Shown piece after piece: positions 1-48,161 of a stretch of DNA of 48,161 nucleotides. The notes beneath the pieces are model-generated. The model was not told where the DNA came from. It was given only the letters and a program-made list of their open reading frames with translations, and did not search any database. A program made the position numbers and the translations under genes. This DNA is from Nostocales cyanobacterium (GTDB lineage: Bacteria; Cyanobacteriota; Cyanobacteriia; Cyanobacteriales; Nostocaceae): assembly GCA_004292695.1 (NCBI GenBank), contig RDXV01000017.1, forward strand, positions 1 through 48,161, read 5' to 3'. How positions within the stretch are numbered: the stretch's first letter is position 1; each line of letters opens with the position of its first letter.

Positions 1-98
1 CAACTGTCAACTGTCAACTGTCAACTGTCAACTGTCAACTGTCAACTGTCAACTGTCAACTGTCAACTGTCAACTGTCAACTGTCAACTGTCAACTGT
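1..98. repeat. Heptanucleotide STRR array (caactgt)14
   Basis: Fourteen exact head-to-tail copies of the 7-mer caactgt, cut by the left window edge, so the true array may be longer. It stops three bases before the stop codon of the small minus-strand gene that follows. The same unit and its one-base variant cacctgt recur near 22.1, 39.6 and 48.1 kb. Confidence 0.95.
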
Positions 99-100
99 CT

Positions 101-379
101 TCAACGTGTACCGCTACCATAACTACTATCTGGTGCGCCATAGTTGGGGGGAATGTAAACATTGTGATCTTCTTGATTTTCTTCTTTTAAATTTTCATGG
201 ACTAATGAATCACTTTTCATATCTCTTAAAATATTAAGTCTCTCAATACTGATTCTTGAATCTGCTATTGTGGGAATTAACATCAAAATAGCAAGTACAG
301 ACAAGATCACAAAACTTGTAATTCTTATTTTTGTATCTATTGACCTTAGTACATTGAATAGCATATACTTTGATTCCAA
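101..379 (-). CDS. Small single-pass membrane protein with a Gly/Pro/Ser-rich C-terminal motif
   Basis: A 92-aa product I cannot assign to a function. Residues about 20-38 (ITSFVILSVLAILMLIPTI) form one hydrophobic segment, so it is probably a signal anchor or single transmembrane helix. A charged Asp/Glu/Lys-rich stretch follows, and the tail reads IPPNYGAPDSSYGSGTR. From memory, tails of the type PPxxGGPDxxxGSGTR recur on small exported proteins of filamentous cyanobacteria, which favours a real gene, but I did not check this. The stop codon abuts the caactgt array. No close neighbour suggests a pathway; the next gene is 800 bp away. Confidence 0.6.
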   Translation of the reverse strand: MESKYMLFNVLRSIDTKIRITSFVILSVLAILMLIPTIADSRISIERLNILRDMKSDSLVHENLKEENQEDHNVYIPPNYGAPDSSYGSGTR

Positions 380-454
380 GAATTTACTAATCTTATTAGT
401 CTAGTGATTACAATTCAATATCAAAGAATTTCTTATTTAAAGCATATCTAATAC

Positions 455-524
455 ATAGGGTTTGCTGAAAAAGTCTGTTCGTTGAGGCTCTTAATAGGGA
501 ATAGGGAATAGGGAATAAGGAATA
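455..524. repeat. Partial copy of the MITE-like repeat
   Basis: Begins tagggtttgctgaaa, close to the left end of the complete element at 1034. The shared core tcgttgaggctcttaatagg and a short aatagggaat array follow. The expected right terminal repeat is missing; a weak look-alike (ttctcagcccc) lies near 559-569. I read it as a decayed or interrupted copy. Confidence 0.6.
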
Positions 525-1033
525 GTTTGAGCTATCTGTCATCCCCAAATTTTTGGATTTCTCAGCCCCAAGATGCACAATTTTTCAGGTTTAACCTTCA
601 AATATCTTGCACTTTATTTCTTCGTGTTCAGCCTCAAACCTTTGATTTATCAGGGTTTTGGGTTTATATGGCTAACGCCACGCTATCAGCAAGCCCTACA
701 TATCCAGTGGATATTATCCTGTTTACAGTTATAATATTCCAACTATTTAAAGCATATTTCAGATTAAAAACTTATCTTTGCTTCAATTTTGAATATTTAC
801 TGGATTTACTCCTACACTCTCAATGCTCAATTGATTTTGATATGACTTAGTTTAGTTATCATCTGAAAGTAGCTGTTTTATTTGTTTTTTAACCTTAACT
901 TAATTTTTAAGCTATTCAATTAGGGATTTTCTCAATCAAAAAATATAAACATTTATAAAAAATGATAATCAGTAATATAACTTTTTATTTAATGAATAAA
1001 GAATTTACGTACCTTAATAAAAGTTAATTTACA

Positions 1034-1134
1034 TAGGGGTTGCTGAGAAATTCTTTTCGTTGAGGCTCTTAATAGGGAATAGGGAATAGGGAATAGGGAA
1101 TAGGGAGAATAGGGAATAGTTTCAGCAACCCCTA
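1034..1134. mobile_element. MITE-like element with 13-bp terminal inverted repeats
   Basis: A 101-bp element bounded by taggggttgctga (1034-1046) and its exact reverse complement tcagcaaccccta (1122-1134). The interior is a short unique core (tcgttgaggctcttaatagg) plus an array of the heptamer agggaat. It has no coding capacity. Perfect terminal inverted repeats and a second partial copy 580 bp away suggest a non-autonomous mobile element or a structured repeat that carries the STRR along. No clear target-site duplication is visible. Confidence 0.6.
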
Positions 1135-1181
1135 AATAATGTCGGTTAACGTCTCAAAATAGCTTGGTGAGAAAGTCAGAA

Positions 1182-2336
1182 TTAACCATAACCAAGACTA
1201 CTGACTGTGACGGGTTTGGAGTTTAAAACTTGTTGATAAAGTTCTTGTAATCGAGTTACATTATCATTGAGAGTGTACCGTTCTAAAACACGATTTCTGG
1301 CTTTGTGACCTAAAAGAGTAGTTAATTCGGGATGATCTCTAAACAAAGGTAAAAGGGTACGTAATTGAGAAGTCACAGCTTTAGTATTGATAACTACTCC
1401 CGCACCTTTTTCTAACACTTCTCCATCAGCACCGACATCAGTAGCTAAACAAGCTAAACCGCAGGACATAGCTTCTAATAAAGATAAAGATAAACCCTCA
1501 ACTAAAGAGGGTAAAATAAATACATCTGCACCTCTTAAAATTTCTATTCTGCGTTCTTCACTAGCTACAAAACCTAACCAAATAATGCCATATTCTTCGC
1601 CATAAAATGGTTCTAGGGTAGACCTTAATATACCGTCACCAACTATTAATAATTTGCTGTTTTCTCCCATATTTGACTGTTTCCAGGCTTTGAGTAGAGA
1701 TTCTACATTTTTTTCGGGAGCTATACGGCCTTGGTAAACAAACAAACGTTCTGCTTTAAATTCTTTTTTGATATTAGAAGTCCCTGGAGAATATTTAACA
1801 GTGTCAACTCCGTTAGGAATTACAGCTATTTTTTCCTCTCTGACTCCCATTTTAGCTAATAATTCTTTTTGAATTTGGGAAAAAATAATTACTTGATGAT
1901 AATTATCTAAAAAAGGTGCATATAACTGATAAGCTAAAATTTGAGTACCAGAAATTAATTTTGCTCCTTTACCTGCAAAAGCAGTATGAAAAGTAGCAAC
2001 CAGTGGTAAATTTAATTCTTCACAAATTTCTGGGAGAGCAAAATCTAAAGTTGATAGAGTTAAAGAAGCATGAACAATATCAGGTTTGATTTCCCGCAGA
2101 GAATCAGTTAAAACCCTAGTAGCTTTTAATGTAGGAATTGTGTAAACTTGAGACTTATAGAGAAAAGGTAAGGAAACTTCTTTGCAGTTAGGCCATTTAT
2201 CTGATTCTGATTCTTCTTGGGCAAAGTGCAGAAAACTAACTTCGTGTCCCCTATCTAATAATCTATTTGTAATTTCTCTTCCGTAGGTGACATTACCGCA
2301 AAAAGGTGTTTTTTTTCCAATCCAGGCTATACGCAT
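1182..2336 (-). CDS. Glycosyltransferase family 4 (group 1) protein
   Basis: A 384-aa GT-B-fold glycosyltransferase, predicted to move a sugar from an activated donor to a lipid, sugar or polysaccharide acceptor at the cytoplasmic face of a membrane. The N-terminal domain opens MRIAWIGKKTPFCGNVTYGR, the usual GT4 start with a Gly-rich acceptor-side loop. The C-terminal domain has FVYQGRIAPEKNVESLLKAW and LLIVGDG, then the donor-binding E-x7-E motif in VEGLSLSLLEAMSCG near residues 277-287. Length is typical for the family. It resembles phosphatidylinositol mannosyltransferase/SqdX-like enzymes, but donor and acceptor cannot be read from sequence. It stands alone, with a 0.7-kb gap to the next minus-strand gene upstream. 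Confidence 0.9.
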   Translation of the reverse strand: MRIAWIGKKTPFCGNVTYGREITNRLLDRGHEVSFLHFAQEESESDKWPNCKEVSLPFLYKSQVYTIPTLKATRVLTDSLREIKPDIVHASLTLSTLDFALPEICEELNLPLVATFHTAFAGKGAKLISGTQILAYQLYAPFLDNYHQVIIFSQIQKELLAKMGVREEKIAVIPNGVDTVKYSPGTSNIKKEFKAERLFVYQGRIAPEKNVESLLKAWKQSNMGENSKLLIVGDGILRSTLEPFYGEEYGIIWLGFVASEERRIEILRGADVFILPSLVEGLSLSLLEAMSCGLACLATDVGADGEVLEKGAGVVINTKAVTSQLRTLLPLFRDHPELTTLLGHKARNRVLERYTLNDNVTRLQELYQQVLNSKPVTVSSLGYG

Positions 2337-2380
2337 TCTTTAATTATTTGTGAAGAAAAGCTGGTTTATATTGAAGAATT

Positions 2381-2420
2381 CAGGAGTCAGAAGTCAGGAG
2401 TCAGAAGTCAGGAGTCAGAA
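2381..2420. repeat. STRR caggagtcagaagt (2 x 7 bp)
   Basis: About three copies of a 14-bp unit built from two related heptamers (caggagt, cagaagt), immediately upstream of the glycosyltransferase gene. Related gagtcagg-type units occur at 6606-6643 and in the 3' end of the ABC transporter gene. Confidence 0.8.
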
Positions 2421-2950
2421 TATTAGATCAATCATTTTCTAGATAAACTTAAATAAGCCGACTACTGAACATTGATCACTGAATACTAACGTTTATATTT
2501 TTATAGTTAGCTGTTTTGATACTGTTATACTTGCTGATTATTTATTATCACTTATTTTTACCAGATTTTATTGGTAATTTAGTGATAGAAAACCAAACTC
2601 AATAGGAATTGATGATGGTTTTATTTTAGAGTTTGATAAGTTGTGAATTCATACAGTAGTTTTGTGGTAAATGAGGTACAAATTTACATCAAAAAACCTT
2701 ACATGAAAAGGATTTTAAAGCTGATAGCTGACCGCTGATAGCTGAAAGCTACTGTAAAATAATTACAACTTAAATGAGGATCATCTTAATGTGATCCACA
2801 GCAAGTATTCCCTGAATTTTGGCTGGTCTAAGTTTAGCATGAAAACTAATGCCGTATTCAATTATTGATGATCTCTGGGGTGGTAAGTAAGTTGGCACAA
2901 AAAACTGATATATATTACAAGATGTAAAATTGCTAAAAGTCTCTTTCATC

Positions 2951-2981
2951 TTGCCTTTTGCCTTTTGCCTTTTGCCTTGCC
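2951..2981. repeat. Heptanucleotide STRR (tgccttt)
   Basis: Four near-perfect copies of tgccttt/ttgcctt about 30 bp past the MFS transporter stop codon on the minus strand. On that strand it reads as aaaggca repeats. Confidence 0.8.
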
Positions 2982-3013
2982 ACAAGGATAAATTTTAACG
3001 CCCACCTACTTAA

Positions 3014-4636
3014 CTACTCATGGGAATTATACCAGGTGAGGATACCTACCAAGAAGATAATGAGAGCTAACCCCAAGAATACTGATTTTAAACCAATAAA
3101 GGTTTCGGCTAAACCTGCTAATGCCAGGGGTAGGGAGAGAGCGATATTAACAACATTATTCTGTAGTCCAAATACTTTACCGCGCATTTCTGGGGGTGTT
3201 TCGGTTTGGATGGCGGTTTGCATGGGGATACCAACTAATGCACCAAAAACGCCGACTAGGGTAATGAGGGGTAAGACTAACCAGAGTTGGGTATTGAAGA
3301 AGGAGATACAGACTAATGATGCGGCCATACCCAAACAACCACAGAAACTAAGTTGTCTGTAGGTAAAACGTTGACCAAATTGACCAAGAATTGCTGCACC
3401 TACGGCGATACCGACACCTGCGGAGGCGAGTAAAAAGCCAAATTGGGATGCTTTCAAGTTGGGGATAATTTCTGCCATGCGTACTGCAAGGACAGTTAAA
3501 GCGGCGAAGATAGAAAATAAGATAGTTAGTTGTAATAGGGCGTTACGAACACGTTTGTTTTCTTTGAGGTAGCGTAACCCATCGCGGAGATCGGCAAATA
3601 CATGAGGAAACTCTGTTTCTGGGGGGTGGGGTTTTTCGTTGGTTCTGAGTAAAAGGAGAATAATACCGGCGATCCCGTAACTACCACCAACTAAAATTTC
3701 TTTACCAAACCCATTATTACCACCTAATGTTGCCCAAATATTATCAGCTAAAACTAAAACAGGTTCTCCCACTGCAAAACCGACAATTACCGAGGCCATC
3801 ATTGTGGTTGTGTAGAGAGAATTGGCTGATAGTAAATGTTGTTCTGGGACTATTAAAGGAATTGCTGCTTGTTCTGCGGGGGCAAAAAATTGGGTGAGTG
3901 TGGAAACTAAAAAAGTTACCAATAAAATCATTAAAAAACCTACAGGTAAAACTCCTACAGGTTGCCAGTCATGGGTTAACCATAACAGAAAGGGAATGAC
4001 TAAAACTAAAATACCACGCCAAATATTTGATGCTACTAATACAGCTTTTTTTGACCATCTATCTACAAATACACCGGCTAGTGAACCAAACAAAACAGCG
4101 GGAATTGTAAAGATCATCATTAGGGCTGATACCCAACCACTAATACTTTGCCCACTATGTTGAAATTCACTGTTAATCAAAGCAATCATTAATACTAAAT
4201 ATACTTTATCTGCTAATTGACAAAAAATTTGTCCTCCCCATAAAGCGATAAAGTTGGGATTTTTTAAAACTGGGAAAAATCCGGTTGTTTGTTCTGATTC
4301 TGATCGCTCATTTCCATCTGAACCTGAACCATTATTTGCGGATATTTTTGGTTTGTCTATTTGTAAATTCTCCTGTGGGTGATCTTTTTTTCCATTGACA
4401 TCATGACCGTTCGAGAATTGCTCTGGGTTAGATGTTTTGGATATTTGGCGATCGCTTGGGGATGTTTCTGAGTGACTATTTTGGCTAGATTTACCGTGAG
4501 CAACAGAGCGTAAATGACTAGGTGTTTTAGTTTCTGAAGCTCGATGTTTGTTTTTAGCTTGGCTGGGTGATGGGGACTGGTTTTTTCTATCTAAATCAGA
4601 CGATTGCATCATGGTTCGCGGCAAAATAAGAATCAA
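3014..4636 (-). CDS. MFS transporter with a long hydrophilic N-terminal extension
   Basis: A 540-aa major facilitator superfamily permease of the EntS/macrolide-efflux-like (MFS_3) type, predicted to be a plasma-membrane exporter; the substrate is unknown. Membrane segments start near residue 125 ([21 protein letters not shown]), and the A-motif-like loop [21 protein letters not shown] follows the second or third helix. About 12 helices are present. The first ~115 residues are Ser/Asn/Gln/Lys-rich and disordered-looking, longer than usual. The listed ATG overlaps the end of recO by 41 bp. Met-9 and Met-10 (4612, 4609) would cut the overlap to about 15 bp and are equally plausible starts. The overlap argues for co-transcription and translational coupling with recO. 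Confidence 0.88.
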
Positions 4637-5513
4637 TCAAAGTGGCAGAACGAATAGGGCGACCCAGATGATACTGAGTGTACTGGCGCAAAATTTGCTC
4701 GACTGTCAACCAGCCAGAATTTGCAGCTGCTTCTATTTGCATTATCTCTGGTTGGGACAAATATTGGAGCATTTCTAGTTCTTTTCCTGCTAACCGACGG
4801 GAGATTTTGGGCAGGTCTTGGAGGTGAAAAACCGTTTCATAGTCTGGGTTTGAGGATTTTTCACTCTCGGAAGAATTGAGGAGTGCTTGTTTTTGCTGTT
4901 CTCTGTTTTTTCTCAACTCTTCCCAGGTTTGTAAACACACTGCTCCACCTGCGGTAATGCTAAAACCTACTTGCGAGTTAGGGTTATTGAGGTCTGGAGA
5001 CAGTGGACGTTGGCTTAAACAGCAAAATTGCACTTGGGGGGCTATTCCTGCTAAGGCTAACAGGTGAAATACGCCCTGGGCTAATTGGGCAATTACATTA
5101 GCACCTTTGGGTAATGCTTCTAAACGTTTTAGATGCTCATTGAGCAATTCATAGAGTTCTTCTTGGGGATGCTCGCTTAAAGCTTGACATAATACGATTT
5201 CTGCTAAATATTGACTGGCTGCTAATTTTCCCAAGTCTTTGGTTAAACCGGGATAGGTTTTGATAGTTTCAGCTTGGGATATTCTATCCAGTCCTTGTTT
5301 ACCTGGTTGTGATGACTTGCCTTGAGAAAGGAGTAATTCATTCACTACAAACATTCCACTTCTACCGCCCAGGCTGGAATTGTGCTTTCTTGAACCAGAG
5401 GCGATCGCCCGAATTAGCCCAAATTCCTTGGTTAATATGGTAATTATTTTATCGTTTTCTCCTAGCGCCTGGCTTTTAAGATTAATTCCTGTAGCTTGGT
5501 AAGTTTTAGTCAT
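4596..5513 (-). CDS. recO: DNA repair protein RecO
   Basis: RecO (305 aa) mediates RecF-pathway recombination: it loads RecA on SSB-coated DNA and anneals strands. The N-terminal OB-fold is visible ([40 protein letters not shown]), followed by the helical domain typical of RecO ([36 protein letters not shown]). It is longer than E. coli RecO (~240 aa), mainly through a Ser/Gln/Glu-rich insert near residues 200-225. The start codon (5511-5513) lies inside a tagtcat heptamer array, read on the minus strand as ATGACTA, so no ordinary ribosome binding site is visible. I kept this start because [10 protein letters not shown] matches the family N-terminus. The 3' end overlaps the MFS gene. Confidence 0.93.
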
Positions 5514-5560
5514 TAGTCATTAGTCATTAGTCATTAGTTATTAGTCATTAGTCATTAGTT
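5507..5560. repeat. Heptanucleotide STRR (tagtcat), overlapping the recO start codon
   Basis: About seven copies of tagtcat with one variant (tagttat). The first copy includes the recO initiation codon. On the minus strand each unit supplies an ATG, so the recO leader holds several tandem ATGs in shifting frames, each soon closed by a stop (ATG ACT AAT GAC TAA). Confidence 0.9.
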
Positions 5561-5568
5561 GTTTATTC

Positions 5569-5685
5569 TCCCCCTGCCTCCCCTGCTCCCCCTGCCTCCC
5601 CTGCCTCCCCTGCCTCCCCTGCTTCCCCTGCTCCCCCTGCCTCCCCACCTCCCCATCACCCCACCTCCCCATCACCCCCTTCCGG
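5569..5685. repeat. C-rich STRR (ccctgcctc / ctccccatcac units) running into the deoC 3' end
   Basis: A long pyrimidine-rich array of cccctgc/cctcccc units, changing to ctccccatcac-type units near 5641-5680. The last part is translated as the C-terminal tail of DeoC, and its stop codon lies inside the array. Confidence 0.85.
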
Positions 5686-6348
5686 GCGATCGCGTTGTCT
5701 GAGTAACTCTATTCCCCTGGATGTACCTAACCGAGTTGCACCAGCCATAATTAAATTTAAAGCATCTTCATGGGTACGAATTCCTCCAGATGCTTTAATT
5801 CCTACTCTATCTTTAGCTATTTCCTTCAAAAAACGCACATCCTCAACTGTCGCGCCTCCATTCCAACCTGTACTGGTTTTCAAAAAAGCAGCGCCCGCAT
5901 CCATCGCTAGTTCTGCTGATAGTTTTTTCTCCGCATCTGTCAACAAACTTGTTTCTAAAATGACTTTGACAGGTATTCCCGTTTCCTCGCAAATTGTGGC
6001 CATTTCTCGGTGTAATTCTTCTGTTTTACCAGCTTTTAACCAACCTAAATTAATTACCACATCTAACTCCTGCGCTCCATTTTCCACCGCTTCCTGCGCC
6101 TCGTATAGCTTCACTGCTGAAGTTGTACTACCAGTAGGAAAACCGATCACCGTACAAACCTTGGGGTTTTTGTTGTGCAGCAGTTCCACAGCTTGTTTAA
6201 CATAACAAGGATGAATACAAACCGCTGCAAAATTAAATCTATATGCCTCTTCACACCATCGCTCAATCTGCTCCGGGGTAGTAGTGGGTAGGAGCAGAGA
6301 ATGATCGATAAATGGCGCAATATCAATATTGGGATAGTCTGCTGCCAT
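5656..6348 (-). CDS. deoC: Deoxyribose-phosphate aldolase
   Basis: Class I aldolase (230 aa) that splits 2-deoxyribose-5-phosphate into glyceraldehyde-3-phosphate and acetaldehyde, for deoxynucleoside salvage in the cytoplasm. Core motifs: [11 protein letters not shown] at the N-terminus, [30 protein letters not shown] with the catalytic Asp near 96, the Schiff-base lysine K157 in FLKTSTGW, and the second lysine K185 in [11 protein letters not shown]. Barrel and length are normal. The last ~8 residues (PEGGDGEVG) are encoded by the C-rich repeat array, so they are not part of the conserved fold. It lies about 140 bp upstream of recO, separated only by repeats, and may be co-transcribed with it. 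Confidence 0.95.
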
Positions 6349-6652
<304 letters not shown>

Positions 6653-7801
6653 CTAAATCTTCAAAAATTCTAATATACTTTGAGCTAAAGATCGAGCAGC
6701 TAAATAAGGTACACCATTACCCACAGTTTTAAACATATTAGTTAAAGACATATTTTCTGGTAAGATAAAACCAGACGGTAAAGATTGAATTGCCAAAGCT
6801 TCCGCTACAGAAATACGGCGAACTTTATAAGGATGTAAATGTACCTCATTATTACCATAACAAGCTGTGGGAGAATAACGCCATCTGTGTAATCTTTTAA
6901 AAGATTTCCGAGAATCATCACCTTCATCAATACTAGCAAATTTTGTGATCCCTGCTCTGGGTTGAAAGTAATGTTTTCCATTGGGATGATGAACCACATT
7001 ATTTCTTAAAAACCAATATTCAACAGTTAATTCTTGCGGAATATGATCAGGACAATTAGTAAAACTATTTTCTTTAAATGGTTCAGTTTTTATCCAAGGA
7101 AAATCAAAAACTTGACTTTTATCATATTTAATAAACTGACTCCAAGGAAAATTAAAATTATTTAATTCTAATATTTTTATTTCCTGAACTTTCAAAAAAT
7201 CGCTTTTAAAACCTATTAAAATAATTCTCTCTCTATCCTGTGGTACACCATATTCAATAGAATTAATTAACCTTTCTGTTAAAATATAACCATTTTCTTG
7301 TAATCGCTGTTTCAAAGATTCATAAAATAACCGATGTTTTGTAGTTCTCCATAAACCTTTGACATTTTCAAATAAAAAGAAATCAGGTAAATTTTGACAA
7401 ATTAATTCAACATAAGCTGACGAAAGTTGCCCATTTTCACCTAAATGACCTCTATTTTTACCACCAATAGAAAAATCAGGACAAGGTGGTCCACCAATAA
7501 ACCCTATAATATTATTTTGTGTATTATTTTGATGGTTTTGTTTGCGAGCGTCTTTAATCAATTCCTGTAATTTTTGAGCAGAATTTCCATTAATTAACTT
7601 ACCGACATCTGCATCTTCTCCTTGATGATATCCATATTCAGGTTCTGGTAATTTCAACATTTCCCGTGCATAGCGATAAGCAGACATAAACGGTGGAAAT
7701 ATTTCATTAACATAGGCAATTTTATAACCTGTAGTTTCAAAACCCAAATCTAAAAAACCTGCACCAGAGAAAAAAGAAAAAATAGTAGGATATTGAATCA
7801 T
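6653..7801 (-). CDS. C5-cytosine DNA methyltransferase, apparently orphan
   Basis: A 382-aa Dcm/HhaI-type enzyme that moves a methyl group from SAM to C5 of cytosine in a specific DNA site. Motif I is FSFFSGAGFLDLGFE (residues 8-22). Motif IV is GGPPCPDFS with catalytic C107; the usual PPCQ is PPCP here. Motif VI is ENVKG (145-149), motif VIII is QDRER (188-192), and motifs IX-X are VAEALAIQSLP and VGNGVP near the C-terminus. The target-recognition region lies between about 200 and 330; its site cannot be read. No restriction endonuclease is adjacent, so it may be a solitary epigenetic methylase or a relic of an R-M pair. The coding strand is more A+T-rich than the flanking housekeeping genes, consistent with transfer. 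Confidence 0.93.
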   Translation of the reverse strand: MIQYPTIFSFFSGAGFLDLGFETTGYKIAYVNEIFPPFMSAYRYAREMLKLPEPEYGYHQGEDADVGKLINGNSAQKLQELIKDARKQNHQNNTQNNIIGFIGGPPCPDFSIGGKNRGHLGENGQLSSAYVELICQNLPDFFLFENVKGLWRTTKHRLFYESLKQRLQENGYILTERLINSIEYGVPQDRERIILIGFKSDFLKVQEIKILELNNFNFPWSQFIKYDKSQVFDFPWIKTEPFKENSFTNCPDHIPQELTVEYWFLRNNVVHHPNGKHYFQPRAGITKFASIDEGDDSRKSFKRLHRWRYSPTACYGNNEVHLHPYKVRRISVAEALAIQSLPSGFILPENMSLTNMFKTVGNGVPYLAARSLAQSILEFLKI

Positions 7802-7825
7802 AATATTAAAATTATTAACTCGTGT

Positions 7826-7972
7826 AACTCGTTCCCAGTCTCCGTTTAACTCGTTTTAACTCGTTCCCAGTCTCCGACTGGGAATGCTAGATAGAGGTTC
7901 TACCTCAACTATACAACTAAATAAAGGCAGAGCCTTTAATTATTCATTCCCACACAGAGTGTGGGAACGAGA
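7826..7972. repeat. Multi-hairpin palindromic repeat (cgttcccagtctccgactgg type)
   Basis: A structured repeat between the methyltransferase and ankyrin genes. Segments at 7861-7888 (cgttcccag...ctgggaatg) and 7944-7971 (cattcccacac...gtgtgggaacg) each fold on themselves, and the outer arms also pair with each other. Two short hairpins lie between: gaggt-tct-acctc near 7894 and aaaggc-aga-gcctt near 7923. The first arm is partly duplicated at 7826-7845. Compensated stems suggest selection on structure. I recognise it as an element common in filamentous cyanobacterial genomes, from memory only. Confidence 0.75.
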
Positions 7973-7980
7973 AAAAAAAA

Positions 7981-8021
7981 CTGTCACCTGTAACCTGTCA
8001 CCTATCACCTATCACCTATCC
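7981..8021. repeat. Heptanucleotide STRR (ctgtcac / ctatcac)
   Basis: Six units with single-base variants (ctgtcac, ctgtaac, ctatcac), ending a few bases before the stop codon of the ankyrin gene. Confidence 0.85.
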
Positions 8022-8024
8022 TAA

Positions 8025-9308
8025 TTACTCTTGCGCTCCTGCTTGTCTTAAAATCTGGGCTGTTGTACGATAATTATTAAATTCGGCAATCATTAACGCT
8101 GTATAACCACCTTGATTTTTTAAGTTTACATCTGCACCAGCTTTAATTAACATTTCTACCGCTTGAGTATAACCCTCAGCAGCAGCATACATTAATACTG
8201 TTGCACCTGCGGAGTCTTGATAATTTACATCTGCATTTTTCCCTATTAAAAGTTGAAATATCTGGGGATGATTATTCACTAAGGCTTTAACTAATGGTGT
8301 TTTACCATCGTCTGCTAAAATATTAACATCGGCATTATTTTCTAATAAAATTTTCACTGTTTCAGTATGTCCTTGAGATACTGCTAAGGTAAGTGCAACT
8401 TCTCCGAAATTCTTTTTATTTTGATCTGCTCCTGCATTTAATAAAGCTGCTACAATTTCACTATATCCTTGATATGCTGCTATTAATAAAGGTGTGTCTC
8501 CTAAGTAATTTCTGATTTCTAGATTTACACCTCTTTGAATTAAAATTTTGACTGTTTCTAAATAGTTTTCTACGACTGCAAAATGTAAAGCGGTTTCTCC
8601 ATCTTTGTCTTGATGATTAATTTCTGCACCCGCATCTAATAAGACTGCAACTATGTTACTATGTCCTGCGGCCGCTGCTGCTAATAGTGCTGTACTTTTG
8701 TCTGGGTTTTTGATGTTGGGATTGGCATTGTGTAACAATAATGTTTGCACTATATCTAAGTATCCCAAGTCTGCGGCCATCATTAAGGGTGTTTCCCCTT
8801 CTGTATCTAAGGTATTGACAATTGGACTGTGTTGTAGTATCGCGTTGACTATGGCTGTTGCACCTTGTTTGATAGCAATTTTTAAAGCGGTGTCGTTATC
8901 TTGATCTGTGGTGCTTGCATCAGCACCAGCATTTAATAATATTTGTACAACTTCTAAATTACCTTTTTGCACTGCTGCCATTAATGCGGTGCTACCATCT
9001 TCATTAACTGCGTCAATATCCGCACCTCTAGCAATTAATAATTTCACAATGTCTACTTGGTTATTACTTGCGGCTAACATTAACGCTGTTAAACCGTAGA
9101 TTTTTCGAGGTAAGTTGATATTAGCACCATGTTCTAGGAGTAAACGCGCTATTTCTGTATATCCCAAATTAGCAGCAAACATTAAAGCTGTTGTACCATT
9201 ATCATCGCATTCATCTACATTTACACCAGTCCTCAGTAATTCACCAACACGTTTAACATCGCCACTTTTAGAAAAGTTTAATAATAAACCAATATTATTT
9301 AAGTTCAT
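8025..9308 (-). CDS. Ankyrin-repeat protein (13 repeats)
   Basis: A 427-aa protein made almost wholly of ankyrin repeats of about 33 residues. I count 13, each with the TALMxAAxxGxxxIVxxLLxxGADxN consensus (for example TALMFAANLGYTEIARLLLE and TVLMYAAAEGYTQAVEMLIK). No signal peptide, membrane helix or catalytic domain is visible, so it is probably a cytoplasmic protein-binding scaffold; the partner is unknown. The repeats are divergent at DNA level, so this is an old array. It stands alone, divergent from psaC across a 356-bp intergenic region. Confidence 0.93.
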   Translation of the reverse strand: MNLNNIGLLLNFSKSGDVKRVGELLRTGVNVDECDDNGTTALMFAANLGYTEIARLLLEHGANINLPRKIYGLTALMLAASNNQVDIVKLLIARGADIDAVNEDGSTALMAAVQKGNLEVVQILLNAGADASTTDQDNDTALKIAIKQGATAIVNAILQHSPIVNTLDTEGETPLMMAADLGYLDIVQTLLLHNANPNIKNPDKSTALLAAAAAGHSNIVAVLLDAGAEINHQDKDGETALHFAVVENYLETVKILIQRGVNLEIRNYLGDTPLLIAAYQGYSEIVAALLNAGADQNKKNFGEVALTLAVSQGHTETVKILLENNADVNILADDGKTPLVKALVNNHPQIFQLLIGKNADVNYQDSAGATVLMYAAAEGYTQAVEMLIKAGADVNLKNQGGYTALMIAEFNNYRTTAQILRQAGAQE

Positions 9309-9910
<602 letters not shown>

Positions 9911-9913
9911 ATC

Positions 9914-10022
9914 ACTGAGAATTTACAATACTCAGTAAAATAGTGCTGAAAACTGGGCAAAGAAGAAGCAAGAAATCTATCAACTAACACGATTCTTGCT
10001 ATTCCTCTCAGTTTTCAGCACT
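9914..10022 (+). terminator. Long stem-loop 3' of psaC
   Basis: Two nested structures. A 6-bp hairpin actgag...ctcagt spans 9914-9936. A larger one has a 14-bp exact outer stem agtgctgaaaactg (9942-9955) with cagttttcagcact (10009-10022), and an 8-bp inner stem agcaagaa (9967-9974) with ttcttgct (9993-10000). It is followed by taatttta. Position right after psaC fits a terminator or mRNA-stabilising 3' end. Confidence 0.7.
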
Positions 10023-10029
10023 TAATTTT

Positions 10030-10219
10030 AGGGAATAGGGAATAGGGAATAGGTAACGGAGGAAGCAGGGGAGCAGGGAGCAGGGAGCAGGGGGAGGTTA
10101 TTGGTGTTTTTCTCAATTACCGATTACCAATTACCAATTACCAATTACCAATTACCCGATTTGATATAATTACCGCTTTATGGTGATAACTGATAACTGG
10201 TAACTGATAACTGATAATT
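10030..10219. repeat. Cluster of four different STRR arrays upstream of glmS
   Basis: In order: gggaata repeats (10031-10053), gcaggga repeats (about 10064-10095), attacca repeats (about 10116-10156) and taactga/gataact repeats (about 10183-10216). All are heptamers. They separate the psaC hairpin from the glmS start; any glmS promoter lies among or between them, for example gatttgatataattacc at about 10159. Confidence 0.85.
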
Positions 10220-10234
10220 GGAGTGGTATAAAAA

Positions 10235-12112
10235 ATGTGCGGAATTGTTGGATATATAGGAACTCAAGCGGCGACGGATATTTTGTTATCTGGACTGGAA
10301 AAGTTAGAGTATAGAGGTTATGATTCTGCGGGTATTGCTACTATATGGGAAGGTGATATTAATTGCGTTAGAGCTAAGGGTAAATTACTAAATTTGCGTT
10401 CTAAATTGGAACAAGTAGAAAACCCGGCTCAAATTGGGATCGGTCATACTCGTTGGGCGACTCATGGTAAACCTGAAGAATATAATGCCCATCCCCATCT
10501 TGATACGGCTTTGCGGATAGCTGTTGTGCAAAATGGGATTATTGAAAATTACCGCGAACTACGGGAGCATTTAAAAAGTTTAGGTCATGAATTTCGTTCA
10601 GATACAGATACAGAAGTGATTCCCCATCTCATCGCTGAATGTTTAAAGCATATTTCTAAAGATAGTACATCTGGCTCTGTGTTTTTAGATGCGGTTTTGG
10701 CGGCTGTGGATAAGTTAGAAGGGGCTTATGCTGTAGCTGCTATTTCTGCTGATTTTCCTGATGAGTTGATTGTAATTCGTCAACAAGCACCGTTAGTGAT
10801 TGGCTTTGGTCAAGGTGAGTTTTTCTGCGCTTCGGATACCCCGGCAATTGTTCCCTATACCCGCGCTGTATTGCCCCTAGAAAATGGGGAAATTGCCCGT
10901 TTGACTCCGTTGGGGGTTGAGGTGTACAACTTTGCTGGACATCGTTTAAAGAAGCATCCCCGCACCCTGAATTGGAATCCCATTATGGTGGAAAAGCAGG
11001 GATTTAAACATTTTATGCTCAAGGAAATTTATGAGCAACCGGGGGTAGTTAGAGCCTGTTTAGACGCTTATTTTCCCTCTGGCGGAGAAACACCTGTCAC
11101 CCTGAATTTACCAGAGGAAGTTTACGCAGATTTAGAACAAATTCAAATTGTGGCTTGTGGTACAAGTTGGCACGCAGCTTTAGTTGGTAAGTATTTATTA
11201 GAACAATTAGCAGAAATTCCCACTCAAGTACAGTATGCTTCTGAATTTCGCTATGCACCTACACCTTTAACGGCTAATACTTTAACTATTGGGGTGACTC
11301 AATCAGGTGAAACTGCGGATACTTTGGCAGCTTTGAGTATGGAAAAAGACCGCAGACAAGGTAAGGTAGATAAGTACAAAGCGCGACTTTTGGGAATTAC
11401 TAACCGCCCGGAAAGCACTCTGGGGCAAATGGTGGGTAATATTATTAATACTCATGGGGGGATTGAAATTGGCGTTGCGGCGACTAAAACTTTTATCGCT
11501 CAGTTGATGGCGTTTTATGGTTTGGCTTTAGATTTAGCTTATCGTCGGGGAACAATTACTGATGATAGGTTAACAGAAATTATTGATGGTTTAAGACAGT
11601 TACCCGCAGAAATTGAAGCTATTTTGGAGACGCAGGAAAAGTATATTGAACAGTTGGTACATGAGTTTACGGAAACAAAAGATTTCATTTTTGTAGGTAG
11701 GGGAATTAATTTTCCCATTGCTTTGGAAGGTGCTTTGAAGTTAAAGGAAATTAGTTATATTCATGCGGAAGGTTATCCTGCTGGTGAGATGAAACATGGA
11801 CCAATTGCATTGTTAGATAGTAAAGTTCCGGTAGTTGCTATTGCTATGCCTGGTAGTGTTTATGAAAAGGTAATTTCTAATGCCCAGGAAGCTAAGGCGA
11901 GAGATTCACGGTTAATTGGTGTAACATCTGTTAATGATGGGGAAGCTGCGGAAATATTTAATGATTTAATTCCTGTTAGTGATGTGGAGGAAATTTTGTC
12001 TCCTATTTTAACAGTGATTCCGTTGCAATTGTTGGCTTATCATATTGCGGCTAGAAAGGGTTTAGATGTGGATCAGCCTCGTAATTTGGCGAAGTCGGTA
12101 ACGGTGGAATAG
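10235..12112 (+). CDS. glmS: Glutamine-fructose-6-phosphate aminotransferase (isomerising)
   Basis: GlmS (625 aa) makes glucosamine-6-phosphate from fructose-6-phosphate and glutamine, the first step to UDP-GlcNAc for peptidoglycan. After Met, the N-terminal nucleophile Cys2 starts the class II glutaminase domain (CGIVGYIGTQAA, then GHTRWATHGKP). Two SIS sugar-isomerase domains follow (QIVACGTSWHAALVG; KDFIFVGRGINFPIALEG), ending in the conserved tail DQPRNLAKSVTVE. Length is normal for the cyanobacterial enzyme. The last 34 bp of the gene are repeated exactly at 12893-12926, after the toxin-antitoxin pair. No glmS ribozyme was seen upstream. Confidence 0.98.
   Translation: MCGIVGYIGTQAATDILLSGLEKLEYRGYDSAGIATIWEGDINCVRAKGKLLNLRSKLEQVENPAQIGIGHTRWATHGKPEEYNAHPHLDTALRIAVVQNGIIENYRELREHLKSLGHEFRSDTDTEVIPHLIAECLKHISKDSTSGSVFLDAVLAAVDKLEGAYAVAAISADFPDELIVIRQQAPLVIGFGQGEFFCASDTPAIVPYTRAVLPLENGEIARLTPLGVEVYNFAGHRLKKHPRTLNWNPIMVEKQGFKHFMLKEIYEQPGVVRACLDAYFPSGGETPVTLNLPEEVYADLEQIQIVACGTSWHAALVGKYLLEQLAEIPTQVQYASEFRYAPTPLTANTLTIGVTQSGETADTLAALSMEKDRRQGKVDKYKARLLGITNRPESTLGQMVGNIINTHGGIEIGVAATKTFIAQLMAFYGLALDLAYRRGTITDDRLTEIIDGLRQLPAEIEAILETQEKYIEQLVHEFTETKDFIFVGRGINFPIALEGALKLKEISYIHAEGYPAGEMKHGPIALLDSKVPVVAIAMPGSVYEKVISNAQEAKARDSRLIGVTSVNDGEAAEIFNDLIPVSDVEEILSPILTVIPLQLLAYHIAARKGLDVDQPRNLAKSVTVE
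12078..12111 (+). repeat. Direct repeat, copy 1 (glmS 3' end)
   Basis: A 34-bp segment covering the last 11 sense codons and part of the stop codon of glmS. It is identical to 12893-12926. Similarity extends weakly upstream (atgtggat is shared) but stops abruptly downstream. Together the two copies bracket the toxin-antitoxin cassette like a duplicated attachment site. Confidence 0.9.
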
Positions 12113-12152
12113 TGCATATTTTGTAGGGTGGAAATAATCAAAAAGTTGTACA

Positions 12153-12193
12153 ATTCTCATAGGGGTTAATTGAGTTATTATCCTTATGAGTTT
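12153..12193 (+). terminator. Probable glmS terminator
   Basis: ctcatagg...ccttatgag forms an imperfect stem with one bulge, followed directly by ttttttctttt. It lies about 45 bp past the glmS stop and ahead of the toxin-antitoxin genes, so these are probably transcribed separately. Confidence 0.5.
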
Positions 12194-12268
12194 TTTTCTT
12201 TTCAGCAATAGGTGAGGTTGTATAGAATATAGAAAATCATCTATTGTTTAAAAACATGAGGTAGGAAT

Positions 12269-12508
12269 ATGAGTGAAAGTGAAACTGTAAAATCAAAATC
12301 TTTAAATCTCAAATTAGTAAATACTCTAATTCAAATTATTCGTTCTCTTTCTCAAGAAGAACGCCAAATATTGACAGAAGAGTTATTTTTTGAAAGTACC
12401 GAACCATCAAATCAAGAATTAATGCAGCTTGCAGAAAGAGGAGGAGCTTTTGATTTCTTGCATGATGAACCAGATATTTATACATTAGAAGATGGAGAAC
12501 CTATTTAA
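12269..12508 (+). CDS. Putative antitoxin of a MazF-like toxin-antitoxin pair
   Basis: A 79-aa acidic protein with no strong domain match by eye. A helical N-terminus (LVNTLIQIIRSLSQEERQILTEELF) could mediate dimerisation, and an acidic tail (FDFLHDEPDIYTLEDGEPI) could block the toxin. That is the usual plan of antitoxins of this type in cyanobacteria. Its stop and the next gene's start share a base (TAATG), so translation is coupled. The role is inferred mostly from position in front of the MazF-like gene. A gaggtagg element a few bases upstream supports the start. Confidence 0.75.
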   Translation: MSESETVKSKSLNLKLVNTLIQIIRSLSQEERQILTEELFFESTEPSNQELMQLAERGGAFDFLHDEPDIYTLEDGEPI

Positions 12509-12855
12509 TGTCTATCAAAAAAGGAGATGTAATTTTAGCACCTTTCCCATTTACTGATTTAAGTGAAACTAAATTACGTCCTGCTGTGGTGCTGTGGGTT
12601 AGTTCTACAGGGAGTAATAATATTGTTATTTGTTTTATCTCTTCTCAAAATTTAACCAATTTAAAGCCCGAAGAATTTTTGATTAGAGATTCTGATCTAG
12701 AGTTTATTAATACAGGTTTAAAAGTTAGTTCTAAGGTGATTGTATCTCGAATTGTCACCATAGATAAAAATTTAATTACTCGTCGTCTTGGTAATTTAGG
12801 AAGTGAGCAAATGCAAGATTTGAATACTTGCTTAATGCAAACTTTTCAATTATAA
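12508..12855 (+). CDS. MazF/PemK-family endoribonuclease toxin
   Basis: A 115-aa toxin-like protein. The opening KKGDVILAPFPFTDLSETKLRPAVVLW matches the MazF/PemK SH3-like barrel, with GDVILxxFPF and the KLRPAVVL strand that carries the conserved catalytic Arg. Later segments (VICFISSQ; LKVSSKVIVSRIVTIDKNLITRRLGNL) fit the family. Members cut mRNA at short sites and are held inactive by the antitoxin encoded just upstream, here overlapping by one base. The pair sits between two copies of the glmS 3' end, suggesting it arrived as a cassette. The cut site cannot be read from sequence. Confidence 0.9.
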   Translation: MSIKKGDVILAPFPFTDLSETKLRPAVVLWVSSTGSNNIVICFISSQNLTNLKPEEFLIRDSDLEFINTGLKVSSKVIVSRIVTIDKNLITRRLGNLGSEQMQDLNTCLMQTFQL

Positions 12856-12892
12856 AAACGCAGATGTCAATATGGGTTAAATGTGGATTAAA

Positions 12893-12926
12893 CTCGTAAT
12901 TTGGCGAAGTCGGTAACGGTGGAATA
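12893..12926 (+). repeat. Direct repeat, copy 2 (glmS tail duplicate)
   Basis: Exact 34-bp copy of the glmS 3' end in non-coding DNA after the toxin gene, still able to encode TRNLAKSVTVE plus a TAA stop. The preceding bases atgtggatta are a diverged version of the glmS sequence atgtggatca, so about 45 bp were duplicated originally. Confidence 0.9.
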
Positions 12927-13039
12927 ACTCAGTGATTACGCTTATAAGTCTTGTAAAGAAATATGACAAATACCTTGTCCAGTAAATAAATGTATGTAAT
13001 CATCATCACAGAATATTTACTGGCTTTGTCAAAGATATT

Positions 13040-14197
13040 ATGAAATCTTACAAAATATTGGCATTAGGAGCTTCAGGAGCAGGAAAGACAGTATTTCTAG
13101 CTAGTTTATATAAAGAATTATCCACACAGGGTAAATATGGTTTTTATGTAGATGTAGAAAACCAACATCAAAAAAAGAAACTCAATCAAATTTATACCAA
13201 AATTATTACAGGAGAAACCTGGCCACCTGGAACAATACGCAGTGAATTTTCAGAATGGAAATTTACTTGTAAAGTTAAGAATGAAGACTTAAATGATTAT
13301 CCTGCTTGTGACTTTACCTATTATGATTATTGTGGTGGCAGATTAACAGATACTTCTTATTATGATGAAGAATTTGATACTTTAGTTAGACAAGCAGATA
13401 GTCTATTAGGTTTGTTAGATGGACAGAAAATATATGGAATTTTAAATGAAACAAATAATTTGCTAAGTCAGACTTTCTTGACAGTTGACTTACCAAGTAT
13501 TATTAAACAAATGCAAAAATCAACTGTTCCTGTTCATTTTATTATTACAAAATGGGATTTATTATCACAGAAATTCACTTTAAACCAAGTTATTGATTAT
13601 TTGATGAAATGCGATGATTTTCAGGAACTAATTACCCAAAGAAACCAAATAGAATCACCTGTAAGATTGATTCCTGTAAGTTCCATAGGTGCAAAATTTG
13701 CCCAATTAAAACCGGATGGAAGTATGAAAAAATTTTCCGGTGCAATTCCCCAACCTTATTATACAGAAGTTCCCATTGCTTGTGTATTTCCTGATGGATT
13801 GAAAGCCAGAATTAATCATATTAAGAAAAAACAACAAGAACTGGATAAAGATAAGAATAAAGATAATTCTTTTGGTATATTTTTTGATATTTTTAACAAC
13901 ATAAGGCCTTTATTTGGAATAGCAGATGAATATCTTTTTCCTTTTTTACCACCTCAGTATCAATTAGCTAAATCTCTGTTCTATAAATTAGCCCCCATTA
14001 TTACACAGATTGCCAATAAACAATATGAAGAAATGCAGAAACGCACAGAAGAACTAAATCGGAAACAACAGGAATCTTTAAAACAAGTAAAAGATGAAGA
14101 AACTGCATTAACTCACGCGGTTGATAGTTTTCTTTATATTCAAAGTTATCTGAATACTGATTATCCTGAATCTGATTTATCCAATATTTTAGTATAG
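13040..14197 (+). CDS. P-loop GTPase-like protein A (first of two tandem paralogues)
   Basis: A 385-aa protein with a full set of GTPase signatures: G1 GASGAGKT (residues 10-17), G3-like DYCG (~96-99), G4-like TKWD (~170-173, in place of NKxD) and G5-like PVSS. These place it among TRAFAC-type GTPases. After the GTPase domain comes a hydrophobic segment (GIFFDIFNNIRPLFGI...LFPFLPPQYQ) and a Gln/Glu/Lys-rich coiled coil (YEEMQKRTEELNRKQQESLKQV). It shares many blocks with the next gene (ITGExWP, IPVSSxGxKFA, SGAIPQPY). Spacing of 48 bp to the paralogue indicates an operon. It resembles GTPases reported in bacterial conflict and signalling operons; the function is not known. The coding sequence is distinctly A+T-rich. 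Confidence 0.85.
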   Translation: MKSYKILALGASGAGKTVFLASLYKELSTQGKYGFYVDVENQHQKKKLNQIYTKIITGETWPPGTIRSEFSEWKFTCKVKNEDLNDYPACDFTYYDYCGGRLTDTSYYDEEFDTLVRQADSLLGLLDGQKIYGILNETNNLLSQTFLTVDLPSIIKQMQKSTVPVHFIITKWDLLSQKFTLNQVIDYLMKCDDFQELITQRNQIESPVRLIPVSSIGAKFAQLKPDGSMKKFSGAIPQPYYTEVPIACVFPDGLKARINHIKKKQQELDKDKNKDNSFGIFFDIFNNIRPLFGIADEYLFPFLPPQYQLAKSLFYKLAPIITQIANKQYEEMQKRTEELNRKQQESLKQVKDEETALTHAVDSFLYIQSYLNTDYPESDLSNILV

Positions 14198-14200
14198 TAT

Positions 14201-14216
14201 AGATCCCCGACTTCTT
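14201..14216. repeat. Dispersed repeat agatccccgacttctt, copy 1
   Basis: The same 16 bases occur at 44900-44915. Here they start four bases after the stop codon of GTPase A. I recall this as half of a palindromic repeat common in cyanobacterial genomes. Confidence 0.6.
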
Positions 14217-14245
14217 CAAAATTTATCATTCCAGGAACTACCCAA

Positions 14246-15508
14246 ATGAAAACTTACAACATTCTCACATTAGGATTATCTGGTGCTGGTAAAACTGTAT
14301 ATTTAGCAAGTCTTTTTAAACAACTTTCCACCCAAGGAGAACAAGGTTTTTTTCTAGAAATTAAAGAAAATATTGCTAGACAAAAATTAAATCAATATTA
14401 TACAGAAATAATTACAGGTGAAAGTTGGCCGGAAGCAACCAGAAGAGGAGAAATAAAAGAATGGGTTTTTGATTGTTGTGTAAAAACTCAAGACTTAAAT
14501 AAATATTCTGTTTGTCAGTTTGTTTATAAAGATTATAGTGGAGCATTATTATCAGAATTAGCAGCAGATGAAACCTCAGAACTGAATTTTCCTTTTGAAG
14601 AAGCAGTTAAAGAAGCAGATGCAGTTTTAGCAATATTAGATGGACAAAAATTATTTCAATTCATGCAAAATCCTGGACATCCATCAGTTCAGTATTGGAC
14701 ACTAACAGAATTACCTACTCTTTTACATTTAATCCAAAATTGCGGTAAACAACCAGTTCATTTTATCATTAGTAAGTGGGATTTAATCGAAAATCATGGA
14801 GGATGGAATTTAACCAATATTATTGATAGCCTCCGTAATAAAGTACCAGAATTTGATAATGTAGTCTTACCTAGATTAAAAGCAAAATGTCCGATGAGAA
14901 TAATTCCGGTAAGTTCTTTAGGAATGAAATTTGCTAGATTGGAAGGTAATGAAATGAAAAAGATTTCTGGAGCAATACCACAACCATATCAAGTAGAAAT
15001 TCCTTTTGCTTGTGTGCTAATAGATGGTTTAACCGCCCAAATGGAAGAAATTAAGAAAAAACAAGCAGAAACTCAAAATCGCTCCACAGAAGTTAAACCA
15101 AAATTTAGTCTATTTGATCAAGTCAATCAGGTTTTATCAGGTACGGTTTACTCTTTATTTGCTAATACAGTGAATACTTTATTACCGGAAAAGTATCAAT
15201 TTAATAATGATATAATTCAGACAATTCTTGATACCACTAAACAAACTGCTAAATCAGTAGAAAATCACGTTAATCAAACTCGACAAGAGAAAGAAAAAGC
15301 TGAAGAAGCAGCTAGAAAAGAGCAAGAAAAACTAAATCGTCAAAAACAGGAAGATTTGCAAAAAGTGGATGATGAAGTAAAAGCATTTAATTATGTAGTT
15401 AAAAGATTTCTGGATTTAGTCAAGATATTAGATCAACCACAAAATGATCGTTCTGATTTACGAGATTATCCTTATTATAAGGTATTACTAGAACAAAAAC
15501 AAAAATAA
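14246..15508 (+). CDS. P-loop GTPase-like protein B (second tandem paralogue)
   Basis: A 420-aa paralogue of the preceding gene. G1 is GLSGAGKT (residues 10-17), G3-like DYSG follows at about 95-100, then G4-like SKWD and G5-like PVSS. Both paralogues keep intact P-loops, so neither looks like a dead copy. The C-terminal part is longer, with a clear coiled coil (NQTRQEKEKAEEAARKEQEKLNRQKQEDLQKV). The two proteins may form a heterodimer, as GTPases of this kind often dimerise; that is inference. The next gene (WD40) starts 55 bp downstream on the same strand. Confidence 0.85.
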   Translation: MKTYNILTLGLSGAGKTVYLASLFKQLSTQGEQGFFLEIKENIARQKLNQYYTEIITGESWPEATRRGEIKEWVFDCCVKTQDLNKYSVCQFVYKDYSGALLSELAADETSELNFPFEEAVKEADAVLAILDGQKLFQFMQNPGHPSVQYWTLTELPTLLHLIQNCGKQPVHFIISKWDLIENHGGWNLTNIIDSLRNKVPEFDNVVLPRLKAKCPMRIIPVSSLGMKFARLEGNEMKKISGAIPQPYQVEIPFACVLIDGLTAQMEEIKKKQAETQNRSTEVKPKFSLFDQVNQVLSGTVYSLFANTVNTLLPEKYQFNNDIIQTILDTTKQTAKSVENHVNQTRQEKEKAEEAARKEQEKLNRQKQEDLQKVDDEVKAFNYVVKRFLDLVKILDQPQNDRSDLRDYPYYKVLLEQKQK

Positions 15509-15563
15509 TCAATCTACAAACTTATCATTACAAACTAATCACGGATAAAAAACGGATAAAACA

Positions 15564-17042
15564 ATGATCAAATATCAAGCATGGCCATTTTTAGTGAGTC
15601 GTAATCTTTATGTAGATTATCGTACCATTGTCGCACCTGATTTTATTTGCAGTGCTAAAATTGCTAATTTATTAGCTCAAGCAGCAGATGGTGAGATTAT
15701 ACCAGAAAATACAGTTTATTTAAGAAAAATATTAAATTCACAAGTGGGGAATTTAACTTTAGTTTTTCGAGTATTTCACCCCACTAAAGCTGATATTCAA
15801 CAAGGAGATATAAAAGAAAAAATCAAAGATGGTTTTGGTAGAGAAATTTGTTTTATTGAAGGTTTAGTTATTAGGGAAGAGTTAGAATATATTAACATCG
15901 TATCGGCAAATTTTGAATTTATTCATCATCAGGTATTACCCGCATATCAAGAATTTTGGCACATTAATCAACCTGTTCCTGCTGTAGAATCAATTGCTTT
16001 TGAATTAGAGAATGAATCAGATCACAATAGTTTTAATATAATTAATTTATCACCATTAATTTTAAAAAAATCTCTGCCTACAATTCAGGGTAAAATTATT
16101 AAAGTTAAAGATAAAGATTGTCAGCATCAGGTTAGTTGTATTGATTTTAGTGCAGATAGTAAATATTTAGCAATTAGAACTGAAAATCAAGATTTATATT
16201 TATGGGATTTAGCAAAGGATCAATATAATAAACTTTATGCTCCCAAACATAAAGATTTTATGAGTGAAGTTTCATTTAATCCTCTTAAAAATCAATATAT
16301 AGCTATGGGGTGTTATTCTCATCCTCGTCTTAACCAACCCACTCCTAAAAATTATGTGTTATTATTTGATTTATCAAGTAATAATTATAAAGAATTAACA
16401 TATTTTTGGCAACAGGAACTAGGAGAAAAATTTTCTTTAAAAACAGTTAATTTTAGTCCTAATGGACTTTATTTAGCATCAGCAACTCAACAAGGAAAGT
16501 TATTAATTTGGCAGGAACAAGATAATTATGAAAAAGCAGAAGTTTTAAATATTCATAATGGTTATCCTATTAATTGTTTAATTTTTACTCCTGATAGTAA
16601 AACAGTTATTTGTGGTGTAAATCAAGATAATCAAGGATATATTACATTATATACTGTACCCTCTCATATTCAATCTTTAAATTATATTCATTGTTTATCT
16701 TTGATTAATAAATTAGCTATTAGTCCAGATGGAAAATATTTAGCTGTTGCTGGTAATTCTGGGTTTGAATTATGGGATTTTGCAACTCAAAACCGTCTTT
16801 ATTCTCAAGTTTGTGATCATCCTTTAACTGCAATTAATTTTAACTCAACAGGAGAAATAATTATTTGGGGAGATATTCAAGGTAAATTAACTGTGTTTGA
16901 TATTCAGAGAAAAATTGTCATATCTGAGTATCCAGATATTCATAATGATGCAATTACAGCTATTGTATTTAATCCTCGAATATCTCAACAATTTGCCACA
17001 TCTGGACTAGATCAAAAAGTTAAGTTTTGGCAGTTAAATTAA
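15564..17042 (+). CDS. WD40-repeat protein with a unique N-terminal domain
   Basis: A 492-aa protein. Residues about 1-170 form a domain I do not recognise (YQAWPFLVSRNLYVDYRTIVAPDF...), which looks soluble. Residues ~185-492 hold seven WD40-type repeats, for example VSCIDFSADSKYLAIRTENQ, LKTVNFSPNGLYLASATQQG, INKLAISPDGKYLAVAGNSG and ITAIVFNPRISQQFATSGLD. Seven is enough for one closed beta-propeller, so this is probably a protein-interaction platform for the GTPases encoded just upstream. No signal peptide is seen. Base composition is as A+T-rich as that of the GTPase genes, which supports common descent of the block. Confidence 0.85.
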   Translation: MIKYQAWPFLVSRNLYVDYRTIVAPDFICSAKIANLLAQAADGEIIPENTVYLRKILNSQVGNLTLVFRVFHPTKADIQQGDIKEKIKDGFGREICFIEGLVIREELEYINIVSANFEFIHHQVLPAYQEFWHINQPVPAVESIAFELENESDHNSFNIINLSPLILKKSLPTIQGKIIKVKDKDCQHQVSCIDFSADSKYLAIRTENQDLYLWDLAKDQYNKLYAPKHKDFMSEVSFNPLKNQYIAMGCYSHPRLNQPTPKNYVLLFDLSSNNYKELTYFWQQELGEKFSLKTVNFSPNGLYLASATQQGKLLIWQEQDNYEKAEVLNIHNGYPINCLIFTPDSKTVICGVNQDNQGYITLYTVPSHIQSLNYIHCLSLINKLAISPDGKYLAVAGNSGFELWDFATQNRLYSQVCDHPLTAINFNSTGEIIIWGDIQGKLTVFDIQRKIVISEYPDIHNDAITAIVFNPRISQQFATSGLDQKVKFWQLN

Positions 17043-17095
17043 TATAATCTTTCAGTAACCACACATAATCTTAAAAATACTAATTTGTACTATAA

Positions 17096-18079
17096 ATGAC
17101 TCGTTTTATCCATGACGAATTTGCCAAACAATATCTCACAGAACTCTTAACACCCTATGGTGAAGTAGAAACCAGTAAAGATATTACCTCAGAATCTCGG
17201 CAAATTGATGTATTATTTACTCCTAATTCCCCATCTCCCGATAGAATAGAATCACTAGGACTGCTGGGGAAAATGGCGAATTATGCCATATTTGAGCCAT
17301 TCCGTAATCCTGTTACCATCAGTGAAATCCGCAGTTGTATTAATAAATTATTTGACATTGTTGCTGATATAGAACGGCAAGCAAAACGCAATAATGAGCG
17401 AATAAATGAAGATCAATTACCCTTTTTGTGGATTTTTACCCCCACAGCATCATTAAATATCCTATCAGGCTTTAATGCTAGTTTGGATCAAAATCAATGG
17501 GGTGAAGGAGTTTATTTTTGCGGAACATCTTTCAAAACCGCTATTATTGTCATTCATCAACTACCTAGTACACCAGAAACACTGTTTTTAAGAATTTTAG
17601 GTAGGGGAAAGGTACAAAGACAAGCTGTGGAAGAATTGGAAGCATTATTAGCAAATAGTTCTTCTCTGTCCAATGTTGTACAATTGGTACATGATCTAAT
17701 TGCTATTTTATCAGCACGCAAACAACAACAACAAGATATTGATCAAGATGATCAGGAGTTGATCATGAAATTATCACAAATCTATCAAGAACAATTAGAA
17801 GAGATTAAAAAACAAGAACGACAAGAAGGACGACAAGAAGGACGACAAGAAGGACGACAAGAAGGACGACAAGAAGGAGAATTAATAGGAATTGATAGAG
17901 GTGTTCAAACAGAACGCCGTGCTATGGTAGAAAGTATTCTAGAGGTACGTTTTGGTCAGATTGATGCAGAGTTAGCAACAATAATTGATCAGGTAATTGC
18001 TATGGGTAGGGAGGAATTTACTCCTTTGCTTTTACAGTTATCTCGTCAGGAATTACTAGCTCAATTCCCTCACCCTTAG
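17096..18079 (+). CDS. PD-(D/E)XK-like (Rpn/DUF4351-type) protein with RQEG repeats
   Basis: A 327-aa member of a large cyanobacterial family related to PD-(D/E)XK nucleases or Rpn putative transposases. The N-terminal part has ITSESRQIDVLFTP (candidate active-site Asp38) and a downstream strand with NYAIFEPFRNP; I cannot place a full D-ExK triad with confidence. A charged helix holds five in-frame RQEG units (17819-17878). The C-terminal segment (VESILEVRFGQIDAELATIIDQV...LLQLSRQELLAQF) resembles the DUF4351-like tail of these proteins. It follows the WD40 gene by 53 bp and may belong to the same operon, or be an independent accessory gene. A strong hairpin follows its stop. Confidence 0.75.
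   Translation: MTRFIHDEFAKQYLTELLTPYGEVETSKDITSESRQIDVLFTPNSPSPDRIESLGLLGKMANYAIFEPFRNPVTISEIRSCINKLFDIVADIERQAKRNNERINEDQLPFLWIFTPTASLNILSGFNASLDQNQWGEGVYFCGTSFKTAIIVIHQLPSTPETLFLRILGRGKVQRQAVEELEALLANSSSLSNVVQLVHDLIAILSARKQQQQDIDQDDQELIMKLSQIYQEQLEEIKKQERQEGRQEGRQEGRQEGRQEGELIGIDRGVQTERRAMVESILEVRFGQIDAELATIIDQVIAMGREEFTPLLLQLSRQELLAQFPHP
17819..17878 (+). repeat. In-frame 12-bp coding tandem repeat (cgacaagaagga)5
   Basis: Five exact copies of a 12-bp unit encoding Arg-Gln-Glu-Gly, within the charged helix of the PD-(D/E)XK-like protein. Exact DNA identity means recent slippage; copy-number changes keep the reading frame. Confidence 0.95.
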
Positions 18080-18089
18080 CTTAAAAACC

Positions 18090-18116
18090 CCCGTTATTAC
18101 TATTAACAATAACGGG
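18090..18116. terminator. Bidirectional terminator between convergent genes
   Basis: A 9-bp perfect stem cccgttatt (18090-18098) with aataacggg (18108-18116) and a 9-base loop. On the minus strand it is followed by ggtttttaa, which favours termination of the 18157-19503 gene; it can also stop plus-strand transcripts. Confidence 0.75.
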
Positions 18117-18156
18117 AATTAACCAATATTTAACAATTCACTACAATTCACTTTTC

Positions 18157-19503
18157 CTATCTAGAAGCAACCTGTGGTTCTGACCAGATGGTGTTATTTC
18201 TTTCCCCAAAGGTAACAGCTTGATCATCTTCGGTAGTAATATTTACACCAGTACCATCACTAGCAACTTGTACCAAAGGCCAGTCATCTGCACCTAACTC
18301 ACCAGAACGGAACAACACATTATCAGGTTGTTGCTTACTCCAACCTAACAGGATGGAAATTTTTTCATGATCATGATCATCTCCTGTTTGTGTTGGTGCT
18401 ACGGTTCTGGTTTGATTATTCTTGCGATCCCACACCACAGCATGATCATTTACATCAGCAGTGTTGAAAATACTAACAAACTTTCTCGCTAAAAAGCGAT
18501 CGCCTGTTTTAGACCAACTCACAGGAACTAAAACCCCGATCTTTCCTTCCTGATCTGTTTCTGTGGACATCCCAGAAGCTAACAACGGATCTCTTACTTC
18601 CGCAGTTTTAGACATCACCCGCAGTCTTTTTGTTTGTCTATCTTCCAAAAACAACAAACTCGAAACTCTGCTATTGTGCATTTCTGGTCTTACTTCCAGT
18701 TCTACCCGGCTATAAACTGCATATCTACCATCAGGAGACACTATAGGTATACTGCGGTAGTGACGAATTCCAGAACCCCCTTTTCCACCTATCACTTCTT
18801 GAGTTGTCACGATCCATTTCCAAGGTATAGGATGGGGACTACCCATCGGATCATCTGGAACTGTGTCTGCTTGCTCTCTTGGTTCTTCTACAGGTACTTC
18901 TTTAATTTCAGCAGGTTGTATTTTTCTAATATTTGCACTACTAGCAACTAAGTTATTGCCCCTATTTGCTAAAGCTTGTTTTTTTGCTGCTCTCAGTTTT
19001 TGAATTAATTCAGCAGTTTCTTGTTTAACAGGAATTTTTGTTGCTTTTTTCTCTCCAACTATGACTAAGTTATTTTCAACAACTATTTTTTTAGTATCAT
19101 GCTGATCTTCCCCAACTACCCCTGAATCAATTTCATTAATGTGATCCTCTCTTCCAACTCTGTTTTTTTGCAACGCTGGGGTGTTTGATGGTGTTACAGG
19201 TTCAATTTTTACTTGGGAAGTAATTACTTTATTTAACTTTAAATTCTGATCCTCAACAATAGCTGCTACTGATGATTTAGAATCTGATTTGCTAAATCCT
19301 AAATTAGTTTTTTCTTCCTTAATTTGTGATTGTTTAGCTACACTAGAGTGAATTGATACCCCAATTACAGGAGCAACTAGCATCACAGCGATAACGTACT
19401 TAGAAAATGGTTGTACGCGAAACCATCCTGACAGCAAAAGGGATTTTAGCATGGGTGGACTCTCTAAGGGGCAGTTGCTATGTGAGGTGCATTGTTTATG
19501 CAA
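18157..19503 (-). CDS. Secreted or membrane-anchored protein of unknown function
   Basis: A 448-aa protein I do not recognise. Near residues 36-52 a hydrophobic helix (YVIAVMLVAPVIGVSI) can serve as signal anchor or signal peptide. Residues ~60-230 are low complexity, rich in Lys/Val/Glu/Asn. The C-terminal ~215 residues look folded and carry beta-propeller-like phrases (IPIVSPDGRYAVYSRVELEV, VSWSKTGDRFLARKFVSIF, ILLGWSKQQPDNVLF), suggesting a TolB-like fold in the periplasm. Start choice is uncertain: Met18 (MLKSLLLSGWF, at 19452) would give a more usual short N-terminus, and neither start has a clear ribosome binding site. No partner genes are nearby. Confidence 0.7.
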   Translation of the reverse strand: MHKQCTSHSNCPLESPPMLKSLLLSGWFRVQPFSKYVIAVMLVAPVIGVSIHSSVAKQSQIKEEKTNLGFSKSDSKSSVAAIVEDQNLKLNKVITSQVKIEPVTPSNTPALQKNRVGREDHINEIDSGVVGEDQHDTKKIVVENNLVIVGEKKATKIPVKQETAELIQKLRAAKKQALANRGNNLVASSANIRKIQPAEIKEVPVEEPREQADTVPDDPMGSPHPIPWKWIVTTQEVIGGKGGSGIRHYRSIPIVSPDGRYAVYSRVELEVRPEMHNSRVSSLLFLEDRQTKRLRVMSKTAEVRDPLLASGMSTETDQEGKIGVLVPVSWSKTGDRFLARKFVSIFNTADVNDHAVVWDRKNNQTRTVAPTQTGDDHDHEKISILLGWSKQQPDNVLFRSGELGADDWPLVQVASDGTGVNITTEDDQAVTFGERNNTIWSEPQVASR

Positions 19504-20599
19504 AAAGGAGGAAAAGCTACAGTTATATATATAACAACAAACTAGGAGTTATGACTATATAATCTCACTAAATTTTGCATCACTTTACAAAACTTTTGTA
19601 CATATTTCTCTTACCTTGACTATCTCTTAAGTTAGTTAAATTTTTGATAAGTTTTTACAGTAGTAAATACATAAACATCTAAATATCTAAATACTTAAAT
19701 ACCTACACTCTACTGCTTCCCATCAATAAATTTCAGTAAATTCATTCTCCTGGCAGTTTAGTCTTGAGAAGATACTAATGTAATTTTTTCACCTATAAAC
19801 ACTTATAAACATGATCTCTGTTAAAATATCTTCCACAGAAAAACACTGCTTTTGTTCAGGTGAAACTACCAATGATTCGGTTTTACACTACAGTCAAAAC
19901 TATAAACCTTGTCTGTCTGTTCTACTAAAATTGACTGATTCTTTTACAAAGGTTGCTACTATAATTTGGCATCAACTAGATTTTCTAATTGCAATCTAAT
20001 CGAAATATTTCTGACTCCCCCACTACATAGTCATCATTTCCGTTTTTCGACAGCCATCCGTGATTGTAAACTACTTTTACCAGTTCCCAAAAACCCTGGA
20101 AAACTGGGTTTACGTCTTGAATTCGAGACAGCTAATCATTTTGGGAGCAGTTAGCGATCGCCAAATTACTTTTATTGCTATGTCACCTCATTCACCCAAA
20201 CTATAGATACACAGGTCAATCACAAAAAACATGACATTGATTGTGATGCACAAGTGCTAAAAAACCAGTTTAAATGAATTTCTAACAAGCCAGGTGACTA
20301 TCGCTTAAACCGTCTCTGAAAGAGACAAACCTATATATACTAGCGAGTAAAAGATAAATTCTATACAGACTCTACCTTAACTACTGGCTAAAGTATTGTA
20401 TTTAGTTGATGAACTTTTTTTTGCACCATTAAAAAATAGTTTATCATCAAATAGCAAAATTTAATATCCTCCTGAAAAAAATAATCTAGGTTTTTTTCCT
20501 TTTTATCGTCACTGAGTGGTTTACCGGCTATTAGTTGTCAGTGATTCCTGACCAAATTACCATTAACTTTAATAACTAATCTTCTGTCAATCGTCAATA
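19504..20599. other. 1.1-kb intergenic region between divergent genes
   Basis: The longest gene-free stretch. Two frames of 62 codons (19811-19999 and 19966-20154) overlap each other, lack domains and probably are not genes. Visible features are a HIP1 octamer at 20154-20161, very A+T-rich blocks near 19640-19720 and 20400-20500, and the promoters of both flanking genes, which I could not place. It could hide a small RNA, but I found no convincing stem-loop with a U-run. Confidence 0.6.
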
Positions 20600-21601
20600 A
20601 TGAAAATTGTATTTTTTGGTACTCCCCAATTTGCTGTCCCTACCCTGGAAAAATTAATAAATGACTCAAAATACCAGGTTTTAGGAGTCGTTACCCAACC
20701 GGATAAACGCAGAGGCAGAGGGAATAAACTAATACCTTCCCCCGTAAAAACACTAGCTGTTAACCATAATCTCCCAGTTTGGCAAGCAAACCGTATCAAA
20801 AAAGATACAGACACATTAAACCAACTACAAGAACTACAAGCAGATGTATTTGTAGTTGTTGCCTATGGGCAAATTCTCTCACAGAAAATCTTAAATATGC
20901 CCAAACTTGGCTGTATTAACGTACATGGTTCAATTTTACCAGAATATCGAGGTGCTGCGCCTATTCAATGGTGTATTCATAACGGTGAAACAGAAACTGG
21001 TATTACAACTATGTTAATGGATGTGGGCATGGACACAGGTGATATGCTACTAAAAGCAACAACACCCATTAATTTATTAGATAACGCCCAAGAATTAGGA
21101 GATAGATTAGCTGTAATTGGTGCAGACTTATTATTAGAAACTTTGAATAAATTAGAAAACCAAGAAATTAAACCCACCCCCCAAGATAACTCTTTAGCAA
21201 CCTACGCATCATTAATTCAAAAAGAAGATTACAATATAGACTGGACAAAAACAGCTATAGAAATACACAATCAAATTAGAGGCTTTTACCCCAACTGTGT
21301 CACCACATTCCGTCAGCAACAACTAAAAATTACTGCCACCGTACCCTTAGATCCTGCATACATTCAAGCATTACCCGTAGAGACACAAGACAAAATCAAT
21401 AAAATACCTGATTTGTCAACCGCAAGCCATCAACCTGGAGAAGTTGTCAATATTACTAAAGGAATCGGTGCAATAGTACAAACAGGATCAGGTTTATTGT
21501 GGTTAAGAGAAGTCCAACCCACAGGTAAAAAACTTCAGTCAGGATGGGACTTTGTAAATGGTACTCGTTTAACAGTGGGGGAGGTAATGGGTAATGGGTA
21601 G
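20600..21601 (+). CDS. fmt: Methionyl-tRNA formyltransferase
   Basis: Fmt (333 aa) formylates the initiator Met-tRNA using 10-formyl-tetrahydrofolate, needed for efficient translation initiation. The N-terminal Rossmann domain opens [20 protein letters not shown]. The formyl-folate site is clear: [19 protein letters not shown] with the catalytic Asn/His, and the downstream Asp in [18 protein letters not shown]. The C-terminal OB-like tRNA-binding domain runs from about residue 210 to the end. The normal family length is ~310-335. The last residues (EVMGNG) are encoded by gggtaat repeats that continue into the STRR after the stop. It is convergent with the DUF6464 gene, 44 bp away. Confidence 0.97.
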
Positions 21602-21602
21602 T

Positions 21603-21634
21603 TGGTGATTGGTGATTGGTGATTGGTGATTGGT
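21603..21634. repeat. Heptanucleotide STRR (ggtgatt) filling the fmt/DUF6464 junction
   Basis: Four copies of ggtgatt plus flanking partial units occupy nearly all of the 44 bp between two convergent stop codons. Confidence 0.92.
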
Positions 21635-21645
21635 AAAATTATGAC

Positions 21646-22020
21646 TTACTCCTGATCGTTCTGAGTCCCAGAATTTTCATAAAAATGACAAGACTCACAG
21701 GGACCAGAAGGGTTAACAGCACAGCGGATAATTTCAGAATGAGCATTGTAATCACAACTAGCATCACCAATTACCCAACGTCCAGCTACTAAACTTTTTT
21801 CTGAAGGTCTTTGAGCTTTTTGTACATAAATAGCAATTTTATGTAAGTGGTAGCGTCCCGCTTTGAATTGATACCTATGACGACGCTCTAACACTGCATA
21901 GGTTTTACCTTCAACATCAAGATAATTACCTGGTTGGGGTGTCCAATCAAGGATTAATTTACCGAGAGATTGACGTGGGTTTGTTAAAATTACCTCAGTA
22001 GCTAAAGACTCTGACTGCAT
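21646..22020 (-). CDS. DUF6464 family protein
   Basis: A 124-aa protein of a family restricted, as far as I recall, to cyanobacteria and annotated DUF6464. Matching blocks: LATEVILTNPRQSLGKLILDWTPQPG, YAVLERRHRYQFKAGRYHLHKIA, and the C-terminal GDASCDYNAHSEIIRCAVNPSGPCESCHFY. Four cysteines at the end (ASC, RC, PCESC) could bind a metal or form disulfides. No signal peptide or membrane helix is visible, so it is probably cytoplasmic. Function unknown. It is convergent with fmt; its own leader is the STRR-rich 22.1-kb region. Confidence 0.88.
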   Translation of the reverse strand: MQSESLATEVILTNPRQSLGKLILDWTPQPGNYLDVEGKTYAVLERRHRYQFKAGRYHLHKIAIYVQKAQRPSEKSLVAGRWVIGDASCDYNAHSEIIRCAVNPSGPCESCHFYENSGTQNDQE

Positions 22021-22344
22021 AATCAGTTGATGTTATGTGATTTACGTCTTTAAAGATGGTATCGCAATGAATAGGGAACAGGGAACAGGTGACAGGTGAC
22101 AGTTGACAGTTGACAGTTGACAGGTGACAGGTGACAGTTGACAGGTGACAGGTGACAGGTGACAGGTGACAGTAAAGAGTTCATCTATTCCCTATTCCCT
22201 ATTCCCTATTCCCTATTCCCTTCTTCAACTGATAACTGTTCTTAACCTATCGTTAACCAAATAAAAATCTTGTTAGATTCTACACTCTGTTACTAAACTA
22301 ATTTGTTAAATTGTTAGTTCGTGGGTGAAACATAGAGGTCAGAA
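22021..22344. other. Divergent intergenic region with a composite STRR
   Basis: Between the DUF6464 gene and speA. It contains the composite STRR at 22070-22220 and, closer to speA, about 120 bp of A+T-rich unique DNA, the likely speA promoter region. Confidence 0.6.
22070..22220. repeat. Composite STRR: agggaac + gtgacag/ttgacag + linker + ccctatt
   Basis: Starts with two agggaac units, then about 13 units of gtgacag with some ttgacag variants, a non-repetitive linker agtaaagagttcatct (22171-22186), and about five ccctatt units. The same gtgacag array, same linker and same ccctatt array occur in the same order at 48062-48161. Confidence 0.92.
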
Positions 22345-24363
22345 ATGGGTGTTGAGTCAACTACCAATGAGATGGTGAAAATGCCTAATAATGGTAATGG
22401 TCATAAGTCAGAGTTGAAAAACTTAAAACAGAAAAAATTGCTACCTCCTAGCAGTCCATCAGGAGAACTAGCAAAGACTTGGAAAATAGAAGACAGTGAA
22501 GACCTGTACCGTATTGAAGGTTGGGGTAAACCTTATTTTTCCATTAACGCTGCGGGTCATGTGACCGTTTCCCCCAAAGGTGATCGGGGGGGTTCTCTTG
22601 ATTTATTTGAATTAGTTAATGCTTTAAAACAGCGTAACTTAGGCTTACCCTTGTTAATTCGCTTCTCTGATATTTTAGAAGATCGCATAGAACGTTTAAA
22701 TGCTTGTTTTGCTAAGGCGATCGCCCGTTATAACTATCCCGGTGTTTATCGTGGTGTTTTCCCCGTCAAATGTAACCAGGAAAGGCACTTAATTGAAGAT
22801 TTGGTGCGATTTGGCAAACCTCATCAATTTGGGCTAGAAGCCGGTTCTAAGCCGGAATTAATGATTGCTCTGGCCTTGTTAGATACCCCCGGAGCATTTT
22901 TAATTTGCAATGGTTACAAAGACCGAGAATACATTGAAACCGCAATGTTAGCCCAAAGACTGGGACAAACCCCAATTATTGTTTTAGAACAAATTGAAGA
23001 AGTAGATTTAGTCATTGCTGCTAACCGTCAATTGGGGATAAAACCCATAGTGGGAGTCAGAGCTAAATTAAGTACCCAAGGCATGGGAAGATGGGGAACA
23101 TCCACAGGCGATCGCGCTAAATTTGGCCTCACCATCCCCGAAATTGCCGAAGCAGTAGAAAAGCTCAAAGAAGCTAACTTATTAGACTCTTTGCAACTAT
23201 TACACTTCCATATTGGCTCACAAATTTCCGCCATTAACGTCATCAAAGATGCCATCCAAGAAGCCAGCCGCATCTATGTAGAATTAGCTATGTTAGGTGC
23301 GGACATGAAATATTTGGATGTGGGAGGAGGCTTAGGTGTAGATTATGACGGCTCACAAACCAACTTTTACGCCTCCAAAAACTACAATATGCAGAACTAT
23401 GCAAATGATATTGTAGCTGAATTAAAAGATACCTGTGCAGAACATCAAATCACCGTACCAACACTGATCAGTGAAAGTGGTCGGGCGATCGCCTCCCATC
23501 AATCAGTTTTAATCTTTGATGTACTCAGCACCAGTGAAATTCCCCTAGACAACCCAGAACCCCCAGAAGAGGGAGAATCACCAATTATCAGGTACTTGTG
23601 GGAAACCTACCAATCTATTAACCAAGAGAATTTCCAAGAGTTTTACCACGACGCGGCACAGTTCAAAGAAGAAGCCATCAGCCGTTTCAACTTAGGAATA
23701 TTACGCCTCAAGGAACGAGCAAAAGCCGAACGTCTTTACTGGGCTTGTTGTAAGAAAATTCTCGACATCACCAGACAACAGGAATACGTACCCGATGAAT
23801 TGGAAGACCTAGAAAAAATCATGGCTTCCATTTATTACATAAACTTATCAGTATTCCAATCAGCACCAGATTGTTGGGCAATTGATCAACTATTTCCCAT
23901 CATGCCCATTCACAAACTAGATCAAGAACCCACAGAAAGAGGAATATTAGCGGATCTCACCTGTGACAGCGATGGCAAAATAGACCATTTTATTGATTTG
24001 CGAGATGTTAAATCAGTATTAGAACTGCACAAATTCAAGCGCAACGAACCCTACTATTTAGGAATGTTCCTCAATGGAGCATACCAAGAAATCATGGGTA
24101 ACTTGCACAACCTATTTGGCGACACCAACGCCGTCCACATTCAACTCACACCCAAAGGTTATCAAATTGAACACGTCGTCAAAGGTGACACAATGGGAGA
24201 AGTCGTCAAATATGTGCAATACGACTCCGAAGACATGGTAGAAAAAATCCGTCAACGGTGTGAAAAAGCCCTAGAAGAAAATCAGATCACCTTGGGAGAA
24301 TCTCAACTATTGCTACAAACCTATGAGCAAAGTTTCATGAGATATACTTACTTGAATAGTTAG
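22345..24363 (+). CDS. speA: Biosynthetic arginine decarboxylase
   Basis: SpeA (672 aa) is a PLP-dependent, Mg-requiring enzyme that converts arginine to agmatine and CO2, the entry to polyamine synthesis and an arginine catabolic route in cyanobacteria. The PLP lysine is K142 in GVFPVKCNQ. The barrel shows LEAGSKPEL, LLHFHIGSQI and the Gly-rich phosphate loop LDVGGGLGVDYDG; the C-terminal beta domain has the substrate motif CDSDGKIDHFIDL. The first ~45 residues are a hydrophilic extension seen in many cyanobacterial copies. Length matches the family. A cat-agaggt stretch 8-12 bp upstream supports the start. The convergent gene downstream is separated only by STRRs. Confidence 0.97.
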   Translation: MGVESTTNEMVKMPNNGNGHKSELKNLKQKKLLPPSSPSGELAKTWKIEDSEDLYRIEGWGKPYFSINAAGHVTVSPKGDRGGSLDLFELVNALKQRNLGLPLLIRFSDILEDRIERLNACFAKAIARYNYPGVYRGVFPVKCNQERHLIEDLVRFGKPHQFGLEAGSKPELMIALALLDTPGAFLICNGYKDREYIETAMLAQRLGQTPIIVLEQIEEVDLVIAANRQLGIKPIVGVRAKLSTQGMGRWGTSTGDRAKFGLTIPEIAEAVEKLKEANLLDSLQLLHFHIGSQISAINVIKDAIQEASRIYVELAMLGADMKYLDVGGGLGVDYDGSQTNFYASKNYNMQNYANDIVAELKDTCAEHQITVPTLISESGRAIASHQSVLIFDVLSTSEIPLDNPEPPEEGESPIIRYLWETYQSINQENFQEFYHDAAQFKEEAISRFNLGILRLKERAKAERLYWACCKKILDITRQQEYVPDELEDLEKIMASIYYINLSVFQSAPDCWAIDQLFPIMPIHKLDQEPTERGILADLTCDSDGKIDHFIDLRDVKSVLELHKFKRNEPYYLGMFLNGAYQEIMGNLHNLFGDTNAVHIQLTPKGYQIEHVVKGDTMGEVVKYVQYDSEDMVEKIRQRCEKALEENQITLGESQLLLQTYEQSFMRYTYLNS

Positions 24364-24365
24364 AA

Positions 24366-24491
24366 ATTGGGCATTGGGCATTGGGCATGGGGCATGGGGT
24401 ATGGGGCATTGGGCATTGGGCATTGAGCATTGGTTCACTACTAATTACCCCATCAACCATTACCAATTACCAATTACCCATTACCCATTCC
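24366..24491. repeat. STRR cluster (gcattgg; accaatt) filling the speA convergent junction
   Basis: gggcatt/gcattgg heptamers with ggcatgg variants (24367-24433), then accaatt/acccatt heptamers (about 24443-24489). Together they fill the 128 bp between the stop codons of speA and the NDP-sugar pyrophosphorylase gene. Confidence 0.88.
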
Positions 24492-25661
24492 CTAATGAGA
24501 ATTAGTTCCTAACAACTCCTCAATAGCTTTGCGTTCTAGAGGAGTATGAGAAGGTGGATCTTGACGTGCATCAGTAATTAACCAATCTAAAGAAGCTGCT
24601 TGCACATCAATAGATGCTCCGGTTTTATCCACACAATAGCGCCCAAACACCAACTTATCAACTAAACGCACTCCAGGACCCAGACGCGACCATTCAAAGA
24701 TCACACTGTTATCAACCGTTGCACCGTCACAGATCCAGCAATTAGGACCAATCATCGCAGGCCCAACAATTTTCGCACCATCTTCAATTCTGGTCATACC
24801 GCCAATATAAACAGGTCCTGTGATATCAACCTTATCCCAATTTACGGCTACATTTAAACCAGTGTAAATACCAGGTGCTACCTCATGTCCAGGAATTTGC
24901 ACATTTTTAATATCTCCCAACAACACACCACGAATAGCTCGCCAATAATCAGGTACTTTACCAATATCTACCCATTCAAAATCCATGGGAATGGCATAAA
25001 AGGGAGCATTAATTTTTACCAATTCTGGAAATAATTGACCACCGATGTCATACTCAACCCCAGAAGGAATGTATTTAAACACCTCCGGCTCAAAAATATA
25101 AATACCTGTGTTGATATTGGTGCTGAGAGCTTCTTCCATTGAAGGTTTTTCTTGGAAGGCCTTGACTCGGTTATCTTCATCTGTCACCACCACACCATAA
25201 CTAGAAACTTCGTCTTTGGGTACAGTTTTGGTAATAATGGTAGCAATTGAACCTTTAGACTTGTGCCATTTAACCGCTGCTGTCAAATCTAAATCAATGA
25301 GAGCATCACCACAAAGCACAACAAAAGTATCATCAAAAAAGGGTGAAAAGTCTTGAATACGACGCATCCCCCCAGCAGAACCTACAGCTTCTCCCACCAG
25401 TTTACCGTCATCATCAATTTTCCCTTCAAAGGAATAACCAATCTGCACGCCAAACCTTTGGCCATCACGAAAATAGTTTTCTATCTCCTCCGCTAAATGG
25501 CTGACATTGACCATAATTTCTGTAAAACCATGATTCCGTAATAGTTCTAACAAAAACTCCATTACGGGTTTTTGCAGAATGGGAATCATCGGTTTAGGAA
25601 TTGTATAAGTAATAGGACGTACGCGAGTACCCTTACCCGCAGCCAGAATCATTGCTTTCAT
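24492..25661 (-). CDS. NDP-sugar pyrophosphorylase (mannose-1-P guanylyltransferase-like)
   Basis: A 389-aa nucleotidyltransferase that should join a sugar-1-phosphate to an NTP, giving a nucleotide sugar for polysaccharide or glycolipid synthesis. The catalytic loop is MKAMILAAGKGTRVRPITYTIPKPM with the signature GxGTRxRPxTxxxPKPM. VVLCGDALID holds the metal-binding Asp, FQEKPS and NTGIYIFEPEV bind the sugar, and FEWVDIGKVPDYW is typical of the family. The C-terminal ~120 residues are a left-handed beta-helix (VYIGGMTRIEDGAKIVGPAMIGPN). Cyanobacterial relatives are annotated as mannose-1-phosphate guanylyltransferases, but base and sugar are not fixed by sequence. It is monocistronic as far as visible, with scpA 150 bp upstream on the same strand. 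Confidence 0.92.
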   Translation of the reverse strand: MKAMILAAGKGTRVRPITYTIPKPMIPILQKPVMEFLLELLRNHGFTEIMVNVSHLAEEIENYFRDGQRFGVQIGYSFEGKIDDDGKLVGEAVGSAGGMRRIQDFSPFFDDTFVVLCGDALIDLDLTAAVKWHKSKGSIATIITKTVPKDEVSSYGVVVTDEDNRVKAFQEKPSMEEALSTNINTGIYIFEPEVFKYIPSGVEYDIGGQLFPELVKINAPFYAIPMDFEWVDIGKVPDYWRAIRGVLLGDIKNVQIPGHEVAPGIYTGLNVAVNWDKVDITGPVYIGGMTRIEDGAKIVGPAMIGPNCWICDGATVDNSVIFEWSRLGPGVRLVDKLVFGRYCVDKTGASIDVQAASLDWLITDARQDPPSHTPLERKAIEELLGTNSH

Positions 25662-25814
25662 AAGTTTAAATTCTTTTCCTCAAACACAGGCCAATGTACT
25701 TTTTTATTCAGTGATACTGAATCATTTAATGATAAATATTAATCATCAAGAATCAGTAATTATGCTAATTTTTTGTGAATATGGCATTTACTCACGCAAA
25801 AATCACTAACAGGT

Positions 25815-26639
25815 TTAGTTTACAACTTGACAGTCTGGGACAGAATCTGTAGGTAGACGAATTTTCACTTCTTGGTAAAATTCTTCTTGATAAAGTTCCA
25901 CTTTAGATTGGGCTGATAACAACAGCAACGCCCAAAAAACACTCACCAACTGTCCAGTTTCAGTATCATGGTGAGATTGGTTTTTTTCTGGTTTTTTACT
26001 TTGTTTCCACAGTTCTACTAACTCTTCCAGGTTTAAGCTGTTTCCCACTAGGTTTAATTCCTTTGCAGACAGTTGTAGTACCTGTTCCAGTTCTAAGGCT
26101 ACTTCTGTTAAATTTTCTTGGTGTGCTAGTTCCAGTGCCTCCCGCATTTTCTGCATTGTGGGTTGGCGTTTTGGGCGTTGAGGTTTGCTGACTTTCTCTA
26201 CCCGTTTTAGCTGATTAGCCATTATCTGCAATTGCTCAATTAGCTCTTGCAGGGTGACACGGCGTTTTGGTGGTGGCATGGCTGCTGGGCGACGGCGTAA
26301 TTGTCGTTCTAATTGCAACCTTTGAATGGGATATAATTCTCCATCTTCGCCTTCCCACATTGCGTTATCAGATACATTATCTATAATAGTATCTACTGAA
26401 GATAATTGCATTAAAGTATTAGCTTTAAATAAAACTAGCATAGATGCAGATAAAAAAGCCTGTCCAGACTGAGATAAATCTGCTTCATAACCTCTGACGG
26501 TTGTTGTTGGTGACATCAATTCTAAGTATCTATCAATTACTTCGATTACCTGCACATCCCAAGGATCAATCTCACCCTTTTCTGCTTGTTCAATTAAGTT
26601 TGTAATTGCTTCTAATAGGTTATCTTTATCCATAGTCAT
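25815..26639 (-). CDS. scpA: Segregation and condensation protein A
   Basis: ScpA (274 aa) is the kleisin subunit that bridges SMC heads and, with ScpB, condenses and helps segregate the chromosome. The N-terminal kleisin motif is present (LLEAITNLIEQAEKGEIDPWDVQVIEVIDRYLEL), followed by LSQSGQAFLSASMLVLFKANTLM and, near the end, the winged-helix-like segment (SVFWALLLLSAQSKVELYQEEFYQEVKI). The Lys/Arg/Pro-rich middle (RRPAAMPPPKRRVTLQELIEQL) is typical of cyanobacterial ScpA. The MTMDKDN start is next to an agaattt array that occupies the leader, so no ribosome binding site stands out; Met3 is an alternative. No scpB is in the window. Confidence 0.93.
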   Translation of the reverse strand: MTMDKDNLLEAITNLIEQAEKGEIDPWDVQVIEVIDRYLELMSPTTTVRGYEADLSQSGQAFLSASMLVLFKANTLMQLSSVDTIIDNVSDNAMWEGEDGELYPIQRLQLERQLRRRPAAMPPPKRRVTLQELIEQLQIMANQLKRVEKVSKPQRPKRQPTMQKMREALELAHQENLTEVALELEQVLQLSAKELNLVGNSLNLEELVELWKQSKKPEKNQSHHDTETGQLVSVFWALLLLSAQSKVELYQEEFYQEVKIRLPTDSVPDCQVVN

Positions 26640-26683
26640 GAAGAATTTAGAATTTAGAATTTAGAATTTAGAATGAAGAATGA
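26640..26683. repeat. Heptanucleotide STRR (agaattt) in the scpA leader
   Basis: About five units of agaattt/agaatga immediately upstream of the scpA start codon (minus strand reads aaattct). Confidence 0.9.
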
Positions 26684-26740
26684 AAAACGGGGAATTAATT
26701 AGTAAAAATGTTTTCTTCCCCTGCTACCCCTGTCTCTTTA

Positions 26741-26846
26741 CAGTCCCCAGTCCCCAGTCACCAGTCCCCAGTCCCCAGTCCCCAGTCACCAGTCCCCAGT
26801 CCCCAGTCCCCAGTCACCAGTCCCCAGTCCCCAGTCCCCAGTCACC
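26741..26846. repeat. Heptanucleotide STRR (ccccagt) ending in the AI-2E gene
   Basis: About fifteen units of ccccagt with regularly spaced caccagt variants. The right end runs to the stop codon of the minus-strand exporter gene. Ccccagt is the classical STRR unit described from filamentous cyanobacteria. Confidence 0.95.
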
Positions 26847-27930
26847 TATCACCTTCTTTATCATTAACAACCGTGTAATAAGATACATATTCATTGTATT
26901 TATTACCTTTAATCGCGTCTAAAGTGCCTTTTATAGTACCAGCTATGGGTACTGCTACCAGTGTTCCTAAAAATCCAGCTATTTCAAATCCCATTAAGAT
27001 AGATATAAATATCCACAGGGGATTGAGTCCTGTAAAATTACCTAGCAATTTGGGGGCTAGGAGATTATCTTTTATTTGCTGCATGATGGTGGCAGCGATG
27101 GCGACTGAAAACCCTAACCACAAACTTTGTAATGATACTAACATGGTGACTAAGCCTATGCCTAAAGCTGCACCCACAAAAGGTATAAGTTCAGAAATAC
27201 CGATAATAATGGCAAATAATAGGGCAAATGGTACTTTCATAAATAAAAATATCGGTGTGAGGGCTATGACCATAAATACCCCTAGTAATAATTGACTCAA
27301 GAAAAAATTCTGAAAATTTAATTGTAGTGATTTACTAAAGGGTATGCCAATATTTGATGGTAAAAGGTTAATCAGACTGTGCCAGACGCGATCACCATAA
27401 AGTAACATATAAAAAGCTAGTACAATTACTAACACTGCATTAAGTATTCCTGACAGGAGTGTACCAGCAAATCCCACCGCACCAGATGCTATTTGTTGTA
27501 ATAAATTTTGGACACCTGCATTAATTTGATTAGTGACTAAAGTTAAATCTATTCTAATCCGCTTTTTTTGAGCGAAATCTTGTAAATTAGCTAAATTATC
27601 TTGACTAGAGGCCAGCCAATTAGGAATTTTATTTAAAAGTTGGGTAGTTTGGTCAATTAGCAACGGTACAAGAGTGACACCTAAAATCCCAAATACAGCT
27701 AATGTGATGATTAAAACTATAATTACTGATTTAGTGCGAGGAATTCTCACTTTTTCAAATAATTGGACTGGGTAATTCAGTAAAAATGCGAGGATAGCTG
27801 CAATACTAAGGATAGTAATGGGATGTTGAAAATAGCGAAACAATAGGGAAAGTAGCCAGACATTAAGAGCAATGATCGGACCACTCAGACCATAGAATAG
27901 TAAAGTTTGCAGAGAGGCTGAAAAGCGCAT
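26842..27930 (-). CDS. AI-2E family transporter (YhhQ/PerM-type permease)
   Basis: A 362-aa integral membrane protein of the AI-2E/PF01594 family. Members export autoinducer-2 or, in other lineages, act as ion antiporters; the substrate here is unknown. About eight membrane helices are visible, beginning LLFYGLSGPIIALNVWLLSLLF and FPITILSIAAILAFLLNYPVQLFEKV. The family hallmark appears in LLPSNIGIPFSKSLQLNFQNFFLSQLLLGVF and the end-domain helices ALLFAIIIGISELIPFVGAALGIG and LVAVPIAGTIKG. Length is usual. The final residues (NDKEGDR) approach the ccccagt array, and the stop codon lies at its edge. It is upstream of scpA on the same strand, about 200 bp away, separated by repeats. Confidence 0.92.
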   Translation of the reverse strand: MRFSASLQTLLFYGLSGPIIALNVWLLSLLFRYFQHPITILSIAAILAFLLNYPVQLFEKVRIPRTKSVIIVLIITLAVFGILGVTLVPLLIDQTTQLLNKIPNWLASSQDNLANLQDFAQKKRIRIDLTLVTNQINAGVQNLLQQIASGAVGFAGTLLSGILNAVLVIVLAFYMLLYGDRVWHSLINLLPSNIGIPFSKSLQLNFQNFFLSQLLLGVFMVIALTPIFLFMKVPFALLFAIIIGISELIPFVGAALGIGLVTMLVSLQSLWLGFSVAIAATIMQQIKDNLLAPKLLGNFTGLNPLWIFISILMGFEIAGFLGTLVAVPIAGTIKGTLDAIKGNKYNEYVSYYTVVNDKEGDR

Positions 27931-28038
27931 CTAATCTATCTAATCTAATTTTTGGGCGATTGAGAGTTGACAGGAAATAAGTGAAGAAGTAGAAGAAGTA
28001 TAAAATAAGGATGTAATTCTACCAATTACCAACTAATA

Positions 28039-28683
28039 ATGGATAAAAACATAGCTGACCTTCGCAAAGACTATACTTTGCAAGATTTGAATGAACAGGA
28101 TATAAACCCTAATCCTTTTATACAATTTAGATTTTGGTTTGATCAGGCTGTAGAAGCACAGTTACCTGAACCTAATGCCATGACTCTAGCGACATCTACA
28201 TCAGAAGGTGAACCTTCCGCGAGAATGGTACTATTAAAAAATTTTGATGAAAGGGGTTTTGTTTTATTTACTAACTATAATAGTCACAAAGGCCAAGAAT
28301 TAGCTGCAAATCCTCAAGCGGCTTTGGTTTTTTGGTGGGCTGAGTTAGAACGCCAAGTGAGAATTGTTGGTTTTGTAGAAAAGATTTCGGCTGAGGAGTC
28401 TGATGGCTATTTTGAGGTACGGCCTCATAATAGTCGTTTAGGTGCTTGGGCTTCTAATCAAAGTGAAGTTATAGCCAATAGAGAAGTTTTAGAGGCACAG
28501 TTACAGGAATTCCAACGCAAGTATGAAAATCAGGAAGTACCTAGACCTCCTCACTGGGGCGGTTTTCGAGTCATTCCCCAAAAAATTGAATTTTGGCAAG
28601 GGCGCTCTAGTCGTTTACATGATAGGTTGCTTTATACTCGGTTAGATGATGGGAGTTGGAAGATAGAAAGACTTTCACCTTGA
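28039..28683 (+). CDS. pdxH: Pyridoxamine 5'-phosphate oxidase
   Basis: PdxH (214 aa) oxidises pyridoxine- or pyridoxamine-5-phosphate to PLP with FMN and oxygen, the salvage and final step of vitamin B6 supply in many bacteria. Family features: [24 protein letters not shown] at the N-terminus, [41 protein letters not shown] (FMN and substrate site), [13 protein letters not shown], and the C-terminal signature [30 protein letters not shown] followed by WKIERLSP. Length matches E. coli PdxH (218). It is divergent from the AI-2E exporter; a small S4-domain gene follows 84 bp downstream. Confidence 0.97.
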
Positions 28684-28767
28684 GTTTTAACTGCTAGGTT
28701 GGGATGAACAAAAAACCAATATAATCAATTTTTATCCCAACCTGATAAAACTCCCTATCCTGAAAAA

Positions 28768-28959
28768 ATGATTAAACTGGATCAGTTTTTAAAGTTTGTC
28801 GGTATTGCCTCAACTGGAGGACAAGCCAAGATTATGATTACTAATGGTGAAGTGAAAGTTAATGGTGTAGTGGAAACTAGACGCGGACGGAAATTATTAG
28901 CTGAAGATACAGTTACGGTTGTTGGTAAAACTTTTCAGGTAGGGGATGTCATCACCTAA
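28768..28959 (+). CDS. Small S4-domain RNA-binding protein
   Basis: A 63-aa protein that is almost entirely one S4 RNA-binding fold: IKLDQFLKFVGIASTGGQAKIMITNGEVKVNGVVETRRGRKL, with the basic loop RRGRKL, and TVTVVGKTFQV closing the domain. It belongs to the YaaA/YbcJ-like stand-alone S4 proteins, thought to bind structured RNA, perhaps ribosome-related. Gap of 84 bp after pdxH on the same strand; the intervening unique DNA includes no hairpin with a clear U-run, so a shared transcript is possible. Confidence 0.9.
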   Translation: MIKLDQFLKFVGIASTGGQAKIMITNGEVKVNGVVETRRGRKLLAEDTVTVVGKTFQVGDVIT

Positions 28960-29080
28960 GCATATCAAGGTTCAGAAATTTTTTTTGTGAACATACTCCT
29001 ATTGATCCTCAATTTGTTGTATTCTAGTTTTCCCAAGGTATTTTTGCACAATTCAGCTTCATAGAATTTTTTTTGCGGAT

Positions 29081-29101
29081 CTTTCAAAGGATGTTTGAAA
29101 G
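29081..29101 (+). terminator. Hairpin after the S4 gene (weak terminator candidate)
   Basis: An 8-bp perfect stem ctttcaaa/tttgaaag with a 5-base loop, 120 bp after the S4 stop. It is A+T-rich and without a U-tract, so termination is uncertain; it could instead be a site in the leader of the following small gene. Confidence 0.35.
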
Positions 29102-29190
29102 ACTATATCAGTCTGCTTAAACATTAATGACAAGATCCTCAAATTGTGATGTGAAGTTTTTACAAATTTGAAAATTTCAATGGATAAGAT

Positions 29191-29466
29191 ATGAAACTCA
29201 TAAAAAAATCTGAAAAACTCATTCTCGATAAAATCAAAAGCATGGAGTCAGAAGAGGAAAATCTTTACTCCCAAGTTAATGATGATTTAGATCAAATGGT
29301 TGAGGAGAAACAAGCAGAACAAATTAGAGAAGTTGATGTAAATAATCAGTTACCTAATTATATTCCCGTTAGAGATAATCCCATAGTTTATTCTGTGGGT
29401 AATACAGGTTGGCAAGTTTCAGAAATTTGGAAGGAAATTAGATTAGATGATTTTTGTAATGGTTAG
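29191..29466 (+). CDS. Hypothetical 91-aa acidic protein
   Basis: Function unknown. The N-terminal half is a charged helix (LIKKSEKLILDKIKSMESEEENLYSQVNDDLDQMVEEKQAEQIREV); the C-terminal half (NYIPVRDNPIVYSVGNTGWQVSEIWKEIRLDDFCNG) looks like a short folded or binding segment. There is no membrane segment or signal peptide. Codon use is like that of the neighbours and a 230-bp leader lies upstream, so it is probably a real gene. It is convergent with cimA, with an STRR in the junction. Confidence 0.6.
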   Translation: MKLIKKSEKLILDKIKSMESEEENLYSQVNDDLDQMVEEKQAEQIREVDVNNQLPNYIPVRDNPIVYSVGNTGWQVSEIWKEIRLDDFCNG

Positions 29467-29467
29467 G

Positions 29468-29503
29468 AAATAGAGAATAGGGAATAGGGAACAGGGAACA
29501 GGA
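29468..29503. repeat. STRR (agggaat / agggaac) in the convergent junction before cimA
   Basis: About four heptamers directly after the stop of the 91-aa protein gene, facing the 3' end of cimA. Confidence 0.88.
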
Positions 29504-29547
29504 AATATGTAGTATTATGCTCCTGACTCCTTGAACTCCTAACTTCT

Positions 29548-31191
29548 CTATAAGTTCTTTACTCTCAACTTCTTTTCTGCTTGAAAATATAACAATAAAC
29601 CATATTCTAAACCTTCTACCACAGCTTGATAAGAAGCCTCTAGAATATTTGCAGAAACTCCTATAGTTGACCAACGTTTTTGACCATTTCCCGACTCAAC
29701 CAAAGCGCGAGTGATAGCTGCTGTACCAGTATTTCCGTTGAGAATTCTAACTTTGTAATCTGTTAATTCAAAGTCTGCAATTTGGGGATAAAAATTAATT
29801 AATGCTTTCCGTAAAGCTGCATCTAAAGCGGCGACAGGACCATTACCTTCTGCTGCTGCTAGGATATTTTCCCCATTGACAGAAATCTTAATTGTGGCTA
29901 GGGAGTTAGTATTTGCTTTACCCTCAACTAAATCACAATGTACCTGAAAACCATTGACATCAAAAAATTTTTGTCGTCGTCCTAATGCTTCATACATTAG
30001 TAGTGAAAAACTCGCTTCTGCTGCTTCAAATTGATAACCTTCACTCTCCAATTTTTTCATTTTTTCTAAAATTTGTCGAGCTTGGGGATCATTTTTATTT
30101 AACTCAATACCTAAACTTTTAGCCTTAGCTAAAACGTTACTTAAACCGGACTGTTCAGAAATGATGATCCGGCGATTATTTCCTACCTGTTCTGGTTGAA
30201 TATGTTCATAGGTTAATGGGTTGCGTTCCACTGCTGAAACATGAATACCGCCTTTATGGGCAAAAGCGGAACGTCCCACAAAAGGCGCGTGATCATCAGG
30301 TGCAAGGTTAACAACTTCACTTACAAAGCGACTGGTTTCTGTAAGTTGACTTAGCTGGTGTTCACCAATACAACTATAACCTAGCTTTAGCTGTAAATTG
30401 GGGATCAGAGAACACAGGTTAGCATTACCGCAACGTTCACCATAACCGTTAATTGTTCCCTGTACCATTTTTGCACCTGCCATAACCGCTGCTAAAGCAT
30501 TAGCCACAGCCATTTCTGAATCATTATGTGTATGTATACCCACTTGGGGAGTTATGATTGCTGTTGAACTCATAACTAATGACAAGTGATTGATAACAGC
30601 GTTAACAATTTCCGTAATTTCATGGGGTAATGTACCACCATTTGTATCACATAAAACTATCCATTCTGCCCCGGCTAATGCGGCTGTAGTGATTGTTTTG
30701 AGGGCATATTCAGGATTTTGTTTATAACCATCAAACCAATGCTCTGCATCATAGATTACACGTCTACCTTGAGAGCGTAGATACTCAACAGTATCACGGA
30801 TCATGGCTAAATTTTCATCGAGAGTGGTTTTCAGACCTTCTGTAACTTGTAGATCCCAGGACTTACCAAAAATTGTTACCCAGCGTGTACTTGCGGCTAA
30901 AATTGCCTGGAGCATGGGTTCATCACTAGCTTGGGTATGTGGACGACGGGTAGAGCAAAAGGGGACTATTTCGGCTTGTTTGAGGGGGTTTTCTTGAAGT
31001 TGCCAAAAAAACTGGACATCCTTAGGATTTGCCCCTGGCCAACCACCTTCAATAAATGGTATACCTAGTTCATCGAGTCTGTGAGCGATGCGTAATTTAT
31101 CTTCGATGGACACTGATAAACCTTCCCGTTGAGTACCATCTCGGAGAGTAGTGTCATACAGCCACAGTTGAGAAGATGAAGTTATGCTCAT
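29548..31191 (-). CDS. cimA: Citramalate synthase
   Basis: A 547-aa DRE-TIM metallolyase that condenses pyruvate and acetyl-CoA to (R)-citramalate, the first step of the threonine-independent isoleucine route. The active site begins LWLYDTTLRDGTQREGLSVS (metal Asp, catalytic Arg); the metal HxH motif is in GIHTHNDSEMAVAN, with NGYGERCGNANL after it. The C-terminal ~150 residues are the LeuA-type allosteric dimer domain (ATIKISVNGENILAAAEGNGPVAALDAAL). The frame stays open 51 codons further upstream (to 31344), but those codons are pure repeat (SPRSPRSPRSP, LPLLPLPP); MSITSSSQ at 31191 is the right start. It could be confused with 2-isopropylmalate synthase, but the length and DTTLRDGTQREG form favour CimA. 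Confidence 0.93.
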   Translation of the reverse strand: MSITSSSQLWLYDTTLRDGTQREGLSVSIEDKLRIAHRLDELGIPFIEGGWPGANPKDVQFFWQLQENPLKQAEIVPFCSTRRPHTQASDEPMLQAILAASTRWVTIFGKSWDLQVTEGLKTTLDENLAMIRDTVEYLRSQGRRVIYDAEHWFDGYKQNPEYALKTITTAALAGAEWIVLCDTNGGTLPHEITEIVNAVINHLSLVMSSTAIITPQVGIHTHNDSEMAVANALAAVMAGAKMVQGTINGYGERCGNANLCSLIPNLQLKLGYSCIGEHQLSQLTETSRFVSEVVNLAPDDHAPFVGRSAFAHKGGIHVSAVERNPLTYEHIQPEQVGNNRRIIISEQSGLSNVLAKAKSLGIELNKNDPQARQILEKMKKLESEGYQFEAAEASFSLLMYEALGRRQKFFDVNGFQVHCDLVEGKANTNSLATIKISVNGENILAAAEGNGPVAALDAALRKALINFYPQIADFELTDYKVRILNGNTGTAAITRALVESGNGQKRWSTIGVSANILEASYQAVVEGLEYGLLLYFQAEKKLRVKNL

Positions 31192-31199
31192 GGTATTTT

Positions 31200-31359
31200 C
31201 AGGAGATCGAGGAGATCGAGGAGATCGAGGAGATCGAGGAGGTAGGGGAAGCAGGGGAGGCTGGGGAAGCAGGGGAGGCAGGGGGAGCAGGGGGAGAATA
31301 AACAACCAATGCCCAATGCCCAATGCCCAATGCCCAATGCCCAATGCCCAATGCCCAAT
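31200..31359. repeat. STRR cluster upstream of cimA (ggagatcga; G-rich; caatgcc)
   Basis: Four or more copies of the 9-mer ggagatcga (31202-31240), a G-rich ggggaagca/gggaggca stretch (31241-31295), and about seven copies of the heptamer caatgcc (31306-31359). They fill the divergent cimA/ferredoxin region, so both promoters must be close to, or inside, repeats. The 9-mer is one of the few non-heptamer units in the window. Confidence 0.9.
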
Positions 31360-31389
31360 AACTAATAACTAAGTTTAGTAATTTAAAGT

Positions 31390-31728
31390 ATGCCGAAGGT
31401 TTTAGCGCAAGGTAAATTAATTGAGTGTGAAATTCAAGCTAATTTAAGACGGGTTTTGGTGAAAAATGGTGTTGATCTACATAATGGCGGTTCTCAGGTG
31501 ATCAATTGTCGCGGTATTGGCAGTTGTGGTACTTGTGCGGTTAAGGTAGAGGGTGAGGTTTCCGCTGCAAATTGGCGTGATCAAACCCGGCGATCGCTTC
31601 CTCCCCATTCTCTTACATCAGACTTGCGTTTAGCTTGTCAAACTAAGGTTTTAGGTGATGTCAAGGTAACTAAATATGATGGGTTTTGGGGTCAGGGTTC
31701 GGAAATTGTTTGGACACCAGAAGGTTAA
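31390..31728 (+). CDS. 2Fe-2S ferredoxin-like protein
   Basis: A 112-aa plant-type ferredoxin fold. The cluster ligands are in CRGIGSCGTC (C-x5-C-x2-C) and the fourth in RLACQTKV, as in adrenodoxin or plant-type [2Fe-2S] proteins. The N-terminus (VLAQGKLIECEIQANLRRVLVKNGVDLHNGG) is the usual beta-grasp start. It differs from PetF in spacing and is probably a minor electron carrier for a dedicated, unidentified enzyme. It is divergent from cimA; a 148-aa Ser/Asn/Thr-rich protein gene follows 17 bp downstream, close enough for an operon. Confidence 0.9.
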   Translation: MPKVLAQGKLIECEIQANLRRVLVKNGVDLHNGGSQVINCRGIGSCGTCAVKVEGEVSAANWRDQTRRSLPPHSLTSDLRLACQTKVLGDVKVTKYDGFWGQGSEIVWTPEG

Positions 31729-31745
31729 AAAGGAGATAACAGAAT

Positions 31746-32192
31746 ATGGGTAGATGGACACCCTTAATTTTAATGGCTGGAGGCGTGGCAATTTTATTAG
31801 GTACGTTATTAGGAATTAATTTTCCTATGGGTGGACAACAAAGTGCTAATGCTCCATCTGGTCGCAGAGAGTCTAGCGTTTTACCCGCTAATATTAATGT
31901 CAATAGTGGTGCTACCAGAAATGATCCAGAGGTTAGTAACACTAATAGTTCTCAAACTACTCAGAGAAATGATTCTTCAGTTAGTGATGGGAGTGATGTC
32001 AATAGAAATACTCGCCGCACCAGTGTAGCTCAAAGCAATACCAGTCCCAATACTAGAAGTACAGAGTTTGCTGATAATACCGCTAATACTAATAATACTG
32101 ATAATACTGATACTTCTAGTTCTGAAGTTAATACTAGATCCAATTCAGATGGTATCAGTCAAGATAAACAACCTATCCGCGCTTTGTGGTAA
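31746..32192 (+). CDS. Membrane-anchored low-complexity Ser/Asn/Thr-rich protein
   Basis: A 148-aa protein with one N-terminal hydrophobic helix (PLILMAGGVAILLGTLLGINFPM, residues ~5-27), followed by ~115 residues dominated by Ser, Asn, Thr and Asp (NTANTNNTDNTDTSSSEVNTRSN). It is probably anchored with a disordered exposed tail. I recognise no family. A ribosome binding site (aaaaggagat) sits just upstream, and the gene is 17 bp after the ferredoxin gene, so the two are probably co-expressed. The low-complexity tail uses near-repetitive aataatact-type codons that may slip. Confidence 0.75.
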   Translation: MGRWTPLILMAGGVAILLGTLLGINFPMGGQQSANAPSGRRESSVLPANINVNSGATRNDPEVSNTNSSQTTQRNDSSVSDGSDVNRNTRRTSVAQSNTSPNTRSTEFADNTANTNNTDNTDTSSSEVNTRSNSDGISQDKQPIRALW

Positions 32193-32314
32193 TTTTAGGT
32201 TATGGGTAATCACTTAAAAATATCTAGATTTCCTCATCACTAATTACCCATTACCAGTCACTCATTAATAATCCTGATAAGTTATTAGTGATAAGGACTA
32301 ATAACTATTAACTG

Positions 32315-34282
32315 ATGACTAGCGACGTTTTAATTATTGGTGGTGGTATTACCGGGTTGGCTTGTGCTGTTGAGTTGAAGTTACGGGGTGTAAATGTTAC
32401 TGTACTTTGCCGTGATTTTACTGCTGCTGCCAGCCATGCCGCTGCCGGAATGTTAGCCCCTGATGCCGAAAATATCGCCGATGCTGCTATGGTTTCTTTA
32501 TGTCGGCGATCGCTTACTTTATACCCTGATTGGATTAGTAAGTTAGAGGAAATCACGGGTTTAAATGCAGGTTTTTGGCCTGGTGGTATTCTGTCCCCAG
32601 TTTATCAAAGGGCAGAAAATATAGATACGACTGCGGAATGGTTGGATCAAAAGACTATCCATGAATATCAACCGGGTTTAGGTGCTGATGTGGTTGGTGG
32701 TTGGTGGTATCCTGAAAATGGCCAGGTTGATAACCAAAGTTTGGTGAAGGTTTTACGCAGTGCTGCTGAGTGCTTAGGTGTAGAGTTTAAGGATGGGGTG
32801 ACGGTTGAGGCGATCGCCCAACAACAAGGAAAAGTGATTGGTGTACAAACTAATACAGGTTTTCTCAAAGCAGGACATTATCTTTTAGCTGCTGGTTCTT
32901 GGTCAAATCAATTACTACCTTTACCAGTATTTCCATGTAAAGGACAAATGCTACGGTTGCGAGTACCGGAGGTTTTAGGAGAATTACCTTTAACAAGGGT
33001 TTTATTTGGTGAGAATATATACATTGTACCTCGACGCGATCGCTCGATCATTTTAGGTGCAACGGTGGAAAACGTGGGTTTTACTCCCGACAATACACCC
33101 GCAGGAATACAAACTTTATTAACTGAAGCAACCCGTCTTTATCCCCCCTTAGCAGATTATCCCATATCAGAAATGTGGTGGGGTTTTCGTCCTGCAACCC
33201 CCGATGAATTACCCATTTTCGGTACAAGTCACTGTCAAAATTTAACCATAGCTACCGGTCATTACCGCAACGGAATTTTACTTGCACCAATTACAGCAGT
33301 TTTAATTGCTGATCTGATTTGCTCACAGAAAACAGATCCGCTTTTAGACAACTTCCATTATTCCCGCTTTCAAAATAAAACCTCCTTAAACCAGTCATCT
33401 ACCACCACATCTATGTTTACCCATCCCGCTAATTTCACCAATGGACATAGTAAAAATTTAGTATTGAGTTCTACGGAACTACAAATACAAGATCCAGGTT
33501 TAGTAATTGCAGGTAAAACCTTTCAATCTCGCTTAATGACAGGAACAGGGAAATATCGCAGCATTGAAGAAATGCAAAAAAGTGTCGCCGCTAGTGGTTG
33601 TCAAATTGTTACCGTAGCTGTGAGAAGGGTACAAACTAACGCCCCCGGACATGAAGGTTTAGCAGAAGCCTTAGATTGGGGTAAAATCTGGATGTTACCC
33701 AATACTGCTGGTTGTCAAACTGCGGAAGAAGCGATCCGGGTAGCACGTTTGGGTAGGGAAATGGCTAAGTTATTAGGACAGGAAGATAATAATTTTGTCA
33801 AGTTAGAAGTTATACCCGATCCTAAATATTTATTACCTGATCCTATCGGTACTTTACAAGCGGCGGAACAGTTGGTTAAAGAAGGTTTTGCGGTATTACC
33901 TTATATTAATGCTGATCCAATGTTGGCAAAGCGTTTAGAAGATGTTGGTTGTGCTACTGTGATGCCTTTAGCCGCACCTATAGGATCGGGACAAGGTTTG
34001 CAAACTACGGCCAATATCAGGATTATTATTGAGAATGCTAATGTACCTGTGGTAGTTGATGCGGGTATTGGTGCGCCTTCGGAGGCTGCTCAAGCGATGG
34101 AGTTGGGCGCAGATGCTTTGTTGATTAATAGTGCTATTGCTTTGGCTGAAAATGCTCCAGCTATGGCTTATGCGATGCAGTTGGCAGCTATAGCTGGTAG
34201 AATGGCTTATTTGTCTGGAAGAATGCCTATCAAGAGTTATGCAAGTGCTAGTTCTCCTTTGACTGGTACTATTACTGCTTAG
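32315..34282 (+). CDS. thiO/thiG: Fused glycine oxidase - thiazole synthase (ThiO-ThiG)
   Basis: A 655-aa bifunctional enzyme of thiamine synthesis. Residues ~1-350 are ThiO, an FAD-dependent glycine oxidase that makes dehydroglycine: FAD motif [17 protein letters not shown], then [14 protein letters not shown] and, near the end, [15 protein letters not shown] linker (~355-385) leads to ThiG (to 655), which builds the thiazole ring: [30 protein letters not shown] and [31 protein letters not shown]. ThiO-ThiG fusions are known in cyanobacteria, so this is not unusual. No TPP riboswitch was recognised in the ~120-bp leader. A terminator-like double hairpin follows. Confidence 0.97.
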
Positions 34283-34307
34283 TTTTTTAGATACCCCCAC
34301 CTACAGC

Positions 34308-34374
34308 GAACCCCTTTTTAACGGGGTAAAATAAGGCTAAAGTCCCCCTTTTTAAGGGGGGTTGGGGGGATCTG
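34308..34374 (+). terminator. Tandem C/G-rich hairpins after thiO-thiG
   Basis: acccctttttaacggggt (about 34310-34327) and cccccttttt-aaggggg (about 34344-34360), the second followed a few bases on by tgattttttt. This cccctttttaagggg element is familiar from many cyanobacterial intergenic regions and here is well placed as terminator of thiO-thiG. Confidence 0.65.
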
Positions 34375-34449
34375 ATTTTTTTAATGTAACGAACCGCTCC
34401 AGACGCAGAGAACGCAGAGAATAAGAGGAATGAGTGATATATAATATGT

Positions 34450-34758
34450 TTATATGTGTTCTTCTAATACTTTACTTTTGTATTTGATCAGTTCATCTGT
34501 GTTTTTTCTGTTGTGCTGTTTTAGGCGTTTTTTGAGTTTCATTTCTATGGAACTGTTTATATCTGGTGTAGGATTTTTATTTAATACTATTGATAAAACC
34601 GCATTTTCTCCCATTCCTCGATAGAAAGATTCAATATTTTTTATACACAAATAATCAATTCTGTCAACAATAAAAACAGTCAAATATATTAATTTTTGTA
34701 AATCAAACATTAAGTTTTCTATATGAATATGAAAGTAGAAAACAAATCTCTGTAACAT
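34450..34758 (-). CDS. Doubtful 102-aa ORF divergent from psb34
   Basis: An uncharacterised frame with a hydrophobic N-terminal half (FVFYFHIHIENLMFDLQKLIYLTVFIVD) and a Lys/Arg-rich C-terminal half (EMKLKKRLKQHNRKNTDELIKYKSKV). No domain is recognised. Its ATG overlaps an ATG of the opposite strand and lies in the psb34 leader, with no clear ribosome binding site. It could be a genuine orphan gene or a decayed fragment; I lean against it. Confidence 0.3.
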   Translation of the reverse strand: MLQRFVFYFHIHIENLMFDLQKLIYLTVFIVDRIDYLCIKNIESFYRGMGENAVLSIVLNKNPTPDINSSIEMKLKKRLKQHNRKNTDELIKYKSKVLEEHI

Positions 34759-34789
34759 GAAACAAAAGAAGATAATAAGGATTTATTTC

Positions 34790-34969
34790 ATGCCCTACAC
34801 CGAGGAAGAAGGCGGTCTTCTCAATAATTTTGCTCGTGAACCCAAAGTTTACCAAGCAGAACCACCAACGGCAGGACAACAGCGCAATTATATTATTTTA
34901 GGAATATTAGCTGCGTTTTTAGTCGGGGGTGTTATATTTGTCGCCTTCGCTGTTTCCAATGTTAGTTGA
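34790..34969 (+). CDS. psb34: Photosystem II assembly factor Psb34 (ssl1498 family)
   Basis: A 59-aa thylakoid protein similar to Synechocystis ssl1498/Psb34, which binds PSII assembly intermediates near the CP47 side around the time Hlip proteins leave. Matching sequence: MPYTEEEGGLLNNFAREPKVYQAEPPTAGQQRNY, followed by one C-terminal membrane helix (IILGILAAFLVGGVIFVAFAVS). The frame is open 11 codons upstream (to 34757), but MPYTEEEGG is the family start and has a ribosome binding site (ataagg) 9 bp ahead. The family match is from memory; a different light-harvesting-like annotation may be used in databases. Confidence 0.88.
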   Translation: MPYTEEEGGLLNNFAREPKVYQAEPPTAGQQRNYIILGILAAFLVGGVIFVAFAVSNVS

Positions 34970-35216
34970 TCACAACAAACTTTAATAAAATTAAATACCT
35001 TTAATTTTTCAGGTTCTTATCTAAGGAAGAGCCTGATTTTTTGCTTTTTTTGCTAAAATATATTAAACAACCTTTAAGTATAATTAAAGACTTTGAAACT
35101 CACAAACTTGAGAAAAATTAAATCATCCTGAAAAAAAGATATTTAAGTGAAAAGCAAAGTAAGGAGATTTTTGCATCAAGATATATATTTATTATATTTA
35201 GGCTGTTGTAGCCATT

Positions 35217-37457
35217 ATGAGTGTGAATGAAACTTTAACAACTAATAATTTTACTTTGAATCGGCAAACCTATCAACGTCTAAAATTTGCCCTCAGCATT
35301 GGTTTAAGGAGACAGATATTTTTTGCTGTCTGTGATGACTTACACATCAGAAACCAAATTGCTACTAGACTGCATTCTAGCTTGGCTTACCCCGTAGGTC
35401 AAGTTTTATATCAATCAAGTGAAACAGGAGGGATGAGTACACCAGCTTATCCGAGATTAGTCACACTCAGATTAAACTTAAATGATCCTAACCCCATAGC
35501 CCAGATAAATCAATGGTTAGGGAATTATCCACCCCCAATAGTAGGAGAAACAAAAGATAAACCAGGCCGTCCCTTACCTATACCGGCATTTCAAATTGTA
35601 GGTATAGAATTATTAACTAAGCAATCAGTATCAGTACAACGCTTATTCCTTCATTATTTACGACTCAGTGAACAGTATTTTACTAACGAAGAAACTGGGT
35701 CATTTTTAGAGTCCACATTACTATTTTGGCTACCTCGTCCTTGGTTGTACAACATTCAACAGTCAGCACCTAAATTTTGGCAATGTCGCACTGGTGTATT
35801 TGTATTTGCGGGAGAACCAACACCAACAGTAAATAACCGTAATTATAGTGATAATTTCTCTCATTTAAGAAGTATAAATTTAGAAACAGAAACTACCCAA
35901 ACTGCAATTAATCAAGAAATTATAAATAACGAAACTCTCAATCATCAGAATATTAATAATGAAACAATTAACTATGAATCGGATATTTCCCAAGAAGAAA
36001 TTAACAAAACAATTGCAGAGTTTAAATTTATTGAAGATGATGATTTTCTAGAAGATAGTTATGAAAATTTAACTGAAACTGAAAAAGAAGAAACAGCAGT
36101 ACAAAGTTTTACTAATAATCAAGCTATTCCTAAACTTTCATCATTACTACATATTAATCATGAATTGGTTTCTTTGGTTCAATCATCACTAAATCCAAAT
36201 ATTCATGAAAACGCCGAAGAAAATATACAACCGAGAAAAATACTCTGGAAAATAGAACAATTAAAAACCCAGACAGCACCAAAAGAAGAAATTGCCAGTG
36301 CTTATCACCAACTTGGTAATTTATACCGTTCTCGTATTGAAGAAGGACAAACAAGTATAGACAACTTAATGGTGGCGATTATTGCTTATCAAGAATCTGT
36401 GAGTCATGATGATAATGCACCACATTTACCAGATACATTAAATGATTTAGGTACTCTCTATTGGATGTTGCACCGCACACCGGGAAGTAGTTTGGAAGAT
36501 AGCAAAACCTATATAGAACAGGGAATAGAATTTTATGGGTTAGCAATTAAACTGATTACACCTGAAAATCAACCTGACATTTATGCTAGAGTACAGAACA
36601 ATTTAGCCACAGCTTATGGGGATTTAACTAGATATTATAACCCCTTAGAAAATTGGCAGAAAGCAGTGGAAGCATACAATGAAGCTATCCGTTATCGGAC
36701 TGAAGAAAATGATCCTTTAAAATATGCTGCTTGTCAAAATAACTTAGGAACAGCATATTGGCATTTGGGACAATATAGCGACCCAATTGAGCATTTACAG
36801 AAAGCAATTAACGCTTATAAATCAGCACTTTTATATTATCAACCTGATAATGAACCTGTGAAATATGGGATGTTGAAAAATAATATTGGTACTGCTTATT
36901 GGAATTTATCTCAACATGAAAAACCACTGGAAAATTTACAATTAGCAGTTAACTTTTACCAGGAAGCATTAAAATATCGGACACCGGATAATACTCCTGT
37001 TGCTTGTGCAGCAACTCGTAATAATTTAGGTACAGCTTATTGGCACATAGCTAATTTACCAGAAGTCACTAAGGAAATTAAACAAAACTTTTTAGAATTG
37101 TGTATCAAAACCTATCAAGATACAGTCAGTTTAGCTAGTTCCTTAAATTCAATGCAGTTAACTTTTGATCTATTAGCAACTTATAATAATTTGGGTTTAG
37201 CTCATTATACATTAGTTACAGATCCATATTTCAAAGGAGAGAAAACAGCACTTTCTCAACATTTAGAATCTGCGTTAGCAAGTCATGTACAAGCATTATC
37301 AGGTTTAGTGAATAATCCAGAAGCGTATCAAGCAACTTTCAATCATGTAGTTAAAGTAATTCGCACTTTTCATAATGAGTTAGGTATTCAAGGACAAAAT
37401 CTAGCTTTATCAAAAGTTCCTAGTAATTTAATTCCTGAAATTTTACCTAAGTTATAG
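35217..37457 (+). CDS. TPR-repeat protein with a cyanobacterial N-terminal domain
   Basis: A 746-aa protein with no catalytic signature. Residues ~1-205 form a soluble domain I do not recognise (RQTYQRLKFALSIGLRRQIFFAVCDDLHIRNQIATRL), reminiscent of nucleotide-handling folds but without a P-loop. Residues ~210-330 are an Asn/Glu/Ile-rich linker with near-repeats (NQEIINNETLNHQNINNETINYE). Residues ~355-700 carry at least six TPR units with recurring NNLGTAYWHLGQYSDPIEHLQKAINAYKSAL-like sequence. It is probably a scaffold for a protein complex; the partner is unknown. A long A+T-rich leader (250 bp) precedes it, and an STRR follows its stop. Confidence 0.82.
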   Translation: MSVNETLTTNNFTLNRQTYQRLKFALSIGLRRQIFFAVCDDLHIRNQIATRLHSSLAYPVGQVLYQSSETGGMSTPAYPRLVTLRLNLNDPNPIAQINQWLGNYPPPIVGETKDKPGRPLPIPAFQIVGIELLTKQSVSVQRLFLHYLRLSEQYFTNEETGSFLESTLLFWLPRPWLYNIQQSAPKFWQCRTGVFVFAGEPTPTVNNRNYSDNFSHLRSINLETETTQTAINQEIINNETLNHQNINNETINYESDISQEEINKTIAEFKFIEDDDFLEDSYENLTETEKEETAVQSFTNNQAIPKLSSLLHINHELVSLVQSSLNPNIHENAEENIQPRKILWKIEQLKTQTAPKEEIASAYHQLGNLYRSRIEEGQTSIDNLMVAIIAYQESVSHDDNAPHLPDTLNDLGTLYWMLHRTPGSSLEDSKTYIEQGIEFYGLAIKLITPENQPDIYARVQNNLATAYGDLTRYYNPLENWQKAVEAYNEAIRYRTEENDPLKYAACQNNLGTAYWHLGQYSDPIEHLQKAINAYKSALLYYQPDNEPVKYGMLKNNIGTAYWNLSQHEKPLENLQLAVNFYQEALKYRTPDNTPVACAATRNNLGTAYWHIANLPEVTKEIKQNFLELCIKTYQDTVSLASSLNSMQLTFDLLATYNNLGLAHYTLVTDPYFKGEKTALSQHLESALASHVQALSGLVNNPEAYQATFNHVVKVIRTFHNELGIQGQNLALSKVPSNLIPEILPKL

Positions 37458-37458
37458 G

Positions 37459-37491
37459 TGAGAGGGAACAGGGAACAGGGAATAGGGAATA
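37459..37491. repeat. STRR (agggaac / agggaat) after the TPR gene
   Basis: About four heptamers beginning at the stop codon of the TPR protein gene. Confidence 0.88.
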
Positions 37492-37516
37492 GGTATAAAA
37501 TCAATAATTACGAATT

Positions 37517-37545
37517 ACGTTCGCGCAGCGTGCCGGAGGCACTAT
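37517..37545. repeat. Palindromic dispersed repeat (gttcgcgcagcgtgccggag type)
   Basis: cgttcgcgcagcgtgccggaggcac with an inner hairpin gtgcc-gga-ggcac (37530-37542). From memory it belongs to a repeat family scattered in Nostocales genomes. Here it lies 65 bp before the ABC transporter start. Confidence 0.6.
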
Positions 37546-37607
37546 TATGAATTGATATAATATATTCTTTTATTACCTGTTCCCTGTTAAATTACAAAAC
37601 CAGAGCT

Positions 37608-39521
37608 ATGAGAGAAACATTTCTAGAGGTGAGAAATCTACAAGTTGAATTTTCCGGTGATGGTAGTCATATCAAAGCTGTAGATGGTATCAGCTTTAAT
37701 TTACGTCGGGGTGAGACTCTAGGAATAGTGGGAGAGTCTGGAAGCGGAAAATCGGTAACAGCTTTGGCTATTATGGGTTTATTGCAATATCCCGGTAAAG
37801 TCAGTAATGGAGAAATTTTATTTCGTCCCCAGGAAAATGCTAAACCTTTGGATTTATTAGCATTATCACCGGAAGAAATACAGCTTTACCGGGGTGGAGA
37901 AATGGCCATGATTTTTCAAGAACCAATGAGTTCTTTAAACCCGGTTTATAATATTGGTTTTCAGCTAACGGAAGCAATTATGCGTCATCAAAATGTGACT
38001 TTAGCTGAAGCGAAAAGAATAGCAATTTCTAGTTTACAAGAAGTTAAACTTTTACCCAGTGATGAAAATATTCAAGCACAATATTTAGAAAATTGGCATA
38101 TTACCCATCCTCATCAACCTTTACCTAGTGATTTTGAATTAGCACAATTAGTAAAAGAACATAAAGCTGCAATTTTAGAACGTTTTCCTCACCAATTGTC
38201 AGGGGGACAACTACAAAGGGTGATGATTGCAATGGCAATTTCTTGTAATCCATCTTTATTAATTGCGGATGAACCTACTACAGCTTTAGATGTAACTGTA
38301 CAAGCAACAATTATTGAATTGATGGGAGAATTACAAACAAATTATGATATGGGAATGATTTTTATTAGCCATGATTTGGGTTTAGTTGCGGAAATTGCTG
38401 ACCAAGTAGCGGTCATGTATAAAGGTAAAATTGTCGAATATGGCGCTGTAGAACAAATTTTTAATAATCCCCAACATCCCTACACTAAAGGTTTAGTCGC
38501 TTGTCGTCCTACTCTTCACCATCACCCCCATAAATTGCTGACGGTTGCTGATTATATGAATGTAGTGGAAGATGGAAATGGAACAGTAGTCATTAAACCC
38601 CAAATCCCAGCAATACCCAGGGAAATTACCAAGGAAGAAATTAATGCTAGATTAGAAAATATCACTTCTCAAAAGCCTCTTTTAGATATCAAACATTTGA
38701 AAGTTGGTTTTCCCATTAAAGGTGTTTTCGGGGAAACAAAACGTTATTATATTGCTGTTAATGATGTTTCTTTTCATGTTTATCCAGGGGAAACATTAGG
38801 TTTAGTGGGTGAATCTGGTTGTGGGAAAACTACCTTGGGGAGAACATTAATTAAATTAGTTGAACCAATGGCTGGTAAAATTGTTTTTGAAGGTCAAAAT
38901 ATCACTAATTTAAAAGGAAAAACATTACAAAAATTACGTCGGGAAATGCAAATAGTTTTCCAAAATCCCTTTAGTTCCCTTGACCCCAGAATGAAAATAG
39001 GTAATGCAATTATCGAACCTTTATTAATTCATGGTGTAGGAAAAAATCAAGAACAAAGAAGAGAAAGAGCGGTAGAATTATTAGAAAGAGTGGGATTAAG
39101 TGCAGATGATATTAACCGTTATCCTCATCAATTTTCAGGAGGACAAAGACAACGGATTTGTATTGCACGCGCTTTAGCTTTAAATCCCAAATTTATTATT
39201 TGTGATGAGTCGGTTTCTGCTTTGGATGTTTCGGTACAAGCGCAAGTTTTAAACCTATTAAAAGAACTGCAACAGGAATTTAACCTCACCTATATTTTCA
39301 TTTCCCATGATTTAAGTGTGGTTAAATTTATGAGCGATCGCATTTTGGTCATGAATCAAGGTAAAATAGTAGAATCTGGTACATCTGAAAGTATTTATCT
39401 ACAACCAAAACAAGAATATACACAGAAATTAATTGCAGCAATTCCTACAGGTAATCCTGAAAGAATGAAAACAGGAGATCAAGGAGTCAGGAGATCAAGG
39501 AGTCAGGAGTCAGGAGAATAA
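37608..39521 (+). CDS. ABC transporter with two ATPase domains (peptide/nickel type)
   Basis: A 637-aa cytoplasmic ATPase with two fused nucleotide-binding domains, like GsiA/YejF or DppD-DppF joined. It should power uptake of peptides, glutathione or a similar solute with permeases encoded elsewhere. First domain: Walker A GESGSGKS, signature LSGGQLQRV, Walker [13 protein letters not shown]. Second domain: Walker A GESGCGKT, signature FSGGQRQRI, Walker [13 protein letters not shown], with Ser where Pro is common. Each half ends with the oligopeptide-type tail ([11 protein letters not shown]). No permease or binding protein is nearby. The last ~15 residues ([15 protein letters not shown]) come from an aggagtc repeat and are not conserved. 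Confidence 0.93.
39476..39519. repeat. aggagtc/aggagatca repeat in the ABC gene 3' end
   Basis: Repeated aggagtc and aggagatca units are translated in frame as the final residues of the ABC protein up to its stop codon. Confidence 0.85.
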
Positions 39522-39534
39522 ATTATTACCAATT

Positions 39535-39650
39535 ACCTGTCACCTGTCACCTGTCACCTGTCACCTGTCAACTGTCACCTGTCACCTGTCAACTGTCACC
39601 TGTCAACTGTCAACTGTCAACTGTCAACTGTCAACTGTCAACTGTCACCT
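39535..39650. repeat. Heptanucleotide STRR (cacctgt/caactgt) in the ABC-rsmH junction
   Basis: About sixteen heptamers mixing cacctgt and caactgt, filling the convergent gap and ending three bases before the rsmH stop codon. The mix of the two variants suggests one family evolving within the array. Confidence 0.95.
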
Positions 39651-39653
39651 AAT

Positions 39654-40598
39654 TTACTTCCTTTCTCCTATTCTCAATTTAGCAGAACGAGAACGGGGAT
39701 TTTCCTTTATTTCCTCTTCTGTTGCAATAATGGGTTTTTTAGTTATCACCCTTAAAAAATCAGAACTTCTTAAACCATGTTTCACAATTCTATCCTCTAA
39801 ACTGTGAAAACTAATAATCGCAATTTTTCCACCTTCTACTAAAGATAAAGGTGCTTTTTCTATCAAAGTTTCCAATACTTTTAACTCATCATTAACCGCA
39901 ATTCTCAAAGATTGAAAAACACGAGTTGCGGGGTGTATTCTTCCATAACGATATTTAGGAGGAACAGAATAAAAAATTGCTTCCGCTAATTCTGTGGTAG
40001 TTTGAAAAGGACGCTTTTCTATAATTCTTCTGGCAATTTTACGGGAAAGTCTTTCTTCTCCATATTTAAAAAATATATTTGCTAATTCCTGTTCATCCCA
40101 TTCATTAATTATATCAGCAGCAGTTAAAGATTGTTGCTGATTCATTCGCATATCTAAATTAGCAGTATTTCTAAAACTAAAACCGCGTTCTGGGTTATCT
40201 AAATGATAGGAACTTACACCCAAATCTGCTAAAATTCCATCATAAGTATTTTCAGGAAATTGAAAATTAGCAAAATTGCTGTGAATAAAATTCACCCTAT
40301 TTTCAAACTCTGCTAAATTTGACTGTGCAGCTTTTAAAGCATCTAAATCTTGATCAACTGCGGTAATTTTTGTGTTTTCAGCAGTTTCTAAAATTAACCG
40401 ACTGTGGCCACCACCACCCACAGTTAAATCTAAATAATTTCCACCTGGTTGAATATTTAAACCTGTAATTACTTCCTGACTTAAAACAGGAATATGGGAG
40501 AAAGTAAATTCATCTAAATCTATGGGTGTTTGTAAAGTTGATTTATTCATTAATTTATTGATATTGGGATTATTATTGGAGGAAAAATCATTGATCAT
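39654..40598 (-). CDS. rsmH: 16S rRNA (cytosine-1402 N4) methyltransferase RsmH
   Basis: RsmH (MraW, 314 aa) N4-methylates C1402 in the decoding centre of 16S rRNA. The SAM site is [13 protein letters not shown] after [22 protein letters not shown]. Further family blocks: [69 protein letters not shown] and the C-terminal [13 protein letters not shown] ~30-residue Asn-rich N-terminal extension precedes the usual start; Met17 is a plausible alternative (MNKSTLQTP). In other bacteria it sits in the dcw cluster, but here it stands apart. Confidence 0.96.
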
Positions 40599-40601
40599 TA
40601 A

Positions 40602-40630
40602 ACGCAGATGAACGCAGATGAACGCAGATA
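40602..40630. repeat. Repeat aacgcagatg (x3) upstream of rsmH
   Basis: Three tandem 10-mers aacgcagatg/aacgcagata just before the rsmH start. The related ctgcgttcatctgc occurs at 6505-6533; this is a widespread cyanobacterial dispersed repeat. Confidence 0.75.
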
Positions 40631-40641
40631 ATTTAATTCTA

Positions 40642-40752
40642 CTAAGAAACGAGTTTAGCTTTAATAAAACTAAAAATCCTTTCTAATTCTAATAAACCAG
40701 CTAGTTCTGCTTTTTCATCAGAATTGAGTAAATTTTCTCTGAATAAACTCAT
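40642..40752 (-). CDS. Possible 36-aa small ORF
   Basis: A short frame starting [20 protein letters not shown] and ending [13 protein letters not shown], amphipathic and well-formed. Its ATG lies in the right arm of a 7-bp hairpin (atcaggg/ccctgat, 40751-40772) that follows the DUF2887 gene. It may be a real small protein of the upstream restriction operon, or the degraded 3' end of another gene. I know no homologue. Confidence 0.35.
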
Positions 40753-40787
40753 CAGGGTGTATCAACCCTGATTTATTCATCCAATGT

Positions 40788-41570
40788 CTATTTATTATTT
40801 TGCTTTGTAATTGCTTGTTTTACCGCCTCGATATCTAACTCAAGTATACGCGCAATTTGTTCTACAGTTAGCCCCTCATTTAATAGTCTAGGAATAGTTT
40901 GTAACTTCGTTTCCAACTCTGTTTCTTCTTTTACTTCTTGATAAAATCGGGTTTTTTGCCATTCTGTTAATCCAAACATTGCTTCTAACTCCTGACGGTT
41001 ATAGGATGAGAATTTGTAAACTAACATTCTTTCTACTAATTCTAAAAGATTTCTACTCTTGTCCGCATCTGCTTTATTCACCAAATTGATTAAACTTTTT
41101 GCTTGTTGGATAGCTTCATCTTCAGGAGAAACTACTAATTTAATAATTTCTAAACCTATTGAAGATGATGTATCAACTATTTCATCTAAATAAATCACAT
41201 GAATTAGCCCAGCAGTGAGTAAACTTTGATATGCTAAAGGTATTCCAGGATCAAGATCCCGATTTGCCCATAATACAACCGCTTGCCATGTTCTTTGAGG
41301 TTTATATTGGTTTAAGTACAGAAATGTTTCGATAATTAATCGCCAGTATAAATTATCATCACCTTGGAATTGTACTTCTAGAAAATAAATCGGATCTTGT
41401 GGATATTCTGGTTTGGGTAAAAATAAGCCATCTATTCGTCGCGCTAATTCTTTGATTTCCACAGAGGAAAATTCGTAGTGTAAAGCTAGTGTTGGTGACT
41501 GTTCTATTAGTTCAAATAAAACACTAGGGAGATTTTGCAGTAATGTGTAAAATATCGTGTCTGTCTTCAT
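40788..41570 (-). CDS. Rpn/DUF2887-family PD-(D/E)XK nuclease-like protein
   Basis: A 260-aa member of a family abundant in cyanobacteria and often annotated as putative transposase or DUF2887. The PD-(D/E)XK-like core is visible: RRIDGLFLP (Asp47) followed by IYFLEVQFQG (E65-x-Q67, with Gln in place of the usual Lys) and a helix with YLNQYKP. Rpn relatives in E. coli are DNA endonucleases that promote recombination. The last ~50 residues (LLNEGLTVEQIARILELDIEAVKQAI) form a helix-turn-helix-like tail. It starts 24 bp after the type IIG gene and on the same strand, so the two are probably co-transcribed. Confidence 0.85.
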   Translation of the reverse strand: MKTDTIFYTLLQNLPSVLFELIEQSPTLALHYEFSSVEIKELARRIDGLFLPKPEYPQDPIYFLEVQFQGDDNLYWRLIIETFLYLNQYKPQRTWQAVVLWANRDLDPGIPLAYQSLLTAGLIHVIYLDEIVDTSSSIGLEIIKLVVSPEDEAIQQAKSLINLVNKADADKSRNLLELVERMLVYKFSSYNRQELEAMFGLTEWQKTRFYQEVKEETELETKLQTIPRLLNEGLTVEQIARILELDIEAVKQAITKQNNK

Positions 41571-41594
41571 ATCTTATTGTTATATTAATCCTTA

Positions 41595-44500
41595 TTAGAA
41601 CGGAAAACCCCCATATCCTGCAATAATTTTATCAACATCTTCCATAGTTTTAATCGTCTCCGAAATAATAGAAATAATATTTTGATAATGAATCAAATCA
41701 TCAAAATTTAACTCTCTTCCTTTCCTATCTTTCAACCATTTTTGACAAACTTGATAACCACCTATATAAAAATTCCAGATTTGCGGAGGAACTTGATCAA
41801 AATACTGCTCAGAATTTATCCAAATTTGTTGATTATTTTCATTATATTTGACTTGTTCCACAATATTAGAACCCGCAATAGGATAAGTTGCAATTTCCGT
41901 TCCTGTTACTTTCATTAAATGTAACTGTACTAACTTATCACCCTTTGCTACTAACTCCCAAAAAAGCGCGGAATTAGAAGTTAAAGGAAGACGGGGAAAA
42001 TCAATCTTTAAAAATTCAGCGTAGCGTTGACGATAAATAGGAGAATGAAAAACAGCGTAGATGTAATTAAAAATATCCTCTGGTCCAAAGGTTTGTTTTT
42101 GATCTCCTTTTCCATCAACAATAAATTCTAAACCTAATTTTTGGGAAAATTCAGTAATAAATTCTGGGGATAAATTCGGTCTACGTCCTCCTGGTGCGTT
42201 AGTTGGTGTAACATCAAATAAAGTTGGGGTATCTGTTGGGTAAAGGTAGAGAGGGAATAAATAACCAATACCTTTATTACTAATAGTCACCCTAGATTCA
42301 ACAATATTTTCTGTCAATAAAACATGATTAAAAATTCCTTCTGCAACCTGTCTAACTGTTATTAATCCTAAATTATCACCTAATAACATATTCTTCATAA
42401 CATTACCTCTTGACATACAATGAAATCCTCGTGAATTTCCAGTATAGTAAGTGTAACGAATATCAAAAGGACGATATAAAATAGAACTCACTAATTCTGA
42501 ATCAGGTTCAATATTATTCCCATTAACATGAGAATTAGCTTTTAAATCTTTCTGTGCTAATTCTACTTTCCAATCTCTTGTATCTTTTCCCAAATCATAC
42601 TTGCTTCTGGCCTCTTCAGTCCCAATATTCACAAAATCTCTCACAGTATCCCAAAGTTCTTTTTCTGTAAAATGAATAGTTAAATTATCCCGTGCTGTGA
42701 CAATTCCCACACTATTAACAGACATTATATTTGTGATTTTTACGGCATTTTCATATTCAATTTTCACATCAATATTTTGAGGTTTAAATAAATAAAATGG
42801 TGTATTTGGTTCTAACTTTTCCCAATGAGTAGATTGTAAATCATTTTCAGCCAACCAATGATATTTACCACCAATTAACTGTTTATTTTCATAAACTTCT
42901 CTAGTACCCCATAAATCAGCATGATAAACTGTTGCTAATGTTCCTAATTTCTTCTGACTATTTTGATATTTAATAAAAATTCCAATTGCTACACCTTGCT
43001 GAATATCAAAAACATTTTTATCCGGTGAACCGTCAGGAGAAACTTCTTTTTTCTTACTATTACCGTGTAAATCTAAAACATAAATTTCATCAAAAGTTTT
43101 CATCAAACTTTGACGCATTCCCCGAAAAGTGGGATTATCTAAATATCCATGATTAGTAACAAAAGCTAAAACCCCATAACCTGTTTTTTCAATTCTCCAC
43201 TGACTAAATCTAATAAACTTGACATAATCATCATTTAACCATTTAGGATTTCTCTCACCTAAAGATTTTCCATCTACTTCAAAATAACTATCTGTGGCAC
43301 TATTATAAATAGTATCCTTACCATTTAAAAGATTTTTGATCCAATCACCTGTATTTACAGAATGTCCAGAATAGGGAGGATTACCAATAATTACCATAAC
43401 TGGACTTTCTTGTTTAATTTCCTTTGCTGCTTCTGCTTCTTCCTTAATACGAGAACCAAAACTAATAACTTGTTCTTCTAATTGAAAAGATTCTTGTAAA
43501 GTATTAGTTAAATAAATCCTTAACCGTTCATCAGAACTAAAATCATAACCCAACTCTTGCAACTGTAAAACTAATTTGATATGTGCTACAGTATAAGGAG
43601 CAATCAATAATTCAAACCCAAATAAACGGGGTAATAAATGCTGACTCACATAACCAGACCACATCCCCTTTTGAGACTTAAAACTATCATAAATATAATC
43701 AATAATACTATACATAAAAGTTCCCGTACCCACAGCAGGATCGAGAATTAAAACTTGATGAGTTTCAATATCTCCCTCACCTTGGGAATTAGGAATTTTA
43801 ATCTTTTTAGAATCAGCTAAACCCTTACTAATATTAAACTTATTTTTTAGCACATAATCCACACTTTTAATGATATAATTAACAACAGGTTCAGGAGTAT
43901 AATAAACCCCTCTTGACTCCCGCATTTTGGGGTCATATTCAGCCAAAAAAGTCTCATAAAAATGAACAACAGGATCTTCCCTACGGGTACGTTTACCAAA
44001 ATCTTTAAGAATTTCCGCCATGTCTGTTTGTTGCAGAATATTCGCCAAAGTATCAACCGCCCAAGTAATTCGCTCATCTAAATCAGGACCTGCAATTTGT
44101 CCAAAAATACTTCTTAAAAAAGGGTTAGTTTTTGGTAACTTAAAAGCTGCCGTTTCCCGTGAAAAAGTTTGCACATTATCAGTATTACATCTAGCTGCAA
44201 ACAAACCATAACAAATAGTTTGGGCGTACATATCCGCAAATTGTTCACCAGTTAACCCCTTAATTAACAACCGTTCAAAAGATTCTAACTGTTGACGTAA
44301 CATACCCCCATTATCAACATCATTTAACGCCGTTTTAATCGCATCCCTAATTAATTGAGCTAAACCAGCCATCCGTTTAGCTAAATCTTTAGGTGTAGTA
44401 ACTTGGGTAACTTTAGTTAATAGAAACTGCCGGAAAAGTTGGTCAACTTCCTGTATTCCTGATTTATCAACTTTGATTTTTTTCTGTTTATCAAAACTTC

Positions 44501-44855
44501 CCAAAGAAGCAGATAACTTTAACTCACCTTGAACATACCAACGAAATTCTAAATAATCAGTTAAAATCAAATTACCCAAAGCATCAAAATAACGTAACAT
44601 TTGAGCAGTTTTCTCTACTTTCTTGAGCGAAACCCCAATATCCTTAGCCTCAATATGCCCAACTTCCAAAACCCCATTTTTTACCACAAAATCAGGCGCA
44701 CCGCAAGCAATTCTTTTTGGTTCATTAATAGCTTGAATCCCCGAATCCAAAGACTCAATTAACTTCTTCAAAGCAGGACGATAACTATGCTCAGTAGCAT
44801 TTTGAGTCTGATAAACTTGACTAACTTCTTGAATATAAACCTGTAGATAATTCAT
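41595..44855 (-). CDS. Single-chain restriction-modification enzyme (type IIG-like)
   Basis: A 1086-aa N6-adenine methylase fused to a nuclease domain. Residues ~1-130 hold a PD-(D/E)XK motif: APDFVV with D55 and GHIEAKD with E69/K71. The SAM site is LILDPAVGTGTFM (~368-380), the catalytic motif IV is NPPYSG (~491). The C-terminal ~300 residues, with unlike-family sequence, are the likely specificity region. No helicase (DEAD) motifs were seen, so it is not a full type ISP enzyme such as LlaGI, though it resembles their methylase half. Such enzymes cut unmethylated phage DNA and methylate one host site. The gene is A+T-rich and flanked by housekeeping genes, consistent with horizontal gain. 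Confidence 0.88.
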   Translation of the reverse strand: MNYLQVYIQEVSQVYQTQNATEHSYRPALKKLIESLDSGIQAINEPKRIACGAPDFVVKNGVLEVGHIEAKDIGVSLKKVEKTAQMLRYFDALGNLILTDYLEFRWYVQGELKLSASLGSFDKQKKIKVDKSGIQEVDQLFRQFLLTKVTQVTTPKDLAKRMAGLAQLIRDAIKTALNDVDNGGMLRQQLESFERLLIKGLTGEQFADMYAQTICYGLFAARCNTDNVQTFSRETAAFKLPKTNPFLRSIFGQIAGPDLDERITWAVDTLANILQQTDMAEILKDFGKRTRREDPVVHFYETFLAEYDPKMRESRGVYYTPEPVVNYIIKSVDYVLKNKFNISKGLADSKKIKIPNSQGEGDIETHQVLILDPAVGTGTFMYSIIDYIYDSFKSQKGMWSGYVSQHLLPRLFGFELLIAPYTVAHIKLVLQLQELGYDFSSDERLRIYLTNTLQESFQLEEQVISFGSRIKEEAEAAKEIKQESPVMVIIGNPPYSGHSVNTGDWIKNLLNGKDTIYNSATDSYFEVDGKSLGERNPKWLNDDYVKFIRFSQWRIEKTGYGVLAFVTNHGYLDNPTFRGMRQSLMKTFDEIYVLDLHGNSKKKEVSPDGSPDKNVFDIQQGVAIGIFIKYQNSQKKLGTLATVYHADLWGTREVYENKQLIGGKYHWLAENDLQSTHWEKLEPNTPFYLFKPQNIDVKIEYENAVKITNIMSVNSVGIVTARDNLTIHFTEKELWDTVRDFVNIGTEEARSKYDLGKDTRDWKVELAQKDLKANSHVNGNNIEPDSELVSSILYRPFDIRYTYYTGNSRGFHCMSRGNVMKNMLLGDNLGLITVRQVAEGIFNHVLLTENIVESRVTISNKGIGYLFPLYLYPTDTPTLFDVTPTNAPGGRRPNLSPEFITEFSQKLGLEFIVDGKGDQKQTFGPEDIFNYIYAVFHSPIYRQRYAEFLKIDFPRLPLTSNSALFWELVAKGDKLVQLHLMKVTGTEIATYPIAGSNIVEQVKYNENNQQIWINSEQYFDQVPPQIWNFYIGGYQVCQKWLKDRKGRELNFDDLIHYQNIISIISETIKTMEDVDKIIAGYGGFPF

Positions 44856-45358
44856 AATAAAAACTTAATGATTCAGGTGATTTAATAAATCTAAGGGTAA
44901 GATCCCCGACTTCTTTTTTGATGATGTCAATTAATTATGAAATAATATCAGAAGTCTGGAATCTGGTTTCTCTAGCTGAATAGTTACATAAAAACTCTTG
45001 CTTCTCTCTCTGCGCCTCTGCGTGAGCCATAAAAATTAATTAGCTTAATTATAAAATCAACCTATCTAAAAACCAGCAAAACCACCCAAACATTAATAAA
45101 ACTTAGATACAAACAACACCACCCAGAAAATATTCCCCTCACCCCACAAACAAAGAGAAAAGAAAAAACCAGAGTCACAATTCCTGAAATTGCCAGACTT
45201 CTATAATAATTGAAGAAGCAAGACAAAATAAAACATCAAGTACAACTCCAAACCTGCTATCCTGACAAGCTGAAAATTAGCAGATGCGGTAAATCGTATC
45301 TGGTTAGCATCTTGGTGGTTCAATACAAATTGTAGACAACGGGAGAACAACAAAATCT
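44856..45358. promoter_or_regulatory. Divergent intergenic region with the ndhH leader
   Basis: 503 bp between the type IIG gene and ndhH. It holds the dispersed repeat agatccccgacttctt at 44900-44915, a ctctctgcgcctctgcgtga repeat fragment near 45005-45025, and unique A+T-rich DNA. A gggaga near 45340 is the likely ndhH ribosome binding site. Promoter boxes could not be assigned. Confidence 0.55.
44900..44915. repeat. Dispersed repeat agatccccgacttctt, copy 2
   Basis: Exact 16-bp match to 14201-14216. It sits 45 bp upstream of the type IIG start, while copy 1 follows the first GTPase gene. Confidence 0.6.
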
Positions 45359-46543
45359 ATGAGTAGAATAGAAACCCGCACTGAACCAATGGTGCTAAAT
45401 ATGGGTCCTCACCACCCTTCAATGCACGGGGTTTTGAGATTAATTCTTACCTTAGACGGTGAAGATGTCGTTGACTGTGAACCAGTCATTGGTTATCTAC
45501 ACCGAGGAATGGAAAAAATCGCTGAAAGTCGTTCCACCGTCATGTACGTCCCCTACGTAAGTCGTTGGGACTATGCAGCGGGGATGTTTAACGAAGCAGT
45601 CACAGTCAACGCACCGGAAAAATTAGCAGGTGTAGAAGTTCCCAAACGCGCTAGTTACATCCGTGTAATTATGCTGGAACTTAACCGCATCGCTAACCAC
45701 CTATTATGGTTTGGTCCATTCCTCGCAGACGTAGGCGCTCAAACACCATTCTTCTACCAATTCCGGGAACGGGAAATGATTTATGACCTGTGGGAAGCAG
45801 CTACAGGTTATCGGATGGTAAATAACAACTATTTCCGTGTTGGTGGTGTCGCTGCTGACTTACCCTATGGTTGGGTAGATAAATGTGAAGAGTTCTGTGA
45901 CTACTTCATCCCCAAAGTAGACGAATACGAACGCTTAGTTACCAATAACCCCATTTTCCGCCGTCGTATCGAAGGTATCGGTACAATTACCCGTGAAGAA
46001 GCGATTAACTGGGGTCTTTCTGGTCCAATGTTACGCGGTTCTGGGGTGAAGTGGGACTTACGGAAAGTTGACCATTACGAATGTTACGACGATTTCGACT
46101 GGGATGTACAGACGGAAACCGCAGGTGATTGTCTCGCACGTTACATGGTGCGAATGCGGGAAATGCGCGAATCTGTAAAAATCATCAAACAAGCACTCAA
46201 AGGTTTACCCGGTGGACCCTTTGAAAACCTGGAAGCTAAACGGATGATGGCGGGTAAAAAATCAGAGTGGGATGGTTTTGATTATCAATATGTAGGTAAA
46301 AAAGTTTCACCTACCTTTAAAATTCCCAACGGTGAAATTTACTCCCGTGTAGAAAGCGGTAAAGGTGAATTAGGAATTTATTTAGTAGGTGATAATAACG
46401 TCTTCCCCTGGCGCTGGAAAATTCGTCCTGCTGACTTCAACAACTTACAAATTCTACCCGGTTTGTTAAAGGGTGTGAAGGTGGCAGATGTTGTCGTAAT
46501 TCTTGGTAGCATTGACGTAATTATGGGTTCTGTAGATAGATAA
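45359..46543 (+). CDS. ndhH: NAD(P)H-quinone oxidoreductase subunit H
   Basis: NdhH (394 aa) is the 49-kDa/NuoD-type subunit of cyanobacterial NDH-1, on the cytoplasmic side near the quinone site, serving respiration, cyclic electron flow and CO2 uptake. Family sequence: [22 protein letters not shown] at the N-terminus, then [31 protein letters not shown]49 in the HRGMEK motif corresponds, by motif, to the arginine near cluster N2 that is dimethylated in mitochondria. Further blocks: [25 protein letters not shown] and the C-terminal [18 protein letters not shown]. Length is normal. Unlike ndhAIGE, it is separate from other ndh genes. A MidA/NDUFAF7-type methyltransferase follows on the same strand. 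Confidence 0.98.
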
Positions 46544-46876
46544 AATTCACGATTACGTCAGAGTTTTAAGATATAGAGGTGTATTGTACATCTCTATATT
46601 TTTATCAGTTGGAGAAGGGAATAGGGAATAGGGAATAGGAAAGAATTAACCAACTATCGGGAGCATCCCAACTTTGAAAAATAACCGCAGCAACACCAAA
46701 AACTCTCTTAAATCCTCTTCCCTTTGTGTACTTTGCGTTCTTTGCGGTTCATTCATATTAGGACTTTGTAGCAATTCAAAGATTACCAAAAAATCAAATT
46801 ACACATTTGGGATGCTCCCCAACAATCAACAATCAACTATTATTCTCTCAATTTGTAAATAGCTAGTAATATTTTC
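46544..46876. other. ndhH-methyltransferase spacer with repeats
   Basis: 333 bp with a gggaata STRR (46618-46638) and an inverted-repeat element (46659-46819). A 62-aa frame (46674-46862) falls mostly inside that element and has an odd composition (CVLCVLCGSF), so it is probably not a gene. The first 60 bp hold a short gtattgtacatctctatattttt hairpin-like stretch that may end the ndhH transcript. Confidence 0.6.
46659..46819. mobile_element. MITE-like 161-bp element with 13-bp inverted ends
   Basis: gggagcatcccaa (46659-46671) is the exact reverse complement of ttgggatgctccc (46807-46819). The interior holds the ctttgcgttctttgcggttc phrase, a common cyanobacterial repeat fragment, and no gene. 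Each arm also has internal symmetry (gggagcatccc). Mobility is inferred from the inverted ends only. Confidence 0.45.
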
Positions 46877-48061
46877 ATGAATCATCAAACTCAACTTTTT
46901 GAAATTATTGCCAATCATATTACCAGTCATCCTCAACAACGGATTACTTTTGCTGAATACATGGACTTGGTTTTATATTATCCAGAATATGGCTATTATT
47001 CCAGTGATGCAGTAAATATTGGTTTTCAAGGTGGGGACTTTTTCACCTCATCCAGTTTAGGTGATGATTTTGGTGAAATACTAGCTATGCAATTTTTCCA
47101 AATGTGGGAAAATTTAGGTAAACCTCAACCTTTTTATTTAGTAGAAATGGGAGCAGGTAAAGGCATTTTAGCTTCTCAAATCTTGAATTATTTAAAATCA
47201 CAACATCCAGATTTTTTTCAACTTATAGAATATATCATTGTTGAAAAATCTCCAAATTTACAACAAGAACAAAAACAGAGATTAGCCGAATTTTCTGTAC
47301 AATGGTTAAACTGGGAATCTATCAAATCTAACTCTATCATCGGTTGTTTTTTCTCCAATGAATTAGTAGATGCTTTCCCAGTTCATCAATTTACAATTGA
47401 AGATGGAACACTAAAAGAGATTTATGTCACAATTCAAGAACATAAAAAAAATGATATTTCTGATTATTCATTTACAGAAATATTAGGTGAACCATCTACA
47501 CCAAAATTAGCAGAATACTTAAAGTTAGTGAATATTGATATTAGTCAAAATACTTATGAAAATGGTTATCGCAGTGAAATTAATTTAGCCGCATTAGATT
47601 GGTTGAGTATAGTAGCAGACTGCTTGCAAAAAGGTTATGTGCTAACAATTGATTATGGCTACCCTGCCAGTCGTTATTATCTCCCCAGGCGATCGCAAGG
47701 AACTCTACAGTGCTACTACCAACATCGTCATCATAACAACCCCTACATCAATATAGGCAAACAAGATATTACCGCCCATGTTGATTTTACAGCTTTAGAA
47801 ATTTGGGGTGAAAAATGTGGTTTAAAAACAGTAGGTTGGACACAACAAGGTTTATTCTTAATGGCATTGGGTTTAGGTGAAAGAATAGCCGCCCTCTCCC
47901 ATCAAGAACAGTCCATATCACAACTACTCAAACGCCGGGAAGCTCTACACCAACTCATTTCCCCAGAAGGACTAGGAAACTTTGGGGTATTAGTCCAAAG
48001 CAAAGGTTTGACAGAAATACAAGCTAGGCGATCGCTTCAAGGACTGACAATACCAGAGTAG
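46877..48061 (+). CDS. MidA/NDUFAF7-family SAM-dependent methyltransferase
   Basis: A 394-aa class I methyltransferase of the DUF185/MidA family. Motifs: GGDFFTSSSLGDDFGEILA (50-68), SAM motif I LVEMGAGKGILASQI (~88-102), FSNELVDAFPVHQF (family NE-x-x-DA-x-P motif), and the C-terminal YGYPASRYYLPRRSQGTLQCYYQHR...QDITAHVDFTALE. In mitochondria NDUFAF7 dimethylates a conserved arginine of NDUFS2, the homologue of NdhH. The gene lies 333 bp after ndhH in the same direction, so NdhH is a natural candidate substrate. Cyanobacterial function is not established. The stop codon abuts a gtgacag repeat. Confidence 0.93.
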   Translation: MNHQTQLFEIIANHITSHPQQRITFAEYMDLVLYYPEYGYYSSDAVNIGFQGGDFFTSSSLGDDFGEILAMQFFQMWENLGKPQPFYLVEMGAGKGILASQILNYLKSQHPDFFQLIEYIIVEKSPNLQQEQKQRLAEFSVQWLNWESIKSNSIIGCFFSNELVDAFPVHQFTIEDGTLKEIYVTIQEHKKNDISDYSFTEILGEPSTPKLAEYLKLVNIDISQNTYENGYRSEINLAALDWLSIVADCLQKGYVLTIDYGYPASRYYLPRRSQGTLQCYYQHRHHNNPYINIGKQDITAHVDFTALEIWGEKCGLKTVGWTQQGLFLMALGLGERIAALSHQEQSISQLLKRREALHQLISPEGLGNFGVLVQSKGLTEIQARRSLQGLTIPE

Positions 48062-48161
48062 GTGACAGGTGACAGGTGACAGGTGACAGGTGACAGTAAA
48101 GAGTTCATCTATTCCCTATTCCCTATTCCCTATTCCCTATTCCCTATTCCCTATTCCCTAT
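48062..48161. repeat. Composite STRR: gtgacag + linker + ccctatt (second copy)
   Basis: Begins at the methyltransferase stop with about five gtgacag heptamers, then the linker agtaaagagttcatct (48095-48110), then ccctatt heptamers to the window edge. Order and linker match 22070-22220. Confidence 0.93.

Follow-up and report, generated by a model that had tools for sequence, protein, structure and literature searches.

A MidA/NDUFAF7-family gene recurrently linked to ndhH in cyanobacteria and its predicted role in NDH-1 assembly

The window analysed here is the whole of contig RDXV01000017.1 (positions 1-48,161; 48,161 nucleotides) of a Nostocales cyanobacterium with a genome size of 5.39 Mb. 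Near its end ndhH is followed by a gene of the MidA/NDUFAF7 methyltransferase family, and this adjacency is real, recurrent and in all likelihood functional. By analogy with the mitochondrial system, MidA probably dimethylates arginine 49 (R49) of NdhH during the assembly of NDH-1. This best explanation stands on the identity of the two genes, the equivalence of the target residue, the recurrent linkage of midA to complex I genes in multiple phyla and the co-occurrence of MidA with NuoD/NdhH. The modification of R49 in cyanobacteria is a strong prediction that can be tested cheaply, and not a result.

In published work, mitochondrial NDUFAF7 acts on Arg-85 of NDUFS2 and is required for complex I assembly (PMC3829151, PMC9006661). 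The methylation occurs early, ahead of the formation of the 400-kDa subcomplex (PMC3829151), and the target arginine lies 3.7 A from N2, which is lost when this arginine is mutated (PMC8042128).

Gene identities, the target arginine and the intergenic gap

By sequence comparison, the first gene product was unambiguously assigned as subunit H, given that an NCBIfam profile search matched NF005649 (E=6e-255), PF00346 of Pfam was matched too and phmmer aligned the protein with structure chain 6hum_H (E=1.9e-242). The second gene product belongs to the MidA family with a PF02636 match of 264.5 bits (E=1e-78) against a curated cut-off of 23.3. This was the single PF02636 match in its own genome, and no NCBIfam profile matched the protein. 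Its relatives in the PDB are 4f3n/4g67 (4f3n, E=4.6e-39), 1zkd and the Dictyostelium NDUFAF7 homologue 5ztz, for which the similarity spanned residues 27-379 (E=3e-23).

An earlier note on this DNA had described the two genes as adjacent and co-directional, with the SAM motif and the NELVDAFPVHQF block of MidA intact, and all of this was confirmed. Both ORFs are intact on the plus strand (Table 1), and the SAM motif EMGAGKG and the NELVDAFPVHQF block align with EMGPGRG and AQEFFDALPIH of 5ztz, respectively. The residues E86, G88, G90, G92, E161, D164, A165 and P167 (numbering of the homologue at locus L030) were invariant in ten aligned MidA sequences, the window protein and 5ztz among them, and the SAM-binding glycine motif and the E..DA.P block are consequently shared by the window protein and the solved Dictyostelium enzyme.

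Residues 7-394 of NdhH paired with residues 43-430 of the mature mitochondrial chains (phmmer), and because the paired spans are equal in length R49 of NdhH corresponds to R85 of NDUFS2 in mature numbering. The register thus agrees with the claim that NdhH retains, in its HRGMEK motif, the arginine that is dimethylated in mitochondria, and glycine is the next residue. The bovine peptide KCDPHIGLLHRGTEK carries the same motif as HRGTEK (PMC3750175), and the motif of chloroplast NdhH is HRGMEK.

The gap of 333 bp with a repeat element, also described earlier, was found as well. The arms of this element (46659-46679 and 46799-46819) are 21 nt long and 86% complementary, and no further copy of its 13-nt arm end was present in the window. 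Consensus scans of positions 46500-46900 called no terminator, leaving the hairpin between the stop of ndhH and the repeat unscored, and no sigma-70-type promoter. No Rfam family reached its gathering score anywhere in 45000-48161, and an RNA element near the gene pair was accordingly rejected. Given the hairpin and the inverted repeat, co-transcription of ndhH and midA in this genome is doubtful, as the earlier note had cautioned.

Table 1. Features of the ndhH-midA region (positions in the window)
Feature	Positions	Strand	Basis and remarks
ndhH, NAD(P)H-quinone oxidoreductase subunit H, 394 aa, NuoD/NDUFS2 homologue, proposed substrate	45359-46543	+	NF005649, PF00346, 6hum_H
HRGMEK codons	45500-45517	+	R49 codon 45503-45505, G50 codon 45506-45508; sequence, phmmer register, motif survey
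Strong hairpin, 14-bp stem, 3-nt loop, possible terminator	46570-46600	+	Fold; starts 26 bp past ndhH stop
Inverted-repeat (MITE-like) element, arms begin GGGAGCATCCCAA	46659-46819		Repeat search
midA, MidA/NDUFAF7-family SAM-dependent methyltransferase, 394 aa, proposed NdhH-R49 dimethylase	46877-48061	+	PF02636, 4f3n, 5ztz

Linkage of midA to complex I genes

The same 386 Cyanobacteriota genomes were searched for both proteins, and MidA was matched in 192 and NdhH in 278 of them. The genomes with both positions among the matches listed numbered 134, which is short of all 189 Cyanobacteriia genomes with many small-genome (f25) rows left out, and which includes G005, where a C-terminal fragment of ndhH served to establish the adjacency. 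The two genes were located within 5 kb of each other in 27 of these 134 genomes, against a random expectation of about 0.3, and all 27 pairs were on one strand with midA downstream. The pairs came from six families (f1, 14/42; f3, 2/2; f4, 1/2; f6, 7/11; f17, G223; f22, 2/3), and the other 107 genomes among the matches listed had no close linkage or had the genes on separate contigs. A restriction of the adjacency to this genome, which the earlier note had named as speaking against its reading, was thus not what was found, and chance is likewise ruled out by these numbers, in a comparison whose p-value takes no account of kinship.

Further arrangements were observed in other cyanobacteria. The order ndhH-midA was present in three of four f43 genomes, the two genes were convergent and 848 bp apart in G592, and the reverse order midA-ndhH, with 79-94 bp between the genes, was found in four of the five MidA-bearing genomes of f50, a family that we take, as a lead, to be Gloeobacter-like. 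Among the loci read, the ndhH-midA gap ranged from 35 to about 4000 bp (35-59 bp in L005, L020, L116 and L120) and the intervening genes differed by lineage. Given that both the length and the contents of the gap vary, the linkage outlives operon structure. In one genome of the same family as the window genome (G046) ndhA was present and both ndhH and midA were without a match; a 16-kb congener DNA query against this genome matched almost only dispersed repeats and was excluded from the evidence.

Linkage to complex I genes was also found outside this class. Family f34 belongs to a different class of the phylum, and in both of its MidA-bearing genomes midA stands immediately ahead of nuoA-B-C-D (nuoA-C were labelled by reading translations, NuoD and NuoH were backed by searches). 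When genome contigs were scanned with a MidA alignment and the best 80 named loci were taken, a complex I gene was present in the fetched flank of at least 18 loci, a lower bound because many flanks were short. Nine Nitrospirota loci among the best 80 had the order midA-nuoA-B-C-D (L088 ends at the contig edge) and one further Nitrospirota locus had nuoB near midA on the opposite strand, while four cyanobacterial loci among the best 80 had midA after ndhH. The order was nuoC-D-I-midA in Aquificota (L118, Persephonella) and nuoA-B-midA in Acidobacteriota (L133), and midA was beside ndhC-K-J at the cyanobacterial loci L107 and L134. In Pseudomonadota, match positions as we read them put midA on the strand of nuoD and about 12-13 kb beyond it in at least 14 of 111 MidA-bearing genomes. 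Thirteen of these regions, chosen for their nuoD-midA spacing, were fetched, and in every one nuoL-M-N (nuoM and nuoN being readings of ORFs) immediately preceded midA and shared its strand, with at most 1.2 kb between the alignment ends of the nuoN-read ORF and midA.

Co-occurrence with NuoD/NdhH and the residue after the arginine

Among 150 Pseudomonadota genomes, NuoD was over the cut-off in all 111 genomes with MidA compared with 22 of the 39 without it (Fisher's test with kinship ignored, p=5e-12). MidA was found in 182 of 189 Cyanobacteriia genomes and an NdhH match in all 182 (as fragments in G005); six of the seven genomes without MidA had NdhH and one (G046) had neither. The other MidA-bearing genomes examined were 48 drawn from the 59 non-cyanobacterial genomes in the best-80 MidA loci, and a NuoD-like match was found in 47 and was over the cut-off in 41. 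Ten of the eleven remaining genomes show nuo genes beside midA, L097 being the eleventh. The motif was read in 43 of the 48 genomes and at least one HRG copy was present in each, including three genomes in which the best NuoD copy was HTG and the second copy HRG (G416, G411 and G413) and one with an HRC and an HRG copy (G426); it was left unread in G387 and G401 (partial) and G415 (split).

Four genomes, all draft or partial, had a PF02636 match without a full NuoD/NdhH. No NuoD/NdhH was found in G406 and only a hydrogenase-like HKG protein in G389; G589, which is 93% complete, had MidA and no NdhH match, and G361 had a weak PF02636 match, no NdhH match and NuoH. MidA was thus found almost only alongside NuoD/NdhH, and the expectation that it occurs only with complex I held with these four exceptions.

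The residue after R49 was surveyed with a motif pattern that covered Ser, Thr and a few others, with Ala outside the pattern. The Ser/Thr pattern matched 38 of 290 Cyanobacteriia genomes, all with Ser and only in f23 (7), f28 (27; presumably Pseudanabaena, a name to be taken as a lead) and f50 (4), and 35 of the 38 were without MidA. The other three (G590, G598 and G618) are f50 genomes with a second NdhH, carrying HRG, directly downstream of midA, and G604 of the same family is alike except that its unlinked copy reads HRA. In all four two-copy f50 genomes, therefore, the midA-linked NdhH is HRG and the unlinked one HRS or HRA. When 42 cyanobacteria with NdhH and without MidA were read, 37 had Ser or Ala and five had Gly, the HRG cases being four of 32 f28 genomes and G237. 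HRG was present in 58/58 cyanobacterial rows classed as MidA-served (49 plus 9 second copies), the four unlinked f50 copies with Ser or Ala in MidA-bearing genomes being classed apart; the second NdhH copies of the other MidA-bearing cyanobacteria were HRG in 9/9 cases.

In Pseudomonadota without MidA, all 19 NuoD sequences read (of 22) had HRG, 16 as HRGAEK and three as HRGTEK. The HRGMEK motif, which the earlier note had pointed out, is thus present but proves little alone, and the idea that HRG by itself marks methylation was ruled out. Carroll et al. (PMC3750175) report that methylated arginines mostly precede glycine. On an NdhH tree that leaves out L197 (frameshifted ndhH), the association of G50 with MidA comprised about three independent contrasts, none of them opposite, and was not significant; a claim of significant co-evolution was accordingly dropped, and in these sequences the link between the motif glycine and the presence of MidA is suggestive only. 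The linked and unlinked f50 copies fell within one 14-row clade of f50 and f57 (support 99), which indicates that the Gloeobacter-like NdhH copies arose by duplication within the lineage and rules out that the midA-linked ndhH was a foreign unit imported together with midA.

Predicted role of MidA and its reach

The earlier note had proposed that the linkage would push the origin of the modification well before mitochondria. This is not new, since the mark was already proven by mass spectrometry on Arg-65 of Nqo4 in Paracoccus denitrificans (PMC3750175) and, according to a review, there are indications that NDUFAF7 homologues of alphaproteobacteria carry out this reaction too (PMC9006661). The extension beyond prior knowledge would be the reach outside Proteobacteria. 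In a quick MidA tree of 93 rows, unrooted and with long branches and thus giving no date for the origin, 23 cyanobacterial rows formed a clade (SH-aLRT 100) apart from Pseudomonadota, and Dictyostelium MidA grouped with three Pseudomonadota rows (support 99). Given their separate clade, the cyanobacterial proteins do not look as if they had been acquired recently from the lineage of mitochondria. A paper from 2018, going by its title, reportedly argues for a proteobacterial origin. Among the matches listed for literature on NdhH or cyanobacteria together with NDUFAF7/MidA or arginine methylation, which mostly exclude subscription papers, there was no report of cyanobacterial NdhH methylation, and methylation terms were absent from the text of the cyanobacterial and chloroplast NDH structure papers examined.

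Cyanobacterial NDH-1 is ferredoxin-driven and serves cyclic electron flow and CO2 uptake. The window MidA is like NDUFAF7/MidA of mitochondria and Dictyostelium in belonging to PF02636 and in that the substrate arginine is placed in HRGxEK in both, but the cyanobacterial proteins form a clade of their own and the substrate would be the NdhH of this ferredoxin-driven enzyme. Nqo4 of P. denitrificans is likewise a bacterial NuoD homologue, but it comes from an alphaproteobacterium, kin of mitochondria, and evidence from it leaves cyanobacteria, Nitrospirota and others uncovered. That complex I also occurs unmarked is shown by two further homologous subunits: E. coli NuoCD, in which the arginine is kept but, according to Carroll et al., unmodified (PMC3750175), and Thermus Nqo4, which has Thr in place of Arg. 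The control genomes of E. coli and Thermus composti had no PF02636 match, and the MidA-less cyanobacteria with HRS or HRA would be a further such group.

By analogy with mitochondria, MidA would modify nascent NdhH before NdhH docks on NdhK; we infer the reaction itself, when it takes place and what it does to NdhH-NdhK docking and to N2. An unlikely alternative role is that of a complex I assembly factor that serves mainly another residue or subunit, or acts as a binding chaperone, with the R49 motif kept only for packing against N2. Linkage and co-occurrence would fit any complex I client, midA adjoins nuoN in Pseudomonadota and nuoA in f34 rather than nuoD, and E. coli-type NuoCD keeps HRG even where MidA is missing. 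However, the linked gene in cyanobacteria is usually ndhH, the midA-linked NdhH paralog of f50 is HRG whereas the other paralog is not, and it is this same arginine that the mitochondrial relative is known to modify (PMC3829151, PMC9006661).

It is quite improbable that MidA methylates a target outside complex I, e.g. DNA, and that its position near ndh or nuo genes is incidental. E. coli expressing Wolbachia MidA contained methylated A and C, reported as DNA methylation (PMC12455994), and close linkage is missing in the 107 of 134 cyanobacterial genomes among the matches listed, but nuo/ndh linkage through different junctions in several phyla and the presence of NuoD in 111/111 MidA-bearing Pseudomonadota are not what a general DNA methyltransferase would lead one to expect. 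These different junctions also bear on whether ndhH and midA are neighbours in this genome merely by descent, with no functional significance. The 27 pairs among the matches listed may go back to one ancestral event, given that they are alike in order and strand, and the space between the genes of the window is now taken up in part by a hairpin and a mobile-like repeat; such frozen synteny is nevertheless very improbable indeed when the junction differs by lineage (ndhH-midA, midA-ndhH, ndhC-K-J beside midA, midA-nuoA, nuoN-midA, nuoAB-midA and nuoD-I-midA).

The earlier reading, in which MidA modifies NdhH during NDH-1 assembly, is therefore supported in part: the functional inference is backed by recurrent adjacency, nuo linkage, co-occurrence and the motif and paralog pattern, while the pre-mitochondrial origin is no novelty, the HRGMEK motif proves little by itself and methyl-R49 in cyanobacteria stays a prediction. 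These results suggest that the complex I mark is more widespread than so far shown. A broader scenario, which we put forward tentatively and with more doubt than conviction, is that arginine dimethylation of NuoD/NdhH by MidA is ancient and present in many phyla and became optional in cyanobacteria, where MidA-less genomes mostly have Ser or Ala after the arginine. Gloeobacter-like cells would then have two NdhH isoforms, a midA-linked RG form that is methylated and an unlinked RS or RA form that is not, and a single cell would thereby contain two kinds of NDH-1 whose N2 clusters are tuned differently.

The prediction is directly testable in standard cyanobacteria and in existing cryo-EM maps, and the two NdhH paralogs of Gloeobacter-like strains offer an internal control for the mark on R49. 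If it is true, a mark known from mitochondria and one alphaproteobacterium would prove to be widespread in complex I biogenesis, extending to photosynthetic NDH-1 with its functions in cyclic electron flow and CO2 uptake.

Genes adjoining ndhH

In a set of MidA-less cyanobacteria (genomes without a PF02636 match; loci L027, L028, L047-L049, L190-L205, L252, L253 and L256-L258), ndhA was found about 100-200 bp after ndhH. Among the loci read in MidA+ genomes this order was seen only in the two genomes of family f27 (L250 and L255), at a spacing of 407-502 bp. In G046, a genome of the same family as the source of the window, ndhA was present and ndhH and midA were both absent, which may reflect either a true loss of the two genes together or a stretch missing from the sequence. 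In the window, a restriction-modification gene adjoins ndhH on the opposite strand.

The ndhH-midA gap and the contig end

A similar small ORF of 148-179 codons was present in the ndhH-midA gap of seven relatives (L002, L004, L007, L009, L010, L012 and L139), and the window's gap is not long enough to hold it. This ORF appeared GAF-like when judged by eye, and a Pfam search with a 60-residue piece of it gave no match. The assembly break of the contig probably sits within heptamer-type repeats.

Features beside ndhH and at the contig end
Feature	Position	Strand	Evidence
Restriction-modification protein, 1086 aa	41595-44855	-	PADLOC REase_MTase_IIG, 1015 bits; Pfam Type_ISP_C specificity domain
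Perfect heptamer tandem arrays, AGGTGAC and CTATTCC	48060-48096 and 48109-48161 (contig end)

Second copies of ndhH and nuoD

Several MidA+ cyanobacteria carry a second ndhH (L263, L264, L276-L281 and L284), with 64-88% identity to that of the window and with HRG, the motif containing the proposed target arginine, in 9/9 copies. Two NuoD proteins each were observed in Thermomicrobiales and Acidobacteria genomes (L165/L285 in G416, L182/L286 in G411 and L184/L287 in G413), one of each pair with the Thermus-like HTG and the other with HRG, and these pairs possibly represent two complex I isoforms.
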